From assembly GCF_030378205.1 (NCBI RefSeq), contig NZ_CP127385.1, positions 1,211,001 to 1,275,000 of the forward strand: a stretch of 64,000 bases of DNA, written 5' to 3'. Positions 1 through 64,000 of this stretch are shown here, piece after piece (position 1 is the first letter of the stretch; each line of letters begins with the position of its first letter). Below the pieces are notes generated by a model. The model was not told where the DNA came from, ran no database searches, and worked only from the letters and a program-made list of their open reading frames with translations. The translations under genes and the position numbers were made by a program. Source of the stretch: Bradyrhizobium sp. NP1 (GTDB taxonomy: Bacteria > Pseudomonadota > Alphaproteobacteria > Rhizobiales > Xanthobacteraceae).

Positions 1-380
1 AAATCCGGATCTTGGAAAATTCGGGACACGCTGTTGTCGCTCAGGATTTTGATTTGCAGATCAATGCTCGACGCCATGATTTCCGAGGCGCACGCAGCAT
101 GAAGATCGATGGTATCACCCGACGCTTTCCTCGACTTGATGGTGCATCGGGCGGCTTTGCCTCTGATCTCGTTTCCGGCAGCAACAAAGCCGCCACCGAA
201 CTCTTCGGAGAATTGCGCAAAATTGATTTGATCGCCTTTTTTGACGAAGACCTTACCGCACTGGTCGGCGCTCGTCGCCCAGGCGCCAGTCAAATCGAAG
301 GCCTGCGCCTGCGAAGATAGCAGAAACCCGCTGCAAGCCAGCAAGACGCCCAATCCGGTCGATCGGCTCGAGTTGAACAT
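1..380 (-). CDS. Small secreted hypothetical protein, 3' end outside the window
   Basis: Reading the minus strand from an ATG at 380 gives an open frame of 126 codons that runs off the left edge with no stop. The start is well supported by AAAGGAGCTGAAGCG directly upstream. The first 28 or so residues form a signal peptide (basic MFNSSRS, hydrophobic core, cleavage near SQAQA-FDL). The mature part begins with a TGAWATSADQCGKVF stretch and has several cysteines, fitting a small periplasmic protein stabilised by disulfides. I do not recognise a family and assign no function. The gene lies upstream of, and in the same direction as, nothing else visible here. Confidence 0.75.
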   Translation of the reverse strand, partial: MFNSSRSTGLGVLLACSGFLLSSQAQAFDLTGAWATSADQCGKVFVKKGDQINFAQFSEEFGGGFVAAGNEIRGKAARCTIKSRKASGDTIDLHAACASEIMASSIDLQIKILSDNSVSRIFQDPD

Positions 381-507
381 CGCTTCAGCTCCTTTCAATG
401 GGGATCAGGGCCGCCTTGGTTGCCGCGGCTCCAACTGTGTGCCCCGGCCTCCTGGAAGACAGGCGTCCCTTTTGGTCCTCTTGACGGGTGCGATTTGCGA
501 ATGCCTC

Positions 508-783
508 CTAGCACGGACGATACGGATAGTATCCACAGCGATAAGCCCCGTAAGCTCCCGTGGCAGCGGCGCCGACCGCGGCAGCTCCAACGCCTACCGC
601 CACTCCACGGCGTACGGCTGCACCACGGTACACGCCACGGTGATAGACACCCGCGTGGTAACCGCCAACGCGACCGACGCCAACGCCCCTTCGGTATGCG
701 AAGGCGTCAGTCGAAAAAGTCGCGATACAGGCGATGCCAACGATGGCGGATGCAGCAAGCGAAATAAGGGTTCGACGCGACAT
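508..783 (-). CDS. Small exported Gly/Tyr/Arg-rich protein
   Basis: The 91-residue product starts at the ATG at 783, preceded by a GAAAGGATC ribosome site; a longer in-frame start 14 codons upstream has no such site. Residues 1-30 are a signal peptide (MSRRTLISLAASAIVG..., cleavage near DAFA-YRR). The mature region is low complexity: repeats of RRGVGVGRVGGYHAGVY and GVYRG type, an alanine/glycine hydrophobic middle that could insert in a membrane, and a tail with CGYYPYRPC. Small exported proteins of this composition are common in Bradyrhizobium and their role is unknown to me. It reads in the same direction as the protein at 1-380, 127 bases away. Confidence 0.7.
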   Translation of the reverse strand: MSRRTLISLAASAIVGIACIATFSTDAFAYRRGVGVGRVGGYHAGVYHRGVYRGAAVRRGVAVGVGAAAVGAAATGAYGAYRCGYYPYRPC

Positions 784-1070
784 GACTGATCCTTTCTCGG
801 GCTGACAGTTCGTGCTTCGAACCAAGTCAGCCCGCCGTTCTGATCGTGGATGCCGTAAAATCCTAGCCCGGTCTGTCAGCCTGATCTGAGCAAAATTGAC
901 CAGCGGCAGCGAACCGGATGTGATCGGCTATAGGTCAGCGGGCCGCGCGGGCGCTCGAAGGGCGAGATCAAATGGGGAAGCGGTGCTGACCGGGATTCCC
1001 AGCGTCTAAAGCGCAAGGCGACTGAACCGCCATTCTCTGTTATGGTTGCATTGCTGCAGCCATCACGGTC

Positions 1071-2417
1071 TTGCCGCGTTGGGGGGTGACGAGCGTGGTT
1101 TCGCTGAAATTGCCACTGTGGCTTCGTTTCATCCTGCTGCTTGGCCTCGCAGCACTCGCCTCGGGCGCAAGCCTGCTTGCCTATCGGTATTATACGCGTC
1201 CGACAACGCTGAGCGTGGCGGTGGGCTCGATCGACGGCGAGGCTGCCAAGGCAATGTCAGCGATAGCGGCCGAGCTCGTTTCGACGAACGCGCCGGTGCG
1301 GCTCAAGGTCATCGACAGCGGCACCGCGCTCGAGGCCGCTAACGCCTTCTCCGCGGGTAAGGTCGATCTCGCCGTGGTTCGCGGCGATGTCGGTGACTTG
1401 TCGCAGGCGCAAGCCGTTGTCGTCGTCAGCCACATGGTCGTACTGATCATCGCGCCGCCCGGATCATCGATCGACAGCATGGACAACTTGAAGGGACGCA
1501 CGGTCGGCGTGGTTGGCGGAGCAGCGAACGCCAAAATTATCGACGCGTTGACCAAGGAATATGATCTGGCGAGCGCAAAAGTTGCGTTCAAGAACCTCGC
1601 TTTGACAGATGTCCGGCAAGCCGTTCAATCAAAACAGGTCAGTGCTCTGCTCGTCACGATCCCGCTCGCCGAAAAATACCTCTCGCTCGTTCGCGGATTT
1701 TTTCAGCTCGACCATAGAAAGGTCCCGGTACTGATCCCCATCGAGTCCGCGGCAGCAATTGCAGAGACCGAACGTGCCTTTGAAAGTTTCGACGTCCCGA
1801 AGGGCACTCTACGGGGATCGCCGCCGGTTCCGGAAGACGATCTGACAACTTTGAGGACCTCGCTGTACTTGGTTGCGCACAAGAAGCTCGGCACTGATCT
1901 GGTAACCCGACTCACACAAGCGATTATGAGCGTGCGCAGGGATCTTCTGCGCGAGCAGCCGCTTTTCGCGCAGATCACCGCGCCCAGCACCGACCAGGAT
2001 GCCTACCTTCCGCTGCACCCTGGAGCGGCAGCCGTCTACAACAGCACCACGCAGAGCTTTATGGATGAGTACGGCAACTGGATCTATCTCACGCCAATGA
2101 TACTGGGGGGCGCGGCCACCGTGCTTGCCGCGGCCTGGAAGTTTCTTGGGCTGGGCAGCTCGAAAAGTGAAGGCCCGCTGGATTCTCTCTATGCGCTGGG
2201 ACGCCGAATCCGCAGGGCCGCAACCGAGGCCGAGCTGTCGGATATCGAGGAAGAAATTGACGGCATTCTCAAAGCCCAGCGCGCCAAAGCCGCCGCCGGC
2301 GACGAGAGCGCAGTGGATGACGCGACGCTGAATGTCGCCGCCCATCGGCTCGAAAGCTTGATTCACGATCGACGAACGGTGCTTGCAAAGAAACCTGCCG
2401 TCGTTTCTGCAGCCTAA
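1071..2417 (+). CDS. TAXI-family TRAP-type solute-binding protein, membrane anchored
   Basis: The 448-residue protein resembles TAXI (TRAP-associated extracytoplasmic immunogenic) binding proteins. It has an N-terminal membrane anchor (about 14-34, LRFILLLGLAALASGASLL). A periplasmic binding domain follows, with the typical LSVAVGSIDGEAAKAMSAIA opening and a DLAVVRGDVGD segment. A second membrane helix lies near 337-360 (WIYLTPMILGGAATVLAAAW), followed by a cytoplasmic charged tail of about 88 residues. Classical TAXI proteins are free periplasmic proteins; the two-helix form with a cytoplasmic tail is a known variant in this group. No TRAP permease gene lies beside it, so the transport partner, if any, is elsewhere. 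The start is uncertain: TTG at 1071 or GTG at 1086. Confidence 0.8.
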   Translation: MPRWGVTSVVSLKLPLWLRFILLLGLAALASGASLLAYRYYTRPTTLSVAVGSIDGEAAKAMSAIAAELVSTNAPVRLKVIDSGTALEAANAFSAGKVDLAVVRGDVGDLSQAQAVVVVSHMVVLIIAPPGSSIDSMDNLKGRTVGVVGGAANAKIIDALTKEYDLASAKVAFKNLALTDVRQAVQSKQVSALLVTIPLAEKYLSLVRGFFQLDHRKVPVLIPIESAAAIAETERAFESFDVPKGTLRGSPPVPEDDLTTLRTSLYLVAHKKLGTDLVTRLTQAIMSVRRDLLREQPLFAQITAPSTDQDAYLPLHPGAAAVYNSTTQSFMDEYGNWIYLTPMILGGAATVLAAAWKFLGLGSSKSEGPLDSLYALGRRIRRAATEAELSDIEEEIDGILKAQRAKAAAGDESAVDDATLNVAAHRLESLIHDRRTVLAKKPAVVSAA

Positions 2418-3020
2418 ACGACAATCCAAGAAGAAAAGTTATGAAAATATGAATCGTTTCAACTCTGCTGACGGCAAGCTCCATCGCTTTTAAGCTCGAT
2501 GGACACAAGCGCAGTCGTCTGCGCGTGCGGGTCTGAACGCAACATCCGAGACTTGAGCTAGGATTTCCCGCCGATGTCCACTTTCAGGGGAAAGGCGGAC
2601 ATGCGGCGACGACACCGGAACGTCGCCTTTTTGAACCCCAAACAGACATCGCTAGGTACGAGTGTCCCGAATCCGAAGTTCGCATCATTTTGCGGCGAGC
2701 TCTCTTGCGAACTTCGGATTCGAAAGGACACTAGCAAGCTTATGATCCTAGTGTGGTTTTGGTTCGGAAGTTCTCTTGATGAACTCGCAGCACAGATGAA
2801 GAGAACTTCCGAACCACCACACCAGGCCGTAAACCCATAAATCTGCCGGGCGGCGGCGTGCGAGGTCCGCTATGCCCCGATAGCCGACTTATTGTTGCAC
2901 AGCAGCGCAACGACGCTTTGTGCCATTACCGGAAGTGAAAAGCTTTACTCAATCACCTCGTCGGCAGCGACCAGCAGGTCCGGCGCGTTTCCCTAATTGT
3001 GGTGGCGGACGGCATGGCGC
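2418..3020. other. Gene-poor stretch with decayed sequence and repeat
   Basis: No believable gene. It holds a short tract near 2570-2620 with the look of decayed Bradyrhizobium intergenic sequence, the double-hairpin element at 2661-2822, and near 2941-2995 (minus strand) a fragment reading PDLLVAADEVIE followed by a stop. That ending is typical of the C-terminus of ABC-transporter substrate-binding proteins (LLARADEVIE). The 88-codon frame across 2574-2840 runs through the hairpins and is not a gene. Confidence 0.55.
2661..2822 (+). repeat. Double-hairpin intergenic element, copy A
   Basis: Hairpin 1 pairs 2661-2667 with 2726-2732 (7 bp) and 2668-2684 with 2706-2722 (17 bp, perfect), with an AAA bulge at 2723-2725 on the 3' arm. 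Hairpin 2 pairs 2751-2757 with 2816-2822 (7 bp) and 2761-2777 with 2799-2815 (17 bp, perfect), with a TTT bulge at 2758-2760 on the 5' arm. The linker reads CAAGCTTATGAT. ACACTAG (2728-2734) can also pair with CTAGTGT (2748-2754), so the base of hairpin 1 competes with a linker hairpin. Three further copies occur in this window. Confidence 0.9.
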
Positions 3021-3554
3021 CTACGGAACGTTTGGTTCTGACCGCGCGAAACGGAACGGATGGGATTTTTGTGCGTGTTTAAATTGAAGCCAACGACTCC
3101 GCACTAAGTATGCGGCATTGGCCGCCAGTCGTCGTGAAGCCCTCCAAACTTCCATCGATTGGACCGCGTCCATCATGCGGCGCCAATATTGATATCCCCA
3201 AGCAAAAGCTGGGATCGACAGGAGCTTCTCTCGATTTAGTTGAAACAGCTGCTCGACGAGCGTGAGCTTCAAAACTTCCGCTGCGATAAAGATAACGGCG
3301 CCGGCGAAAAAATGACCGGTCCCAATCAAATACCCCGCTAAAGGCTTTGCCGGCTCCAGGATGATAACCGGCACGGCGAAAAGCGCGAGCGAAGGATACG
3401 GCCGCAAAGAAACGATCCAGAGTCGCGCTCCCTCGAAAATCTTCTTTTTAGCAATCCAAACGGTCACCGGTTGCGTGACGTGAGAAAATACGCCGTCGAC
3501 AATGAAATACACGGTGGCAAGGATGAAAACAGGTGTGTTCCAAACGCGGGCCAT
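3021..3554 (-). CDS. Conserved multi-pass membrane protein, function unknown
   Basis: The 177-residue product is taken from the ATG at 3554, which has an excellent GGAGGATTTC site; a TTG 15 codons further up lacks one. There are about three hydrophobic helices: near 6-25 (FILATVYFIVDGVFS), 52-75 (SLALFAVPVIILEPAKPLAGYLI) and 80-100 (FFAGAVIFIAAEVLKLTLV). A basic, tryptophan-rich tail (WRRMMDAVQSMEVWRASRRL) follows and probably lies in the cytoplasm. I do not recognise a named family. It stands alone between decayed intergenic regions, with no operon partner. Confidence 0.7.
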   Translation of the reverse strand: MARVWNTPVFILATVYFIVDGVFSHVTQPVTVWIAKKKIFEGARLWIVSLRPYPSLALFAVPVIILEPAKPLAGYLIGTGHFFAGAVIFIAAEVLKLTLVEQLFQLNREKLLSIPAFAWGYQYWRRMMDAVQSMEVWRASRRLAANAAYLVRSRWLQFKHAQKSHPFRFARSEPNVP

Positions 3555-4038
3555 GAAATCCTCCGCTGAGTCAAAGCGAAGGCGATCAATGCGTTCCAAG
3601 TTCCGCGAGGCAAATCGCTATGCCTCTCTTAACGGAACAATGGATTCTGCATATTTAGGAGGCCAATATCACTCCTATCGACTGCAATAGGTGCTTTATC
3701 CTCGGATAATTGAACACCGGTAGGCCCCGGCTAAGCCAACCTAGCTAAGCTAGGGCGTGAACCCATAGATTCAGAGTGGTCGGCGGATGTCCGCTTTGGT
3801 GCGCATTCCGAACTCTGGTCGGACATCGCGTGAGGTCCGAAAAGGGCCACAAGCAGACATCGGCACCTGATCGATCACCTCGTTAGCGCGCAGTAGGAAC
3901 GATCCGAGCGCGTCGTTGACGACGTAAAGTGCATCCGCGCGACCACTGAGCGATGAGCGGCACCACGTGCCGCAGCGGCGGTGAGGCCCCCGCTCGGCCC
4001 GCAGGTGCGGCAACTCCTACCAACAACTCAACGGAAAT
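3555..4038. other. Gene-poor stretch with ABC binding-protein remnant
   Basis: No intact gene. Read on the minus strand near 3860-3945, a fragment gives RADALYVVNDAL followed directly by LLRANEVID and then a stop soon after. In intact ABC-transporter binding proteins of the MRRREFITLLGG type these two motifs are separated by many residues, so this is an internally deleted remnant. The bases around 3770-3855 contain the short back-to-back matches to GATGTCCGC that commonly follow such genes in Bradyrhizobium. Confidence 0.5.
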
Positions 4039-5160
4039 TTACTGGTTCGCCCGTTCGACGGCGGCGGTGGCCATGTATTTCGAACGGAATTCAGCAACCC
4101 GTTCGCGCCACATTCCGACGAACGCCCCCGATGTCAGGTTATCCACCGATTTCCACGCGTGTTTGACGGCCGGAAGAGTATTCCGCCAGATCGCGCGTTT
4201 GCACCATTTTTCACCTTTCTCTCTGCCTTCGCTGGTGGCGCACATGGATTTCCAAGCGATGCGATCAGGTTGGCTGATGTGTGCGGCGGCGCCTTCCCAA
4301 CCTTGTTGATGGATCAAGTAAAGATCGCTCAAGGTGGGCTTCTGGTGCGTCACCCACTCGAACAGAATGCCTTCGGTAATGAACTTGTAGGCCGCCGCAA
4401 CGGCATTGTCGCGAGGATTACGAATCTGCCCGGAGCCGAATTTGTTGAACTCGTATTCGCTCAGTTGGAAAAGGCCGATATACGACCCCGTGCGTTGCTT
4501 GGGGTCGAAACCGGACTCGATCTTGGCAACTGCCTTCATGAAATTGAAATCCAGACCGAAAGCGTCGGAGGCGCGCTTGATCTCCTCGACCGGCGTTCCG
4601 ACCGGGATGTCCTTGAGTGAATTTAAGACGATAGCCGCCGGCTTCTCGGCAGGCGGCAGTTCGGACCAGACGTAATAGATGAGATACCGGAAATCCTGCG
4701 TCACCGGTGCCGGGCTGGGGGCACTGTCCGGCGCATCGCGTGTTGTCGGCATGGGTTGGGCGGCATCATGGTGGCCCAAGTCCACCGATTTTGTCTCGAT
4801 AGTCGCCACCTGCACGGGCGGTAGATCGGCCGGCATCTGCGACGGATCGGGCAACGCGGCCTCGACGATCGATTCAGGCTCATATGAGGCCACCATCTTG
4901 CCGGTAGCCATTCCCGTCGCCGATTCGGCGGCCGTCGCCACATCAGTGTTGGCGACAGCGGCATTGCCCATTGCGGTTGCCTGCGGTGCGTCCGCGAGCT
5001 CGGCGTTGGCGGTAAGAGATGCTGCGCGGTCCTCGATTGGCACTGCGCCGGTGTTCTCGATGCCGGCCGAACCGAAGCCAGCAAGCCAGGCGACGATCCA
5101 CCCCGCGAGAACGATCGTTCCGCACAACGCCGCCACTGCCGCAGATCGCCGCGGGTTCAT
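4039..5160 (-). CDS. Transglycosylase SLT-domain protein, membrane anchored
   Basis: The 373-residue protein begins at the ATG at 5160, with GGAGGCGAC upstream. A membrane anchor lies at about 9-31. A low-complexity Ala/Thr/Glu linker runs to about 155, and a lysozyme-like SLT domain follows at about 200-300. The likely catalytic glutamate is E215 in AVAKIESGFDPKQRTGSYIGLFQLS, which matches the goose-lysozyme/SLT pattern (ES..P....G..GL.Q). Such enzymes cleave the MurNAc-GlcNAc bond of peptidoglycan, here in the periplasm. An L,D-transpeptidase lies on the other strand about 0.6 kb away, so two wall enzymes flank one intergenic region, though shared regulation is only a guess. Confidence 0.8.
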   Translation of the reverse strand: MNPRRSAAVAALCGTIVLAGWIVAWLAGFGSAGIENTGAVPIEDRAASLTANAELADAPQATAMGNAAVANTDVATAAESATGMATGKMVASYEPESIVEAALPDPSQMPADLPPVQVATIETKSVDLGHHDAAQPMPTTRDAPDSAPSPAPVTQDFRYLIYYVWSELPPAEKPAAIVLNSLKDIPVGTPVEEIKRASDAFGLDFNFMKAVAKIESGFDPKQRTGSYIGLFQLSEYEFNKFGSGQIRNPRDNAVAAAYKFITEGILFEWVTHQKPTLSDLYLIHQQGWEGAAAHISQPDRIAWKSMCATSEGREKGEKWCKRAIWRNTLPAVKHAWKSVDNLTSGAFVGMWRERVAEFRSKYMATAAVERANQ

Positions 5161-5723
5161 GATCCCGTCGCCTCCAAAGGCTCCACCTGAGCCATGCTGC
5201 ACAGCCAAGCACGCGACGGCCTGATTATTCGGGTCAAGATATGACCGCGGAATGGCGCAAACTGCAGGTCATCAACTTTTCCAAAGAGTGTTACCCGAAT
5301 GCAACGTGGCGCCCGCGAGCAGTTGTCTGCACTCTCCGACGTAGCGTGTAGGGGGAGTTTCGGACCCGGCGAGCCCGCCACGGTTATGTCGGACCGACAG
5401 ACGCGGTTGAGTGGCCGCAAGCGCGGATGCCGGCCCCTCGAGCGGTCTGTCGTTGGTGAATTATAGGATCTTCTGAGCGAACCGAACCCATTGCCCCAGA
5501 TCAAAGCGCCCGTCGCAACGGCAACTCACATCGAACATTGATCGCCCCGGCGATCGGCGCCACGGCTATTGCCGATTGTCTTCTTCCAGCAAATTGGCCT
5601 CGTAATTGTGAATACGGTCCAATTTTCGACCCACTGCGACCAGATTTAAAGGAGAGGCTGCGGTCCGCAACGCCGCGTTTTTTGGTTGGACCTCGCATGC
5701 AACATCACTGCATGAGGTACTGA
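5161..5723. other. Intergenic region between divergent wall-enzyme genes
   Basis: About 560 bases separate the divergently transcribed SLT and L,D-transpeptidase genes. The frames here are short and start-poor. I see no conserved repeat, no RNA gene and no convincing protein; it must contain promoters for both flanking genes, which I cannot place with confidence. Confidence 0.4.
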
Positions 5724-6899
5724 ATGAGGAAGCAGACTCCATTAATAGCTTTCGCCATTTTCATGCTCTCTGCAGGGATCGCACACGCTCAGTTTCTGTT
5801 CTGGCCCCAGTACACGTCCTGGCCAGGCCATTACGCTCCGTTCAAACACAAGCACCACCACCGGCGGACAAACTCTGAATTGGCGAAAAACGCTCGGCCC
5901 GAGGACCCTCCGAAGGGCCCGCTCCAGATCATCATCTCGATTGCAGACCAACGGGTCTCGCTTTTTGACAACGGGACCCTGATCGCACGCTCTTCGGTGT
6001 CCACGGGAACTCAGGGGCATCCTACGCCCCACGGCGTATTCAGCGTGATCAGCAAACAGCGATGGCACCGTTCAAATATTTATAGCGCTGCCCCCATGCC
6101 CTACATGCAGCGCATCACCTGGTCAGGGATAGCGTTGCATGCCGGTGTTGTGCCTGGGCGTCCGGCGTCACACGGCTGCATCCGTTTGAAAAATGACTTT
6201 GCCATTCGACTCTGGCATCTCACGAAGCGCGGCACTCGAGTGATCATTGCGCACGACGATGTCCAGCCTGTCGAGATAACCAATCCGCACCTTTTTAAGC
6301 CGAAAGCCGTGTCCGGTTCGCCGGAATTTCAGACTGCCACAGTCGCGGGTAAGAGCATTAGCACAGCCGCGGCAACGCATGGATCACCAGTGTCCAACGC
6401 CGAGACTCCAGAAGCCACTAGTCTCCAGGTTCCAGGCTCGGCTCCTGCTGGAGTCGCACCTCAGAAGGTCGTCCCGATCTCCATCTTCGTGAGTCGTAAG
6501 TTGAGCAAGCTCTTCGTGCGCCAGGGCTTCACGCCGTTGTTTGATGTCCCGGTCACGATCGAAAATCCGGGGGAGCCGCTGGGAACGCACGTGTTTACCG
6601 CAATGGAATTCCAGAACGAGCGAGCGGCCATTCGCTGGACCGTCGTGTCGATTCCGGAGGAATTTCCTCGCATTTCCGAGGGGGCCACGAAAGAGCGCGA
6701 AGCGCCCGCGAAGCAAACCGCCCTATCGGTACCGTTGCCCGATAAAGCCAACGCTGCCCTCGACCGCATCGAAATACCCCGGGATACGGTTGAGAGGATC
6801 TCTGAACTACTGACGCCGGCCTCTTCATTGATTATTTCCGACAACGGATTTAGCCATGAGACGGGAAAAGACACGGATTTCATCGTGGTGACGCATTGA
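5724..6899 (+). CDS. L,D-transpeptidase (YkuD) with a second degenerate YkuD-like half
   Basis: The 391-residue protein has a signal peptide (1-22, cleavage after AHA) and a His-rich patch (KHKHHH). A YkuD domain at about 67-185 carries the signature SHGCIRL, with H150, G151, catalytic C152 and R154, plus upstream H139. YkuD enzymes make 3-3 crosslinks in peptidoglycan or attach proteins to it. A second region, about 250-300, repeats the opening of the same fold (PISIFVSRKLSKLFVRQGF...DVPVTI...LGTHVFTAM) but has no HGC motif, so it is probably non-catalytic. This two-part layout is seen in rhizobial relatives. There is no operon partner. Confidence 0.87.
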   Translation: MRKQTPLIAFAIFMLSAGIAHAQFLFWPQYTSWPGHYAPFKHKHHHRRTNSELAKNARPEDPPKGPLQIIISIADQRVSLFDNGTLIARSSVSTGTQGHPTPHGVFSVISKQRWHRSNIYSAAPMPYMQRITWSGIALHAGVVPGRPASHGCIRLKNDFAIRLWHLTKRGTRVIIAHDDVQPVEITNPHLFKPKAVSGSPEFQTATVAGKSISTAAATHGSPVSNAETPEATSLQVPGSAPAGVAPQKVVPISIFVSRKLSKLFVRQGFTPLFDVPVTIENPGEPLGTHVFTAMEFQNERAAIRWTVVSIPEEFPRISEGATKEREAPAKQTALSVPLPDKANAALDRIEIPRDTVERISELLTPASSLIISDNGFSHETGKDTDFIVVTH

Positions 6900-7202
6900 T
6901 GCGGCGGCGCAACCCACCAACACACGATGCCGCTGCGCAAGTCCGCTTTTCTTCCACGGGTTTAACCCGAACGACCTCGTGGTCTGAGAAAATTATGTCC
7001 GTTGTCGGTCTGCTCGTCATTAAGCCGATGTCTCGGATGGGTCATTCGCGACTGGGGCGAGCCGGCGGCGAGTCCGGTCACGTCCGCTGCGCCGCCGAAA
7101 GCGGAAGTCAATACAGAGCATTAGCGACATGGTGACGGGGGCATTGCGGGTTGATGGCGCTGCCCAAGACGTGATTCAAGCTCCGAACCGGAGCCTCGAA
7201 TC
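6900..7202. other. Intergenic decayed repeat sequence
   Basis: No gene. The stretch around 7015-7110 has the motif order (GATGTCTCGGATGGGTCATTC ... GTCCGCT ... AGCGGAAGTC) found in decayed Bradyrhizobium intergenic sequence. The last bases before 7203 may include the left end of the insertion sequence, but I cannot define a terminal repeat. Confidence 0.4.
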
Positions 7203-7740
7203 ATGCGCTACGAACTCAGCGACTATGAATGGACCGCCATCAAACCTATGCTGCCGGACAAACCGCGTGGTGTTCGGCGTGTAAATGACCGTCGCGTGCT
7301 CAATGGCATCTTTTGGGTCCTGCGTTCAGGTGCGCCATGGCGAGACCTGCCAGCGACCTATGGTCCGCGCACCACCTGTTACAATCGCTTCGTTCGGTGG
7401 CGGAAGGCTGGCGTCTGCGACCAGATCATGGACGCACTGGCTGCCGGTCATGACGCGGCGGTGCAGATGATCGACACCTCCATCGTGCGCGTGCATCAGC
7501 ACGGAGCCTGTATCGCGGACAACAATCAGGAAGATATGGGTCGCTCACGAGGGGGCCTGACCAGCAAGATTCACGCGGTGGTGGACACCAATGGCCTGCC
7601 GGTCCATCTCGCCCTCTCGCCCGGTGAGGCGCATGACAACCGGCTGTGTTCGGTTCTGCTCAGCGCATTGCTTCCGCAAACGATGTTGCTCGCGGATCGT
7701 GGATACGACGCGGACTGGATCAGGGAAGACTACCGAGCCT
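7203..7740 (+). mobile_element. Remnant of an IS5-family insertion sequence
   Basis: The region covers the homologous part of the transposase. The break in homology falls near 7735-7740, after the codons for the GYDADWIREDYR segment. I could not find matching terminal inverted repeats, consistent with loss of the right end. Confidence 0.6.
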
Positions 7741-7799
7741 TCGCTCCGCTGTTATTTCGTAATCATCCGGCTCACGGGGAGGGGTGCCGCGGCTGGTGA
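7203..7799 (+). pseudogene. Truncated IS5-family (IS427-like) transposase
   Basis: The frame opens with MRYELSDYEWTAIKPMLPDKPRG and continues through the DUF4096 region (NGIFWVLRSGAPWRDLP). It then enters the DDE domain: QMIDTSIVRVHQHG carries the first Asp and LLADRGYDADWIRE the second. After about residue 178 the frame turns into unrelated sequence (APLLFRNHPAHGEGCRGW, stop). The C-terminal part with the final catalytic Glu, expected as an LVERFFNKIKQ-like motif, is missing. The element is therefore broken and cannot transpose by itself. No right-end inverted repeat is visible. Confidence 0.85.
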
Positions 7800-7918
7800 G
7801 ATGACAAATGTCAGCCATGTGTTCCAGCCGGTGGGCCGATCCCGGCGCGGACAACACCGGTGATTCTGCTATAGTTCGACATTCGAACGGGCGTAGTTTC
7901 TGCTTTAAGGGTCGAATC

Positions 7919-8194
7919 ATGCACAAAGCACCTGGATCATTGCTATTGGTCATCGTTTTTATTCTTTTTAGTCCTCAGGTGCGAGCGCAGCAGATTCCGG
8001 CCGAAACGCCTCAGGGAATGCTGGCGGCCCAGATTCGCATACAAGGTTTCACCTGCGAAAAGCCGCTCGGTGCAAAGAAAAATACCAGGTTGTCTCGACC
8101 AGATCGAGACGTTTGGGTTCTAAAATGCAGCAATGCTATGTACAGGATTACGCGCGCCCCCGACATGGCGGCGAAGGTCGAACCACTCCCTTGA
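7919..8194 (+). CDS. Small secreted hypothetical protein
   Basis: The 91-residue product starts at the ATG at 7919, with AAGGG eight bases upstream. The N-terminus is a clear signal peptide (MHKAPGSLLLVIVFILFSPQVRA-QQ). The mature part is about 66 residues with two cysteines (FTCEKPLG and LKCSNAMY), which suggests one disulfide. Tiny secreted proteins of this pattern (CDKP ... DVWVLKCSNATYRV) are common in Bradyrhizobium and have no known role. It lies between the broken insertion sequence and a long repeat, so it survives in an otherwise decayed stretch. Confidence 0.65.
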   Translation: MHKAPGSLLLVIVFILFSPQVRAQQIPAETPQGMLAAQIRIQGFTCEKPLGAKKNTRLSRPDRDVWVLKCSNAMYRITRAPDMAAKVEPLP

Positions 8195-8439
8195 GCGAAT
8201 GACCTCTATTGGCCCTTAGCGTCGTTTCGCTGCCATGCGGAATTTGGTCCGCTACCGGCGCATATCGGGCATCGAGTAGCATCAAGCGGCGAGCCGCGCT
8301 CACGCTCAACGTCGTCAGCGCTCTAGGCTGCCGAAGCAGGTTGCCTGGATGTCGAGGGCAAAGATCATTGCGGCGGTCCCTGGCGGTTCGCCCCGCGCGA
8401 AGCCAGGGCCCGGCCAGCGCGCGTGCGCCTAAAATCGAA

Positions 8440-8957
8440 TTTCGCGAGCGATCTCAAGCTGATTTGAGTCGTCCAGTCCTTTGCGCAAAAATATTCCGCT
8501 TGTTGCGTCGGGCAAATCAGTGGCTTCAATCCGCGCGTCCCGCCTCGATCAGAGGGGCGTTGCGCATCGTCACGGACGTTGAGCGCGGGATGCGATGGAC
8601 GTGGCCGGTATCGCAAGACGAACGATGCCGACGCGGACGGTGAAGTCGTGTGGTCCTGATGCCCCGACGCTGGCATCAAGCTTCGCAGGTCATCCTGTGA
8701 GGCGACGGTGGCAAGAAAGCCCGGTCACCGGGGAGAGCACGAAGGAAACCGTTAAAACCAATCGCGCGGGGAATGCCGGGATGTTCGGCTGTACCTGTGG
8801 TGACTAACTCGTGTGCTTTCCTTTGCTGCACGCGAGGCTGCGGGTGCGCCAAGCACCCGGCATTCCCTGCGCCCTCTGTTGTCAGGGGGACGAACATTCC
8901 TGCAAAGCTCGGGCGATTTCAGCCGCGAGAACGCGGACCTCTGTCCGGGTTCGTTGA
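8440..8957 (+). repeat. Long Bradyrhizobium-type intergenic repeat, about 0.5 kb
   Basis: The stretch follows, from memory, the order of a widespread intergenic repeat of Bradyrhizobium and close relatives: GCAAAAATATTCCGCTT, a GGGCAAATCAG block, AGAGGGGCGTTGCGCATCGT, GTCGTGTGGTCCTGA, AAAGCCCGGTCACCGGGGAG, GCGGGGAATGCCGGGATGTT and CACCCGGCATTCCCTGCGCC. The last two are an inverted pair around a CTCGTGTGC centre (about 8768-8875), so RNA from this region would fold. Short frames inside it are not genes. The rest of 8195-8440 shows nothing I can identify. Confidence 0.6.
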
Positions 8958-9030
8958 TGATTGAATCTTGAATGTGGTCCCGCTCACCGGCCTGCCAATC
9001 GCGTCCATCGGCTCGATGCGAAGTGGCGGC

Positions 9031-9390
9031 TCACTGTCGAATGATATCGGGCGGAAATGCGCGAGCAGGACGACCCGCGCAGACATTGTCGCGAGCTTTG
9101 ACGGCCTCTTGATGATTTTTCTCGAGCTGGTCCAGCAAAGCATTGGAAATTTCGCACAGCTCACGGTGCTCGGTGGCATATTGCACGATTGCGCTCCAGG
9201 CGTCGGACGACCGGCCGTATGCGACGCAGCGTTCCGGCGTCGCGACGCCTATCGTCCGCCTTGCGGCTTCCGCAGCCTCGCTGCGCAACCGCGCCAATTC
9301 CGGGCATCGACCTTGCGCGTTCGTGTGATTGCAGCATCCGAAAAGGATGACCATCGCGAGGATTGGCGTGCATTTCCACGTCACAGGCAT
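9031..9390 (-). CDS. Small secreted hypothetical protein, possible lipoprotein
   Basis: The 119-residue product is taken from the ATG at 9390, with GGAGCGGGAG upstream; an upstream start would add 28 Arg/Pro-rich residues with no support. The N-terminus MPVTWKCTPILAMVILFGCCNHTNAQ is a signal sequence. LFGC could be a lipobox; ordinary cleavage after TNA is the alternative. The mature part is mostly helical and charged (CPELARLRSEAAEAARR ... CVAYGRSSDAWSAIVQYA ... CEISNALLDQLEKNHQEAVKARDNVC) with regularly spaced cysteines, suggesting a disulfide-pinned helical bundle. No family recognised. Confidence 0.65.
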   Translation of the reverse strand: MPVTWKCTPILAMVILFGCCNHTNAQGRCPELARLRSEAAEAARRTIGVATPERCVAYGRSSDAWSAIVQYATEHRELCEISNALLDQLEKNHQEAVKARDNVCAGRPARAFPPDIIRQ

Positions 9391-9566
9391 TTCTCCCGCT
9401 CCGTCCGTAGGCCCACGCCGCCCTCTTCGATACGAACCCGGAAATGCCGGCGGTTTCAATGCCGGTGGACGCACAAGGGTGTCGCGTGGGACTCAAAACA
9501 TCGTGCCGGACCGCGCTGTTGTCCCGGTATCCTACCGCTTCCGCGAACCGCGCGTTATGATAGGGC

Positions 9567-10121
9567 ATGACAGAAGACGACATGATCCAGGCCTATTCGG
9601 CCGCTGGCCGGCACTATCACAACCTCCAGCACATCACGGATTGCCTGGCTGCGCTTGACGGAGTTGCCGGACTGAGCGACCGCGACCGCGAAATCCTGGT
9701 GGCGGCGATCTGGTGGCACGACATCGTCTACGACCCGACCCGCTCGGACAACGAGGAGCAAAGCGCCAGGCTGGCGGAACAAGACCTCAGGCCTGATTTG
9801 CGGGATGAAGTCGGCCGCCTGATCAGGCTGACCAGAACCCACAAGGTAGAGCCGGGCGACCCTCTCGGCGCGATCATGATCTCCATCGACCTTGGCATAC
9901 TCGGCGCCGACGCTGCGACCTACGCGTCCTATGCAGCTGCGATCCGTCGCGAATACAGCCACGTCCCGGACGACGCTTATCGCGCCGGACGCGCCGCGGT
10001 GCTGGAAAGCTTCGCCGCACGGCCGGCGATCTATCCGGACGCAAGCTTTGCCGCGCGGTTTGAAGAGCAGGCGCGGGCGAATATCGCACGCGAGATCAAA
10101 TCGCTGCGGACCGATCCTTGA
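9567..10121 (+). CDS. HD-domain metal-dependent phosphohydrolase
   Basis: The 184-residue protein matches the family of predicted metal-dependent HD hydrolases. A histidine-rich opening RHYHNLQHI (H16, H18, H22) is followed by the HD pair in AAIWWHDIVYDP (H51, D52). A later aspartate in MISIDLGILG completes the metal-site pattern. Other members carry the same HYHxxxH start and DPxxxDNEExSA stretch (here DPTRSDNEEQSA). The substrate is unknown; nucleotide or cyclic-nucleotide hydrolysis would be a guess from the fold. It stands alone, converging with the HNH gene 43 bases downstream. Confidence 0.85.
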   Translation: MTEDDMIQAYSAAGRHYHNLQHITDCLAALDGVAGLSDRDREILVAAIWWHDIVYDPTRSDNEEQSARLAEQDLRPDLRDEVGRLIRLTRTHKVEPGDPLGAIMISIDLGILGADAATYASYAAAIRREYSHVPDDAYRAGRAAVLESFAARPAIYPDASFAARFEEQARANIAREIKSLRTDP

Positions 10122-10164
10122 GATGTCGAGGAATTCCAGAACGCGCGAGCGTGGCGCGATCCCG

Positions 10165-10722
10165 TTACGGATCGAGTTCGGTATCCCAATAGAGATAGTC
10201 GAGCCAGCTGTCGTGCAGATAGTTCGGCGGGAACAGCCGGCCGTTGCGGTGGAGCTGGTGCACCGTCGGGGCGTAGGGCGTCTGCCTCGGAAACATCTTG
10301 GCCTGCTGCGGCGTCAGGTTGCCCTTGCGCAGGTTGCAGGGCGAGCAGGCGGCGACGACGTTTTCCCAGGTGGTCTGGCCGCCCTTGCTGCGCGGAATGA
10401 TGTGATCGAAGGTGAGGTCCTCGCCGGAGTAGCAGTACTGGCAGATGAAGCGGTCGCGCAGGAAGACGTTGAATCGGGTGAAGGCGGGATGCGTGGACGG
10501 CTTGACGAAGGATTTCAGCGAAACGACGCTCGGAAGCTGCATCTCGAAGGAGGGGCTCCGAACCGCGCGGTCGTAGTGCTCGACGATGTTGACGCGGTCG
10601 AGAAACACCGCCTTGATCGCGTCCTGCCAGGACCAAAGCGACAGCGGGTAGTAACTCAGCGGCCGGAAGTCCGCGTTCAGCACCAACACCGGCCAACCGC
10701 CTTGCGAGACATGTGCGTTCAA
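10165..10722 (-). CDS. HNH endonuclease
   Basis: The 185-residue protein has a compact HNH site: zinc cysteines C94 and C97 (CQYC) and C126 and C129 (CSPC), the DH pair D106-H107 in LTFDHIIPRSKGG, and N121 in WENVV. It starts at a TTG (10722) supported by AGGAG at the right distance. The N-terminal part (VLVLNADFRPLSYYPLSLWSWQDAIKAVF) is the conserved hallmark of a widespread chromosomal HNH family in alphaproteobacteria. That family is not linked to restriction systems and its DNA target is unknown. There is no methylase or mobile gene nearby. Confidence 0.87.
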   Translation of the reverse strand: MNAHVSQGGWPVLVLNADFRPLSYYPLSLWSWQDAIKAVFLDRVNIVEHYDRAVRSPSFEMQLPSVVSLKSFVKPSTHPAFTRFNVFLRDRFICQYCYSGEDLTFDHIIPRSKGGQTTWENVVAACSPCNLRKGNLTPQQAKMFPRQTPYAPTVHQLHRNGRLFPPNYLHDSWLDYLYWDTELDP

Positions 10723-10890
10723 ATAACGCTCCTGACCCCCGGAAGATCGGCTGCGAAGCAGCAGGTCATGACATACTACATGCAGCGTGACGGGATTGTG
10801 AAGAGCTTAGAATAACTTATCCGTGGGGTTGGGGCTGCATGCAACCGATTGCATGACGGCCGTCAGGACCGCTAAACGAGCAATTGGTGG

Positions 10891-10926
10891 CCACTTTTGG
10901 GCTGCCGTCTGGACGCCCAAAAATGG
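10891..10926 (+). promoter_or_regulatory. Hairpin covering the CLC start codon
   Basis: TTTTGGGC at 10895-10902 pairs with GCCCAAAA at 10915-10922, and CCA (10891-10893) can pair with TGG (10924-10926). The ATG at 10923 lies at the foot of this stem. It could reduce ribosome access, or it may mean that translation really begins at the upstream TTG. No recognisable riboswitch core (for instance the fluoride motif) is present. Confidence 0.35.
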
Positions 10927-12680
10927 TCACCTCGTCGCGTTATTGGGAAGCGCCGCGCCGGTTGCGGGCCTTCGTGCGCGCGCACGAAACCAGCCTCGTG
11001 GCCCTGGCGCTGCTCGCCGGCACCATCGGCGGCCTGACGGTGGCGGCGATGAGCGGCGCCGTCACCGTGCTGCATGCCGCCTTCTTCGATCTCGACATGG
11101 GCGAACGGCTGTCGAGCCAGCCGGCGATCGAGCCGCTGCACGCCTTGGTGGTGCCGAGCGTCGGCGGCCTGTTGCTCGGGCTTGCCTTCCTGTGGCTGGC
11201 GCGCTTTCGCCCGGCGCGCGAGATCGACCCGATCGAGGCCAACGCGCTGCATGGCGGCCGCATGTCGTTTCGCGGCAGCGTCATCGTCGCGCTGCAGACG
11301 GTGTGGTCGAGCGGCGTCGGCGCCTCCGTCGGCCTCGAGGCCGGTTACACCCAGCTTTCCAGCGGCATCGCCGCCTCGATCGGCCGCGGCTTTCACCTGC
11401 GCCGCGCCGACCAGCGCGTCATGGTCGGCTGTGGTGCTGCGGCCGCGATCGCCGGCGCCTTCGGGGCGCCGCTGGCGGGCGCGTTCTATGCCTTCGAGCT
11501 CGTGATCGGCGGCTATACGCCGGCGAGCCTCACCCCGGTCGGCGTCGCCGCGGTCGCGGGCTATTTCGTTGCGCACGCCTTCTCGCCGTTGTCGCTCGGC
11601 GTCGGCGTCGGCCCGGTCGGCGACGTGCTCGGCCGCGATCTTGCGATTGCCGCGGCTCTCGGCGTGCTCGCGGCGCTGTTCGGGATCGCGATCATGCGCG
11701 GCGTCGCGCTGTGCGAGGCGCTGCTGGCGAAGACCAGGCTGTGGCCGCCGCTGCGGCCGGCGCTCGGCGGCCTCTGCGTCGGGCTGCTCGCACTCCTCAC
11801 GCCGCAGGTGATGTCCTCGGGGCATGGCGCGCTGCATTTTGCCGGCCTGTTCGCGATGCCGCTTGCCGCGATCGCATCGGTGTTCATCCTGAAGGCGATC
11901 GCCTCGGTGATCTCGCTCGGCACCGGATTCCGCGGCGGCCTGTTCTTCGCGACGCTGTTCATGGGCGCGCTCGGCGGCCGGCTGTTTGCCGCCGGCGTCG
12001 ACAGCATCTGGCCCGGGCTCGGCCTCGATCCGAATGCCTATGCGATCGTCGGCATGAGCGCGCTGTCGGCCTCGGTGATCGGCGGACCGCTCACCATGTC
12101 GTTCATCGCGCTGGAATCGACCGGCAATCTCTGGCTCACCACGGCGGTGCTGGTCGCCGTCATCCTGTCGACCCAGATCACCCGCGAGCTGTTCGGCTAT
12201 TCGTTCGCCACCTGGCGGCTGCATCTGCGCGGCGAGACCATCCGCAGCGCCGCCGATATCGGCTGGATTCGCGACCTCACCGTCGGCCGCCTGATGCGGC
12301 CCGACGTGACGACGGTCAATGCGGATATCGGCATCGGCAGGTTCCGCGAGCGGTTTCCGCTGGGCTCGAAGACCCAGGTCGTCGCGGTCGATGATGAGGG
12401 CCGCTACGCGGGGCTGGCGCTGGTGGTGGAAGCGCATGCGCCGGAAATCGAGCCGGCGAGCGGGCTTGCCGGGATCCTGCACCATCGCCACGCCGTGCTG
12501 TATCCGGGGATGAACATCCAGGAGGCGATCGCCGCCTTTGACGCGGCCGAGGCCGAGTCGCTTGCGGTGGTCGATGGCGACGAAGGTCATCCGGTCGGGC
12601 TCCTGACCGAGGCCCATGCCATGCGGCGCTATGCGGAAGAATCCGAGCGGCGCCGGCGCGAGGTGATCGGCGACATTTGA
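10923..12680 (+). CDS. CLC-family chloride channel/transporter with CBS-like tail
   Basis: The 585-residue membrane protein has roughly ten hydrophobic helices and the CLC core motifs. SSGVGASVGLEAGYTQ (E139 in the gating-glutamate position) replaces the usual GREGP. GAFGAPLAGAFYAFE aligns with the AAFNAPLAGILFIIEE segment, and GTGFRGGLFFATLFMGA with the third filter loop. The C-terminal part from about 445 (WIRDLTVGRLMRPDVTTV...) looks like a CBS pair, a nucleotide-sensing module. The position of the internal proton glutamate of E. coli ClcA (E203) appears to be leucine (L193). It may therefore conduct chloride passively; that is inference from a hand alignment. I chose the ATG at 10923; a TTG at 10884 is possible. 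Confidence 0.85.
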   Translation: MVTSSRYWEAPRRLRAFVRAHETSLVALALLAGTIGGLTVAAMSGAVTVLHAAFFDLDMGERLSSQPAIEPLHALVVPSVGGLLLGLAFLWLARFRPAREIDPIEANALHGGRMSFRGSVIVALQTVWSSGVGASVGLEAGYTQLSSGIAASIGRGFHLRRADQRVMVGCGAAAAIAGAFGAPLAGAFYAFELVIGGYTPASLTPVGVAAVAGYFVAHAFSPLSLGVGVGPVGDVLGRDLAIAAALGVLAALFGIAIMRGVALCEALLAKTRLWPPLRPALGGLCVGLLALLTPQVMSSGHGALHFAGLFAMPLAAIASVFILKAIASVISLGTGFRGGLFFATLFMGALGGRLFAAGVDSIWPGLGLDPNAYAIVGMSALSASVIGGPLTMSFIALESTGNLWLTTAVLVAVILSTQITRELFGYSFATWRLHLRGETIRSAADIGWIRDLTVGRLMRPDVTTVNADIGIGRFRERFPLGSKTQVVAVDDEGRYAGLALVVEAHAPEIEPASGLAGILHHRHAVLYPGMNIQEAIAAFDAAEAESLAVVDGDEGHPVGLLTEAHAMRRYAEESERRRREVIGDI

Positions 12681-12740
12681 TCGACGGCCGCAAAGGCGCA
12701 AAGATGGCGCCAACAAGCCAATAAAACGGGGAGGAACATC

Positions 12741-13712
12741 ATGCGCGGGCCCGGGGCTGTGATCGCCGCCTTGACGCTGGTCTGGAGCGGAGCCGTCGCG
12801 GCGCAGGATTATCCGACACGCCCGATCACCATGATCGTGCCGTTCGCGGCTGGCGGCGCGACCGACTCGCTGGCGCGGTTTCTCGCCGAGCGCATCCGCA
12901 TGATCCTCGGCCAGCCCGTGATCATCGAGAACGTGGCGGGCGCCTCGGGCAGCCTCGGCGTCACCCGCGCGGTGCGCGCGCCGGCCGACGGCTACACGCT
13001 GAGCATCGGCACCTCGACCACCCATGTGTTGACCGGCGGCCTCTACAAGCTGCCGTTCGACCTGATGAAGGACCTCGAGCCGATCATCCTGATCGGCAGC
13101 GAGCCGCTTCTGATCGTCGGCAAGAAGAGCCTGCCGGCCGATGACTTGAAGGGATTGATCGCATGGCTCAAGGCCAATCCGGGCAAGGCCTCGGTCGGCA
13201 TCGCCGGTGTCGGCGCCACCGGCCAGCTCACCGGCATCGCCTTGCAGAAGGAGACCGGGACGGCATTCGAGTTCGTGCCCTATCGCGGCAACGGGCCGGC
13301 GATGCAGGATCTCGTGGCCGAGCAGATCGATTTCATGATCGAGCCGGCGTCGAACTTCACGGCGCTGCTCGCCGCCGGCAGCGTCAAGCCGTTTGCCATT
13401 ACCGGCCATGCGCGCCTTGCTTCGGCGCCGAACATTCCGACCGCCGACGAAGCGGGCCTGCCAAACTTCTTTGCTTCGCTCTGGTACGGGCTGTGGGCGC
13501 CGAAGGGCACTCCGAAGGATATCACCGCAAAACTCAACGCCACGATGAGCCGGGTGCTTGCCGATCCCTTGGTCAAGCAGCGCTTTGGCGAGTTCGGCAT
13601 CCAGATCACGCCGCTGCAGCAGCAGTCGCCGGAGGCGCTGCGCGAGCTGCAGAAGGCCGACAGCGCGCGCTGGTGGCCGATCATCAAGGCCGCGAATATC
13701 AAGGTGGAGTGA
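12741..13712 (+). CDS. Bug/TctC-family tripartite tricarboxylate transporter binding protein
   Basis: The 323-residue periplasmic binding protein starts at an ATG with GGGGAGG upstream and has a signal peptide (cleavage near VAA-QDYP). Family hallmarks are visible in order: YPTRPITMIVPFAAGGATDSLAR, VIIENVAGASGSLG, ADGYTL, VPYRGNGPAMQDL and LYGLWAPKGTP-type KGTP near the end. Bug proteins bind carboxylates or other small organic molecules and sometimes serve a TctAB permease; none is encoded here. It lies just before the oppositely oriented monooxygenase unit, which could share its substrate, but that is only suggested by position. Confidence 0.9.
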   Translation: MRGPGAVIAALTLVWSGAVAAQDYPTRPITMIVPFAAGGATDSLARFLAERIRMILGQPVIIENVAGASGSLGVTRAVRAPADGYTLSIGTSTTHVLTGGLYKLPFDLMKDLEPIILIGSEPLLIVGKKSLPADDLKGLIAWLKANPGKASVGIAGVGATGQLTGIALQKETGTAFEFVPYRGNGPAMQDLVAEQIDFMIEPASNFTALLAAGSVKPFAITGHARLASAPNIPTADEAGLPNFFASLWYGLWAPKGTPKDITAKLNATMSRVLADPLVKQRFGEFGIQITPLQQQSPEALRELQKADSARWWPIIKAANIKVE

Positions 13713-13717
13713 GCGCA

Positions 13718-13761
13718 GCGTTTTCAAGCGAGGTGGGAACCGGTTCGCGTGAAGAAAACGC
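13718..13761. terminator. Palindromic element between convergent genes, likely two-way terminator
   Basis: GCGTTTTC at 13718-13725 pairs with GAAAACGC at 13754-13761, with further inner pairing around ACCGGTT. The sequence is a frequent Bradyrhizobium intergenic palindrome (TTCAAGCGAAGTGG...CCGGTTCGCGTGAAGAAAACGC). It sits exactly between the ends of the Bug binding-protein gene and the NHL-repeat gene. The A-rich tail on the plus strand is a T run on the minus strand nearby, but not a classic U tract. Confidence 0.55.
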
Positions 13762-13778
13762 GTCAAAAATAAAATGCG

Positions 13779-14765
13779 CTAGACCCTCTCGAGCTTCTGC
13801 AGGCAGCGCCTGATCCGCACCTCGGCGGGCATCGGCGCCTCCGGAAAGCTGGTCTTCCAGTTGGTGACGCCGACCTCGCCGACATAGATGTCGCCCCTGG
13901 AGTCCAGCGCGAGCCCGTGGGGTGCGAGGAATTTTCCGGTCTCGATGCCGGCCCCGTTCTCGCCGCCGAGCCGCGCGATGCGCTGTCCCTTCGCATCGAC
14001 GATGGTCAGGCGCGGCCCGAGATTGGGCACCTTCAGGTTGACCGGCATGCCGGGGCCGAGCTCGCCGACGATGAAGTTCGGATTCCTGCCGCCACAGCGG
14101 CACAGCGCGCAGGGCCGGTGCAAATTGTTCCATTGCGTCTCGTACTTGCCGTTGCCGTCGAACACCTGCACGCGGTGGTTCTCGCGGTCGGCGACGTAGA
14201 CGAAGCCGTCGGCATCGGTCGCGATGTTGTGCACGATGTTGAACTGGCCGGGATCGGAGCCGGGCTCGCCCCAGCTCATGATCAGCCTGCCGTCGGGCGT
14301 GTATTTGTGGACGCGGGCATTGCCGTAGCCGTCGGAGACGTAGATTTCGCCCTTCGGCGACAGCGCGGTGTGGGTGCAGCGGTGGAACGGCTCGCCGCTC
14401 ATGAAAGGCGCCGGCTTGTTCGGGATGCCGATCGTGAGCAGCACCTTGCCTTCGGTCGTGCATTTGCGCACGGTGTGGTCGCCGTCGTCGGTGCAGTAGA
14501 GATTGTCGTCGGCGTCGATATGCAGCCCATGAGCGCGGGAGAACAGGCCTTCGCCAAAGCTCCGCAGGAAATTGCCGGCGCGGTCGAGCACGATCATCGG
14601 ATGCTCGCCGCGATTGAACACGTAGACACGATCCTTGCTGTCGACCGCGACGGAGGCGACGTCGGAGAGGCTCCAGCCGTCCGGCAGTTTCGCCCAGTTC
14701 TCGACCACACGATAGCGGTGCTCGCCCGCGCCGAGTACGACCGGCACCTGCTGCGCGATGTTCAT
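13779..14765 (-). CDS. NHL-repeat six-bladed propeller protein
   Basis: The 328-residue protein starts at the ATG at 14765, with GAGGAGG upstream, and overlaps the stop of the preceding monooxygenase gene by four bases (ATGA), so translation is coupled. Successive blades show the NHL pattern: SVAVDSKDRVYVFNRGEHPMIVLD, GLHIDADDNLYCTDDGDHTVRK, TALSPKGEIYVSDGYGNARVHKY, NIATDADGFVYVADRENHRVQVFD and GLALDSRGDIYVGEV. The fold is shared by peptidyl-hydroxyglycine lyases, gluconolactonase-like lactonases and binding scaffolds; PGAP-type annotation often says peptidase or NHL protein. There is no signal peptide, so it is cytoplasmic. Coupling to a flavin monooxygenase makes hydrolysis of its product attractive but unproven. 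Confidence 0.8.
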   Translation of the reverse strand: MNIAQQVPVVLGAGEHRYRVVENWAKLPDGWSLSDVASVAVDSKDRVYVFNRGEHPMIVLDRAGNFLRSFGEGLFSRAHGLHIDADDNLYCTDDGDHTVRKCTTEGKVLLTIGIPNKPAPFMSGEPFHRCTHTALSPKGEIYVSDGYGNARVHKYTPDGRLIMSWGEPGSDPGQFNIVHNIATDADGFVYVADRENHRVQVFDGNGKYETQWNNLHRPCALCRCGGRNPNFIVGELGPGMPVNLKVPNLGPRLTIVDAKGQRIARLGGENGAGIETGKFLAPHGLALDSRGDIYVGEVGVTNWKTSFPEAPMPAEVRIRRCLQKLERV

Positions 14766-16546
14766 GGCGTGACCTCCTCGGCGGTTCCTGTCGTGCGCGG
14801 CAAGAGGCCTTGCTCGATCGCCTTGATCTGCAGCGCGAGATATTTCGAGTTGATGCGGCACTGCGCGAGGCTGCCGGCGATGAACCACAGGCCGGGCTGT
14901 CTGGTGCGCACATACATGTTGCGCAGCTCCTGCTCGTCGCCAAAACCCCAGATCGGGCCGACGCGGCGGGCGACGTCGCCGCCGAACAGTTTTGCGACCA
15001 GCTCTTCCTGCGGCCGATAACCGGTCGCAAGCACGATCAGGTCGGCTTTGATCGTCTCGCCATCCTTCATCCGCGCGCCGTCAGCGACGAAGCCGTCGAC
15101 GTCGGCGAATTGCGCAAGGGTGATCTCGCCCTTCACGATGAGGTCGGAGCAGCCGACGTTGAAGTAATAGCCGCCGCCGCGCGTCAGATATTTGAACTGC
15201 CAGCCGGTGTTGTCCTCGCCGAAATCGAGCCTGAAGCCGATCCGTTCGAGACCTTCGAGCAGGCCGCGGTCGAGCGTCTTCGACTGCTCGGTGACGAGGG
15301 CGTGGCTCTTGCGGGCAAGCTTGAGCGGCATCGAATTGGCGATCAGGTCGTTGTCGTCGAGCGTGCCCTCGTTATAGGCCGCATAGACGAGCTGCGCCGA
15401 CGGTTCGATGCTGACGATCAGCGTCGGGCTGCGCTGCATGATGGTCACCTGCGCGCCGCTGGAATAAAGGTCTTGCGCGATGTCGTGGCCGCTGTTGCCG
15501 GTGCCGATCACGATCGCGCGTTTGCCCTTCCAGTTCTCGCCGTCATCGTATTGGCTGGAATGCACGACCTTGCCGGCGAAGTCCTCAAGCGTCGGGATTT
15601 TGGGGACGTTAGGAATGCCGCTGACGCCGGTCGCAAGCACGACATGGCGCGGATGCAGGGTGCGCGTGGTGCCGTCGGCGCGGCGCAGCGTCACGGTCCA
15701 GCGCTGTGCCGCCTCGTCGTAATGGCCGCCTTCGAAACTTGTGCCGGTCCAGAAGTTCAGCTCCATGGCCTCGACATAGGCCTCGAACCAGTTGGCGAGC
15801 TTGTCCTTGGGGATGTAGGTCGGCCAGCTCGGCGGGAAGTGCATGTAGGGCAGGTGGTTGACCTGCACCTGGTTGTGCAGGGTCAGCGCGTGATAGCGCT
15901 TGCGCCAGTTGTCGCCGACGCGTTCGCCGCGGTCGACGATCAGGGTGTCGACATTGAGCTGCTTCAGCCGTGCCGCGATCGAGAGCCCGGCCTGGCCGCC
16001 GCCCACCACGAGCACGGTCGGCTCGCGGTCTGCGTAGTCGGCCGACGCTTTCCGCAGATCGAGCCAGTTCGGCCCGCGAAAGTCGCGCGAATAGGCCTGG
16101 CCGCGCGGCCGGTTGAGGCCGAGCGGCTCCTCGAATCCCTTCAGCTCCTCGAGTGTCGTGAGCAGCGTCCAGGCCTTTGGCCGGTTGCCGTCCGCGGCAT
16201 CGCCGATCAGGCGGACAATGCCGCTGCCGCGCCCGATCGCGGTCTCGAATTTGAACATCGCCTCGATCGCGCTGGTCCCGGCGCGCGTAACGCGGCGTGG
16301 CGGCGCACGATCAGCGTCGAGCGCGAAGGCCTTCGGCCGCGCTCTCGCGGCGAGCGCGGTGAATTCCGCCGCGATCGCCCGAGCGCCTTCGACCGTCTGG
16401 AGGGTCCAGCTCATGGCCAGCACGTCGCGCCAATAGCTCTCGGCGAGGAACAGCGCCGCAAGCTGCGCCGGATTGCCCAGCGCGTTCTCGAATTGCGCAA
16501 ACCAGTTCCCGGCGGTGACCGAGACGTCGTCCGTCCTGTCCAGCAT
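14762..16546 (-). CDS. Flavin-containing monooxygenase (FMO/Baeyer-Villiger type)
   Basis: The 594-residue protein has an N-terminal region of about 150 residues like the SnoaL/NTF2 extension found in related plant YUCCA-like bacterial FMOs. An FAD Rossmann motif follows (VVGGGQAGLS, about 181-189). The FMO fingerprint FAGKVVHSSQY is near 319, a second nucleotide motif GTGNSGHD is near 345, and the late ATGYRPQEELV motif is also present. Such enzymes use NADPH and oxygen to oxidise sulfur, nitrogen or ketone substrates. It is the third gene in a four-gene minus-strand unit. There is no signal peptide. The substrate cannot be told from sequence. Confidence 0.88.
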   Translation of the reverse strand: MLDRTDDVSVTAGNWFAQFENALGNPAQLAALFLAESYWRDVLAMSWTLQTVEGARAIAAEFTALAARARPKAFALDADRAPPRRVTRAGTSAIEAMFKFETAIGRGSGIVRLIGDAADGNRPKAWTLLTTLEELKGFEEPLGLNRPRGQAYSRDFRGPNWLDLRKASADYADREPTVLVVGGGQAGLSIAARLKQLNVDTLIVDRGERVGDNWRKRYHALTLHNQVQVNHLPYMHFPPSWPTYIPKDKLANWFEAYVEAMELNFWTGTSFEGGHYDEAAQRWTVTLRRADGTTRTLHPRHVVLATGVSGIPNVPKIPTLEDFAGKVVHSSQYDDGENWKGKRAIVIGTGNSGHDIAQDLYSSGAQVTIMQRSPTLIVSIEPSAQLVYAAYNEGTLDDNDLIANSMPLKLARKSHALVTEQSKTLDRGLLEGLERIGFRLDFGEDNTGWQFKYLTRGGGYYFNVGCSDLIVKGEITLAQFADVDGFVADGARMKDGETIKADLIVLATGYRPQEELVAKLFGGDVARRVGPIWGFGDEQELRNMYVRTRQPGLWFIAGSLAQCRINSKYLALQIKAIEQGLLPRTTGTAEEVTP

Positions 16547-16628
16547 GACCGACCTCGCGAAGGGTCGCTCTCCGAGCGTCTCCTTCGCGCAAGCCTATAC
16601 TGTCCGGGACCGCATCAAAAGCGGCAGG

Positions 16629-17711
16629 CTAGTGCAGCGACAGCATGTGGCCCTGTTCCGGTGGAATGCGCCCCGCCAGCGTATCGCGATAGACCTGTTC
16701 CACCGCTGCCGGCCCGCGGCTGTGGACCACCGTCAGCCAGCGTTCCAGTTTTGGCTCGAATGTCGTCCACGCCACGCCGAAGCGCTGGTCGATGCCGCCG
16801 GGCCCCCATTCTTTCGCCCGCTTGCGGATCTGGTCGAAGAACCAAATTGGCTTGGCGCCCGGCAATTGAGGTTCCTCCGGCGTCGAGGCGCGGTGGGTGA
16901 GGCCGATCCGTCCGGAATATTTCATTTGCGCGCCGAACTGCCGGTGCAGCCTTTCGCGCAAGGCGCTGTTGCCGGCCATGTCGACGAAGGCGACCGGCCG
17001 ATCGGCGGGAAGCGCGCCTATGCGGTCATAGGTGACGACGTCGTCGTAGCAGCCGAGCGATTTCACATAGGGCACATTGGCCGCCGATGTCAGCCCGATC
17101 ACCTCGACCCCGCTGCGCTGGCCGTGCAGGAGATGTGCGAGGCCGAACGCGGTCTTGCTGGAGGCCGAAGACAGCATCACGGCGCGGGCGCCGAAAAATT
17201 CGTTCTCGGCGAGATAGTCGTCGACCAGGAAGGAGAGCATGAACAAGGGGCGCAGCAGCGCCTGGTAATCGCCTCGCACGCCCGCGAAGGCGGGGTCACG
17301 GGTCACCCGCGCATAGGCATTATAGACCGGCGCCACGCCCTGGCGGTGCGCGGCCGCATCGCGCAGGCCGCGCTTGCTGACATCGGAAGCCTCGATCACG
17401 AGATGGCTTGCCATCGGAAAATAGCCGAACAGGCGTTCGCCTTCGGCGATGCCGGGATGGCGCGAGGCGACGACATCGCCAAAGCCCCACACGGGAATGT
17501 TGCCGAAGCCTTTTGGCGCCGGAAACAGCTCCCAGTATTTCAGTTCATCGCCGAGCACCGCGTAGGTGATGTTATTCGCGGTGAGGGCGAAGCGGTCGAC
17601 TTGGACCAGGAGGGCGTCATCGGGCAGCGCGGCGCCATCGGGCAGTTCGGTCTCGATCGTCTTGCATTGGCTCAAATCGTCGCGCGCGACGATGAAGTCG
17701 ATGGCTTGCAT
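16629..17711 (-). CDS. DUF2855-family protein
   Basis: The 360-residue product matches the DUF2855 family over its full length. The opening (ALLVQVDRFALTANNITYAVLGDELKYWELFPAP, and PVWGFGDVVAS) resembles the N-terminal domain of medium-chain alcohol dehydrogenases/quinone reductases. The central part (ARAVMLSSASSKTAFGLAHLL) looks like the nucleotide-binding half, though a clean GxGxxG is not evident. No biochemical role is firmly known to me. It starts three bases after the end of the DNA-glycosylase gene and lies 82 bases upstream of the monooxygenase, so the genes are very likely co-transcribed. A reductase acting on an enone or ketone would fit the neighbours. Confidence 0.82.
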   Translation of the reverse strand: MQAIDFIVARDDLSQCKTIETELPDGAALPDDALLVQVDRFALTANNITYAVLGDELKYWELFPAPKGFGNIPVWGFGDVVASRHPGIAEGERLFGYFPMASHLVIEASDVSKRGLRDAAAHRQGVAPVYNAYARVTRDPAFAGVRGDYQALLRPLFMLSFLVDDYLAENEFFGARAVMLSSASSKTAFGLAHLLHGQRSGVEVIGLTSAANVPYVKSLGCYDDVVTYDRIGALPADRPVAFVDMAGNSALRERLHRQFGAQMKYSGRIGLTHRASTPEEPQLPGAKPIWFFDQIRKRAKEWGPGGIDQRFGVAWTTFEPKLERWLTVVHSRGPAAVEQVYRDTLAGRIPPEQGHMLSLH

Positions 17712-17714
17712 GGT

Positions 17715-18455
17715 TCAGGATCCCGGCTTCTTCGGTGCCGCGATCTTTGCGTTCGTGGACGTGCGTTTGGCAACAGCAACATTGTTTGAAACGGTGTTCG
17801 CCGTTGCCTCGCCTGCGATCACGCCTTCGCGCTTCTTGATGGCGCGATAATAGCTCCACCACAGATGCGCCGCCGCGCCGCGCAGTGGCCGCCAGGGCTC
17901 GGCGAGCGGCGTCATCTCCTTGACGCTCGGACGATGCTTCAGCCCTAGCCCGAGCCGGATCGCCTCCTGCACGGCGAGATCGCCGGCCGGCCAGGCGTCG
18001 CCGTGACCGAGGCAGAACAGCAGGTAGACGTCGGCGGTCCAGGGGCCGACGCCGGGCAGTGCCGTCAGGGTGTGGTGGGCGGCGTCTGCGTCCTCTTCCG
18101 CGAGCACGTCGAGATTCAGCCGCTCGGCGGCAAGTTCGCGGGCGATGTTCTTCAGCGTCTTGATCTTGGCCGCAGACAGGCCGAGCCGGCCAAGACGGTC
18201 GGCGCGCGCGCGGCGCAGCGCGTCGTGATCGAACGGCTCGTAGGCCGCACTGACGCGGGCCCAGATCGCCCCCGCGCTCGCGGTCGAAAGCTGCTGGCCG
18301 CAGATGATGTGCGCAAGGCCAACGAAGCCGGGTTCGCGCCGCCGCAGCGCCGGCATGCCGGTGACCGCGAAGATCGGCTGCAGCCGAGGGTCCTGCTTCA
18401 CCAGCGCTTGGATGGCTTCTTCGAGATCGGCCTGGGTGTTGAGATGGACGGTCAT
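17715..18455 (-). CDS. DNA-3-methyladenine glycosylase II (AlkA-like)
   Basis: The 246-residue protein has the helix-hairpin-helix glycosylase motif ALPGVGPWTADVYLLFCLG (about 132-150) followed by the catalytic aspartate D159 in WPAGDLAVQEA. This is the arrangement of AlkA-type enzymes, which remove alkylated purines in base excision repair. The ICGQQLST segment is also typical. The C-terminal ~40 residues are disordered and basic and may aid DNA binding. I chose the ATG at 18455; a longer frame begins at 18506 inside a repeat and is less likely. It is the first gene of the unit with DUF2855, the monooxygenase and the NHL protein. Confidence 0.87.
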   Translation of the reverse strand: MTVHLNTQADLEEAIQALVKQDPRLQPIFAVTGMPALRRREPGFVGLAHIICGQQLSTASAGAIWARVSAAYEPFDHDALRRARADRLGRLGLSAAKIKTLKNIARELAAERLNLDVLAEEDADAAHHTLTALPGVGPWTADVYLLFCLGHGDAWPAGDLAVQEAIRLGLGLKHRPSVKEMTPLAEPWRPLRGAAAHLWWSYYRAIKKREGVIAGEATANTVSNNVAVAKRTSTNAKIAAPKKPGS

Positions 18456-18473
18456 GGAATACTGGGAAACACC

Positions 18474-18516
18474 ACGGTCATGACCGGGCTTGTCCCGGCC
18501 ATCCACGTCTTCTTAA
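18474..18516. repeat. Short palindromic REP-like element
   Basis: The motif TGACCGGGCTTGTCCCGGCCA followed by CCACGTCTT is a common Bradyrhizobium intergenic palindrome (CCGGGcttgTCCCGG core). It lies between the divergent starts of the alkA-like and gluQ genes. Confidence 0.6.
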
Positions 18517-18615
18517 CTTAGGGAACGACAACAGCGATCCGTTATAGCAAATGAAGCAGCACATTGGATCGGCGTACCCGGCGGGAAGAGCGGCATGACG
18601 GAGACTGCGTAGCCA

Positions 18616-19485
18616 ATGCCACCCGTTTTCCGTTTTGCGCCGAGCCCGAATGGTTATCTGCATCTCGGGCACGCCTATTCGGCGCTTTTGAACTTCGACC
18701 TGGCGCGCCGGCGCGGCGGCCGCTTCCTGCTGCGGATCGAGGACATCGATCCCACCCGCTGCCGGCCCGAGTTCGAGGCGGCGATCTATGAGGATCTCGC
18801 CTGGCTCGGGATCGCCTGGGAGACGCCGGTGCGCCGGCAGTCGGAGCATTTTGCCGCCTACCGCGCGGCGCTCGACGAGCTCTCGGCCTTGGGGCTGGTC
18901 TATCCGGCGTTCGAGAGCCGCGCCGAGATCGCGCTGCTGGTCGCGCAGCGCGACGCGGCGGGCGGCTGGCCGCGCGACCCCGACGGTGCGCCGCTGTATC
19001 CCGGCAGCGCCGGCGCGCTTTCGCCCGCCGCGCGGCAGCGGTTGATCGGGGAGGGCGCGCCCTATGCGCTGCGGCTCGACATGGCGGCGGCCTGCGCGCG
19101 CGCAGGTGCGCTCGGCTGGACCGAGCTTGGCGAAGGCCCGGCGGGCGAGCACGGCGAGGTTGCCGCCCACCCGCTGGCCTGGGGCGACGTCATCCTGGCA
19201 CGCAGGGAGACCCCGACCAGCTACCATCTGTCGGTCGTGGTCGACGACGCGCTGCAGGGCGTCACCGACGTCGTGCGGGGGCAGGACCTCTTCCATGCCA
19301 CCGGCGTACACCGGCTGCTGCAGCACCTGCTCGGCCTGCCGCAGCCGGTGTACCAGCACCACCGCCTCATCAAGGATGCCAGCGGGCAGAAGCTCTCGAA
19401 GTCGACGGCCGCGACCGGCTTGCGCGAACTGCGCGCCGGCGGCGTCGCGGCGGCCGAGGTGCGGCGGCTGGTGGAGCCGATTTGA
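18616..19485 (+). CDS. gluQ: Glutamyl-Q tRNA(Asp) synthetase
   Basis: The 289-residue protein is a truncated glutamyl-tRNA synthetase without an anticodon-binding domain, as in GluQRS, which attaches glutamate to queuosine-34 of tRNA(Asp). Visible landmarks are FAPSPNGYLHLGHAYSAL (HIGH-type HLGH), LRIEDIDPTRCRPEF, DVVRGQDLFHATGVHRLLQHLL and the KLSKS loop near 258. E. coli-type enzymes carry zinc cysteines after the LVYxCxC position; here the stretch is VYPAFESRAEI, with none. An ATG start at 18616 follows directly from a short intergenic region. It is a single gene read away from the alkA-like unit. Confidence 0.92.
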   Translation: MPPVFRFAPSPNGYLHLGHAYSALLNFDLARRRGGRFLLRIEDIDPTRCRPEFEAAIYEDLAWLGIAWETPVRRQSEHFAAYRAALDELSALGLVYPAFESRAEIALLVAQRDAAGGWPRDPDGAPLYPGSAGALSPAARQRLIGEGAPYALRLDMAAACARAGALGWTELGEGPAGEHGEVAAHPLAWGDVILARRETPTSYHLSVVVDDALQGVTDVVRGQDLFHATGVHRLLQHLLGLPQPVYQHHRLIKDASGQKLSKSTAATGLRELRAGGVAAAEVRRLVEPI

Positions 19486-19650
19486 CGCTCGCGCCTTTGC
19501 CGCGCAAAGCGCCTCCCGGAATGGATAGCGAGTGCTAGAGTCGGACGATTGGTAGGTTTGCCTTAAGCTTTCCAGTGACCTGCCGAAACGCCTCAGTGAC
19601 TCCGATAGCCCCGCCGTGCCATGCTGCGTCCGTGGGGCAAAAGGGGAATC

Positions 19651-20895
19651 ATGGCGCCAAGGAAGCGCTCAGCGCGCGCCGTCCGGCCTAAGCGGCCGAC
19701 ACGGAAACGCGCCGCAAAACCGGCGGCAAAGCCGCGCCGGCGCAGCCAGGCTGCGGCGCCCGGCGTGGTCGAAACGGCGCTCGCCACCTTCGCCCACGAG
19801 GTGCGCACGCCGCTCACCGGAATCCTGGCCATCAGCGACCTGCTTGCGACCTCGGAGCTCGGCGAGCGCGAGCGGCGCTGGGTCGACACCATCAAGGCCG
19901 GCGCTGAGCATCTGGCAAGCCTCGCCACCCTGTTCGTCGACGCCGCCAAGGATGCCGCCGTCGCCTCCCGGCTGCGGCAGGATCTGTTCGACCTGCGCGC
20001 GCTCGCCCGCAGCGCCGGGGATTCGCTGGCCGGCCGCGCGGCGGCGAAAGGGCTGCAATCGCAGGTGGACATCGCAGATGGAATTCCCGCGCTCGTGGTC
20101 GGCGATCCCGTCCGCCTGCGCGCGGCGCTGGAAAACCTGATCGACAACGCCGTGAAGTTCACCGAGCAGGGCGGTGTCGCACTCGCGGTGTCACCGCAGC
20201 GTGGTCGCGACAAGCGCAAGATTCTGGTCGCCTTCGCGGTCTCGGACAGCGGGATCGGGCTGACGCTCGCCGAGATCAAGCGGCTGTTCCGGCCGTTCTC
20301 GCAGGCCAACGTCTCGGTTGCGGCGCGCTTCGGCGGCGCCGGCCTCGGGCTGTCCTCGGTCAAGCAGCTTGCCCGGTCGATGGGCGGCGACATCGTCGTC
20401 GCGCCGCGGCCAGGCGGCGGGACCACCTTCACGCTGACGGTCAGGCTCGATTGCGCCGGTCCGGCGTTGCCGGCCACGGCGGATGCGTCCGAGGGAGCGG
20501 CGCCGGAAGCCGCGCGGCCGCTGCGCGTGCTCAGCGTCGAGGACAATCCGTTCGGCCGCGTGGTGCTCAACACCATCCTGACCGAGCTCGGCCATCAGGC
20601 CGAATTCATCGGCCGTGGCGAGGTCGCGGCCGAGCGCATCGCGCAGGGCGCTTTCGACGCGGTGCTGATGGACATGGTGCTGCCGGGGATCGACGGCATC
20701 GAGGCGATCAGGCGGATTCGCGCCCTGCCGCCGCCGGCCGGCCGGATTCCGATCATCGGCGTTTCCGGGCGCGGCGAAGACGAAGCCGCCTCGCGCGCGG
20801 CCGGCGCCGACGCGTTCCTGCTCAAGCCCGTGTCTCCGCGGGCCTTAGCGACTGCGCTGCTTGAAGCGTTACGCCGTGCGGCAGCTGCGACTTGA
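19651..20895 (+). CDS. Hybrid histidine kinase with receiver domain, no sensor domain
   Basis: The 414-residue protein starts at the ATG at 19651 (AAGGGGAATC upstream). It opens with a very basic, proline/alanine-rich tail (about 1-36) and has no membrane helix or PAS/GAF sensor. The H box FAHEVRTPLTG contains H49. The ATPase domain shows N (LENLIDNAVKFT), G1 (VSDSGIGL), F (PFSQANVS) and G2 (GGAGLGLSSVKQL) boxes. The receiver (about 290-410) has VEDNPFGR, the phosphoacceptor in DAVLMDMVLPGIDG, and FLLKPVSPRAL. It is a soluble kinase that must take its signal from a partner. The last 74 bases overlap the oppositely read YihY gene. Confidence 0.88.
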   Translation: MAPRKRSARAVRPKRPTRKRAAKPAAKPRRRSQAAAPGVVETALATFAHEVRTPLTGILAISDLLATSELGERERRWVDTIKAGAEHLASLATLFVDAAKDAAVASRLRQDLFDLRALARSAGDSLAGRAAAKGLQSQVDIADGIPALVVGDPVRLRAALENLIDNAVKFTEQGGVALAVSPQRGRDKRKILVAFAVSDSGIGLTLAEIKRLFRPFSQANVSVAARFGGAGLGLSSVKQLARSMGGDIVVAPRPGGGTTFTLTVRLDCAGPALPATADASEGAAPEAARPLRVLSVEDNPFGRVVLNTILTELGHQAEFIGRGEVAAERIAQGAFDAVLMDMVLPGIDGIEAIRRIRALPPPAGRIPIIGVSGRGEDEAASRAAGADAFLLKPVSPRALATALLEALRRAAAAT

Positions 20896-21715
20896 TGATC
20901 GCGGCGTTGAGCTCGCCGCCGAAGACGAAGATCGCGGCGATGAAATACAGGAACACCAGCGCGATGACGACCGAGGCGAGTCCCGCATACATCGTGACGT
21001 AGTTGTTGGCGAAGCGCGCCAGATACTGGCCGAACACGATGCCCGATATCAGCGACGCCACCAGCGTGAAGATGATGCCGGGCAGGATCTGCAGGAAGGT
21101 GCGCCGTCCTGCCGGCAGCCAGGCGTGCAGAATGAGCAACGCGACGATCAGCGCGACGATGGTGATGCCGTAGCGCACGATGGTAAGAAGCTGCTCGTTG
21201 CTCTCCACGATCAGCGGGATATGGCGGCGCACCGCCTCGATGATCAGCGGCCCGAGCACGATCAGGAACGCCATCGCGAGCGAGGTGAAGGCGGCGACCA
21301 GCGTGTAGCCGATCGATTCCAGTCTGAGCCAGTACCAGCGCCGCGCCTCGACCACCGCATAGGCGCGGTTGAGCGCGATACGCAGCGCTTCCACGCCGTT
21401 GGAGGCGAAGTACACGGCAAGAACCGCACCGATGGTCAGGATGTCGCCGCGCGTCGTGGTCAGCACGTCGTGGATTTGGCCCGACAGCGCATCGGCGACC
21501 TGCTTCGGCCAGATCTGCAACAGCAGCTCGACGGCCTGGTCGGCGAGCTCCTTGGAGCCGAAGAAGCCTGCAAGCGAGGTCAGCACGATCAGGAACGGGA
21601 ACAGCGCCATCAGCGTTGACAGCGCGATATGGCTGGCGATGGCCCAGCCATCGTCAGCCAGGAACGTGTAGAAGGCGTCCATCACGATGAGGTAGACGGA
21701 GCGGAGCTGCCTCAC
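20822..21715 (-). CDS. YihY/BrkB-family inner-membrane protein
   Basis: The approximately 297-residue protein has six hydrophobic helices and YihY hallmarks: DDGWAIASHIALSTLMALFPFLIVLTSLAGF near the start and, towards the end, LPGIIFTLVASLISGIVFGQYLARFANNYVTMYAGLASVVIALVFLYFIAAIFVFGGELNAA. The family is also called ribonuclease BN-like, an old misassignment; the true role is unknown, perhaps transport. The start is either GTG at 21715 or ATG at 21682, and neither has a strong ribosome site. I prefer GTG because relatives keep the RxLRSVYLIVMDAFY stretch. The 3' end overlaps the hybrid kinase gene tail-to-tail. Confidence 0.85.
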   Translation of the reverse strand: MRQLRSVYLIVMDAFYTFLADDGWAIASHIALSTLMALFPFLIVLTSLAGFFGSKELADQAVELLLQIWPKQVADALSGQIHDVLTTTRGDILTIGAVLAVYFASNGVEALRIALNRAYAVVEARRWYWLRLESIGYTLVAAFTSLAMAFLIVLGPLIIEAVRRHIPLIVESNEQLLTIVRYGITIVALIVALLILHAWLPAGRRTFLQILPGIIFTLVASLISGIVFGQYLARFANNYVTMYAGLASVVIALVFLYFIAAIFVFGGELNAAIIKSQLPHGVTLQAAQSLRPAETRA

Positions 21716-21832
21716 ATTGCACCCGGGACGGCGGACGAGGGATTCGCGGGTACCATCTGATATTATCGGCTTAAAAGCCAGATCGTTCCTCGCCTTGTGG
21801 CGGTCGGTCCCGCACAGTGTTATGGACGGGGC

Positions 21833-22027
21833 ATGGCATCCTTCCTGAGCTCTTTCCTGCTTCCCATCGCCGTCGGCGCGGTCGCGCTGGTGCTTCTGCT
21901 CGGCCTCGTCAACATGATGCGAGGCGGTTCGCCGAACCGCTCGCAGCAATTGATGCGGCTGCGCGTTTTGCTGCAATTCGTGGCCATCATCATCACCATG
22001 CTCGCGGTCTGGGCGATGGGACGGTGA
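21833..22027 (+). CDS. Twin-transmembrane HIG1-domain-like small protein
   Basis: The 64-residue protein has two hydrophobic helices (LLPIAVGAVALVLLLGLVNMM and LQFVAIIITMLAVWAM) separated by a basic loop with GSPNRSQQLMRLRVLLQ. This is the pattern of the small HIG1-type twin-transmembrane proteins found in many alphaproteobacteria, usually directly upstream of the PduO-type adenosyltransferase gene, as here (25 bases). In mitochondria, HIG1 proteins associate with respiratory complexes; a similar role here is inferred only from the fold. The ATG at 21833 was chosen because upstream in-frame codons add no conserved sequence. Confidence 0.82.
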   Translation: MASFLSSFLLPIAVGAVALVLLLGLVNMMRGGSPNRSQQLMRLRVLLQFVAIIITMLAVWAMGR

Positions 22028-22051
22028 CGATGACGGCGTGAGGACAAACAC

Positions 22052-22624
22052 ATGGTCGTGCTCAATCGGATTTATACGAAGACTGGCGATGACGGCTCTA
22101 CCGCGCTTGGCAGCGGCGAGCGGCGTCCGAAATTTGATCTGCGGGTGACGGCCTACGGGACCGTCGACGAAACCAACGCCGCGATCGGCGTCGTGCGCCT
22201 GCATCTGAAGGATGCAGTGGAGCTCGATGCGATGCTGGGCCGGATCCAGAACGACCTGTTCGACCTCGGCGCCGACCTCGCGGTGCCCGAGCGCCAGGGC
22301 AAGGCCGAGCGCCTGCGGCTGCTCGCGAGCCAGGTCGAGCGGCTGGAGCGCGAGATCGATCAGCTCAACGAGAAGCTCGCAGCCCTGACTTCCTTCGTGC
22401 TGCCGGGCGGCACGGCGGCGGCGGCCCATCTGCATCTGGCGCGCACGATATGCCGCCGGGCGGAACGCGTGGTGGTGGAACTCGCCGCCAGGCCGGACGA
22501 GCCGGTCGGCGCGGCGGCGATCCAGTATCTCAACCGGCTGTCGGATTTCCTCTTTGTGGCAAGCCGCACTGCCAATAATAATGGTGCGGGTGACGTGCTC
22601 TGGGTGCCGGGCCAGAACCGCTGA
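22052..22624 (+). CDS. pduO: Cob(I)alamin adenosyltransferase, PduO/MMAB type
   Basis: The 190-residue enzyme transfers the adenosyl group of ATP to cob(I)alamin to make coenzyme B12. Landmarks are the N-terminal ATP loop RIYTKTGDDGSTALGSGER, the VDETNAAIGVVR helix, IQNDLFDLGADLAVP, FVLPGGTAAAAHLHLARTICRRAER, and the C-terminal LNRLSDFLFVASR. Length and motif order are those of full PduO-type proteins. An ATG with GAGG upstream starts it, and it probably shares a transcript with the twin-transmembrane gene. A double-hairpin repeat follows it. Confidence 0.93.
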   Translation: MVVLNRIYTKTGDDGSTALGSGERRPKFDLRVTAYGTVDETNAAIGVVRLHLKDAVELDAMLGRIQNDLFDLGADLAVPERQGKAERLRLLASQVERLEREIDQLNEKLAALTSFVLPGGTAAAAHLHLARTICRRAERVVVELAARPDEPVGAAAIQYLNRLSDFLFVASRTANNNGAGDVLWVPGQNR

Positions 22625-22635
22625 CACCGGGCCTT

Positions 22636-22795
22636 GGTGTCGCGATTTCGAAGTTCGCATCATTCTGCGGCCGCCAGTTTGCGAACTTCAGGAATCGAAG
22701 GACATTGTCAACTTATTGATCTAGTGTGGCTTTGGTTCAGAAATCCGCATGGCGAACGCGCGGCGACAAAGATGCGGGCTTCTGAACCACCACCC
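22636..22795 (+). repeat. Double-hairpin intergenic element, copy B
   Basis: Hairpin 1 has the core pair 22650-22659 with 22680-22689 (GAAGTTCGCA/TGCGAACTTC). The linker CAACTTATTGAT is at 22709-22720. Hairpin 2 pairs 22734-22750 with 22772-22788 (17 bp with two mismatches), with a TTT bulge at 22731-22733 on the 5' arm and an outer GTGTGGC/ACCACC pair. The layout is that of copy A but the hairpin 2 stem is different. It lies between the end of pduO and the start of etfB. Confidence 0.85.
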
Positions 22796-22898
22796 AGGGC
22801 CGATTTTTAGCCTTGCGCGCGTTGACCGGGGTTGGCGGGCGCTTTAGGTTCCGCGCAAAGCACAGCAAACCCCGACATTTTCAAGCGAAAGAGGATCG

Positions 22899-23648
22899 AT
22901 GAAGGTTCTGGTGCCGGTCAAGCGGGTGGTCGACTACAACGTCAAGATCCGCGTCAAGGGCGACGGATCGGGCGTCGAGCTCGCCAACGTCAAGATGTCG
23001 ATGAATCCATTCGACGAAATCGCGGTCGAGGAGGCCCTGCGCCTGAAGGAGGCGGGCAAGGCGACCGAGGTCGTGGTGGTGTCGATCGGGCCCGCACAGG
23101 CCACCGAAACCATCCGCACCGGGCTTGCGATGGGCGCCGACCGCGGCATCCTGGTCAAGGCGGAAGGCAATGTCGAGCCGCTCGCGGTGGCCAAGATCCT
23201 CAAGAAGATCGCCGACGAGGAGCAGCCGGGCCTCATCATTCTCGGCAAGCAGGCGATCGACGACGATAGCAACCAGACCGGCCAGATGCTGGCTGCCTTG
23301 CTCGGCTGGTCGCAGGCGACTTTCGCCTCCAAGCTGGAAGTCGATGGAAGCGACTTCAAGGTGACGCGTGAGGTCGACGGCGGCCTGCAGACCGTGAAGC
23401 TGAAGGGGCCGGCGATCGTCACCACCGACCTCCGCCTCAACGAGCCGCGCTACGCCTCGCTGCCGAACATCATGAAGGCGAAGAAGAAGCCGATCGCGGA
23501 GAAGAACGCGTCCGACTACGGCGTCGATCTCGCGCCGCATCTGGAAATCCTCAAGACATCGGAGCCGCCGGGCCGCAAGGCGGGCGTCAAGGTCAAGGAC
23601 GTCGCCGAGCTGGTGTCGAAGCTGAAGAATGAAGCCGGGGTTCTCTAA
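22899..23648 (+). CDS. etfB: Electron transfer flavoprotein subunit beta
   Basis: The 249-residue protein is the small ETF subunit, which with EtfA carries electrons from acyl-CoA and related dehydrogenases to ETF-ubiquinone oxidoreductase. The start [20 protein letters not shown], the central signature region ([19 protein letters not shown] ... [31 protein letters not shown]), and the C-terminal [12 protein letters not shown] are all standard. The GAGGATCG site precedes the ATG. The next gene, etfA, begins immediately after the stop, so the two are translated together. Confidence 0.96.
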
Positions 23649-24599
23649 ATGACGACGCTGTTGATTGCCGAACACGATCATGAATCGCTGAAGGACGCGA
23701 CCAACAAGGCGCTAACCGCGGCCGCCCAGCTCGGCGGTGAGGTGCATGTGCTGGTCGCCGGCGGCGGCCAGGGCACCAAGGCGGCGGCGGAAGCTGCCTC
23801 CAAGCTGCAGGGCGTGACCAAGGTGCTCGTCGCCGAAGGCGCTGCTTACGAGCATGATCTCGCCGAGCCCTTGGCAGCGCTGATCGTCTCGCTCGCGGCG
23901 GCGTATGATGCGATCGTCGCGCCCGCGACCTCGCGCTTCAAGAACGTGATGCCGCGCGTCGCGGCGCTGCTCGACGTCATGCAGGTGTCGGAGATCATCA
24001 AGGTGGTTGCGCCCGACACGTTCGAGCGGCCGATCTATGCCGGCAATGCGATCCAGACGGTGAAGTCCAAGGACGCCAAGAAGGTGATCACGGTGCGCAC
24101 CTCGACCTTCGCGGCGACCGGTGCGGGCGGCAGTGCCGCGATCGAGAACGCCGCAGCCGCGGCCGATCCCGGCCTTTCCAGCTTCGTCGGCGAGGAAGTC
24201 GCCAAGAGCGATCGCCCCGAGCTGACCTCGGCCAGGATCATCGTCTCCGGCGGCCGCGCCATGCAGAGCCGCGAGAACTTCGCGAAATATATCGAGCCGC
24301 TCGCCGACAAGCTCGGCGCCGGTGTCGGCGCCTCGCGCGCGGCAGTCGATGCGGGCTACGCGCCGAACGACTGGCAGGTCGGGCAGACCGGCAAGGTGGT
24401 CGCCCCGGAACTTTATGTCGCGATCGGCATCTCCGGCGCCATCCAGCATCTCGCCGGCATGAAGGACTCCAAGGTGATCGTCGCCATCAACAAGGACGAG
24501 GATGCGCCGATCTTCCAGGTCGCCGATTACGGCCTGGTCGCGGACCTCTATCAGGCGGTTCCCGAGCTGACCGATGCGCTCGGCAAACTCGGAAAGTAA
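23649..24599 (+). CDS. etfA: Electron transfer flavoprotein subunit alpha
   Basis: The 316-residue large ETF subunit binds FAD in its C-terminal half. Signatures are [91 protein letters not shown], in order, covering about 195-290 and including the FAD-contacting SGRAM/Q and SGA-QH residues. It is encoded directly after etfB and about 160 bases before a 3-hydroxyacyl-CoA dehydrogenase gene, a conserved alphaproteobacterial order linking fatty-acid or PHB turnover to the respiratory chain. Confidence 0.96.
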
Positions 24600-24757
24600 C
24601 GATGATTCGAACGGCCAGATGCGCGAGCGCCGGCCGGTGTCCTATATTGAAGAAGAGCACCTTGAGCGGGCGGGTTCCGCTTCTCCTCACGGCGCATTGA
24701 AGACTGGCGGGACGGGTGGGCAGGCGCGATATGCGCGCCGGTTCGGTGGATGAGAAG

Positions 24758-25639
24758 ATGGCATCTCAGATCAACAAAATCGGTGTGATCGGCGCGGGCC
24801 AGATGGGCAATGGCATCGCGCATGTGGCGGCGGTGGCCGGATTGCACGTGGTGCTCACCGACATTTCGTCCGATCGCCTGAAATCGGGCATGGCGACCAT
24901 CAACGGCAACCTGTCACGTCAGGTTGCCAAGAAGGTCATCAGCGACGACGCGCGCAATCAGGCGCTCGGGCGGATCACGCCGACCGAGAGCCTCGAAGGG
25001 CTTGCCGATTGCGATCTCGTGATCGAAAGCGCGGTCGAGAAGGAAGAGGTCAAGCGCAAGATCTTTCACGACGTCTGCGCGGTGGTGAAGCCGGAAGCGA
25101 TCATCGCCTCCAACACCTCGTCGATCTCGATCACACGGCTCGCCGCATCCACCGATCGCCCCGAGCGCTTCATCGGCATTCACTTCATGAATCCGGTGCC
25201 GCTGATGGAGCTGGTCGAACTGATCCGCGGCATCGCCACCGATGATGCGACCTTCGACACCGCGAAGGAATTCGTCAGTCGGCTCGGCAAGCAGGTCGCG
25301 GTGTCGGAGGATTTCCCGGCCTTCATCGTCAACCGCATCCTGCTGCCGATGATCAACGAGGCGATCTACACGCTCTATGAGGGTGTCGGCAATGTCGAGG
25401 CGATCGACGCGGCGATGAAGCTCGGCGCCCATCATCCGATGGGGCCGCTGGAGCTCGCCGACTTCATTGGGCTCGACACCTGCCTCTCCATCATGCAGGT
25501 GCTGCACGAAGGACTAGCCGATTCCAAATACCGGCCCTGTCCACTTTTGGTGAAATATGTCGAGGCGGGCTGGCTCGGGCGCAAGACCCAGCGCGGCTTC
25601 TACGACTATCGCGGCCCGAAGCCGGTTCCGACGCGGTAA
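24758..25639 (+). CDS. hbdA: 3-hydroxybutyryl-CoA dehydrogenase
   Basis: The 293-residue NAD(P)-dependent enzyme oxidises 3-hydroxyacyl-CoA, or reduces acetoacetyl-CoA. The N-terminal Rossmann motif is KIGVIGAGQMGNGIAHVAA. The family continues with DLVIESAVEKEEVKRKIF, SNTSSISITRLA and the catalytic His-Glu region RFIGIHFMNPVPLMELVELIRG. The C-terminal domain contains FIVNRILLPMINEAI and GAHHPMGPLELADFIGLDTCL. I placed the start at the ATG at 24758, where homology begins; ATG 24731 and TTG 24716 are upstream options. It follows etfBA on the same strand. Confidence 0.93.
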   Translation: MASQINKIGVIGAGQMGNGIAHVAAVAGLHVVLTDISSDRLKSGMATINGNLSRQVAKKVISDDARNQALGRITPTESLEGLADCDLVIESAVEKEEVKRKIFHDVCAVVKPEAIIASNTSSISITRLAASTDRPERFIGIHFMNPVPLMELVELIRGIATDDATFDTAKEFVSRLGKQVAVSEDFPAFIVNRILLPMINEAIYTLYEGVGNVEAIDAAMKLGAHHPMGPLELADFIGLDTCLSIMQVLHEGLADSKYRPCPLLVKYVEAGWLGRKTQRGFYDYRGPKPVPTR

Positions 25640-25647
25640 GCTCGTCA

Positions 25648-25680
25648 TTGCCGGGCATGACCCGGCAATCCCCCGGCACA
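25648..25680. repeat. Short REP-like palindrome
   Basis: CATTGCCGGGCATGACCCGGCAAT is a near-perfect palindrome of the CGTCATTGCCGGG type common in Bradyrhizobium. It lies just after hbdA and may help end its transcript, but no T tract follows. Confidence 0.55.
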
Positions 25681-25742
25681 TCTTCCACCACTCGTTAACT
25701 CTCAGCCCGTAAGTTGCGCGCGGAAGTTTCGGGGTGCCGGGT

Positions 25743-25940
25743 ATGGACATGAGTCTGGTTGCCGCCATCATGGCGGCGAAGGCGGGGGCGGTGCAGCAGC
25801 AGGTGGCGACCTCCGTGCTGAAGTCGAACCTCGATTCTCAGAAATCGGCGGTCGAGACCCTGCTCGGCGGAGCCCAGCAGACGCTGTCGCTGGCCAATGT
25901 CGGCGCAGGCGTCGGCGGCAATCTCAATATTTCGGCCTGA
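25743..25940 (+). CDS. YjfB-like putative motility protein, small
   Basis: The 65-residue protein has the YjfB-like pattern MDMSLVAAIMAAKAGAVQQQVATSVLK ... AQQTLSLANVGAGVGGNLNISA, a conserved small helical protein labelled 'putative motility protein' in databases. There is no signal peptide or membrane segment. A GTG three codons further upstream is possible, but homology starts at MDMS. No flagellar genes are near, so the motility label is only a family name. It faces tlpA tail-to-tail with six bases between them. Confidence 0.75.
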   Translation: MDMSLVAAIMAAKAGAVQQQVATSVLKSNLDSQKSAVETLLGGAQQTLSLANVGAGVGGNLNISA

Positions 25941-25946
25941 ACCGCG

Positions 25947-26630
25947 CTAAAACGCCGCGGCGGGCTGCATAGCGGCCTTGATCAGCTTGACCGCGTCCTC
26001 GCTGTCCCATTCAGCCGGCCCCGCAATCGTCGCGATCTCGCAGCCCTGGCCGTCCACGAGCACCGAGGTGGGCATGCCGAGCGCCCGGCCTATCTGCTTA
26101 AGGTCCTGGAAAACCTTGGCTTTCTGATCGGTGAAATAGCCGAGCCGGGTCAGATTGCCATCCTTCAGAAAGGCCTTCGGCTTGTCGGAATCGCGGGTGT
26201 CGATGTTGATCGCCACCACCTCGAAATTGGGGCCGCCGAGCCTGGTCTGAAGCCTGTCCAGCGCCGGCATCTCCTTGCGGCAGGGCACGCACCAGGTCGC
26301 CCACAGATTCACCAGCACCGTCTTGCCGCGCCAGTCCGATAGCTTCTTCGGCGCGCCATTGGCGTCCTCGAAGGCGAGGTCCGGCAGCCGCAGCGGGGTC
26401 GTCGCCATGGTCAGCGCCGCCACCTCGCCATGGGCGAGCGGCGCGATCCGCTTCGCAACGTCGACGGCCGCCCGGCAGGCCGGATCGCCGCCCGCATTGC
26501 CTTTCAGCCGCCCGTAGCCGTATACGGCCGCAAAACCGATGGCCGCGCCGACCAGCACCATGCCGATGGCAAGCGGAATCCGGCGCGCGGCGGCAGCGGG
26601 GGCGGGACGGTCAGGCATATCGTTTGTCAT
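25947..26630 (-). CDS. tlpA: Thiol:disulfide interchange protein TlpA
   Basis: The 227-residue protein closely follows Bradyrhizobium TlpA, the membrane-anchored periplasmic thioredoxin-like reductant needed for cytochrome aa3 assembly. An N-terminal anchor (about 18-37) is followed by a thioredoxin fold with the active site [11 protein letters not shown] (C114, C117). A second cysteine pair, C52 in GDPACRAAV and the Cys in GQGCEIATI, matches TlpA's structural disulfide. The insert [22 protein letters not shown] is also characteristic. It is divergent from argH, separated by about 110 bases that must hold both promoters. Confidence 0.94.
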
Positions 26631-26740
26631 TCGGTCTCAGATACGGTTATGCAAGGCCTCTTATTACCGCGCCGGCATCCGGAAAAGCGCTTTATCCGGC
26701 GGCGGTATCGAAGGGCAGGGCAAGTCATGAGCAAAAGGTC

Positions 26741-28138
26741 ATGAGCAACAAGATGTGGGGCGGCCGGTTTTCGGAGCGTCCCGACGCGATCATGGAGGAA
26801 ATCAACGTCTCCATCGACGTCGACCGGCACCTTTATGCCCAGGACATCGCTGCGTCCAAGGCGCACGCGGCCATGCTCGCAGCGCAAGGCATCATCAGCG
26901 CTTCTGATGCAAAAAATATCGGCAAGGGTCTAGACACGATTTTGTCAGAAATCGACAAGGGCTCGTTCGATTTCAAGCGCGCGCTCGAAGACATCCATAT
27001 GAATGTCGAAAGCCGTCTGTCCGAGCTGATCGGGCCCGCCGCCGGGCGCCTGCACACCGCGCGCTCGCGCAACGACCAGGTGGCGACCGACTTCCGCCTC
27101 TATGTCCGCGACACGATCGATGCGACCGATGCGGCGCTCGCTTCCTTCCAGCATGCGCTGGTGCAACGGGCGATCGAGCATGCCTCAACCGTGATGCCGG
27201 GCTTCACCCATCTGCAGACCGCGCAGCCCGTGACCTTCGGCCATCATCTGCTCGCCTATGTCGAGATGGCCTGGCGCGACCGCGGCCGCTTCGCGGATGC
27301 GCGCAAACGGCTGAACGAATCGCCGCTGGGGGCGGCCGCGCTCGCCGGCACCTCGTTCCCGATCGACCGCGCCGCGACCGCGAAGGCGCTTGGCTTCGAC
27401 CGGCCGATGGCCAATTCGCTCGACGCGGTCTCCGACCGCGACTTCGTGCTGGAGACGCTGTCGGCGGCATCGATCTGCGCCATCCACCTGTCGCGCTTCG
27501 CCGAGGAGATCGTGGTGTGGACCTCCCCGTTGGTCGGCCTGGTGCGCCTGAGCGACAAGTTCACCACCGGTTCCTCGATCATGCCGCAGAAGCGCAACCC
27601 CGACGCGGCTGAGCTGGTGCGCGCCAAGACGGGACGCGTGATCGGCGCGCTGAATGCGCTGCTCATCGTGATGAAAGGCCTGCCGCTCGCCTATCAGAAG
27701 GACATGCAGGAGGACAAGCAGGGCGCGATGGAGGCCTTTGCCGCGCTCTCGCTCGCGATCCGCGCCATGACCGGCATGGTGCTCGATCTCGTGCCCGACG
27801 AGGCGCGGATGAAGCAGGCCGCCGGCGAAGGCTATGCCACCGCGACCGATCTTGCCGACTGGCTGGTCAGAACCCTGAAGATGCCGTTCCGCGAGGCCCA
27901 TCACGTCACCGGCCGCATCGTCGCGCTGGCGTCGAAAAAGGGCGTGGCCCTGCATGAGCTGCCGCTCGCCGCCATGCAGGAGGTCGAGCCGAAGATTACC
28001 GCTGATGCCTTGAAGGTGTTGTCGGTGGACGCCTCGGTGAAAAGCCGCACCAGTTTCGGCGGCACTGCGCCGAAGAACGTGCTGGCGCAGGCGAAGGGCT
28101 GGCTGAAGCGGCTCGAAAAACAGCGAAAATTGGGCTGA
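26741..28138 (+). CDS. argH: Argininosuccinate lyase
   Basis: The 465-residue enzyme splits argininosuccinate into arginine and fumarate, the last step of arginine synthesis. The start [15 protein letters not shown] at 26741 is the family norm, with AAAGG upstream; the frame is open further up but without homology. Key segments are the [10 protein letters not shown] region, [32 protein letters not shown] and the flexible signature loop [12 protein letters not shown] carrying the catalytic serine. It is the first gene of the conserved argH-lptM-lysA run. Confidence 0.97.
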
Positions 28139-28230
28139 GCCTTGGATTTCCGCGCAAATTTCCACTTTGTCCCGCTCTCGCCAGAACCGAACAATCTTTG
28201 TATGGTGCGGCCCGCATTGGGGATTTCATC

Positions 28231-28506
28231 GTGAATCGCAAACTGAGCCCGGCGTCTTCGGGAGGGGCCATCATTCTCTTGTGCGCGGCGCTGCTCGCGC
28301 TGTCCGGCTGCGGCCGCAAGGGGCCGCTCGACCTGCCGCCGGGCGCGCCATCGCCGACGGCCAACGCCGCGCCGACCGATACCGCGGCGGACAACGCGAA
28401 CAAACAGACCGTCTTCAATCCGAATTACGGCAGCGCCGACCCTTCGATGAGCGCGCCGAGAGGCAAGAAGCGCCCGTTCGCTCTCGATCCGCTTCTCGGC
28501 AACTGA
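28231..28506 (+). CDS. lptM: LptM-like small lipoprotein
   Basis: The 91-residue protein starts at a GTG (28231). It has a lipoprotein signal with lipobox LSGC and then the family signature GCGRKGPLDLPPGAP, where the lipidated cysteine begins the mature protein. LptM (formerly YifL) is known from E. coli as a small lipoprotein that helps the LptD/E lipopolysaccharide translocon mature. The location between argH and lysA is conserved in alphaproteobacteria. The rest is polar and disordered, ending with KKRPFALDPLLGN. The symbol is by family similarity. Confidence 0.82.
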   Translation: MNRKLSPASSGGAIILLCAALLALSGCGRKGPLDLPPGAPSPTANAAPTDTAADNANKQTVFNPNYGSADPSMSAPRGKKRPFALDPLLGN

Positions 28507-28513
28507 TCTCGAC

Positions 28514-28679
28514 GAGTGCCCGCTTTCCGAAGTTCGTGATATATATGCCGCGCTCTCGCACACGAACTTCGGAAAGCAAGGGCACTCGCAAGACTATGAT
28601 TCTGGTGCCGCTTTTCGATCTGAAGTTCCTGAGATGAATTTGCGGCGCCCGGTGCAGGAACTTCAGATCGGCGGCACTA
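28514..28679 (+). repeat. Double-hairpin intergenic element, copy C
   Basis: Hairpin 1: 28514-28521 with 28580-28587 (8 bp) and 28522-28538 with 28561-28577 (17 bp, perfect), with an AA bulge on the 3' arm. The linker CAAGACTATGAT is at 28589-28600. Hairpin 2: GTGCCGC near 28605-28611 with GCGGCAC near 28671-28677, and 28617-28631 with 28655-28669 (15 bp, perfect), with a TTTTC bulge on the 5' arm. It fills the space between lptM and lysA almost exactly, ending 10 bases before the lysA start. Confidence 0.9.
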
Positions 28680-28688
28680 GAGCTTGAG

Positions 28689-29954
28689 ATGAACCATTTC
28701 GACTATCGCAACGGCGTGCTGCACGCCGAGGCGGTCAATCTGTCCGATCTGGCGCAGGCGGTGGGCACGCCGTTCTACTGCTACTCGACCGCGACGCTGG
28801 AGCGGCACTACCGCGTCTTCACCGAGGCGTTCGCCGGCGAGAAGGTGCTGGTCTGCTACGCCATGAAGGCGAATTCCAACCAGTCGGTGCTGCGCACGCT
28901 GGCGAAGCTGGGCGCGGGCGCCGATGTGGTCTCGGGCGGCGAGCTGAAGCGCGCGCTCGCAGCCGGCATCCCGCCTTCAAAGATCGTGTTCTCCGGTGTC
29001 GGCAAGACCGAGGCCGAGCTGCGCGCGGCGCTCGCGGCCGACATCCTCTGCATCAACATCGAGTCCGAACCCGAGCTCGAACTGCTGTCGCGCCTTGCCG
29101 CCGAGACCGGCAAGACCGCGCGCATCTCGGTGCGGGTCAATCCGGATGTCGATGCCGGCACCCATGCCAAGATCTCGACCGGCAAGTCCGAGAACAAGTT
29201 CGGCATCCCGCTGTCGCGCGCCCGCGAGGTCTATGCGCGTGCCGCGAAGCTGCCGGGCATCCAGGTGAGCGGCGCCGACATGCATATCGGCAGCCAGATC
29301 ACCGAGCTTGGCCGCATGGAGACCGCGTTTCGGCTGCTGGTCGAGTTCGTGCAGGACCTGCGCGCCGACGGCCACACTATTTCCCACATCGATTTCGGCG
29401 GCGGCCTCGGCATCCCCTATTACATGGACCGCGAGGCGCCGCCGGCGCCGGACGCCTATGCCGCGATGGTCAAGCGGGTCGCGCACAATCTCGGCTGCAT
29501 GCTGATGTTCGAGCCGGGCCGGCTGATCGTCGGCAATGCCGGCATCCTGGTTGCCCGCGTGATCTATGTGAAGCACGGCGATGCGAAGAATTTCGTGATC
29601 ATCGACGCCGCGATGAACGACCTGATCCGCCCGACGCTCTACGAGGCGCATCACGACATCCTGCCGGTGGTCGAGCCCGCCGCCGGCGCGCGACGAATTG
29701 TCGCCGACGTGGTTGGGCCGGTCTGCGAGAGCGGTGACTACCTCGCGCTCGACCGCACGCTTCCCGAGCCGAAGCCCGGCGATCTCGTGGCGATCATGAC
29801 CGCCGGCGCCTATGGCGCGGTGCAGGCGGGCAGCTACAACACCCGGCCCCTGGTGCCGGAAGTGCTGGTCAAGGGCGACCAGTATGCCGTGGTGCGCCCG
29901 CGCGTCGACGTCGATGCGCTGATCGCGATGGACAAGCCCGCACCCTGGCTGTGA
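28689..29954 (+). CDS. lysA: Diaminopimelate decarboxylase
   Basis: The 421-residue PLP enzyme makes lysine from meso-diaminopimelate. The PLP lysine is K60 in VCYAMKANSNQ. HIGSQI, the glycine-rich phosphate site ISHIDFGGGLGIPY, EPGRLIVGNAG and the late CESGDYLALDR (cysteine from the other subunit) are present in family order. It starts 10 bases after a double-hairpin element, so that RNA structure could affect its translation. It ends two bases before the convergent gene at 29956. Confidence 0.96.
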   Translation: MNHFDYRNGVLHAEAVNLSDLAQAVGTPFYCYSTATLERHYRVFTEAFAGEKVLVCYAMKANSNQSVLRTLAKLGAGADVVSGGELKRALAAGIPPSKIVFSGVGKTEAELRAALAADILCINIESEPELELLSRLAAETGKTARISVRVNPDVDAGTHAKISTGKSENKFGIPLSRAREVYARAAKLPGIQVSGADMHIGSQITELGRMETAFRLLVEFVQDLRADGHTISHIDFGGGLGIPYYMDREAPPAPDAYAAMVKRVAHNLGCMLMFEPGRLIVGNAGILVARVIYVKHGDAKNFVIIDAAMNDLIRPTLYEAHHDILPVVEPAAGARRIVADVVGPVCESGDYLALDRTLPEPKPGDLVAIMTAGAYGAVQAGSYNTRPLVPEVLVKGDQYAVVRPRVDVDALIAMDKPAPWL

Positions 29955-29955
29955 T

Positions 29956-30324
29956 CTACCTCAAAGCATGCCTGTCGGCTTCAGGCAGTTGAGGATCATG
30001 CCAAACATCTTCGTATTGTTCGGCGACAAGAAATCGCCAGCCGGGAGGTAGCCCTAGATACGGAATAACCAACGGAGCCCACTCCGCGAGGTGGGATGCA
30101 TGCAAGGGCACGAAAAAATCCGGTTCCGCAGAGAAGCGCTCGCCCGCCCAGATGTACCAACCGCAGGAATCTCCGCTGGGTGAGATTCGTAATCCATTCA
30201 GGGGGCGGCCGCCCTCCTTTACGTTTCTCGATACTCCAACTTTGTGCGCCGGCCCGCACGCAAAGTACCGCGCACCAAAACGCGCGCAAATCGCCTGCTG
30301 CTGGTTCCTTGTGTCCGCATCCAT
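29956..30324 (-). CDS. Conserved hypothetical protein with GWYIW and PPGWRFL motifs
   Basis: The 122-residue protein, taken from the ATG at 30324, is cytoplasmic with no membrane segment. It carries a motif series I have seen in a widespread unnamed family: QAICARFGARYFACGPAHKVGVS, LNGLRISPSGDSCGWYIWAGE, DFFVPLHASHL, and YLGLPPGWRFLVAEQYEDVWHDP. Similar proteins are sometimes grouped with Imm33-type immunity proteins, but no toxin gene is near and I do not claim that role. The reading frame extends upstream to 30429 without homology. It converges with lysA. Confidence 0.65.
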   Translation of the reverse strand: MDADTRNQQQAICARFGARYFACGPAHKVGVSRNVKEGGRPLNGLRISPSGDSCGWYIWAGERFSAEPDFFVPLHASHLAEWAPLVIPYLGLPPGWRFLVAEQYEDVWHDPQLPEADRHALR

Positions 30325-30558
30325 TACTTCGCCACGAGGTTGCCCTTGGCGCCGCCCACGATCACGCTCAGCTTGATTGCCGAGGTTACCGTGGCCACAG
30401 CGAATTGCAACACAGCCATTCGGGGTCATGGATCACGGCTCGCGCTCTGGACAACGCTGCGCGTTGCCAGGCGAGCGCTTGGCCGGGACGACAGGAGATT
30501 CGTTCGCGTCGATCAGGTCAATCGCGGCGGGCGTGCCGCCGCGATCATCGCATCCCCA

Positions 30559-31386
30559 TCACCAGATCTTGTAGCTCACGCCGATGCGGGCGAGGTCCGC
30601 GGTCGCGGTCGACCGGGCGCGAAAGCGAGCGTTGGGGTCCCCGCTAAGGTTAGGTACGGTCCTGAACGTTGCGTCACTATTGCTGAAATCGAGGTGAAGG
30701 TATTCGCCGCGCAGGATCCAGTTCTGGGTCAGCGCATATTCGACGCCGGCGCCAGCTGCGATGCCGATGTGATAGCTGCTGTCCGAAGCGGCAGCGAGGA
30801 ACTGGCCGGCAACGCGGCCAAAGCGGCTGCAACTCGGATCCACACAATTGGATTCTGTCAGCGATGCATCGATATGCCCCCAGGCCGGGCCAGCGGTGAC
30901 GTAGAGCAGCGTGCGGTCGGAGGTCAGCCCGAACCGCGCCCGCAAGGTGGCGAATTGGTCGAGCTTCGACGACGCAACGAGTTGATTGCTCCGAGGATCG
31001 GAGCAAGAGCCAGTGAAGCAAGTCGTGTCACTGTCCTTGAAGCTCGACCAGTTGAAATCGCCCTCGATGCCGACTAGGAACGACGGCGCGAACTGCCAAT
31101 TGTACCCGGCATGCACGCCCCCGACCACGCCGGTGGACTTCAATGCCGGTCCGTTCAGGAACGGCGCGAAATCGTCCAAGTCGGTCACGGGCAGCGACGC
31201 CATACCGCCGCCGACGCTGCCGCCGAGATAGAATCCGGTCCAATTGAAGACAGCGGCAGCCGGTGCGGCCTTGTAAACAGGTGCGCCCATGTCCGCCGCC
31301 ATCGCAGGCGCCACGGCTGCGAGCGCGCCCAGCGCCACGCCGCAGGCAGCGCCGAGCAGCGCGTGCGTCTTGGTCTTCGAGGTCAT
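30559..31386 (-). CDS. Outer-membrane beta-barrel protein (Omp25/31-like), tandem copy 1
   Basis: The 275-residue protein starts at the ATG at 31386 (GAGTGGAGAGCATC upstream) with a signal peptide cleaved after PAMAAD. The mature part opens with FNWTGFYLGGSVGGGMASLP, continues with alternating strands (GYNWQFAPSFLVGIEGDFNWSSF, ATLRARFGLTSDRTLLYVTAGPAWGHIDAS) and ends ADLARIGVSYKIW with the C-terminal aromatic needed for barrel assembly. Its neighbour at 31641 is a close paralogue, sharing most strands and the same first and last residues of the barrel. This one has an extra SNCVDPSCSRFG loop and a longer last loop. Confidence 0.87.
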   Translation of the reverse strand: MTSKTKTHALLGAACGVALGALAAVAPAMAADMGAPVYKAAPAAAVFNWTGFYLGGSVGGGMASLPVTDLDDFAPFLNGPALKSTGVVGGVHAGYNWQFAPSFLVGIEGDFNWSSFKDSDTTCFTGSCSDPRSNQLVASSKLDQFATLRARFGLTSDRTLLYVTAGPAWGHIDASLTESNCVDPSCSRFGRVAGQFLAAASDSSYHIGIAAGAGVEYALTQNWILRGEYLHLDFSNSDATFRTVPNLSGDPNARFRARSTATADLARIGVSYKIW

Positions 31387-31640
31387 GATGCTCTCCACTC
31401 GATTCGATGAAATCGTCGTCGAGAACGTTAGTCGCGAGGCGCGCAACAGGCTTTAGTGGCGGCCGAACGGCATTTGAACGCGTGCGAACTGCGTTGATTT
31501 TCGCGGCTCATGTTGCCGAGCGGCGACACCACTTTGTACCAGGCCAAGAAAAAGGCCGGCCCCATTGGGCCGGCCTGTGTGCCGCGTCTGGAAGTAGAGA
31601 TGATCCGGCGGGACGTGCCGCCGCGATTGTCGCATTCGCA

Positions 31641-32432
31641 TCACCAGATCTTGTAGCTCACGCCGATGCGGGCAAGGTCCGCCGTCGCGCTCGACCGTGC
31701 GCGAAAGCTGGTGTTGGGCTGCAAGGCAGTCGGTTCGATGAACTGTGCGTCCTTGTTGCTGAAGTCGAGGTGAAGATATTCGCCGCGCAGGATCCAGTTC
31801 TGCGTCAGCGCATATTCGACACCCGCGCCCGCCGCGATACCGATGCGATAGCTGCTGTCGGATGCGGCGGCGAAGACCTGGCCGGGGGGGCGGCAGGCCG
31901 GACAATTGAAGTCTGTCAGCGATGCATCGACATGTCCCCAGGCAGGGCCTGCGGTGACGTAGAGCAGCGTGCGGTCGGCGACTAGCCCGAACCGCGCCCG
32001 CAACGTGCTGAAATTGTCGAGCTTGGACGTTGCGACGACTGGGTCAAATCGCGAGATAACGGAACAATTGCCGAAGCAGGTTGTGTCACTGTCCTTGAAG
32101 CTGGACCAGTTGAAATCACCCTCGATGCCGACCAGGAACGACGGCGCGACCTGCCAATTGTAACCGGCATGCAGGCCACCGACCACGCCGGTGGACTTCA
32201 GCGTCGGCCCGTTCAAGGCGGTGTCGAAATCGTCCATGTCGGTCACGGGCAGGGACGCCATGCCGCCGCCGATGGTCCCGCCGACATAGAACCCGGTCCA
32301 GTTGAAAACGGCCGCAGCCGGCGCCTTGTAGACCGGCGCGCCCATGTCCGCCGCCATCGCGGGCGCGGCCGCGACGCACGCAACGCTGCAAGCGGCGCCG
32401 AGCAGCGTGCGCGTCTTGGTCTTCATCATCAT
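31641..32432 (-). CDS. Outer-membrane beta-barrel protein (Omp25/31-like), tandem copy 2
   Basis: The 263-residue protein starts at the first of three consecutive ATGs (32432), after GGAGAACGAA. It has a signal peptide to about AMAADMGAP and an eight-stranded barrel pattern nearly identical to the gene at 30559: VFNWTGFYVGGTIGGGMASLP at the start, VGIEGDFNWSSFKDSDTTCF in the middle, and ADLARIGVSYKIW at the end. Differences cluster in the surface loops (CFGNCSVISRFDP and FNCPACRPPGQ), as expected for exposed parts. The two genes point the same way, 254 bases apart, and arose by tandem duplication. Confidence 0.87.
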   Translation of the reverse strand: MMMKTKTRTLLGAACSVACVAAAPAMAADMGAPVYKAPAAAVFNWTGFYVGGTIGGGMASLPVTDMDDFDTALNGPTLKSTGVVGGLHAGYNWQVAPSFLVGIEGDFNWSSFKDSDTTCFGNCSVISRFDPVVATSKLDNFSTLRARFGLVADRTLLYVTAGPAWGHVDASLTDFNCPACRPPGQVFAAASDSSYRIGIAAGAGVEYALTQNWILRGEYLHLDFSNKDAQFIEPTALQPNTSFRARSSATADLARIGVSYKIW

Positions 32433-32637
32433 TTCGTTCTCCATTCGATTCCGTTGGATCGTCGTGGAGAACGTTTAGTCGCGCCGCGCGCAGCAGGCGT
32501 TAGTGGGAGCCGAACCGTATTTGGGCGTGTCCGAACTGCGTCGATTTTGACTACGCGCTGTTGCAGAGCCGCGACACCTGACTTGTTGATCCGCGCACGC
32601 GCTTGTCGAGAAGCGAACAGGAAGAGTGGTGAAGAGT

Positions 32638-33543
32638 CTACTTCGCTATGGCGCCGCCGCTGCCGCCCACGATCACGCCGGCCTGTTTCTCGATCGGCTT
32701 GATCGCCGCCGTGAAATCCGACTCCGCGCCTTCCTCACGGATCACCACTTCCCAGAGCCGCGCGACGGCCTCCGCCACCTCCATCGATAAGCCCAGCTGT
32801 TTCATCTCTTCCAGTGCCAGCCGCACGTCCTTCACCATCAGTCCGGTGGCGAAACCGAAATCGAAGCTGCGCGGCAGCACCGAGCGCGGAAACTTGTCGC
32901 GGCTTGCGGTATTCATGCCGGAGCCGGCATTGATCACGTCGATCATGATCTTGGGGTCGAGGCCCGCCTTGACGCCCATCACCACGGCTTCCGAGGTCGC
33001 GACCATGGCGGTCGCGGAGAGAAAGTTGTTGGCAAGCTTCATGGTTTGCCCCGAGCCGGGCTTCTCCCCGATGAAGAACAGCTTGCCGATCACCGCGAGC
33101 GCCGGCCGCACCGCCTCGAACTCGGTGCGCGGACCCGACACCATCACCGCCAGCGTGCCTTTCTCGGCGCCGCCGACGCCGCCGGAGACGGGACTGTCGA
33201 TCTGCACGATGTTCCGTTGCTTGAGGAGGTCGAAAATCCGCACCGCCATCCGCGAGCCGACGGTGGAGAGATCGACGAAGCGCCTGACGCGCTCGCCCTC
33301 GATCACGCCGTCTTGTCCGGTCGCTACCTCGAGCGAGGCCTGCAGCGAGGGCAGGCTCGCCATCACGGTCTCGGTGCGGTCCGCGACCGCCTTTGGCGAG
33401 GAGGCGGCTTGCGCGCCGAGCGCGAGCAGCGCCTCGACGGCCTCCTCGCGCGTGTCGAACACCGTCAATTGATGGCCGGCCTCGATCAGACGTCGCGCCA
33501 TGGGAAATCCCATCTTCCCGAGCCCGATGAATCCGATTTCCAT
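32638..33543 (-). CDS. Beta-hydroxyacid dehydrogenase (3-hydroxyisobutyrate dehydrogenase-like)
   Basis: The 301-residue NAD(P)-dependent enzyme has the Rossmann start EIGFIGLGKMGFPMARRL, the substrate loop DSPVSGGVGGAEKGTLAVMVSG, and the catalytic lysine in GSGQTMKLANNFL. This is the family of 3-hydroxyisobutyrate, tartronate-semialdehyde and related dehydrogenases; the exact substrate cannot be read. The ATG at 33543 has GAGGAA upstream. It is followed, after a repeat, by a carboxymuconolactone decarboxylase-like gene upstream in transcription order, and both could serve catabolism of organic acids. Confidence 0.88.
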   Translation of the reverse strand: MEIGFIGLGKMGFPMARRLIEAGHQLTVFDTREEAVEALLALGAQAASSPKAVADRTETVMASLPSLQASLEVATGQDGVIEGERVRRFVDLSTVGSRMAVRIFDLLKQRNIVQIDSPVSGGVGGAEKGTLAVMVSGPRTEFEAVRPALAVIGKLFFIGEKPGSGQTMKLANNFLSATAMVATSEAVVMGVKAGLDPKIMIDVINAGSGMNTASRDKFPRSVLPRSFDFGFATGLMVKDVRLALEEMKQLGLSMEVAEAVARLWEVVIREEGAESDFTAAIKPIEKQAGVIVGGSGGAIAK

Positions 33544-33562
33544 GGCAGCATTTCCTCGCTTT

Positions 33563-33642
33563 CGTCATTGCGGGGAGCAAAGCGACGAAGCAATCCAGCC
33601 TTGGCTGCGTCTCTGGATTGCTTCGCTTCGCTCGCAATGACG
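33563..33642. repeat. Long palindromic Bradyrhizobium repeat
   Basis: CGTCATTGCGGGGAGC...GAAGCAATCCAG pairs with CTGGATTGCTTCG...GCTCGCAATGACG across about 80 bases, giving a nearly perfect long stem. This is one of the commonest intergenic palindromes in Bradyrhizobium. It separates the dehydrogenase gene from the upstream pcaC-like gene. Confidence 0.8.
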
Positions 33643-33671
33643 GCCTAATCTCTCTACGGATCGAGCATCTC

Positions 33672-34052
33672 TCAGCCCTTGTCGATCTCGGCGAACACCT
33701 CGCGCGCGATGCGGAAGCTGTCGACGCCGGCCGGCACGCCGGCATAGATCGCGACCTGCATGAATATCTCGCGGATCTCGTCGCGCGTGACGCCGTTGGT
33801 CAGCGCGCCCTTGATATGGGCGCGCAGCTCATGCGGGCGATTCAGGATCGAGATCATCGCGAGGTTGAGCATGCTGCGGGTCTTGCGCGGCAGCTCCTCG
33901 CGGCCCCAGATCGCACCCCAGCAATATTCCGTCAGAAGCTCCTGGAACGGCTTGTTGAAGCTGTCGACGTTCTTCAGCGCATTGTTGACATAGGCCTCGC
34001 CCAGCACCGCCTTGCGGATTTCGAGCCCTTTGTCGTGCGTTTTCTGGTCCAT
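33672..34052 (-). CDS. pcaC: Carboxymuconolactone decarboxylase family protein (PcaC-like)
   Basis: The 126-residue all-helical protein matches gamma-carboxymuconolactone decarboxylase: LGEAYVNNALKNVDSFNKPFQELLTEYCWGAIWGREELPRKTRSMLNLAMISILNRPHELRAHIKGALTNGVTRDEIREIFMQVAIYAGVPAGVDSF, in order. There is no CxxC motif, so it is not an AhpD-type peroxidase. PcaC acts in protocatechuate breakdown, but no other pca gene is here, so a related decarboxylase role is possible. The start is the ATG at 34052. Confidence 0.8.
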   Translation of the reverse strand: MDQKTHDKGLEIRKAVLGEAYVNNALKNVDSFNKPFQELLTEYCWGAIWGREELPRKTRSMLNLAMISILNRPHELRAHIKGALTNGVTRDEIREIFMQVAIYAGVPAGVDSFRIAREVFAEIDKG

Positions 34053-34194
34053 GACGTTTCCCTAGGTGGTTGATGGGCGGAAACTACGAGGTCGCGGCGG
34101 CCTAGTCACGCCTTCGTGTTATGCACCGGAGAGGCCGGGTCCCCGTGCAGGCACGGGTGCCTCAGTGCTGCCGTTGTGCTAGGCTGTCCTGCCG

Positions 34195-36771
34195 GTGAAT
34201 TCGGAGATTTTGTTGAACGGCGCCAACCCCGACCCGCGCGACGAGGCCCGCAATGCCGACGCCCTCTCGCGGCTGAAACTGACGCAGGCTCTCAAGCGGG
34301 CGCGCTATGCGATCGCGTGGGAGGGCGTTTGGCCGCCGCTGGCGCGGTTGTTGACCGTCGTCGGCCTGTTCCTTGTGGTGTCCTGGGCCGGCCTCTGGCT
34401 CGCCCTGCCGTTCGCCGGCCGCGCGATCGGCTTCGGCCTGTTCGTGGTGCTGGCGCTGGCCGCGCTGTTCCCGCTGTATCGCTTCCGCTGGCCGAGCCGC
34501 GAGCAGGGCCTGAGCCGGCTCGACCGCGGCTCCGGCATTGCGCACCGCCCGGCCACCGCGCTCAGCGACACGCTGCAGTCGCAGGACCCGGTCGCGCAGG
34601 CGCTGTGGCAGGCGCAACGCGAGCGCACGCTCGCCTCGCTGAAACGGATCCGCGCCGGCCTGCCGTCGCCGCGGCTCGCCATCCATGACCCCTGGGCGTT
34701 GCGCGCGCTCGTGATGGTGATGCTGGTCGCGACCTATGTCGCCGCCGGCGACGAGCGCGCGATGCGGGTTGCGGCCGCCTTCGACTGGAACGGCATGCTG
34801 GCGCCGGCCAATATCCGCGTCGACGCCTGGGTCACCCCGCCGCTCTATACCGGCCGGCCGCCGATCATCCTCTCCGCCGCCAACAAGGAGGCCGCGCTCC
34901 CGGCGTCCGGGCCGCTGCCGGTGCCGGCCGGCTCGACCCTGATCGTGCGCTCGAGCGGCGGCACGCTCGACGTCGTGACCGGTGGCGGCATCACCGAGGC
35001 GGCCGCGGCCGAGCAGGCGCCGAAGGGGACCAACGAGCGGCATTTCACCATCGCCGGCGACGGCACGGTTCACGTCCGCGCGCCCTCCGGCCAGCCGCAA
35101 TGGCGCTTTGCCGCCACGCCCGACCGGACGCCGACCATCGCGCTCGCCAAGGATCCGGAACGCCAGGCCAGGGGCGCGCTGCAATTGTCCTACAAGATCG
35201 AGGACGATTACGGCGTCACCGAAGCGCAGGCGCATTTCGCCGCCCGCTCCGCCGAGGCCGCGAAGGATGCGCGGGAGCCGCGGCCGCTGTTCGCCCCGCC
35301 GCAATTTGCGCTGGTCTTGCCCAATGCCCGGACGCGCAGCGGCGTCGGCCAGACCGTGAAGGATCTGAGCGAGGACCCTTACGCCGGGGCCGATGTCACC
35401 TTGACGCTGACGGCGAAGGACGAAGCCGGCAATGAGGGCAAGAGCGAGCCGTTCACCATGCGCCTGCCGGAGCGGCTGTTCGCCAAGCCGCTGGCGCGTG
35501 CGCTGATCGAGCAGCGGCGTATCCTCGCGCTCGACGCCAACAGGAATTCCGACGTGTTCGCGGCGCTCGAGGCGCTGATGATCGCGCCGGAATTGTTCAT
35601 GCCGGAACAGACCGGGCACTATCTCGGGCTCTACAACATCGCCCGCGAGCTCGAGGCGGCCCATACCGACGACGGCTTGCGCGAGGTGGTCGCGAGCCTC
35701 TGGGCGCTCGCCGTGACCATCGAGGATGGCAACATCACCGATGTCGACAAGGCGCTGCGCGCCGCGCAGGACGCGCTCAAGCAGGCGCTGGAACGCGGCG
35801 CCAGCGATGAGGAGATCAAGAAGCTCACCCAGGATCTGCGCGCGGCGCTGGACAATTACATGCGCCAGCTTGTCGAGCAGTTCCGCAACAATCCGCAGGC
35901 TTTGGCGCGTCCGCTCGATCCCAACACGAGGATCATGCGCCAGCAGGACCTCAACAACATGATCGAGCGCATGGAGCGGCTGTCGCGCTCCGGCGACAAG
36001 GAGGGCGCGCGGCAACTGCTCGACCAGTTGCAGCAGATGCTGGAGAACCTGCAGATGGCCCAGCCCGGCCAGGGCGCCGACGACGACATGGAGCAGGCGC
36101 TCAATGAGCTCGGCGACATGATCCGCAAGCAGCAGCAGTTGCGCGACCGCACCTTCAAGCAGGGTCAGGATTCGCGGCGCGACCGCTTGCGCGGCAAGCA
36201 GGGCGACCAGGGCATGGGCGACCTGCAGCAGGACCAGCAGGGGCTGCGCGACCGGCTGAAGAAGCTGCAGGAGGAGCTGGCCCGGCGCGGCATGGCGCCC
36301 GGCCAGCGCGGCGAGAAGGGTCAGCGCGGCCAGCAGGGCGAACAGGGCCAGCAAGGCGAGCAGGATGATGGCGACGGGCTCGGCGAGGCCGACAACGCCA
36401 TGGGCGACGCTTCGGGCCGGCTCGGCGAGGGCAATGCCGATGCCGCCGTCGAATCGCAGGGCAAGGCGCTGGAGGCGCTGCGCAAGGGCCAGCAGAGCCT
36501 GGCCGATGCCATGCAGCAGGGCGACGGCGACGGTCAGGACGGCCCCGGCAACCGGGTCGGCCGCCAGCAGAGCGGCGGCAACCAGACCGATCCCTTGGGA
36601 CGGCCGCTGCACGGCCGCGAATTCGGCGACGACTACACGGTGAAGATTCCGGGCGAGATCGACGTGCAGCGGGTGCGCCGCATCCTCGAGGAACTCCGCC
36701 GCCGCCTGGCCGATCCGGCGCGGCCGCAGATCGAGCTCGACTACATCGAGCGGCTGCTGAAGGATTATTGA
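34195..36771 (+). CDS. TIGR02302-family (DUF4175) large membrane protein
   Basis: The 858-residue protein has two N-terminal helices (about 50-90, LLTVVGLFLVVSWAGLWLALPF and GFGLFVVLALAALFPLY) and a third near 170 (ALRALVMVMLVATYVAAGDERA). A long periplasmic part follows with WVTPPLYTGRPPIIL. The C-terminal third, from about 620, is very rich in Gln, Gly and Asp (GQGADDDMEQALNELGDM ... QRGQQGEQGQQGEQDDGDG). It ends DDYTVKIPGEIDVQRVRRILEELRRRLADPARPQIELDYIERLLKDY, the family's conserved close. It is common in alphaproteobacteria with no known role; envelope function is likely. GTG 34195 is the start used; TTG 34213 is an alternative. Confidence 0.87.
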   Translation: MNSEILLNGANPDPRDEARNADALSRLKLTQALKRARYAIAWEGVWPPLARLLTVVGLFLVVSWAGLWLALPFAGRAIGFGLFVVLALAALFPLYRFRWPSREQGLSRLDRGSGIAHRPATALSDTLQSQDPVAQALWQAQRERTLASLKRIRAGLPSPRLAIHDPWALRALVMVMLVATYVAAGDERAMRVAAAFDWNGMLAPANIRVDAWVTPPLYTGRPPIILSAANKEAALPASGPLPVPAGSTLIVRSSGGTLDVVTGGGITEAAAAEQAPKGTNERHFTIAGDGTVHVRAPSGQPQWRFAATPDRTPTIALAKDPERQARGALQLSYKIEDDYGVTEAQAHFAARSAEAAKDAREPRPLFAPPQFALVLPNARTRSGVGQTVKDLSEDPYAGADVTLTLTAKDEAGNEGKSEPFTMRLPERLFAKPLARALIEQRRILALDANRNSDVFAALEALMIAPELFMPEQTGHYLGLYNIARELEAAHTDDGLREVVASLWALAVTIEDGNITDVDKALRAAQDALKQALERGASDEEIKKLTQDLRAALDNYMRQLVEQFRNNPQALARPLDPNTRIMRQQDLNNMIERMERLSRSGDKEGARQLLDQLQQMLENLQMAQPGQGADDDMEQALNELGDMIRKQQQLRDRTFKQGQDSRRDRLRGKQGDQGMGDLQQDQQGLRDRLKKLQEELARRGMAPGQRGEKGQRGQQGEQGQQGEQDDGDGLGEADNAMGDASGRLGEGNADAAVESQGKALEALRKGQQSLADAMQQGDGDGQDGPGNRVGRQQSGGNQTDPLGRPLHGREFGDDYTVKIPGEIDVQRVRRILEELRRRLADPARPQIELDYIERLLKDY

Positions 36772-36794
36772 GCGCTTCCTGCGCTCTCAGGCTG

Positions 36795-36895
36795 TGGTCG
36801 CCCGGGCTTGACCGGGCGACCCGGTATTCCAGAAGCACCGACGATCGAATCGAAACGCCACGGCGTACTGGATGCCCCTCCTTCGCGGGGCATGA
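36795..36895. repeat. REP-type palindrome with conserved flank
   Basis: GTCGCCCGG at 36795-36803 pairs with CCGGGCGAC at 36810-36818. It is followed by a CGGTATTCCAG ... TACTGGATGCCCC flank and GCCCC/GGGGC pairs, the usual Bradyrhizobium composite repeat. It lies between the convergent TIGR02302 and cpdR genes and may end both transcripts. Confidence 0.65.
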
Positions 36896-36921
36896 GCAGG
36901 CTTGAAGGTCCACGCAATCCG

Positions 36922-37296
36922 TTAGCTGTTCCGCGACGCCAGCGCGTCCGCAACGGCGGTACGGATGTCCGCCACCGAGAACGGCTTGGTGATCACGTCA
37001 TGCGCGATCGCCTGAAGGTTGGACGCGCGCTCGCGCTGGTCGGCATAGCCGGTCATCAGGAGGATCGTCAGCCTGGGAAAGTCGCGCGCCGCGGACAGCG
37101 CGAGCGCGATCCCGTCCATCACGGGCATCTGGATGTCGGTGAGCAGCAGCTCGAAGGCGCCCTCTTCGCGGATCAGGATGTCCAGCGCCTCGGCGCCGTC
37201 CTGCGCGGTGACGGTTTCGTGGCCGTCCATCGCGATCGCGCGCGCGACCAGCAGGCGCATCGGCTCCTCGTCGTCGGTGATCAGGACCCGCGCCAC
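36922..37296 (-). CDS. cpdR: Single-domain response regulator CpdR
   Basis: The 124-residue receiver-only protein has acidic pocket D8/D9 (LITDDEE), the phosphoacceptor D54 (LLLTDIQMPVMDG), the Thr in LLMTGYADQRER, and Lys in HDVITKPFSVADIR. Length and sequence match CpdR, which in Caulobacter, when unphosphorylated, localises ClpXP and primes cell-cycle protein degradation. It begins with GTG. It lies seven bases after the zinc-ribbon gene, and both are divergent from ftsEX, a conserved neighbourhood in this group. Phosphorylation by the CckA-ChpT relay is known for the family, not shown here. Confidence 0.88.
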   Translation of the reverse strand: MARVLITDDEEPMRLLVARAIAMDGHETVTAQDGAEALDILIREEGAFELLLTDIQMPVMDGIALALSAARDFPRLTILLMTGYADQRERASNLQAIAHDVITKPFSVADIRTAVADALASRNS

Positions 37297-37303
37297 GGCG
37301 GCC

Positions 37304-38119
37304 TCACGCGCTGTTGCCGGCGAGGTCGCGCCGGTTGAAGAAGCGGATGTCGATGTTGCGCCCCTCGGGCGGCGGAGAGGCGAGGCGCGACTTGAACAGG
37401 GCGCGCTCGCCGGGTTTCAGCACGGTCTGGTCGAGTACGGCGTTCCAGGCATAGATTTCGGCGCCCTGCGCGTCCCGCACCGAGAAGCGCAGCCGCGGCA
37501 GTTCCACCGCCTTGCGGGTCTGGCCGACAATCACCCCCTCGATCACCAGCACCGGCTTGCCTTCGACGGTCTCGGTTGTGATCCTGACGTCCTTGAATAC
37601 GACGCCGCGAAGGTTCACATCGAGCCCGACCATCCGGTAGAAGGAGGCGGTCTGCGGCAGGAGGCGGACGACGTCGGCGCGCCAGACGATCAGCGCGACG
37701 ACCAGCGCAGCCATGCCGGCGCAGGCGGTCGGCAGGCCGATATTGGGCGTCAGCCACGAGAAAAGGCCTGAAAGGCGCAGGCGGCGCCGGCGGGGTGAGC
37801 CTGGTATGCCCTGCCAGTCGTCCTCGGCGTCACGGGTTGCCGCGGAGGGCCAGTCGGCCGCAATGGAGGGGCTGTCGATCACCGGCGCCTCGGGCTCGGG
37901 CTCGTCGCGGGTATGGGTGTCCCAGCCCGGCGCCGACACGCCCGTCGTCGGCTCGCCGGCTTCCGCCAGGGCAGGTTCCGGGGCCGGCTCGATTGCATCT
38001 TCCGGCCGCGCCAGCCAGACCTCCTTGCAGCGGGAGCAGCGGACAGTCCGCCCCTCCGCGCCGAGAGTAGCCGGGTTGATCGCATAGGAAGTCGTGCAAT
38101 GAGGGCAAACGATGTGCAT
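37304..38119 (-). CDS. MJ0042-type zinc-ribbon and DUF3426-like membrane protein
   Basis: The 271-residue protein opens with MHIVCPHCTTSYAINPATLGAEGRTVRCSRCKEVWLA, a zinc ribbon with CxxC at 5-8 and CxxC near 29-32. A disordered acidic/proline stretch follows, then one membrane helix (near 133-150, ACAGMAALVVALIVW), then a domain of about 115 residues resembling DUF3426. That domain contains VNLRGVVFKDVRITTETVEGKPVLVIEGVIVGQTRKAVELPRLRF and PGERALFKSRLASPP. The role is unknown; the ribbon lies in the cytoplasm and the C-terminal domain outside. It is co-transcribed with cpdR. Confidence 0.85.
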   Translation of the reverse strand: MHIVCPHCTTSYAINPATLGAEGRTVRCSRCKEVWLARPEDAIEPAPEPALAEAGEPTTGVSAPGWDTHTRDEPEPEAPVIDSPSIAADWPSAATRDAEDDWQGIPGSPRRRRLRLSGLFSWLTPNIGLPTACAGMAALVVALIVWRADVVRLLPQTASFYRMVGLDVNLRGVVFKDVRITTETVEGKPVLVIEGVIVGQTRKAVELPRLRFSVRDAQGAEIYAWNAVLDQTVLKPGERALFKSRLASPPPEGRNIDIRFFNRRDLAGNSA

Positions 38120-38146
38120 GGAGCCTGTTCTCCACCAATGAGGCGA

Positions 38147-38312
38147 CTGGTGTCCGCTACCGGCGCTTGTATCCCTTTGCAGCGGGCGCTTTTACAAGCG
38201 TCGGGAGCAGAGGGACACCAGCAACTCTATGATTCCAGTGAGGCTTTGGATTTGACGTCCCTACGGATGACCCGCCGCGATGCCGATAGGAACGTCAAAT
38301 TCGCCACACCGG
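38147..38312 (+). repeat. Double-hairpin intergenic element, copy D
   Basis: Hairpin 1: 38147-38155 with 38213-38221 (9 bp, perfect) and 38156-38171 with 38193-38208 (16 bp, two mismatches), with a purine bulge on the 3' arm. The linker CAACTCTATGAT is at 38222-38233. Hairpin 2: GTGAGGC near 38238-38244 with GCCACAC near 38303-38309 (one mismatch), a TTT bulge at 38245-38247, and GGATTTGACGT with ACGTCAAATTC. The stem sequences differ from copies A-C, but bulges and linker are kept. It lies in the divergent zinc-ribbon/ftsE gap. Confidence 0.88.
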
Positions 38313-38445
38313 TCAAAAACCGGCAAACGCAATGCTACAAGCCGACCGTTAACGAATCGGAAACCATAACCGACGCAAAACCGGTGAGGTTTCCGGCCGC
38401 CGGGTCACGCGCACCGGCCGCCCCACGCCTCGAACGGAGCTGACC

Positions 38446-39105
38446 TTGGTCCGGTTCGAAAATGTCGGATTGCGTTACGGGCTCGGCCCGGAGATTTTGC
38501 GCGACCTCTCCTTCGAGATCCCCGCCCACTCCTTCCAGTTCCTCACCGGCCCGTCCGGCGCCGGCAAGACCTCGCTCTTGAAACTGCTGTTCCTGTCGCT
38601 GCGGCCGACGCGGGGGCTGGTCAACCTGTTCGGCAACGACGTGTCGCTGCTCGGCAAGGACGAGATCGCCGACCTGCGCAAGCGGATCGGCATCGTGCTG
38701 CAGGATTTCCGCCTGCTCGACCACATGACGACCTACGAGAACGTGGCGCTGCCGTTCCGCGTGATCGGCCGGGACGAATCGAGCTACCGCAAGGAGGTCA
38801 TCGACCTCCTGAAGTGGGTCGGGCTCGGCGAGCGCATGGATGCGCTGCCGCCGATCCTGTCCGGCGGCGAGAAGCAGCGCGCCGCGATCGCGCGCGCGGT
38901 GATTTCGCGCCCGCAATTGCTGCTGGCGGACGAGCCGACCGGCAATGTCGATCCGACGCTCGGGCGGCGGCTGCTGCGGCTGTTCATCGAGCTCAACAAG
39001 CTGGGCACCGCGGTGATCATCGCGACCCACGACATCACGCTGATGGACCAGTACGACGCAAGGCGGCTGGTGCTGCATCAGGGACGGCTGCACATCTATG
39101 AATAG
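38446..39105 (+). CDS. ftsE: Cell division ATP-binding protein FtsE
   Basis: The 219-residue ABC ATPase works with FtsX at the division site to control peptidoglycan hydrolases. Walker A is GPSGAGKTSLLKLL (about 38-45), the Q loop QDFRLLDHMTTYENVALPFRV, the signature LSGGEKQRAAIARAV, and Walker B LLLADEPTGNVDP. The start is TTG at 38446, supported by GGAG at good spacing; no ATG alternative matches. The last eight bases overlap ftsX. Upstream lies double-hairpin copy D, which would be within the 5' leader if the promoter is further up. Confidence 0.94.
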   Translation: MVRFENVGLRYGLGPEILRDLSFEIPAHSFQFLTGPSGAGKTSLLKLLFLSLRPTRGLVNLFGNDVSLLGKDEIADLRKRIGIVLQDFRLLDHMTTYENVALPFRVIGRDESSYRKEVIDLLKWVGLGERMDALPPILSGGEKQRAAIARAVISRPQLLLADEPTGNVDPTLGRRLLRLFIELNKLGTAVIIATHDITLMDQYDARRLVLHQGRLHIYE

Positions 39106-40066
39106 GAACGAGACACGGCGTCCCCTGGTCGACCTCGGACATGAACGTCCGCAGGTGCCGGTGCGCGCCCGCAACCTGTCGCCGATCGTGCCGCGTGCCT
39201 CGATCGCGGGCCGCGCGCTGGTCGCGGTGGTCGCGATCATGACCTTCCTGGCGTCGGTCACGACCGGCACCGTGCTGCTGGTGAGCGCCTCGGCCGCCGA
39301 ATGGCAGTCCGATGTCGCAAGCGAGATCACGATCCAGGTCCGTCCGCAGGCCGGGCGCGACATCGAGCGCGACGTGGCTGCCGCGAGCGCCGCGATGCGC
39401 GGCCAGTCGGGGATCGTCGAGGTCAAGCCCTTCACCAGGGAGGAGTCGGCGAAGCTGCTGGAGCCGTGGCTCGGCAGCGGCCTGTCGCTCGACGACCTGC
39501 CGGTGCCGCGGGTGATCATCGCCCGGGTGCAGCCCGGCACCCCGCTCGACCTCGTGGCCCTGCGGGCGCGCCTGGCGCAGGCCGCGCCCACCGCCAGCGT
39601 TGACGATCACCGCGCCTGGATCGAGCGGATGCGCTCGATGACGGGCGCGACCTTCGCGGCCGGCCTCGGCATCCTGGCCCTCGTCATCGTCGCCACCATC
39701 ATCTCGGTGTCGTTCGCCACCCGCGGCGCGATGGCGGCGAACCGCCCGATCGTCGAAGTCCTGCATTTCGTCGGCGCCGGCGACCGCTACATCGCCGACC
39801 GGTTCTTCTGGCACTTCCTCCGCCTGGGGCTGGAGGGGGGCCTGATCGGCGGCGGCTTCGCGATGCTGTGTTTCGGCTTTTCGGAATCGATCGCCACCTG
39901 GTTTTCAGGCACCCCGATCGGGGATCAGTTCGCCGCGCTGTTGGGGACATTCTCGCTGCGGCCTTCCGGCTATCTGGTGCTGGCGATCCAGGCCGTGTTG
40001 ATTGGCGCGATCACCGCCTGGGCGTCGCGGCGGACGCTGTTCGCCACCCTCGACGAGATCGAATGA
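39098..40066 (+). CDS. ftsX: Cell division protein FtsX
   Basis: The 322-residue inner-membrane partner of FtsE has a cytoplasmic N-tail (about 1-45), a first helix (AGRALVAVVAIMTFLASVTTGTVLLV), and a periplasmic loop (ECD, about 72-190, with QAGRDIERDVAAASAAMRGQSGIVEVKPFTREES). Three more helices follow, including LGILALVIVATIISVSFATRG and LVLAIQAVLIGAITAWASRR. The ATG overlaps the ftsE stop region by eight bases, so translation is coupled. The following YdcF and acyltransferase genes complete the usual alphaproteobacterial ftsEX run. Confidence 0.93.
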   Translation: MNRNETRRPLVDLGHERPQVPVRARNLSPIVPRASIAGRALVAVVAIMTFLASVTTGTVLLVSASAAEWQSDVASEITIQVRPQAGRDIERDVAAASAAMRGQSGIVEVKPFTREESAKLLEPWLGSGLSLDDLPVPRVIIARVQPGTPLDLVALRARLAQAAPTASVDDHRAWIERMRSMTGATFAAGLGILALVIVATIISVSFATRGAMAANRPIVEVLHFVGAGDRYIADRFFWHFLRLGLEGGLIGGGFAMLCFGFSESIATWFSGTPIGDQFAALLGTFSLRPSGYLVLAIQAVLIGAITAWASRRTLFATLDEIE

Positions 40067-40164
40067 CCGGCCGGACCGGACCATATGGCGCGGCCCGAGT
40101 GATTCCACTTGGCCGTAAAACCCTTTAGAATTGCACCGGGGAAGGGATCATCAGCAGCCGTCGC

Positions 40165-40881
40165 ATGGGTCAGCGGGCCGACAATATCTCGCCGAAGGCG
40201 CCAGCACGTCCGCTTGGCGGTATCGTGCGCGCGGGCGTCGTGACGGCGCTCGCGATCGCTTTCGTCGCGGCGTCGGTTGGCTTTGTCTACTTCCTGTCGC
40301 AGCTTCGCGGCGCCGAAACCGCGCCCGAGCGCCAGGCCGACGGCATCGTGGTGCTGACCGGCGGCTCCTCGCGCATCTCGGATGCGATGGAATTGCTGGC
40401 GGCCGGCTACGGCAAGCGGCTTCTGATCTCGGGGGTGCACCCGACCAACGACGCCAACGACATCTCCCGTTCGCTGCCGGACAGCCAGCTGCTGATGGGG
40501 TGCTGCGTCGACCTCGACCACTCCGCCGTCAACACCCGCAGCAATGCCGCGGAAACCAGGCGCTGGGCGCGCGAGCGCGGGTTCAAGTCGCTGATCGTGG
40601 TCACCTCAAACTACCACATGCCGCGCGCGATCGTCGAATTGGCGCACGCCATGCCGGAAATCGAGCTTATCCCGTTCGCGGTGGTCGGCGAAAAATGGCG
40701 TGACGAACCCTGGTGGACGAGTGGCGCGACCTTGCGCCTGCTGCTGTCGGAATACGTCAAATATGTCGCCGCCGAGTTGCGGGTGCGGCTGGCCGATCTC
40801 GGCCTCGATTTGACGCCCGAACTGCCGGACCAGCCGGGCGGCGCGTCGCCGCGCCGGCCGGCGACCGCCCAGGCCAACTGA
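40165..40881 (+). CDS. YdcF/ElyC/SanA-family (DUF218) membrane protein
   Basis: The 238-residue protein has one N-terminal membrane helix (about 21-46, GVVTALAIAFVAASVGFVYFLSQL) and a DUF218 domain: ADGIVVLTGGSSRISDAMELLAAGYGKRLLISGVH, ARERGFKSLIVVTSNYHMPRAIVELAHAMP. The conserved Asn/Arg (NTRSNAAETRRWA) and the TSNYHMPRA motif are intact. ElyC in E. coli affects peptidoglycan and lipid-carrier supply, so an envelope role fits the ftsEX and acyltransferase neighbours. The ATG is at 40165; a ribosome site is not obvious. Confidence 0.86.
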   Translation: MGQRADNISPKAPARPLGGIVRAGVVTALAIAFVAASVGFVYFLSQLRGAETAPERQADGIVVLTGGSSRISDAMELLAAGYGKRLLISGVHPTNDANDISRSLPDSQLLMGCCVDLDHSAVNTRSNAAETRRWARERGFKSLIVVTSNYHMPRAIVELAHAMPEIELIPFAVVGEKWRDEPWWTSGATLRLLLSEYVKYVAAELRVRLADLGLDLTPELPDQPGGASPRRPATAQAN

Positions 40882-40892
40882 TCGGATCTTCG

Positions 40893-41660
40893 ATGGCTTC
40901 GATTTTTCTGCGCTCGCTCGTCTTCAACGTGGCGTTCTATGTCGTGCTGGTGGCGCTGATCATCATCGCGCTGCCGACGCTCGTGATGCCGCTGCCGGCG
41001 CTGCTTACGGTCGCGCACTGGTGGGCGAGTGCCAGCATCTTCCTGATGCGCGTAATCTGCAACATCAAGGTGGAGTTCCGCGGCGTCGAGAAGATTCCCA
41101 AGGGTCCGCTGATCGTCGCCTCCAAGCACCAGTCGATGTGGGAAACCTTCGCGCTGCTGCCTTTCTTCGAGCGTCCGATCTTCATCCTCAAGCGCGAGCT
41201 GACCTGGATTCCGGTGTTCGGCCTGTTCCTGATCAAGGCGGACATGATCGCGATCAATCGCGCGGCGGGAGCGCGAGCATTGATGCGGATGGCGCGGCGC
41301 GCCGGCGAAGTGGTTCGCCGCGGCCGCCAGCTCGTGATCTTCCCCGAGGGCACGCGCACCCCGGTCGGCGCGCCGCCGCACTACAAGAGCGGGGTCGGCC
41401 TGATCTATGTCGATTGCGGCGTGGCCTGCCTGCCGGTCGCGCTCAATTCCGGGCTGTTCTGGCCGCGCCGCACCTTCATGCGCTATCCCGGCACGCTGGT
41501 GGTCGAATTCCTCGATCCGCTGCCGGCCGGCCTGTCGCGCGACGAATTCCTGCGCCGCACCCGCGAGGCGATCGAGAGCGCGACCGCGCGGCTGGTCGAG
41601 GCCGGCCGCCTCGAGCAGGCGAAGCTGTTCGGCCGCGCCGATGGTTCGGCCGAAGCATAG
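40893..41660 (+). CDS. Lysophospholipid acyltransferase (PlsC-like)
   Basis: The 255-residue protein has an N-terminal membrane helix (about 8-32) and a 1-acylglycerol-3-phosphate acyltransferase domain. The catalytic motif is normally HxxxxD; here it reads HQSMWE (H79, E84), so the acidic residue is glutamate. Other motifs are standard: INRAAGARALMRM, IFPEGTRTPVG and the later CLPVALNSGLFWPR (PVxxNSG) stretch. The ATG is at 40893, 11 bases after the YdcF gene. It likely makes phosphatidic acid or a related lipid at the cytoplasmic face. Confidence 0.86.
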   Translation: MASIFLRSLVFNVAFYVVLVALIIIALPTLVMPLPALLTVAHWWASASIFLMRVICNIKVEFRGVEKIPKGPLIVASKHQSMWETFALLPFFERPIFILKRELTWIPVFGLFLIKADMIAINRAAGARALMRMARRAGEVVRRGRQLVIFPEGTRTPVGAPPHYKSGVGLIYVDCGVACLPVALNSGLFWPRRTFMRYPGTLVVEFLDPLPAGLSRDEFLRRTREAIESATARLVEAGRLEQAKLFGRADGSAEA

Positions 41661-41673
41661 GCATGATGCCCGA

Positions 41674-42282
41674 CTAGGCTTCGGCGCTCGTTTCCGGTGG
41701 AGCGCCGTGCAGCGAGTGCGCGTCGTCATGCAGCATCAGCGAGAGCTGATGCAACTGTCCGTCGCGAAAACCCTGCGCCTCGATCGAGCGCACCGTCGAC
41801 AGCACGTAGTCGCGGTTGTTGCCGGAGCGGCCGTGGCCCTGCCGCACCAGGCGGAGCTGCTCGGCGAGCGAAAGCCGCCCGGCATACTGCACATGGCCGC
41901 GGTCGACCACGTAAGCGAGCGCGCTGACGCGTCGTCGCGCGTCGTCCTCGAGCCACACCGAGCGCATCACCTCGCGATAGACGTTGGTCGTCTGCTCGCG
42001 GCTGCGCAGGTAGTCGATGGTATGGGCGCGCCGCGCGGCCGCGACGCGGAAGGCGATGCCACGGCAGGCGCCGCCGCGATCGAGCCCGAGCACCAGCCCC
42101 GGCTTTTCCGGCGTGCCGCGATGGTCGAAGGAATAGACGCAGAGCGCGCGATGCTCGCCGATCAGCCGCGCCGGCACCTGCTCGATGAAGGCGAAGCCGG
42201 GCTTCCACATCAGCGAGCCGTAGCCGAACACCCAGAGATCGCCGTGGTCGGATTCGGTATCGGGAGGGAGGGTCAGGGGCAT
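41674..42282 (-). CDS. ChaC-type gamma-glutamylcyclotransferase
   Basis: The 202-residue protein is taken from the ATG at 42282 because homology begins with DLWVFGYGSLMWKPGF; the longer frame enters a hairpin element upstream. The family breaks glutathione into 5-oxoproline and Cys-Gly. The VFGYGSLMW substrate loop and the CRGIAFRV stretch are present, together with the later TNVYREVMRSVW...SALAYVVDRGHVQYAG region and SGNNRDYVLSTVRSIEAQG. It converges with the acyltransferase gene, leaving 13 bases between stops. Confidence 0.88.
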   Translation of the reverse strand: MPLTLPPDTESDHGDLWVFGYGSLMWKPGFAFIEQVPARLIGEHRALCVYSFDHRGTPEKPGLVLGLDRGGACRGIAFRVAAARRAHTIDYLRSREQTTNVYREVMRSVWLEDDARRRVSALAYVVDRGHVQYAGRLSLAEQLRLVRQGHGRSGNNRDYVLSTVRSIEAQGFRDGQLHQLSLMLHDDAHSLHGAPPETSAEA

Positions 42283-42356
42283 TTTGTGCAGGCTTAGCAG
42301 GGTTTGGCGGAGGATGAAAATCCGGTAACTTGATTGCGCCGTCACCGTCCCCTTTA

Positions 42357-42478
42357 TTGACAAAATTGCTGGTCAAAGGGTCGCGCCATGGCCGATACCA
42401 TGGCCAGTGGTCCGATTGTAACATTCGCATGCCGCACGGAAGGCACGCTTGCGAATGCTGGCAGCGAAAGACCACTGG
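42357..42478 (-). repeat. Long hairpin element, possible diverged double-hairpin copy
   Basis: CCAGTGGTC (42404-42412) pairs perfectly with GACCACTGG (42470-42478), with an inner CATTCGCA/TGCGAATG pair (42422-42429 with 42450-42457). Next to it are a CCATGG-GCCGATA-CCATGG stretch and a small stem made of CCTTT...AAAGG around 42351-42380. Read on the minus strand the order large hairpin, short palindrome, second hairpin resembles copies A-D, but the CAA..TATGAT linker is missing. It lies in the chaC/DUF2125 divergent gap. Confidence 0.5.
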
Positions 42479-42509
42479 CAAGTTTCAAAGTTACAGGCGG
42501 AGCCGGGAT

Positions 42510-43736
42510 TTGACGTTCGCATCCGAGAACCACGGCGAGCCAGGGGCGGACATCAGGTCCGCTCCACAGTCACCGCGCCGGCGCCCGCTCTGGGGCCTGT
42601 TCATTGCACCCGCTCTCCTTCTCATCGCCGCGATCGCCTGGAGCGCATTCTGGTTCTTTGCCGCCTCGCAGGTCGATGTGCAGGCGGATGCCTGGCGGGC
42701 CCGTGAAGCGAAATCCGGCCGCGTCTATGATTGCGCCAGGCGGTCGGTGGCCGGCTACCCGTTCCGGCTCGAGATCCGCTGCGACGGTGCGAGCGTATCG
42801 CTGGTCGCGCAGACCGCGGGCGCAACGACGCCGGTCACCGCCAGGCTCGGCGAGATCCTCGTGGTCGCGCAGGTCTATGATCCGAAGCGCGTGATCGCCG
42901 AATTTGCCTCGCCCGCGACGATCACCGATCGCGGCGCCGCCTCCTTCGCCGTCAACTGGAGCAAGGGCCGCAGCAGCATCGTCGGCCTGCCCGACATTCC
43001 GGAGCGCGCCTCGATCGTGTTCGACAATCCGGCCATCGAGCGCGTCGAGGGATCGGTGCAAACGCCGCTCGCGAACGCCTCCCATGTCGAGCTGCACGGG
43101 CGTCTGGCTGGAGGCTCGGTTGCCGATCACCCGGTCATCGAGACGGTCGCCAGGATCGAGGGCGGCAGCGTCAAGGGATTGCATCCGCTGCTTGCCGAAC
43201 CGTTCGACGTCGACGCGCGCATGATGCTGAGCGGGTTGAAGGACTTTTCGCCAAAACCCTGGCCGGAGCGGTTTCGTGAAATCCAGGCTGCCAACGGCCA
43301 CGTCGAGGTGGTGCAGTCGCGCATCCAGCAGGGCGACCTGGTGGCAGTCGCGGCCGGCACCCTCGGCCTGAATGCGAACGGACGCATCGAGGGCGAATTG
43401 CAGATGACGGTCGCCGGCCTCGAGAAGGTGATCCCGGCGCTGGGCATCGAGAAGATGCTCGACGAAGGCGTGCCGCAGGCGACGCTCGATCGCGTCGCGC
43501 CCGGCGTGAAGACCCAGGACATCAACAACCTGTTCGGCGCGCTCGACCGCGCCATTCCCGGGCTCGGCAAGATCGTGAAGCAGAATGCCGGCGCGGGCGT
43601 TGCGGCCGGCATCAATTCGCTCGGCAGCGAGACAGTGCTCGAGGGCAACAAGGCGCGGTCGTTTCCGCTGCGCTTTGTCGACGGCGCGGTGTTTCTCGGC
43701 CCGCTGCGCGTGGCGCAAGTGCCTCCGCTGTTTTAA
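42510..43736 (+). CDS. DUF2125 domain protein, envelope
   Basis: The 408-residue protein is assigned from the TTG at 42510 with GGCGGAG upstream; the earlier frame crosses the hairpin element and has no homology. One membrane helix lies at about 31-55 (LFIAPALLLIAAIAWSAFWFF). The DUF2125 part opens with WRAREAKSGRVYDCARRSVAGYPFRLEIRCDGASVSL, with its two conserved cysteines, and continues as long beta-rich sequence to the end (FPLRFVDGAVFLGPLRVAQVPPLF). Proteins of this family are AsmA-like envelope proteins of unknown role. It is divergent from the chaC gene. Confidence 0.85.
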   Translation: MTFASENHGEPGADIRSAPQSPRRRPLWGLFIAPALLLIAAIAWSAFWFFAASQVDVQADAWRAREAKSGRVYDCARRSVAGYPFRLEIRCDGASVSLVAQTAGATTPVTARLGEILVVAQVYDPKRVIAEFASPATITDRGAASFAVNWSKGRSSIVGLPDIPERASIVFDNPAIERVEGSVQTPLANASHVELHGRLAGGSVADHPVIETVARIEGGSVKGLHPLLAEPFDVDARMMLSGLKDFSPKPWPERFREIQAANGHVEVVQSRIQQGDLVAVAAGTLGLNANGRIEGELQMTVAGLEKVIPALGIEKMLDEGVPQATLDRVAPGVKTQDINNLFGALDRAIPGLGKIVKQNAGAGVAAGINSLGSETVLEGNKARSFPLRFVDGAVFLGPLRVAQVPPLF

Positions 43737-43880
43737 CAAACCGCTAACGACGCGATAACGCCACAATCGCCTAAGCGTGATCGCCAGAGCCGGCGCCGCC
43801 GGGAATGGATCCCCTCCCACCTCAGTCTTGTCTGCAGACGGCGGCGACGAAAGGTTGCGGCCGATGCAAGGGAGAGGATC

Positions 43881-44129
43881 ATGACGACTTTCAAACTGTT
43901 CGGCGCAGCGCTGGTTCTGTCGGCGGCCGTGGCGACTCCGGTTCTGGCGCAGCAGGCCATCCAGGAGCCGGGTGCCTACGCCTTCGCCTATCCGAACGGC
44001 GATCTCGGCATCGGCTCGAGCCGTGCGGCGCCTTCAGAAGCGATGGCGCAGCAGACACTGCGCAACACCGACATGCGCGTGGCCATGAAGCCGCACAAGC
44101 TCGTGAGCCGCACCACGATCAAGCACTGA
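43881..44129 (+). CDS. Small secreted hypothetical protein
   Basis: The 82-residue protein has a clear signal peptide (MTTFKLFGAALVLSAAVATPVLAQQ, cleavage after VLA) and a mature part of about 58 residues, AYAFAYPNGDLGIGSSRAAPSEAMAQQTLRNTDM, ending in SRTTIKH. GGGAGAGGATC precedes the ATG. Homologues of this size occur in Bradyrhizobium, but no function is known to me. A strong intrinsic terminator follows, so it is a single-gene transcript. Confidence 0.72.
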   Translation: MTTFKLFGAALVLSAAVATPVLAQQAIQEPGAYAFAYPNGDLGIGSSRAAPSEAMAQQTLRNTDMRVAMKPHKLVSRTTIKH

Positions 44130-44197
44130 CGGTCGGCCACCGGCCGGCACCTGGGATAACAACGACGTCTCTCTGTTAAGCCTCCAAGCAACTTGGG

Positions 44198-44226
44198 CCC
44201 AGCCATGCCCCGGCTGGGCTCTTTTG
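44198..44226 (+). terminator. Intrinsic terminator
   Basis: CCCAGCC (44198-44204) pairs with GGCTGGG (44212-44218), extended by neighbouring bases, and is followed by CTCTTTTG. It lies about 70 bases after the small secreted-protein gene. Confidence 0.8.
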
Positions 44227-44429
44227 TTTCCACTCGCGCACGGCTGCGCCAGATCGGAGATCGGCGAAAAAATTCCCGCAACAAATTGCGAGCGAAACGT
44301 GATCTGAAAAATTGGTTTGGCCGAGAATATCGGACCCCGAACCCAAGTCTCTCGCACTGGGGAAGCATGCACACACCTCGGGGAGGTGCGATGTGCGCAA
44401 TCGCGCTTCTTCTTGGGCGGGAGGTTCAA

Positions 44430-46007
44430 GTGAGACTATTGGGATGCGTACTTATTGGCGGGGCCCTTCTTTGTTCTGCGAGCCAGGCTTTTGCGGAAGA
44501 CGACGCGGCGGCCGAAATCAGGGCGCTCAAAGCCAAGCTGAAGCAGCTCGAAGACAAGGTGGACAATCAGACGCAGCGCGAAAAGCGGATCGAGGCGGCG
44601 CAGGCCAAGGCGATCAGCCAGACGCCGATGACCTACAAGGCGCCGGATGATCTCTGCCCGGCCGGAAAGGTCTGCTACAACGGTGTCACGCTGACATTTG
44701 GCGGCTGGGTCGACCTCACCCACATCTATCGGACCCGCAACCTCGCTTCCGATACGGGGTCGGTCTACAACTTCATTCCATTCGCCCAGGCCAAGAACTT
44801 CTACACGCCGGAATCGCGTTTCTCGGCGCGCCAGAGCCGTTTCTCGGTCGTGGCGGAGGGCAATGTCGGAGCGGATACCCACATTGCCGGCTACGGCGAA
44901 ATCGACTTCGAGGGCGCGGCACAGACCGCCAACTCGGTGGCGACCAACTCGTTCAACCCGCGCATGCGTCAGCTCAGCGTGACGGTCGACCGCAACGACA
45001 TCGGCTTCCACGTGCTCGCCGGTCAGACCTGGTCGCTCAATGCGCCGAGCAAATACGGTATCGATCCACGAGGCGTCGACGCGCCAGGCGTGATCGACTT
45101 CGAATCGGTGCCCGGCTTCCTTGCCGCGCGCCAGCCCGGCGTGCGCGTCTGGCAGGATGTCACGCCCGAGTTCAGGATCGCGGCATCGGCCGAAAATCCG
45201 CAGACCGCCTTCTTCGGCGGCAACACGCCGACCGTCGGCACGCCGGCCGTTGGTCCGCAGGGCACGCTCAACCCGAACCTGCTCGTCAACCTGACCGGTC
45301 CGGGCGGCAGCTTCTTCAACAACGCCAACAATCTGAGCCTCAATCAGGTGCCTGACTTCACGGTGAAGGCGTCATACGACCCGCGGCTTGGGCCTTACCG
45401 GTTCCACATTGAAGCATGGGCGATGTATCGGCAGATGTTCGATCGCTTCAACTTCGCCAATCACACCTATGACACCGGCGCGTTCGGCGGCCATATCAAT
45501 GCGGAGCTGATTCCGAAAACGCTCGAACTTCAGGTCTATGGCTCCCAGGGTGCGCTCGGCCGCTTCACCGCCACGCCGTTCCCGGATGCGACGCTGGCGC
45601 AGGACGGCACCATCCTGCCGCTGACCATCACCGCCGCCGCCGTCGGCCTGATCTGGCATACCCTGCCGACGCTCGACATCTACAGCTATGCCGGTCTGGA
45701 AAAGGCCAAGGCGGCGTTCATGGATGTCGGCAGCGTGCCGTTCGGCTACGGCAACCCGCTCTACAACAACCTGGGCTGCAACGTCGAGAACTCGCCGGCG
45801 GCGACCTGCAACGGCAATACCCGCGAGATCAGGCAGTACACCCTCGGGTTCTACGACACCGTCTATCGCGGCAATTTCGGCACGGTCAAAGCGGGCGTGC
45901 AGTACTCCTACAACCAGCGCTTCGCCTTCGACGGCGTCGGCGGCGCGCCAAGGACCGACGATCACATCGTCATGAGCCAGATCCGCTACTACCCCTTCGA
46001 CAAATAA
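44430..46007 (+). CDS. Large porin-like outer-membrane protein
   Basis: The 525-residue protein starts at GTG 44430 with an ideal GGGAGG site. The signal peptide ends near QAFA-EDD. A short coiled coil (about 24-55, EIRALKAKLKQLEDKVDNQTQREKRIEAAQ) is followed by CPAGKVCYNGVTLTFGGWVDLTHIYRTRNLASDTGS and a long barrel: ARQSRFSVVAEGNVGADTHIAGYGEIDFEGAA, FHVLAGQTWSLNAPSKYGID and ending MSQIRYYPFDK. The trimer-type coiled coil plus barrel recalls DcaP-like porins, which import small anions; the substrate here is unknown. It is preceded by a terminator, so it has its own promoter. Confidence 0.83.
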   Translation: MRLLGCVLIGGALLCSASQAFAEDDAAAEIRALKAKLKQLEDKVDNQTQREKRIEAAQAKAISQTPMTYKAPDDLCPAGKVCYNGVTLTFGGWVDLTHIYRTRNLASDTGSVYNFIPFAQAKNFYTPESRFSARQSRFSVVAEGNVGADTHIAGYGEIDFEGAAQTANSVATNSFNPRMRQLSVTVDRNDIGFHVLAGQTWSLNAPSKYGIDPRGVDAPGVIDFESVPGFLAARQPGVRVWQDVTPEFRIAASAENPQTAFFGGNTPTVGTPAVGPQGTLNPNLLVNLTGPGGSFFNNANNLSLNQVPDFTVKASYDPRLGPYRFHIEAWAMYRQMFDRFNFANHTYDTGAFGGHINAELIPKTLELQVYGSQGALGRFTATPFPDATLAQDGTILPLTITAAAVGLIWHTLPTLDIYSYAGLEKAKAAFMDVGSVPFGYGNPLYNNLGCNVENSPAATCNGNTREIRQYTLGFYDTVYRGNFGTVKAGVQYSYNQRFAFDGVGGAPRTDDHIVMSQIRYYPFDK

Positions 46008-46022
46008 AAAGGGGCTCACGAC

Positions 46023-46493
46023 GTGCCGCGCGAAGGAATCCGCAAGGATCAAGTGCTGTTGATCAGCCGTGTCGCGCATGTCGTGGAGCGGATCGGACTG
46101 GCAATGTCGGGCGCGGTGTGCGGCATGTTCGTTGCCGCACTGCTCGCCCGCAGCGAAATGGAGCTATCCGACCCGGCTGCCTTCATCTTGTCGATGATGG
46201 CAATCGGGGCGGGCGGCTTCTCGCTGGGGATCGATATTTCCGTGTCGGGGTTGCGCCCGCGGCTGGACCCGCTCCTGCTGCTCGGTGCGGCCGGCACCTT
46301 TCTGGCCGCGGTCGCGGCGCTGATCTCCGTCTATGCCTTCGTGTTTGACGAGGTTCTGCGCCGCGGCTGGGACATGGCGGTCGCCGCCTGGTGGGTGGTT
46401 GGCGTCGCCATGCAGATCGGTGCCGGCCTGACCCGCCAGCTGGGCGCAGTGCGAAAATCGGGCCGCCAAGGCATCCGACGCGCCGGGGCATGA
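46023..46493 (+). CDS. Conserved four-helix membrane protein, unknown function
   Basis: The 156-residue product starts with GTG at 46023, 15 bases after the porin stop, with AAGGGG upstream. Four hydrophobic segments are visible: GLAMSGAVCGMFVAALLA, AAFILSMMAIGAGGFSLGIDI, LLLLGAAGTFLAAVAALISVYAFVF and MAVAAWWVVGVAMQIGAGL. The N- and C-tails are basic and so probably cytoplasmic. It is probably co-transcribed with the porin. I do not recognise a named family. Confidence 0.68.
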   Translation: MPREGIRKDQVLLISRVAHVVERIGLAMSGAVCGMFVAALLARSEMELSDPAAFILSMMAIGAGGFSLGIDISVSGLRPRLDPLLLLGAAGTFLAAVAALISVYAFVFDEVLRRGWDMAVAAWWVVGVAMQIGAGLTRQLGAVRKSGRQGIRRAGA

Positions 46494-46530
46494 CACCGAG
46501 CGGCGAGCGCCGGCTTTTTCCCGCGACAAA

Positions 46531-47469
46531 CTAGCCCTGCTTGCCGAGCTGCGGATGCGGGCGGCCGAAATCGGGGGCGGCGGAATCCTGCCCGATCTCG
46601 ACGATGCCGCGGCGGATCGCGCGCGTGCGGGTGAAATGCTCGAACAGGGCCTCGCCGTCGCCGCGCCGGATCGCGCGCGTCAGCTTGGCGAGATCCTCGT
46701 TGAAGGTGCCGAGCATCTCCAGCACGGCCTCCTTGTTGGCCAGGAACACGTCGCGCCACATCGTCGGATCGGACGCGGCGATGCGCGTGAAGTCGCGAAA
46801 GCCGCCGGCGGAGAACTTGATCACCTCGGACTCCGTCACCTGCGCGAGCTCGTCCGCGGTGCCGACGATGGTGTAGGCGATCAGATGCGGCAGGTGGCTC
46901 GTGATCGCGAGCACGAGATCATGATGGTCGGGCGTCATGGTCTCGACCCTGGCGCCGAGCGCGCTCCAGAACCCGCGCAGCCTCTCCACGGCGGCAGGAT
47001 CGGTCCCCTCCGGCGGCGTCAGGATGCACCAGCGGTTGATGAAGAGTTCGGCGAAGCCGGAGTCGGGGCCGGAATGCTCGGTGCCGGCGACCGGATGCGC
47101 CGGGACGAAATGGACGCCGGCCGGCAAATGCGGCGCCATGTCCTTGACCACCGCGCCCTTGACGGAGCCGACGTCGGAGATGATCGCGCCAGCCTTCAGG
47201 TCGGTCGCGATCTCCTGCGCGACCGGACCACAGGCGCCGACGGGAATGCAGAGGATGACGAGATCTGCATCCCGGACGGCTTCCGCATTGGTCTCGACCA
47301 CGGCGTCGACGATGCCGAGCTCGGCGACACGCGCCCGCGTCTTCGCCGAGCGTGCCGTGGTCACAATCGTCTCGGCCAGCCCCTCGAGCCGGGCGCCGCG
47401 CGCAATCGAGCCGCCGATCAGGCCGAAACCGATCAGCGCCAGCTTCTTGAAGTGCGGAGCAGCACTCAT
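46531..47469 (-). CDS. tyrA: Prephenate/arogenate dehydrogenase
   Basis: The 312-residue enzyme oxidatively decarboxylates prephenate or arogenate on the way to tyrosine. It has a Rossmann motif [22 protein letters not shown] (about 9-30), [27 protein letters not shown], the family [19 protein letters not shown] (His and Gly-rich substrate loop) and [14 protein letters not shown]. The specificity between prephenate and arogenate cannot be read with certainty. Its ATG overlaps the hisC stop by four bases. Last gene of the three-gene aromatic/histidinol unit. Confidence 0.93.
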
Positions 47470-48563
47470 TTTCCGGCCATGAAGTCGCGCAGCGCGTCGA
47501 CCACGAGCCGGTTGGCCTCCTCGGTGCCGACGGTCATGCGCAAAGCATGCGGCAGGCGGTAGTTCTTCAGTCCGCGCAGCACCAGCCCCCGCCTGGTCAG
47601 GTACGCGTCGGCCTCGTCGGCGGTCCTGCCCTTCTCGGTCGGGAAGTGAATCAGGACGAAATTGGCGACGCTCGGCGTCACCTTCAGCCCGAGCTTGCTG
47701 ATTTCATCCGTCAGCCAGTTGCGCCACTTCTCGGTGTGCAGCTTCGACATCTGCTGGTGCGCGGTGTCCTCGATGGCCGCGATCGCGGCAACCATCGCCG
47801 GCGTGGAGACGTTGAAGGGGCCGCGAATGCGATTGCAGGCGTCGATGATATGCGCCGGCCCGAACATCCAGCCGATCCGAAGCGCGGCGAGCCCGTGGAT
47901 CTTCGAGAAGGTGTGGGTCATCACGGTGTTTTCGGAGGTCGCGACCAGCTCGATGCCCATCTCGTAGTCGTTGCGCGAGACGTAATCGCAATAGGCGGCA
48001 TCCAGCACCAGCAGCACGTGCGCGGGCAGCCCGGCGCGCAACCGCTTGACCTCGTCGAACGGGATATAGGTCCCGGTCGGGTTGTTCGGGTTGGCGAGCC
48101 AGACCAGCTTGGTGCGCGGCGTGACGGCTTTCAGGATCGCATCGACGTCGGCGGTGAAGTTGGTCTCGGCCGCGATCACGTTCCTGGCGCCGTTCGCCAT
48201 GGTCGCGATCGGGTAGACCAGGAAGCCGTGGGTGGTGGAGATCGCCTCGTCGCCCTGGCCGAGATAGGTGTGCGCGAGCAGGTTCAGGACCTCGTCGGAG
48301 CCGGCGCCGCAGATGATGCGGTCGGGATCGAGCCCGTAGGCGCGGCCGATCGCCTCGCGCAGGATGCGCGAGGTGCCTTCCGGATAGTCCTCCAGATGAT
48401 CGGCCGCGTGCTTGTAGGCCGCGATCGCCTTGGGCGAGGGCCCGAACGGCGTCTCGTTGGCCGAGAGCTTGAACACCTTGCGGCCCGGTTCCGGCACCGG
48501 GCTCTTGCCGGGCGTGTAGGGCGCAATGTCGAGAATGCCGGGATTCGGCACGGGGCGGTTCAT
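47466..48563 (-). CDS. hisC: Histidinol-phosphate aminotransferase
   Basis: The 365-residue PLP aminotransferase begins at the ATG at 48563 with GGAG upstream. It shows [16 protein letters not shown] at the start, [44 protein letters not shown], and the PLP lysine in [20 protein letters not shown]. In alphaproteobacteria this copy, lying between chorismate mutase and the prephenate dehydrogenase gene, probably also acts on aromatic keto acids, because the operon is aromatic rather than histidine. That is inference from context. Confidence 0.94.
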
Positions 48564-48590
48564 CTTCAACTCCGGAATTGGCGGGGTGGG

Positions 48591-49439
48591 CTAGCGGGCT
48601 ACCCCGTTAATGGGCACCGTATAGCGCGTTGCATGGCTGCCGACGAGGGCCGATGAACGCACCGACGCTCCCGCATCGACCAGCGCGCGCATGACGGCGT
48701 CGAGGCGGCCGGCGCCTGCGATCGATACGAGCAGCGCCGCACCGTCAAAGGCGGTGTCGGGCACCGCGACGATCTCGGCGAGCGGCGACAGCGCGCGCGC
48801 GATCTCGGCATTCCAGCCCGAGACGCGCACGCTCCAGGTCTCGACCTCGGTCACCATGGCGTTGTCGGCGACGCGCGAGACGACGAAAACCGGCAGCGCC
48901 GCCGGATGGTCGGCGCGCTCGACGAAGGGCAGCCGGGCGATGATCTTCGGCGCGCCCTCGGCTTCCAGCGTCAGCCACCAGGGTGCGCGGCTTGACGTGG
49001 CGGAGACCAGCGCGAGATCGCCTTTCGATTTTGCCACCGCGTCGACGGCGGCGGATGCGGAAAAATGCGCCACATAGGGCACGGTGAAACCGAAGTGAAA
49101 GCGCGCCGAATCCCGCATCGCGGGTTCGCTCGTCGAGACGTCGGCATGCACCGCGAACGGCGCCTGCACATAGGTGAAGGTCGCGATGATGACGCGCCAG
49201 ATGCTCTCCACCGTGTCGAGCGGCAGGATGCCGCGATGGCGCTGCACCAGGCGGCGCATCATGTCGGCCTCGCGTGCGGGGCGGAACGCCGAGCCGACCT
49301 CCTGGGTCTGCTTGACCCGGATCAGCCGGTCGATGATGTCGCCGCGCGCCATCAGCAGTCGATGCACCTGTTCGTCGATCGCGTCGATCTCCTTGCGCAG
49401 TTCGGCAAGCGAGGGCGGCGCTGGGGGTGGTTTGGACAT
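48591..49439 (-). CDS. Chorismate mutase (AroQ-type) with extra C-terminal region
   Basis: The 282-residue protein starts at the ATG at 49439 (GAAGGCG upstream). The first ~95 residues are an AroQ helical mutase domain: SLAELRKEIDAIDEQVHRLLMARGDIIDRLIRVKQTQ, and AREADMMRRLVQRHRGILPLDTVESIWRVIIATF, which carry the usual Arg, Lys and Glu/Gln active-site positions. The remaining ~185 residues resemble the periplasmic/ACT-like regulatory extension seen in alphaproteobacterial homologues but have no known domain I can name. The reaction is chorismate to prephenate. First gene of the unit with hisC and tyrA. Confidence 0.88.
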   Translation of the reverse strand: MSKPPPAPPSLAELRKEIDAIDEQVHRLLMARGDIIDRLIRVKQTQEVGSAFRPAREADMMRRLVQRHRGILPLDTVESIWRVIIATFTYVQAPFAVHADVSTSEPAMRDSARFHFGFTVPYVAHFSASAAVDAVAKSKGDLALVSATSSRAPWWLTLEAEGAPKIIARLPFVERADHPAALPVFVVSRVADNAMVTEVETWSVRVSGWNAEIARALSPLAEIVAVPDTAFDGAALLVSIAGAGRLDAVMRALVDAGASVRSSALVGSHATRYTVPINGVAR

Positions 49440-49629
49440 CTTCAAAACGCCTTCGATGCCGGCTTCTTGCGCATGCGCGGCCGGCGATCACCGACCCTGC
49501 TTAGGAAAGACGGGCGCCGAAAGCAAAGAGAAACATCGACGGCGGCTGCCAGCCGTGCCGTGGCGGCGGGTCGTTAACCACCGGCTTGCCTTGACGAAAA
49601 GGCCGCCAGCCTCTACTTTCGTCCTGTTC

Positions 49630-49684
49630 CGTGGTCATTTGAGCCGGCCGGCTTGCAGCCACGTTAAAAAACTCGCTAAACAGG
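49630..49684 (+). ncRNA. SAM-II riboswitch upstream of metX
   Basis: The sequence follows the SAM-II consensus: CGTGG (49630-49634) pairs with CCACG (49659-49663) to form P1; the loop carries TCATTTGAGCC; GCTTGCAG comes just before the P1 3' strand; then ACGTTAAA and ACTCGCTAAACAGG give the pseudoknot part. SAM-II is the class typical of alphaproteobacterial metX/metA leaders. High SAM should turn down methionine synthesis. The start of the transcript is probably just upstream of 49620. Confidence 0.9.
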
Positions 49685-49730
49685 CCGGGGGACGTTATCC
49701 CGGCCGAACCTTTGTTCAGGCCGGGTTTTT
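49683..49730 (+). terminator. Attenuator hairpins linked to the SAM-II riboswitch
   Basis: CCCGGCCGAAC (49699-49709) pairs with GTTC-A-GGCCGGG (49714-49725), followed by TTTTT (49726-49730): a strong intrinsic terminator. CCCGGCC can pair instead with GGCCGGG at 49683-49689, which overlaps the last bases of the riboswitch core. The two hairpins exclude each other, so SAM binding can decide between read-through and termination. A third hairpin (GGGGTC...GACCCC, 49747-49761) lies close to the start codon. Confidence 0.78.
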
Positions 49731-49779
49731 CATGGCCTGTTTTCGAGGGGTCTTTGACCCCTAACGGGGCCCGAGCTAC

Positions 49780-50976
49780 ATGGCAGACGTGCAGTCGATA
49801 GCAAGTCCGGCGATCCAGGCCGAGGACCGCGCGCATGAGGTCGACCATCCGACGTCGCAGGTCGCGAAGTTCGGCTTGAACGAGCCGCTGAAGCTCGATT
49901 GCGGCGTTGATCTGGCGCCTTTCCAGATCGCCTATCAGACCTATGGCGAGCTCAACGCCGACCGCTCCAACGCGGTGCTGATGTGTCATGCGCTGACGCT
50001 GGATCAGCATGTCGCCAACATCCATCCCGTGACCGGCAAGCCGGGCTGGTGGGAGAGCATGGTCGGGCCCGGCCGGCCGCTCGACACCAACCAGTACTTC
50101 GTCATCTGCGCCAATGTGATCGGCGGCTGCATGGGCTCGACGGGGCCGGCCTCGACCAACCCGGCGACCGGCAAACCCTGGGGGCTGGAATTTCCCGTCG
50201 TCACCATCCCCGACATGGTGCGCGCGCAAGCCATGCTGCTCGATCGACTCGGCATCGACACGCTGTTTTGCGTGGTCGGCGGCTCGATGGGCGGGATGCA
50301 GGTGCTGCAATGGACCGCCGCCTATCCGGAGCGCGTGTTTTCCGCGCTGCCGATCGCCTGCTCGACGCGCCACTCGGCGCAGAACATCGCCTTCCACGAG
50401 CTTGGCCGTCAGGCCGTGATGGCGGATCCGAACTGGTACCAGGGACGTTACACCGAACATGACACGCTGCCGCATCGCGGGCTCGCAGTGGCGCGGATGG
50501 CCGCGCACATCACCTATCTCTCGGACGCGGCGCTGCACCGCAAGTTCGGCCGGCGGATGCAGGACCGCGAGCTGCCGACCTTCTCCTTCGACGCTGACTT
50601 CCAGGTCGAGAGCTATCTGCGTTACCAGGGCTCGTCCTTTGTCGAGCGTTTCGATGCCAACAGCTACCTCTATTTGACGCGGGCGATGGACTATTTCGAC
50701 ATCGCTGCCGACCATGACGGCGTGCTGGCGCAGGCATTCCGCGGTATCAAGACCCGCTTCTGCGTGGTGTCGTTTACCTCTGACTGGCTGTTTCCGACCT
50801 CGGAATCACGGGCGCTGGTGCATGCGCTGAATGCCTCGAGCGCACGCGTGTCGTTCGCCGAGATCGAGACCGACAAGGGCCACGACGCCTTCCTGCTCGA
50901 CGTGCCCGAGTTCTTCGATATTTCCCGCGCCTTCCTGCAATCGGCGGGCAAGGCGCGCGGGCTTCCGGGTGGTTGA
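49780..50976 (+). CDS. metX: Homoserine O-acetyltransferase
   Basis: The 398-residue alpha/beta hydrolase-fold enzyme acetylates homoserine, the first committed step of methionine synthesis (some relatives use succinyl-CoA). The nucleophile is S169 in [16 protein letters not shown], with the catalytic Asp in [13 protein letters not shown] and His in [37 protein letters not shown], and [19 protein letters not shown] [13 protein letters not shown] are also conserved. It is controlled by the SAM-II leader directly upstream and is followed after three bases by metW. Confidence 0.95.
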
Positions 50977-50979
50977 GTG

Positions 50980-51648
50980 ATGGCCGTGCAAGAGCAGACC
51001 CTGCCGCTCGAAGGGCTCTCGCCCGATCGTACCGGCAATTACCGCAGTGATCATCGGCTGGTCGCCGGGATGGTCAAGCCTGGCTCGAAGGTCCTCGATG
51101 TCGGCTGCGGCGACGGTGACCTGCTGCAACTGCTTGAAAGCCGCGGCATCGACGGGCGCGGCATCGAGCTGTCGCGCGAGGGCGTCAATCGCTGCGTCGC
51201 CAAGGGCCTTGCGGTGGTGCAGGGCGATGCCGACACCGACCTCGTCAACTATCCCGACGACGCCTTCGACTATGTGATCCTGTCGCAGACGCTGCAGGCG
51301 ACGCGGCAGCCGAAGGTCGTGCTGGAGAATCTGCTGCGGATCGGCCACCGCGCCATCGTCTCGTTTCCGAATTTCGGTTTCTGGAAGATGCGGCTGCAGC
51401 TTCTGGTCGGCGGCCACATGCCGCGCACCGAGAATCTGCCGGCGACCTGGTACGACACTGCCAACATCCATTTCTGCACCATCAAGGACTTCGTGCAGCT
51501 CTGCGACGAGATCGGCGTCAAGATGGAGCGCGCGGTGGCGCTCGACACCTTCGGCCGGCCGGTGCCGCTCAATCTGCCCTGGTGGGTCTGGAACATGTTC
51601 GGCGAGCAGGGCGTGTTTCTGCTCAGCCGGGCAGAGAAGGGGAAGTGA
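50980..51648 (+). CDS. metW: Methionine biosynthesis protein MetW
   Basis: The 222-residue protein has an S-adenosylmethionine methyltransferase-like fold: MVKPGSKVLDVGCGDGDLLQLL (nucleotide motif about 35-46), GIELSREGVNRC, DAFDYVILSQTLQATRQP and PNFGFWKMRLQLLVGGHMPRTENLP. MetW is known to assist MetX and its gene always follows metX. A GTG three bases earlier is an alternative start. Under the same SAM-II control as metX. Confidence 0.93.
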   Translation: MAVQEQTLPLEGLSPDRTGNYRSDHRLVAGMVKPGSKVLDVGCGDGDLLQLLESRGIDGRGIELSREGVNRCVAKGLAVVQGDADTDLVNYPDDAFDYVILSQTLQATRQPKVVLENLLRIGHRAIVSFPNFGFWKMRLQLLVGGHMPRTENLPATWYDTANIHFCTIKDFVQLCDEIGVKMERAVALDTFGRPVPLNLPWWVWNMFGEQGVFLLSRAEKGK

Positions 51649-51657
51649 CGCGGCAGG

Positions 51658-51697
51658 CGTCATTCCGGGTTCGCGCTTCGCGCGCCCCGGAATGACG
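51658..51697. terminator. Palindrome between metW and a convergent hydrolase gene
   Basis: CGTCATTCCGGG (51658-51669) pairs with CCCCGGAATGACG (51685-51697), with GCGC/GCGC inside, followed by TTT. This is the REP-like form common in Bradyrhizobium and here probably serves as a two-way terminator. Confidence 0.7.
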
Positions 51698-51699
51698 TT

Positions 51700-52563
51700 T
51701 CAGGCGAGTATCGACCGCGGGTCGCGCGCGCCCCAGCGGCCCGCCTCAGCGAGCGCGATGAAGCGCTCGACCGTCTCGTTGAACAGCGCGGGCTCCTCGA
51801 GGTTCAGCACATGGCCGGTCTTTGCGAACATCGAGAGCCCGGAGGCCGGAAGATGGCGCTTCAGGAACAGGCTCGGCCCGACGCAGGCCTCGTCCTCGTC
51901 GCCGCAGATGATCAGAGCGGGCGTTGCCACTTTCCGGATCGCCTCCGTCATGGTGTAGATCGAGGGCCGCGCTCCTTGAAAGCTGCGCATGGTGTTGGCC
52001 GACCCCTTGGAATCATGCCGCGCCAGCGCGGCATAGAAATCGGCATGACCGCGCGGGTCCTTCAGCATGAAGGAAATCCGGCTCGGCGCCTCGCGCGTCA
52101 CCCTGGCGACACCGGCTGACCCGAGCGTCTCGAACTGCTCGGCGTTGGCGCGGCATTGCGCGCGGAATTGCTCCAGTCTCTCCAGCTCCGAGCCGGAGCC
52201 TACGCCGGCCAGCGTCATCGAGAGCGCGCGCTCGGGCGCGTTGAGACCGATCTGCAGCGACGAATAGGCACCCATCGAGAGACCGACGAAATGCGCCTTC
52301 GCGATGCCGAGATGATCGAGCACCGCCAGCGCGTCGGTATAGAAGTGCCGGTAGGTATAGACCTCGCTCGATGCCGGGAGGTCGGAGGGCGTGTAGCCGC
52401 GCGCCGAATAGGCGATGCAGCGATGGCCGCGTGAGAAGTAGCGCATCTGCGGCTCCCAATTGGTGTGGTCGGCCGCGAACTCGTGCAGGAAAATGATCGG
52501 CGTTCCGCTGCCCGCTTCCTCGAAATAAAGGCGGACCTTGTCGCGGGTGACGGCGTGGGGCAT
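51700..52563 (-). CDS. Alpha/beta hydrolase
   Basis: The 287-residue protein has the alpha/beta hydrolase pattern: an oxyanion HEFAADHTNWEPQ, the nucleophile elbow VGLSMGAYSSLQIG (Ser about 94), the acid ICGDEDEACVGP, and the His in FAKTGHVLNLEEP near 261. It resembles 3-oxoadipate enol-lactonases and haloperoxidase-like esterases; substrate not identifiable. No signal peptide. It starts at the ATG at 52563 and converges with metW. Confidence 0.87.
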   Translation of the reverse strand: MPHAVTRDKVRLYFEEAGSGTPIIFLHEFAADHTNWEPQMRYFSRGHRCIAYSARGYTPSDLPASSEVYTYRHFYTDALAVLDHLGIAKAHFVGLSMGAYSSLQIGLNAPERALSMTLAGVGSGSELERLEQFRAQCRANAEQFETLGSAGVARVTREAPSRISFMLKDPRGHADFYAALARHDSKGSANTMRSFQGARPSIYTMTEAIRKVATPALIICGDEDEACVGPSLFLKRHLPASGLSMFAKTGHVLNLEEPALFNETVERFIALAEAGRWGARDPRSILA

Positions 52564-52817
52564 CGCGCGGCTCCTGCTTTTTTCTGGTCAGATGGACGCG
52601 TGAGCCTCGCAATTAACGCTTGCGACTGCAATGCGGCGGGAATCGTCACCTACTGAACGCGGAATGCCCCCCATGCGCGATGCCGCACTGCTGCATCATG
52701 TCTTATTCTCGCCACATCGCGATTTTTAACGGGCCGCGGATGTCGACGGCGGTCGATGCCGATGCAGCGCAGACCGTCATCGATGGGGAGGAGGGGGTTG
52801 TAAAATAAGGGTAGAGT

Positions 52818-53483
52818 ATGATCGTGTCTTCTGCGTATCGCCGGCCGCTTCAGATCATGGCGCTGGCAGTCTGTTCTCTCACATTCGCTGTTGCCGCATC
52901 GCCGGCCTCGGCCCGTCCGCATCATGGCGCAGGGCGCCACGCGCGGGCCTACCATGCCGGCCACCACGCGAAGCGGCATCTCGCCGCACACCACTATCGC
53001 CACTATCGGCATGTCGCGCGGGCCGAGCGCTTCGAGCGTCGCGCCGCGCTGATGCATGCCCGCGGCCTGGAAAATGCGCAGGCGAGCGTCGCGCCGACTC
53101 AGACGTCGGGTGAAACGACCATGACGGGCGGCTTCGGCTCGTCGACCCTGGTCAGCGAGGCGCGTCGCTATCTCGGCGGCAATCCGACCAGTCGCGCCAG
53201 CCTGTGGTGCGCGCGTTTCATGAACATGGTGCTGGAGCGCACTGGCCATCACGGCACCGGCTCCGACATGGCGAGCTCGTTCGCCCGTTACGGCCAGCGC
53301 GTCTCGGGGCCGCAGGTCGGCGCCATCGCCGTCATGGGCCGCCGCGGCGGCGGCCATGTCGGCATCATCACGGGCATCGACGCCAAGGGCAATCCGATCA
53401 TGATCTCGGGCAACAACGGCAACCGGGTCCGCGAAGCGCCGGTCTCGCGCGGCCGCATCTACGCCTATGTGATGCCGAACTGA
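52818..53483 (+). CDS. TIGR02594/CHAP-like secreted protein with His-rich tail
   Basis: The 221-residue protein has a signal peptide (cleavage after SARP-type AASPASA). A histidine-rich region at about 34-68 (HHGAGRHARAYHAGHHAKRHLAAHHYRHYRH) may bind metal. A compact C-terminal peptidase-like domain follows: SEARRYLGGNPTSRASLWCARFMNMVLERTG (active Cys) and GHVGIITGIDAKGNPIMISGNNGNRVREA (active His and the TIGR02594 end). These are NlpC/P60-related amidases or endopeptidases acting on the wall. The frame uses ATG 52818. No neighbour in an operon. Confidence 0.82.
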   Translation: MIVSSAYRRPLQIMALAVCSLTFAVAASPASARPHHGAGRHARAYHAGHHAKRHLAAHHYRHYRHVARAERFERRAALMHARGLENAQASVAPTQTSGETTMTGGFGSSTLVSEARRYLGGNPTSRASLWCARFMNMVLERTGHHGTGSDMASSFARYGQRVSGPQVGAIAVMGRRGGGHVGIITGIDAKGNPIMISGNNGNRVREAPVSRGRIYAYVMPN

Positions 53484-53488
53484 ACTCT

Positions 53489-53611
53489 GCTCCCTCTCCC
53501 CGCTTGCGGGGAGCCATCCGCAAGGTTAGTTGGAGTCGATAGAAATCAGCCCCTCACCCGGATCGCATCTTTCGATGCGATCCGACCTCTCCCCGCAGGC
53601 GGGGAGAGGTG
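53489..53611. repeat. Composite palindromic Bradyrhizobium repeat
   Basis: TCTCCCCGCTTGCGGGGAG and CCTCTCCCCGCAGGCGGGGAGAGG flank a GGATCGCATCTTTCGATGCGATCC hairpin, all palindromic. This arrangement is a common intergenic repeat in Bradyrhizobium. It lies in the convergent gap between the CHAP-like and MOSC genes. Confidence 0.75.
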
Positions 53612-53642
53612 TGATGGAGAGATCGCGGCGCGCTTGCCGCGC

Positions 53643-54428
53643 TCACACCAATGTCGGCTGCTCGACGGCGACCTGATCGCCGACGCCGATCTCGCCTGCC
53701 GAGATCACCTCGGCATAGACGCCGCAATCGGCGTGGTTGAGCCGGCGCATCAGGTCGTTCGGGATCGCGAGGTCGCGCATCGCGGTGTCAGGGTCGACAT
53801 TGATGGCGGCGCATCGCTTGATCCGCTTCACCACCTTCAGCCGCGCATTGCCGATCGCGAGCGTGCGGTCGAGCAGATCGAACTCGTGCCAGGCCGGCCA
53901 GCCGCGGACATAGAGGTTGGCGCGGAAGCGCAGGGGATGGACCGGCGCGCCCACGATATTCTCGATCGCCTGGACACTGGACAGATTGATGATCGAGACC
54001 ACCTTGCTCGCGACGTCGGAGAAGCGATGGCCGTCGCTCGAAATCACCTTGGGCGGACCCTTGATCTGTCCGGCATAGGTGTTCGCGAAGAAGCGTTCGA
54101 TGGCGGTGCGTCCCGCGGCCGTTTCGAGATCACCCTCGGCTTGGACCGCGCCATGGCGGCGGATGGTCAGGCGATGGCTTTGCTCGTCGAAATGGGTGTT
54201 CAGGGCGGCCAGCCACTCGTCGCGCATCAGCATCAGGAAGTGCGCCTTCGACAGCCATTTGGGGGCGGCCGGATCGAAACCGCTTGGGCCGTTCTCGATC
54301 GCATAGCGGCGGTCGGCGGGGAGCATCTCGCCGGCGGCGAGGGCAACCCGCGCCAGCGCCTCGGGGGTGAGGCCCTTGACGGGATAGCGGTAGAGGCCGG
54401 TGATCTCGGCGGATGTGCGTGCGGACAT
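53643..54428 (-). CDS. MOSC-domain protein
   Basis: The 261-residue protein is taken from the ATG at 54428 with AAGGCGGC upstream. It has a MOSC N-terminal barrel (ITGLYRYPVKGLTPEALARVALAAGEMLPADRRYAIEN) and the MOSC domain with HPLRFRANLYVRGWPAWHEFDLLDRTLAIGNARLKVVKRIKRCAAINVDPDTA, including the conserved cysteine that binds molybdenum cofactor in mARC/YcbX-like enzymes. Those reduce N-hydroxylated compounds, using a ferredoxin or cytochrome b5 partner. No partner domain is fused here. It is divergent from clpB. Confidence 0.88.
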   Translation of the reverse strand: MSARTSAEITGLYRYPVKGLTPEALARVALAAGEMLPADRRYAIENGPSGFDPAAPKWLSKAHFLMLMRDEWLAALNTHFDEQSHRLTIRRHGAVQAEGDLETAAGRTAIERFFANTYAGQIKGPPKVISSDGHRFSDVASKVVSIINLSSVQAIENIVGAPVHPLRFRANLYVRGWPAWHEFDLLDRTLAIGNARLKVVKRIKRCAAINVDPDTAMRDLAIPNDLMRRLNHADCGVYAEVISAGEIGVGDQVAVEQPTLV

Positions 54429-54602
54429 GCCGCCTTGTAGGTGATTTGGCGCGCTTCGGCCACGGCGGTGGGCCGCGAGGACGGCGAACTTGGGAGCGCG
54501 CCGCCGGCTACACGAATTTGTGAGGTCGCCTCTTCCGTTTCGCAAAACGCCATCCCACATTCGCCTCAAGCCGGCGGGAACGTCGGCGACGACTGCGGAA
54601 GG

Positions 54603-54632
54603 CTTGAGGAACGTCAATGCGGCCCGCGGATA
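54603..54632 (+). promoter_or_regulatory. Possible heat-shock (sigma-32-type) promoter of clpB
   Basis: CTTGAGG at 54603-54609 is 13 bases from CCCGCGGAT (54623-54631), which fits the CTTGAA-n13-CCCCATnT pattern only in part. The position, about 60 bases before the clpB start, is suitable. Without a transcript this is a weak call. Confidence 0.3.
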
Positions 54633-54691
54633 CCCAATGAAGATGTTGGCGTCGTGCCTTCGGGGCGGGCTGGCAGGCTGAGGGAACACAA

Positions 54692-57331
<2,640 letters not shown>

Positions 57332-57343
57332 GCGCCGAGCGCA

Positions 57344-57366
57344 GGATGCCGCCATTGGCGGCATCC
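57344..57366. terminator. Hairpin between clpB and a convergent gene
   Basis: GGATGCCGCC (57344-57353) pairs perfectly with GGCGGCATCC (57357-57366) around ATT. No clear T tract follows on either strand, so termination may be partial. Confidence 0.55.
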
Positions 57367-57385
57367 GCGCCGGCAAATTGAAGCG

Positions 57386-57649
57386 TCACGCCTCGCTGTC
57401 GGGCGGGCCGACCGGGTCGGCCTCGTCTTCCTCGTTCGCCTCGAGCTCGGTAAGGATATCGACGAGGTCGCGCGCCCGGCCATGCGCCAGGGGTCTTCCC
57501 TCGTTCATGAGCGGCTCGTCATTGGCGAGCCAGGCCCGCGCTTCGGCGAGTTCGTCCACCGTTGCGCCCGTTCCAATGATCCTGGCGATAGTGACGTCAT
57601 CGACGACGCCGACCGACTTGATCACATCATCGCGGGTGACACGGGTCAT
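57386..57649 (-). CDS. Conserved small protein of unknown function
   Basis: The 87-residue protein starts at the ATG at 57649 with GGGAGGATGCA upstream. It is soluble and acidic, with MTRVTRDDVIKSVGVVDDVTIARIIGTGATVDELAEARAWLANDEPLMNEGRPLAHGRARDLVDILTEL as the conserved part and an acidic tail (EANEEDEADPVGPPDSEA). Such proteins occur in several rhizobia; no function known to me. It is followed downstream by clpB's terminator-like hairpin and preceded by the SPW-repeat gene, but the spacing (81 bases) leaves co-transcription open. Confidence 0.75.
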   Translation of the reverse strand: MTRVTRDDVIKSVGVVDDVTIARIIGTGATVDELAEARAWLANDEPLMNEGRPLAHGRARDLVDILTELEANEEDEADPVGPPDSEA

Positions 57650-57730
57650 TGCATCCTCCCATCAAGGAAGCCCTGTTTCCGGCCCGGCGCAACGCCGGCC
57701 GGTCGCGCAACGCGTCGCGAGATCAGTACC

Positions 57731-58090
57731 TCAGCGGCTTGCGGTGAGCCGGGGCGGGTGGTGCGACATGATCCACAGCTCGATCGCGGCGAGAACCGCG
57801 ACCAAAATGCCGATCGTGACGTGAACCTTCATCGCCGTGGTTCCCTGGAAGCCGAGCACCCAGGGCGACACCAGCGCCCAGAGGCCGACAATCAGGTTCA
57901 GCCACTCTTCCCAGACCGCGAAGGCCGCAAGCGCCGCGATCGCCAGCACCGCGATCACGATTCCGGTGATGGCGGCGTTCTGGGTGACCTTTCCGGCGTC
58001 GAATTCGAATATCCAGGGCGAGAACAGCAGAATCGCGCCGAGGATGAGGTTTGCGACGTCGCACAATTTGGCGTTCGTCCAATTCTCCAT
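57731..58090 (-). CDS. SPW-repeat membrane protein
   Basis: The 119-residue protein is taken from the ATG at 58090 with ACGGAGGGTGCC upstream. It has four hydrophobic helices in two repeats, each with the SPW signature: LILGAILLFSPWIFEFDAGK and LIVGLWALVSPWVLGFQGTTAM. The SPW repeat is a four-helix family of unknown function in many alphaproteobacteria and actinobacteria. The longer frame adds 20 residues that are not conserved. Confidence 0.85.
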   Translation of the reverse strand: MENWTNAKLCDVANLILGAILLFSPWIFEFDAGKVTQNAAITGIVIAVLAIAALAAFAVWEEWLNLIVGLWALVSPWVLGFQGTTAMKVHVTIGILVAVLAAIELWIMSHHPPRLTASR

Positions 58091-58306
58091 GGCACCCTCC
58101 GTAAACGTCGGGCCCCCTCTTTCAATTGTGGCGCGCTTGTGCGGTTCCAAAGGGGTCGGTTCGCAAATTTAAGTGTTCCATCCCAAATTTAATGAGATGG
58201 ACCGGCAAAACCGGGCACTTTCGTCCCGGGCCGGCAGCAGAGCGGCGGGAACAGCCGCGTCCGGGAGGAGGGGCGATCCGCGCGATCAGAGGCGCGGAAG
58301 GCGGTC

Positions 58307-60376
58307 TCAGCGATTGGTGACCTGCAGCGGTCCGCCGGTCGCGTCCGAGATGCGGGCGGCGGCGCCGTTACGCCCACTCATCATCGCATCGAGCCGGTCG
58401 CGTTCCTTCTCGAAGCCCGTCAGGATTGGGCCCTCCAGCGAGCGGCCGCGCGGCAGCTTCACGCGCATCGGGTCGACGAAGCGGCCGTTGACCAGGATCT
58501 CGTAGTGGACATGGGCGCCGGTCGACATGCCCGTGGAGCCGACGAAGCCGATCACCTGGCCCTGGCGCACCCGCTTGCCGACCTCGAGGCCCTTGGCGAA
58601 GGCCGACATGTGGCCGTAGGCGGTCTCGTAGCCGTTGTTGTGTTTCAGGCGGACATATTTGCCGTAGCCGCCTTCCCAGCCGGCCTTCTCGACGACGCCG
58701 TTGCCGGAGGCGAAGATCGGCGTGCCGTAGGCGGTGGCCCAGTCGACGCCGGTGTGCATCTTCACATAGCCGAGGATCGGATGGCGGCGGCCGCCAAAAC
58801 CGGAGCGCATGATCGCGTTGTTGACGGGCTTGCGCACCAAAAACTTCTTCGCGCTCTTGCCGGTCTCGTCATAGTAGTCGACGACGGAATCGTCGGGGGT
58901 CTGGAAGCGGTAGTATTTCTTGGTTTCGCCGCCGACCGTCAGCGAAGCGAACAGCACCTCGTTCTTCTCGGTGATGCTGGAGCCCTCGTCCTCGCCCGCG
59001 TAGAACACGTCGAAGCTGTCGCCGGGCTGCACCTTGCGCTGGAAGTCGACGTCGTAGGAGTAGATGCGGATCATGTCGTCGATGACCGGCATCGGCACCT
59101 TGTTGCGCATCGCGGTCTCGTAGATGCTCTGGTAGAGCCTCACGCCGCTGCCATCATCATCGTCGTCGTCATCGCTGCTCTTGTTGTCGGCGGTGTCGGT
59201 GACGGTGTTGATGCTGGAGACGTCGACCGCGACATATTTGCCGAGATCCGACAATGCAGCGACCGCCTGGATCGCCTGGTCGTTGGCGACGATCACCCGA
59301 TAGGGCTGCAGCCGCGCGCCGGGTCCGGGCGCCGAGGGCGCCATCAGGATGCGGAGCTTGTCGCCTTCCTTCAGGCCGCCGTCGCGGCCACGCGCGCCGA
59401 GGCTCGCGGCGATCGCCTTGGCCTCGTCGGGGGTCGCGCCCTGGTCGCGCAGGATCGAGGCAACGGTGTCGCCCTTCTTGACGATGTGCGTGCGTTCGCC
59501 GACCGGATTGCCGCCGGTGGCCTGCTCCTTGGTCTTCGGCAGCAGCGTGACGTTTTCCGGCACCACGCGGGTCTCGAAGCCGGCATAGGGGTCGGCGGCG
59601 TTGCCCTCCACCGCGTAGGCGAGCTTGACGTCGGACTGGGCGCCGGTGGCATCCGCCGCGGCATTGGCGAGCGCGGCGTAGCGCACGCCGCCGCCGTTGC
59701 CATGCCAGTTCGCCGCGTCACGCACGCGCAGCAGGACTTCGTCGAGCGCGACGGACGCCGCGATCTTGGCCTTCGGCAGCACGGCGCCGAGATCCTTGGT
59801 GACGAAGGATACCTCGGCGTCGGGCTCGATCGCGTCGGGATTGTTCGGGTCGTCGGAGGCGGCCTGCGTCGAGGAGCCGACGTCGGTCAGCATGCGCTGG
59901 GCGTTGAAGGGCGGGATCTTGGCCGACAGGTCGCTGGTCGTCATCGACAGGTTGCCGGCGATGCGGATGAAGGGGCGTACCCGCATCACGTCGCGGTTGC
60001 CGACCCGGGTCACGGTCGAAACCCGCACCAGGCTGCGCGCGGCGGTGGATTCGCCGGGTGGCGGCAGGCGGTCGCTCTTGTGCAGGGTGGCGGTGCGATC
60101 GTTGGCGCCGAAGGCGCCACGCAGCGCGCTTTCCACCCGTTCCGGCACGCGGGCGAAGGTCGTCTCGCCGTCGAGAGACGCGAAAACGGCGCCGCCGATG
60201 AGGGCCGCGCCGCACAGACCAGTCAGAATCGTGCCGCTGAACCACTGTACCGACACGCGACGGCGGTCGATGACAGCGGCTTCGGTGCCGTCGACGGAAA
60301 GCGGCGGCTCATGACCGAGATCGATGATCCCGGTCTCGCGCCCATAGCCGCCCCCGCGTGCCGTCCCTCGATTCAA
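58307..60376 (-). CDS. M23-family peptidoglycan endopeptidase
   Basis: The 689-residue protein has a cytoplasmic N-tail, one membrane helix (about 44-66, WFSGTILTGLCGAALIGGAVFAS) and a long periplasmic part. A LysM-like motif lies near 300 (THIVKKGDTVASILRDQGAT). The M23 domain at about 530-640 has RHPILGYVKMHTGVDWATAYGTPIFASGNG (first metal His and Asp), YGHMSAF and GAHVHYEILVNG (HxH). An acidic SSDDDDDDDGS run lies between the two. The family cuts peptide crosslinks in the wall (MepM/DipM-like). The start is TTG at 60376. It is the first gene after the rRNA operon on the opposite strand. Confidence 0.9.
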   Translation of the reverse strand: MNRGTARGGGYGRETGIIDLGHEPPLSVDGTEAAVIDRRRVSVQWFSGTILTGLCGAALIGGAVFASLDGETTFARVPERVESALRGAFGANDRTATLHKSDRLPPPGESTAARSLVRVSTVTRVGNRDVMRVRPFIRIAGNLSMTTSDLSAKIPPFNAQRMLTDVGSSTQAASDDPNNPDAIEPDAEVSFVTKDLGAVLPKAKIAASVALDEVLLRVRDAANWHGNGGGVRYAALANAAADATGAQSDVKLAYAVEGNAADPYAGFETRVVPENVTLLPKTKEQATGGNPVGERTHIVKKGDTVASILRDQGATPDEAKAIAASLGARGRDGGLKEGDKLRILMAPSAPGPGARLQPYRVIVANDQAIQAVAALSDLGKYVAVDVSSINTVTDTADNKSSDDDDDDDGSGVRLYQSIYETAMRNKVPMPVIDDMIRIYSYDVDFQRKVQPGDSFDVFYAGEDEGSSITEKNEVLFASLTVGGETKKYYRFQTPDDSVVDYYDETGKSAKKFLVRKPVNNAIMRSGFGGRRHPILGYVKMHTGVDWATAYGTPIFASGNGVVEKAGWEGGYGKYVRLKHNNGYETAYGHMSAFAKGLEVGKRVRQGQVIGFVGSTGMSTGAHVHYEILVNGRFVDPMRVKLPRGRSLEGPILTGFEKERDRLDAMMSGRNGAAARISDATGGPLQVTNR

Positions 60377-61218
60377 CCTGCGTCCCCCCGCACTCCATTA
60401 ACATACGATGAAGATCCTGGCCTCCTCCCTGAGATTCCACCGCCTTCTCTGTAAGGGGCAGCTGGGGAAAACAGCCTTTGGCGCGGTTGTCCGGGGATCA
60501 ACGACCGCAACGGCGGCCGAAATCGCGAACGACGATGCTTTGCGGATCTCTCGATGTTTCCTGGCTAGAGGGAAAAGGCGACGGGCACATGGTCGATCGC
60601 CTGTTCCCCGGTGATGAATCCCGGCAGCCCCCACTGGCAGCCCGGCGATTCAATGCTTACCTGTATGCCAGAACGTCGCAGGATTGTGGCTCAAGTACGG
60701 CGCTAAGGCCTGAAAAATCGGGACTTCTTCGCTCCAAAAGATTCTGCAACGCGGTGCGACGATTTGTTGACAACAACCGTTGACAACGCCGATCGGGCGG
60801 GCTTATAACCCGACCACTGAGCGCGGCGCTGTCTTGGCCCACGGCCAAGGCAAGTTTTCGTGCCTCGTGAAGCTCCTCATTTAGATGAGTGAATCAACAG
60901 CCGATAGTCATCGGTTGTCATTTGCCGTCGAATGAAGGTTTGCGGAACTCCCTCGCGGGAGTGGAACCCTCGGGTTCCGGGCTGTTTGACAAGTGAAGAT
61001 GAAGAAAGAGAAACGTGGACGGCGGAGTCCTTGCGGGTCTCGCTTCACGGAAGGCTTCGGCTTTCAGTGATCGGGACCGGACGAAAGACTTCGGCGGTAC
61101 ACGTTTCAAAGGTAACACCATGGTCTCTTCATTGAGATCATCGCTAGCGATGTGAATCGCGGGCGAAATGGTGGGACCTCGTCAAACGTTGTGATCAGCC
61201 GGCTCAAAGTTTCAAGTC
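60377..61218. other. rRNA operon upstream region and leader
   Basis: The stretch upstream of 16S holds no gene. It contains two TTGACA boxes (60767-60772, 60780-60785), the second spaced 17-18 bases from TTATAAC (60803-60809). After the start are hairpins ACTCCC/GGGAGT and GGAACC/GGTTCC (60947-60975), a GCTGTTTGACAAG boxA-like antitermination site near 60979-60991, and several processing stems before 16S. Confidence 0.65.
60780..60809 (+). promoter_or_regulatory. Predicted rRNA operon promoter
   Basis: TTGACA at 60780-60785 and TATAAC at 60804-60809 are 18 bases apart. The -35 is a perfect match and the -10 is close to consensus. A second TTGACA lies 13 bases further upstream. Such strong housekeeping promoters are rare in this genome type and fit rrn. 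Confidence 0.7.
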
Positions 61219-62715
<1,497 letters not shown>

Positions 62716-62934
62716 GATCCTTCAGATCCGCGTCATGCAGATCTATCGGATCGTTTTAGAAACATCAGGGGCCAATGATCGCCAGATCATTGAGCTCCAT
62801 TGGCGGGATTTCGCCGTCTTCGTTTCTCTTTCTTCGCGGACGAACACGCGCCAGGGGCTGCGCTTGTGCGATTGCATCCGGCGCGAGCCGGTCGCGCATG
62901 CAGGGCTCCGAATCCCGAACGGGATTAGCGTAAG

Positions 62935-63011
62935 GGGCTTGTAGCTCAGTTGGTTAGAGCGCGCGCTTGATAAGCGTGAGGTCGGAAGTTCAAGTCTTCC
63001 CAGGCCCACCA
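62935..63011 (+). tRNA. tRNA-Ile (GAT)
   Basis: The 77-base tRNA includes an encoded CCA. The acceptor arm GGGCTTG pairs with CAGGCCC (one G-U pair), followed by discriminator A. The anticodon loop is TTGATAA with GAT at 62969-62971. The D and T arms are intact (GTAGCTCAGTTGG, GTTCAAGTC). It lies in the 16S-23S spacer. Confidence 0.97.
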
Positions 63012-63086
63012 TCTTTGATCGAGTGCGCAGTCTCCCTGCCTGAAGGGGTGCATCTCAAGCGACCGAGGCATTCGTCTTCTGGTTAC

Positions 63087-63162
63087 GGGGCCATAGCTCA
63101 GCTGGGAGAGCGCGTGCTTTGCAAGCATGAGGTCGTCGGTTCGATCCCGTCTGGCTCCACCA
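63087..63162 (+). tRNA. tRNA-Ala (TGC)
   Basis: The 76-base tRNA includes an encoded CCA. The acceptor arm GGGGCCA pairs with TGGCTCC (one G-U pair). The anticodon TGC is at 63120-63122 in the loop TTTGCAA. Second spacer tRNA, 75 bases after tRNA-Ile, as usual for alphaproteobacteria. Confidence 0.97.
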
Positions 63163-63523
63163 GATGGTTGATCGTCGATCGGTCAAATTCTCGTCCGCGA
63201 AAACATCAATTCGCACGCGTCGTCCTCACCAGGACAGCGCTGTGCGTGATTTCTGACATCGTAAAGAGGAGATCGATCCGAGTTGGATCGTGCAAGCAAT
63301 TGCGCGACCCTTCACTATCTCCAGGTCATTTCGGCGCTCGCTCATCGTGAGATGAGCGAGTTGTAAATGATCCTGTTAGCGAAGCTTGACCGCCTCGCTA
63401 TCGGTTCGATCTTACGAAGCAAGCTGGTCTTTCTAGTCAGTGTCCGGCCGCGCCATTCGCCTTCATCGAAGGTGTTGTCGCGGCATGCATTCTGCCGAGT
63501 GTGTGGACATTGATAATGAGAGC
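63163..63523 (+). other. Second part of the 16S-23S spacer
   Basis: No gene. It carries a perfect ten-base hairpin CTCGCTCATC/GATGAGCGAG (63337-63346 with 63351-63360) and a TCTGACATCGTAAAGAGGAG stretch that may be a boxA/antitermination or processing signal. The remainder probably folds with the 23S 3' flank, outside the window. Confidence 0.5.
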
Positions 63524-64000
63524 AATCAAGTGCCTTAAGGGTGTTCGGTGGATGCCTTGGCGCTGAGAGGCGATGAAGGACGTGCTACGCTGCGATAAGC
63601 CGTGGGGAGCTGCGAAGAAGCTTTGATCCACGGATTTCCGAATGGGGAAACCCACCTTCGATAGCCGGAACTCCAAGACCTCAGGTCGACTGACCTGAAG
63701 GCTTGGGGCTTGACCAGAAATGATCGGGACCAAGTCTCATAGGTTTAGAACCTGGAGGTTTTGGATTTCCGGTTATCAAGAGAAGGTATGAGACTTCTGA
63801 ATACATAGGAGGTTTCAAGCAAACCCAGGGAACTGAAACATCTAAGTACCTGGAGGAAAGGACATCAACAGAGACTCCGGTAGTAGTGGCGAGCGAACCC
63901 GGACCAGGCCAGTGGCACATCAAAGACAACCGGAACCTGTCAGGAAAGCAGGGCCTCAGAGGGTGATAGCCCCGTACGGGTAATGCGATGATGTGTCCTC
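63524..64000 (+). rRNA. rrl: 23S ribosomal RNA, 5' part
   Basis: Starts about ATCAAGTGCCTTAAGGG and continues through GTTCGGTGGATGCCTTGGCG, CCGAATGGGGAAACCCACC, GGGAACTGAAACATCTAAGTACC and GTAGTGGCGAGCGAACCCGG. Cut by the window end. It contains an insertion in helix 9 (see below). The first base is an estimate. Confidence 0.96.
63659..63780 (+). other. Helix-9 intervening sequence in 23S rRNA
   Basis: Between CGAATGGGGAAACCCACC and TTCTGAATACATAGG, where E. coli has a short hairpin, this gene has about 120 bases. They fold as a long stem: 63660-63680 pairs with 63757-63777 (21 bp with three wobble or mismatch positions), with an inner TCAGGTC/GACCTGA hairpin at 63681-63698. In many alphaproteobacteria, including Bradyrhizobium relatives, this extension is cut out by RNase III, giving a separate 5.8S-like fragment. 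Confidence 0.82.

Follow-up and report, generated by a model that had tools for sequence, protein, structure and literature searches.

The double-hairpin repeat described here is a unit of about 165 bp, running from CTAG to CTAG, and is very probably a non-autonomous miniature mobile element (MITE) with ends of the IS630 family (Tc1/mariner). It was noticed in the window, i.e., the whole 64,000-nucleotide stretch of Bradyrhizobium sp. NP1 DNA that was analysed, where an earlier note had listed a structured mobile repeat among its possible identities. Near-identical young copies in a relative, the CTAG ends, empty sites in related genomes and the IS630-type ends all support that identity.

In the element, one hairpin occurs twice in inverted orientation, and between the two copies lies a linker, usually of 12-14 nt, that resembles CAAATTTATGATT. 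Each hairpin stands on a foot of CTAG and about five or six variable positions; a TTT-like bulge interrupts the arm that faces the linker, and the upper stem has 15-17 bp. Both loops are asymmetric and retain a GCSGC-like core. Subfamilies are set apart by their feet (CTAGTGTCC, CTAGTGCCC, CTAGTGGTC, and CTAGTACCC), and in the consensus the three bases next to CTAG are identical across all four arms. A switch had been suggested in which ACACTAG at the base of hairpin 1 pairs with CTAGTGT at the base of hairpin 2. The two feet are complementary, but this is not independent evidence of a switch: all four arms have similar CTAGTGT-like feet, and the alternative pairing arises because hairpin 2 repeats hairpin 1 in inverted form.

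We built a covariance model (R1) from 11 copies in the element's own genome and used it to place the copies in the window (Table 1). The four copies in the earlier note are real, each being found by R1, but they are not the total, as the model adds a weak fifth. The positions first given for the four were right as loci and left out a few bases of the CTAG-like ends. The shared orientation of the copies holds within the window but not across the genome, where 125 distinct copies were extracted, 68 on the + strand and 57 on the - strand. Fold energies of the four originally described copies are 3.9 to 9.7 SD below those of mononucleotide shuffles (200 each).

Table 1. Copies of the double-hairpin element in the window, and the parts of copy A.
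Feature	Positions	Strand	Description	Basis
Copy A	2658..2825	+	Whole double-hairpin element	R1, 193.0 bits
Copy A, hairpin 1	2659..2734	+	Foot CGAGTGTCC (mutated CTAG); upper stem; loop with TGCGGCG; bulge on 3' arm; foot GGACACTAG	Sequence, fold
Copy A, linker	2735..2747	+	CAAGCTTATGATC	Sequence
Copy A, hairpin 2	2748..2825	+	Foot CTAGTGTGG; T-run bulge on 5' arm; upper stem; loop with CTCGCAGCA; foot CCACACCAG	Sequence, fold
Copy B	22633..22798	+		R1, 124.8 bits
Copy C	28512..28680	+	Predicted genes: left ends at 28506, right begins at 28689	R1, 154.0 bits
Copy D	38146..38312	+		R1, 147.7 bits
Copy E	42403..42570	+	Weak fifth copy, hairpin 2 decayed	R1, 55.5 bits, E 4.3e-12; fold

The 125-copy set was drawn from the best 150 of 247 aligned rows (both strands), with overlaps merged and eight copies added by coordinates. 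The R1 scan of the own genome gave at least 150 rows from the best 150 of 3075 candidates scored, so that the total may be higher. Some R1 rows, mostly weak, partial or tandem, lie outside the set, and eight of these were used solely in the comparison of flanks. Tandem or clustered copies occur in the own genome (G000) at G000:C1:1196485-1198024, 43033-43529, 6748-7082, and 261859-262187. Several adjacent copies have a single CTAG in common, as would result from insertion of the element into its own ends.

The element is not confined to this genome. A search with the covariance model, as had been proposed, found R1 matches in 11 of 41 genomes, all of them among the 25 genomes of the genus. Across the Alphaproteobacteria, matches were found in at least 20/385 genomes and at least 17/276 genera, with the best seven candidates per genome scored. 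The exact end pattern occurs in at least 118 stretches of a collection of 84,980 species. The 80 matches listed, many of which are metagenome bins, include Bradyrhizobium, Afipia, Nitrobacter, Xanthobacteraceae, Hyphomicrobium, Caulobacter, Phenylobacterium, Magnetospira, Parvularculaceae, and others. An R1 match (E up to 1e-8) accompanies the pattern at 72 of these 80 loci, some weak or cut by a contig end, and is absent from the other eight. A metagenome-bin contig titled Conexibacter (L362, JAOPZA010000116.1) carries the end pattern and has no R1 match at E up to 1e-8; mis-binning is possible.

The clearest signs of recent movement come from one relative (G010), which carries seven copies with 98-100% identity along a unit of exactly 165 bp that starts and ends with CTAG. 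Another relative (G004) has one copy that is 97% identical to them. The G010 copies end in CTAGTGTCCCGAATCCGAAG and CTAGTGTGCTGAATGCGAAG; they are short, contain no gene, and are bounded by terminal inverted repeats, as is expected of a MITE. Their 40-bp flanks all differ, and in a BLAST comparison the 3-kb loci around four of them have nothing in common but the element. A young G010 copy had no match in plasmid records.

Empty sites were sought by searching the joined flanks of seven own-genome insertions against 98 genomes of the genus and reading the best 30 loci. At locus 3511669, the element is absent from all 20 relatives read. The junction in these relatives is a single CTAG in eight, TTAG in seven, CTAA in two, and TAAG, TAAC and CCGG in one each. 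The eight with a single CTAG are clean empty sites, from which the copy in the own genome differs by the element and a duplicated target. The junction sits at the end of the same gene, and both CTAG and TTAG preserve its TAG stop. At the three other loci for which relatives were read, CTAG stands at the junction in 1/9 (0/7; 1/1, with an adjoining 9-nt gap; and 0/1), and therefore the ancestral site was not recovered there. Six loci, giving seven pairs, hold the element in the same orientation in two or three species. Some insertions are therefore old. Nine pairs had at first appeared to be orthologous; L041/L140 and L054/copy D were dropped as their copies lie in opposite orientation relative to the flanks. 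These are two intergenic spots at which two species carry oppositely oriented copies, one of them being window 36941-39796 (copy D) and its counterpart L054 in the relative G015. They represent either separate insertions with repeated use of a site, or an inversion.

The outer ends tie the repeat to a known transposase family. Two loci of G015 (L263 and L266) hold an IS630 element of 1196 bp, again from CTAG to CTAG, identical at 1194/1196 positions and with differing 20-bp flanks. Its transposase is intact, has 360 aa, and matches the NCBIfam model for IS630 (NF033545, E 1.3e-81). The ends of this element are CTAGTGTCCTGAATCAGAAGTTCG and CTAGTGTCCTGAACCAAAAGTTCG. At a threshold of at least 18/24 positions, they are matched by 64/125 left ends and 28/125 right ends of the repeat, with up to 22/24 identical, and the young G010 copy matches at 22 and 21 of 24. 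As a control, 2/308 other CTAG 24-mers reach the threshold, and both are ends of further R1 matches (L134 and L102). G010 also has an IS630 remnant with the same kind of end. A scan of G010 for the end pattern gave 15 places, namely the 14 ends of the seven copies and the one degraded IS630, and the reversed pattern gave one; beyond that remnant, the scan found no gene-bearing element in G010 with the same ends.

Terminal CTAG is present at 76/125 left ends and 82/125 right ends, and at both in 54 copies, in keeping with a TA target. Passages of PMC2170065 describe IS630-family elements as inserting at TA and duplicating it, and a title in its reference list (Tenzen and Ohtsubo, 1991) speaks of a preference for TA in CTAG. 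TA rather than CTAG would be the part duplicated here, although with CTAG at both ends a duplication of TA alone looks the same as one of CTAG. We suggest that an IS630-type DDE transposase, acting in trans, would bind to the outer inverted repeats (CTAGTGTCCYGAATCMGAAGTTCG-like), excise the unit and reinsert it at the TA within a CTAG, so that the inserted copy has CTAG on either side. Each of the two hairpins would be an end repeat closed on itself. The stems drift while their arms stay matched, perhaps partly through templated correction of the palindrome at the DNA level.

Several observations sit less easily with this mechanism. The own genome, despite holding by far the most copies found, has no IS630 (DDE_3) match, nor one to DDE_5 (IS701), so that it may have lost the mover. 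Of 30 IS630 loci, 11 yielded an end pair, and no end among these matches the TGGTCC or TACCCG subfamilies. A plain DDE element needs just two outer ends, so a MITE origin does not account for the conservation of the second hairpin, the bulge, the core of the loop, and the linker.

A CTAG target has consequences for the genes next to the repeat. Among genes that face inward to a copy, 44/115 stop in its terminal CTAG, against 30/354 C-TAG stops among other genes, and a neighbouring gene's stop lies within the element's end at 41/125 copies. Outside the copies CTAG is rare (164 in 469 kb), and 28 of these are at stops as placed by the first of two gene callers. Many insertions lie exactly at gene ends because CTAG is rare in the genome and a good part of the CTAGs are TAG stops. 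Insertion at such a stop would place the unit exactly at the gene end and recreate the stop. Through this, an abundant repeat has altered the 3' context of many genes in its own genome, right at their stop codons. Both gene callers returned the same 44/115 and 41/125; the first put one copy inside a gene and the second, which was trained, put none, though by eye it may assign the wrong strand to the gene left of copy B. As to whether copies are strictly intergenic, a check that had been proposed, 0/125 lie inside a gene predicted by a home-made codon caller. We also compared strand with replication, as had been advised, and found no bias between the chromosome halves (35 + / 25 - and 33 + / 32 -), which are rough replichores set from GC skew.

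That the stems differ between copies and still pair had been taken as compensatory change and hence as selection on structure. The compensatory change is clear. Pairing holds in 95.1% of the 576 cells of the 11 own-genome copies; with shuffled partners the share is 87.3%, with 0/500 shuffles as high, and with slid partners it is at most 43.0%. Double-sided changes occur in 24/53 pairs. A larger set of 53 sequences (43 from named genome records, five from other relatives, and five from the own genome) pairs in 97.8% of 2540 cells, with double changes in 39/48 pairs; again 0/500 shuffles are as high, and slid partners reach at most 41.1%. In this larger set, the pairing structure was predicted from the same alignment that was scored, and 43 of the sequences were hand-picked from R1 matches in the 80 loci fetched by the exact outer-end pattern, such that most share the end on one side.

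Selection on structure does not follow from this. The element could be a functional structured RNA (a 3'-UTR stabiliser, a terminator, an RNase III substrate, or a small-RNA family) whose hairpins are under selection and whose dispersal is secondary, and the very strong covariation, the GCSGC-like core kept in both loops, and an inward gene end within 60 bp of 71/125 copies all speak for such a role. So does the excess of double changes among the seven orthologous pairs. Of their 824 gap-free cells (six loci, not all independent, with each pair counted in both directions), 708 are unchanged. Pairing survives in 26 with both sides changed and in 27 with one side changed, and is lost through a single change in 56 and through a double change in 7. 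With 9% of sites changed, as observed, independence predicts about seven double changes in total. Breaks are also common, and the 56 one-sided breaks outnumber the 27 one-sided changes that keep pairing, which counts against an RNA role. Under constraint on a single RNA strand, G-U would be expected to outnumber A-C on that strand; once the reverse complement is treated in the same way, no such difference is seen: subfamily sums are G-T 182 and A-C 116 against 176 and 115 for the reverse complement, and class-wide counts are 28 and 25 against 36 and 28. A first count in the own copies (G-T 159, A-C 66) was set aside once the reverse complement gave 235 and 91, the apparent G-T excess being a product of the way in which the fold program chooses pairs. 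The linker consensus lacks a T run. Copies are not enriched between convergent genes (21/123 against 51/267 background neighbour pairs; for divergent pairs the values are 31/123 and 52/267), and the occurrence in 11/41 genomes is patchy. From the sequence data, we found no positive evidence that the unit acts as a terminator, in RNA processing or as a small RNA. A structured RNA is thus an unlikely explanation, and we do not read the covariation as proof of RNA function; a mutational cause or a constraint at the DNA level is at least as likely as RNA selection.

One orthologous locus (L291/L293) may illustrate a DNA-level cause. A patch in the 3' arm of hairpin 2 differs between the species, and in one of them the two arms pair perfectly, with no bulge left. 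The pattern resembles templated correction of the palindrome over a whole patch; it was seen at one locus, and the change may have run in either direction. It is conceivable, as a tentative proposal, that the hairpins are themselves the working form: IS630-type ends would fold as DNA hairpins or cruciforms for movement or silencing, and their stems would be renewed by templated correction, giving RNA-like covariation without RNA function. If this is true, DNA-level processes can counterfeit the covariation normally taken as proof of RNA structure. The repeat provides a natural experiment on whether palindrome correction, and not RNA selection, can produce strong covariation: a single genome holds more than 100 copies, the stems differ between subfamilies, and several species carry orthologous copies.

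Movers other than an IS630 transposase fit the data poorly. Mobilisation as a folded single strand by a Y1 (HUH) transposase, as with IS200/IS605 ends or with REP/BIME and RAYT, would fit the hairpins, in which a bulge lies close to a conserved tetranucleotide foot, and the own genome has two Y1_Tnp matches. Such a mover is nevertheless extremely unlikely, as G010, with the freshest copies, has no Y1_Tnp candidate, the replichores show no strand bias, the consensus has no unpaired GTAG tag, and the outer ends match IS630 repeats. Two Y1/RAYT-like genes lie at L009 and L010 (G000:C1:1466708 and 5441865). A frame in L010 starts MGKAKRAHH, which we take to point to another kind of palindromic repeat found in the genus. 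Descent from the IS701 family (DDE_5) was for a time convincing, by the CTAG target and the TTTGG spacing. IS701 elements of the genus also run from CTAG to CTAG and start with CTAGCACTACTTTGG, like the inner arm of hairpin 2 (CTAGTGnnGCTTTGG), and several subfamilies of the repeat keep the same TTTGG-CTAG spacing in that arm. We dropped this origin once the IS630 ends were found and now consider it very unlikely: the outer ends, which are the moving ones, lack TTTGG and match IS630 instead, and G000, G004, G006, G012 and G013 carry copies and have no DDE_5 match. The IS701 elements themselves (L203, L206, L210 and L211, in G015 and G005) are CTAG-ended with CTAGCACTACTTTGG inverted repeats, and thus two unrelated transposase families share a rare target.

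Palindromic repeats have been described in related and in distant bacteria. RIME elements of Rhizobium are intergenic and contain two large palindromes, and the Correia (NEMIS) elements of Neisseria are processed by RNase III. The CcrM-associated intergenic repeats (CIR) of Caulobacter and Brucella are cited to Chen and Shapiro (2003). By shape, CIR are the nearest described kind that our element resembles, as judged from review descriptions only (passages of PMC2229807 and PMC10969869): both are alphaproteobacterial, intergenic and repeated, with two arms (long inverted repeats) and a linker, and with TA termini. As listed there, CIR differ in being about 110 bp long, against about 165 bp, in being given without terminal inverted repeats where our element has IS630-type ones, and in having GANTC at the loop. 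GANTC falls in the loop region of 26/125 copies of our element (by an approximate cut); anywhere in the copy, it has a mean of 1.55 against 0.67 in shuffles.

By its ends and target, the element appears to work like RUP of Streptococcus pneumoniae (IS630-Spn1) and other IS630-type MITEs. Sections of PMC2229807 present RUP as short and intergenic, with a TA target, IS630-like ends and a proposed movement in trans. RUP is 107 bp long, with a 9-bp end repeat, and belongs to another phylum, and the same sections ascribe arms and a linker to CIR alone. Correia/NEMIS elements share short length, end repeats and TA termini; in the account of PMC2229807, however, their stem-loop comes from pairing of the two ends, without arms or a linker, and they belong to another organism. 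The palindromic intergenic repeats described in Bradyrhizobium are of another kind. These are the GTAG/CGTC REPs, often inverted dimers (in passages of PMC3733652), and Br-REP1 and Br-REP2 (in passages of PMC5082802). REPs are described there as 20-40 bp long with an unpaired GTAG or CGTC tag, whereas our unit has about 165 bp and paired CTAG feet, and we therefore rejected membership in REP/BIME (RAYT). Four exact pieces of Br-REP1/2, taken from PMC5082802, occur in 0/125 copies and nowhere in the window.

In open-licence PubMed Central full texts we recognised no description of the element. An Rfam scan of the window, a check that had been called for, gave no match above the gathering score at the copies. 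Five further own-genome loci, searched to E 1, gave 25.5 bits at best, to a microRNA family with a cut-off of 60. Elsewhere in the window, the Rfam scan identified a SAM_alpha riboswitch at 49621-49700, and a 16S rRNA, two tRNAs, and the start of a 23S rRNA at 61219-64000.
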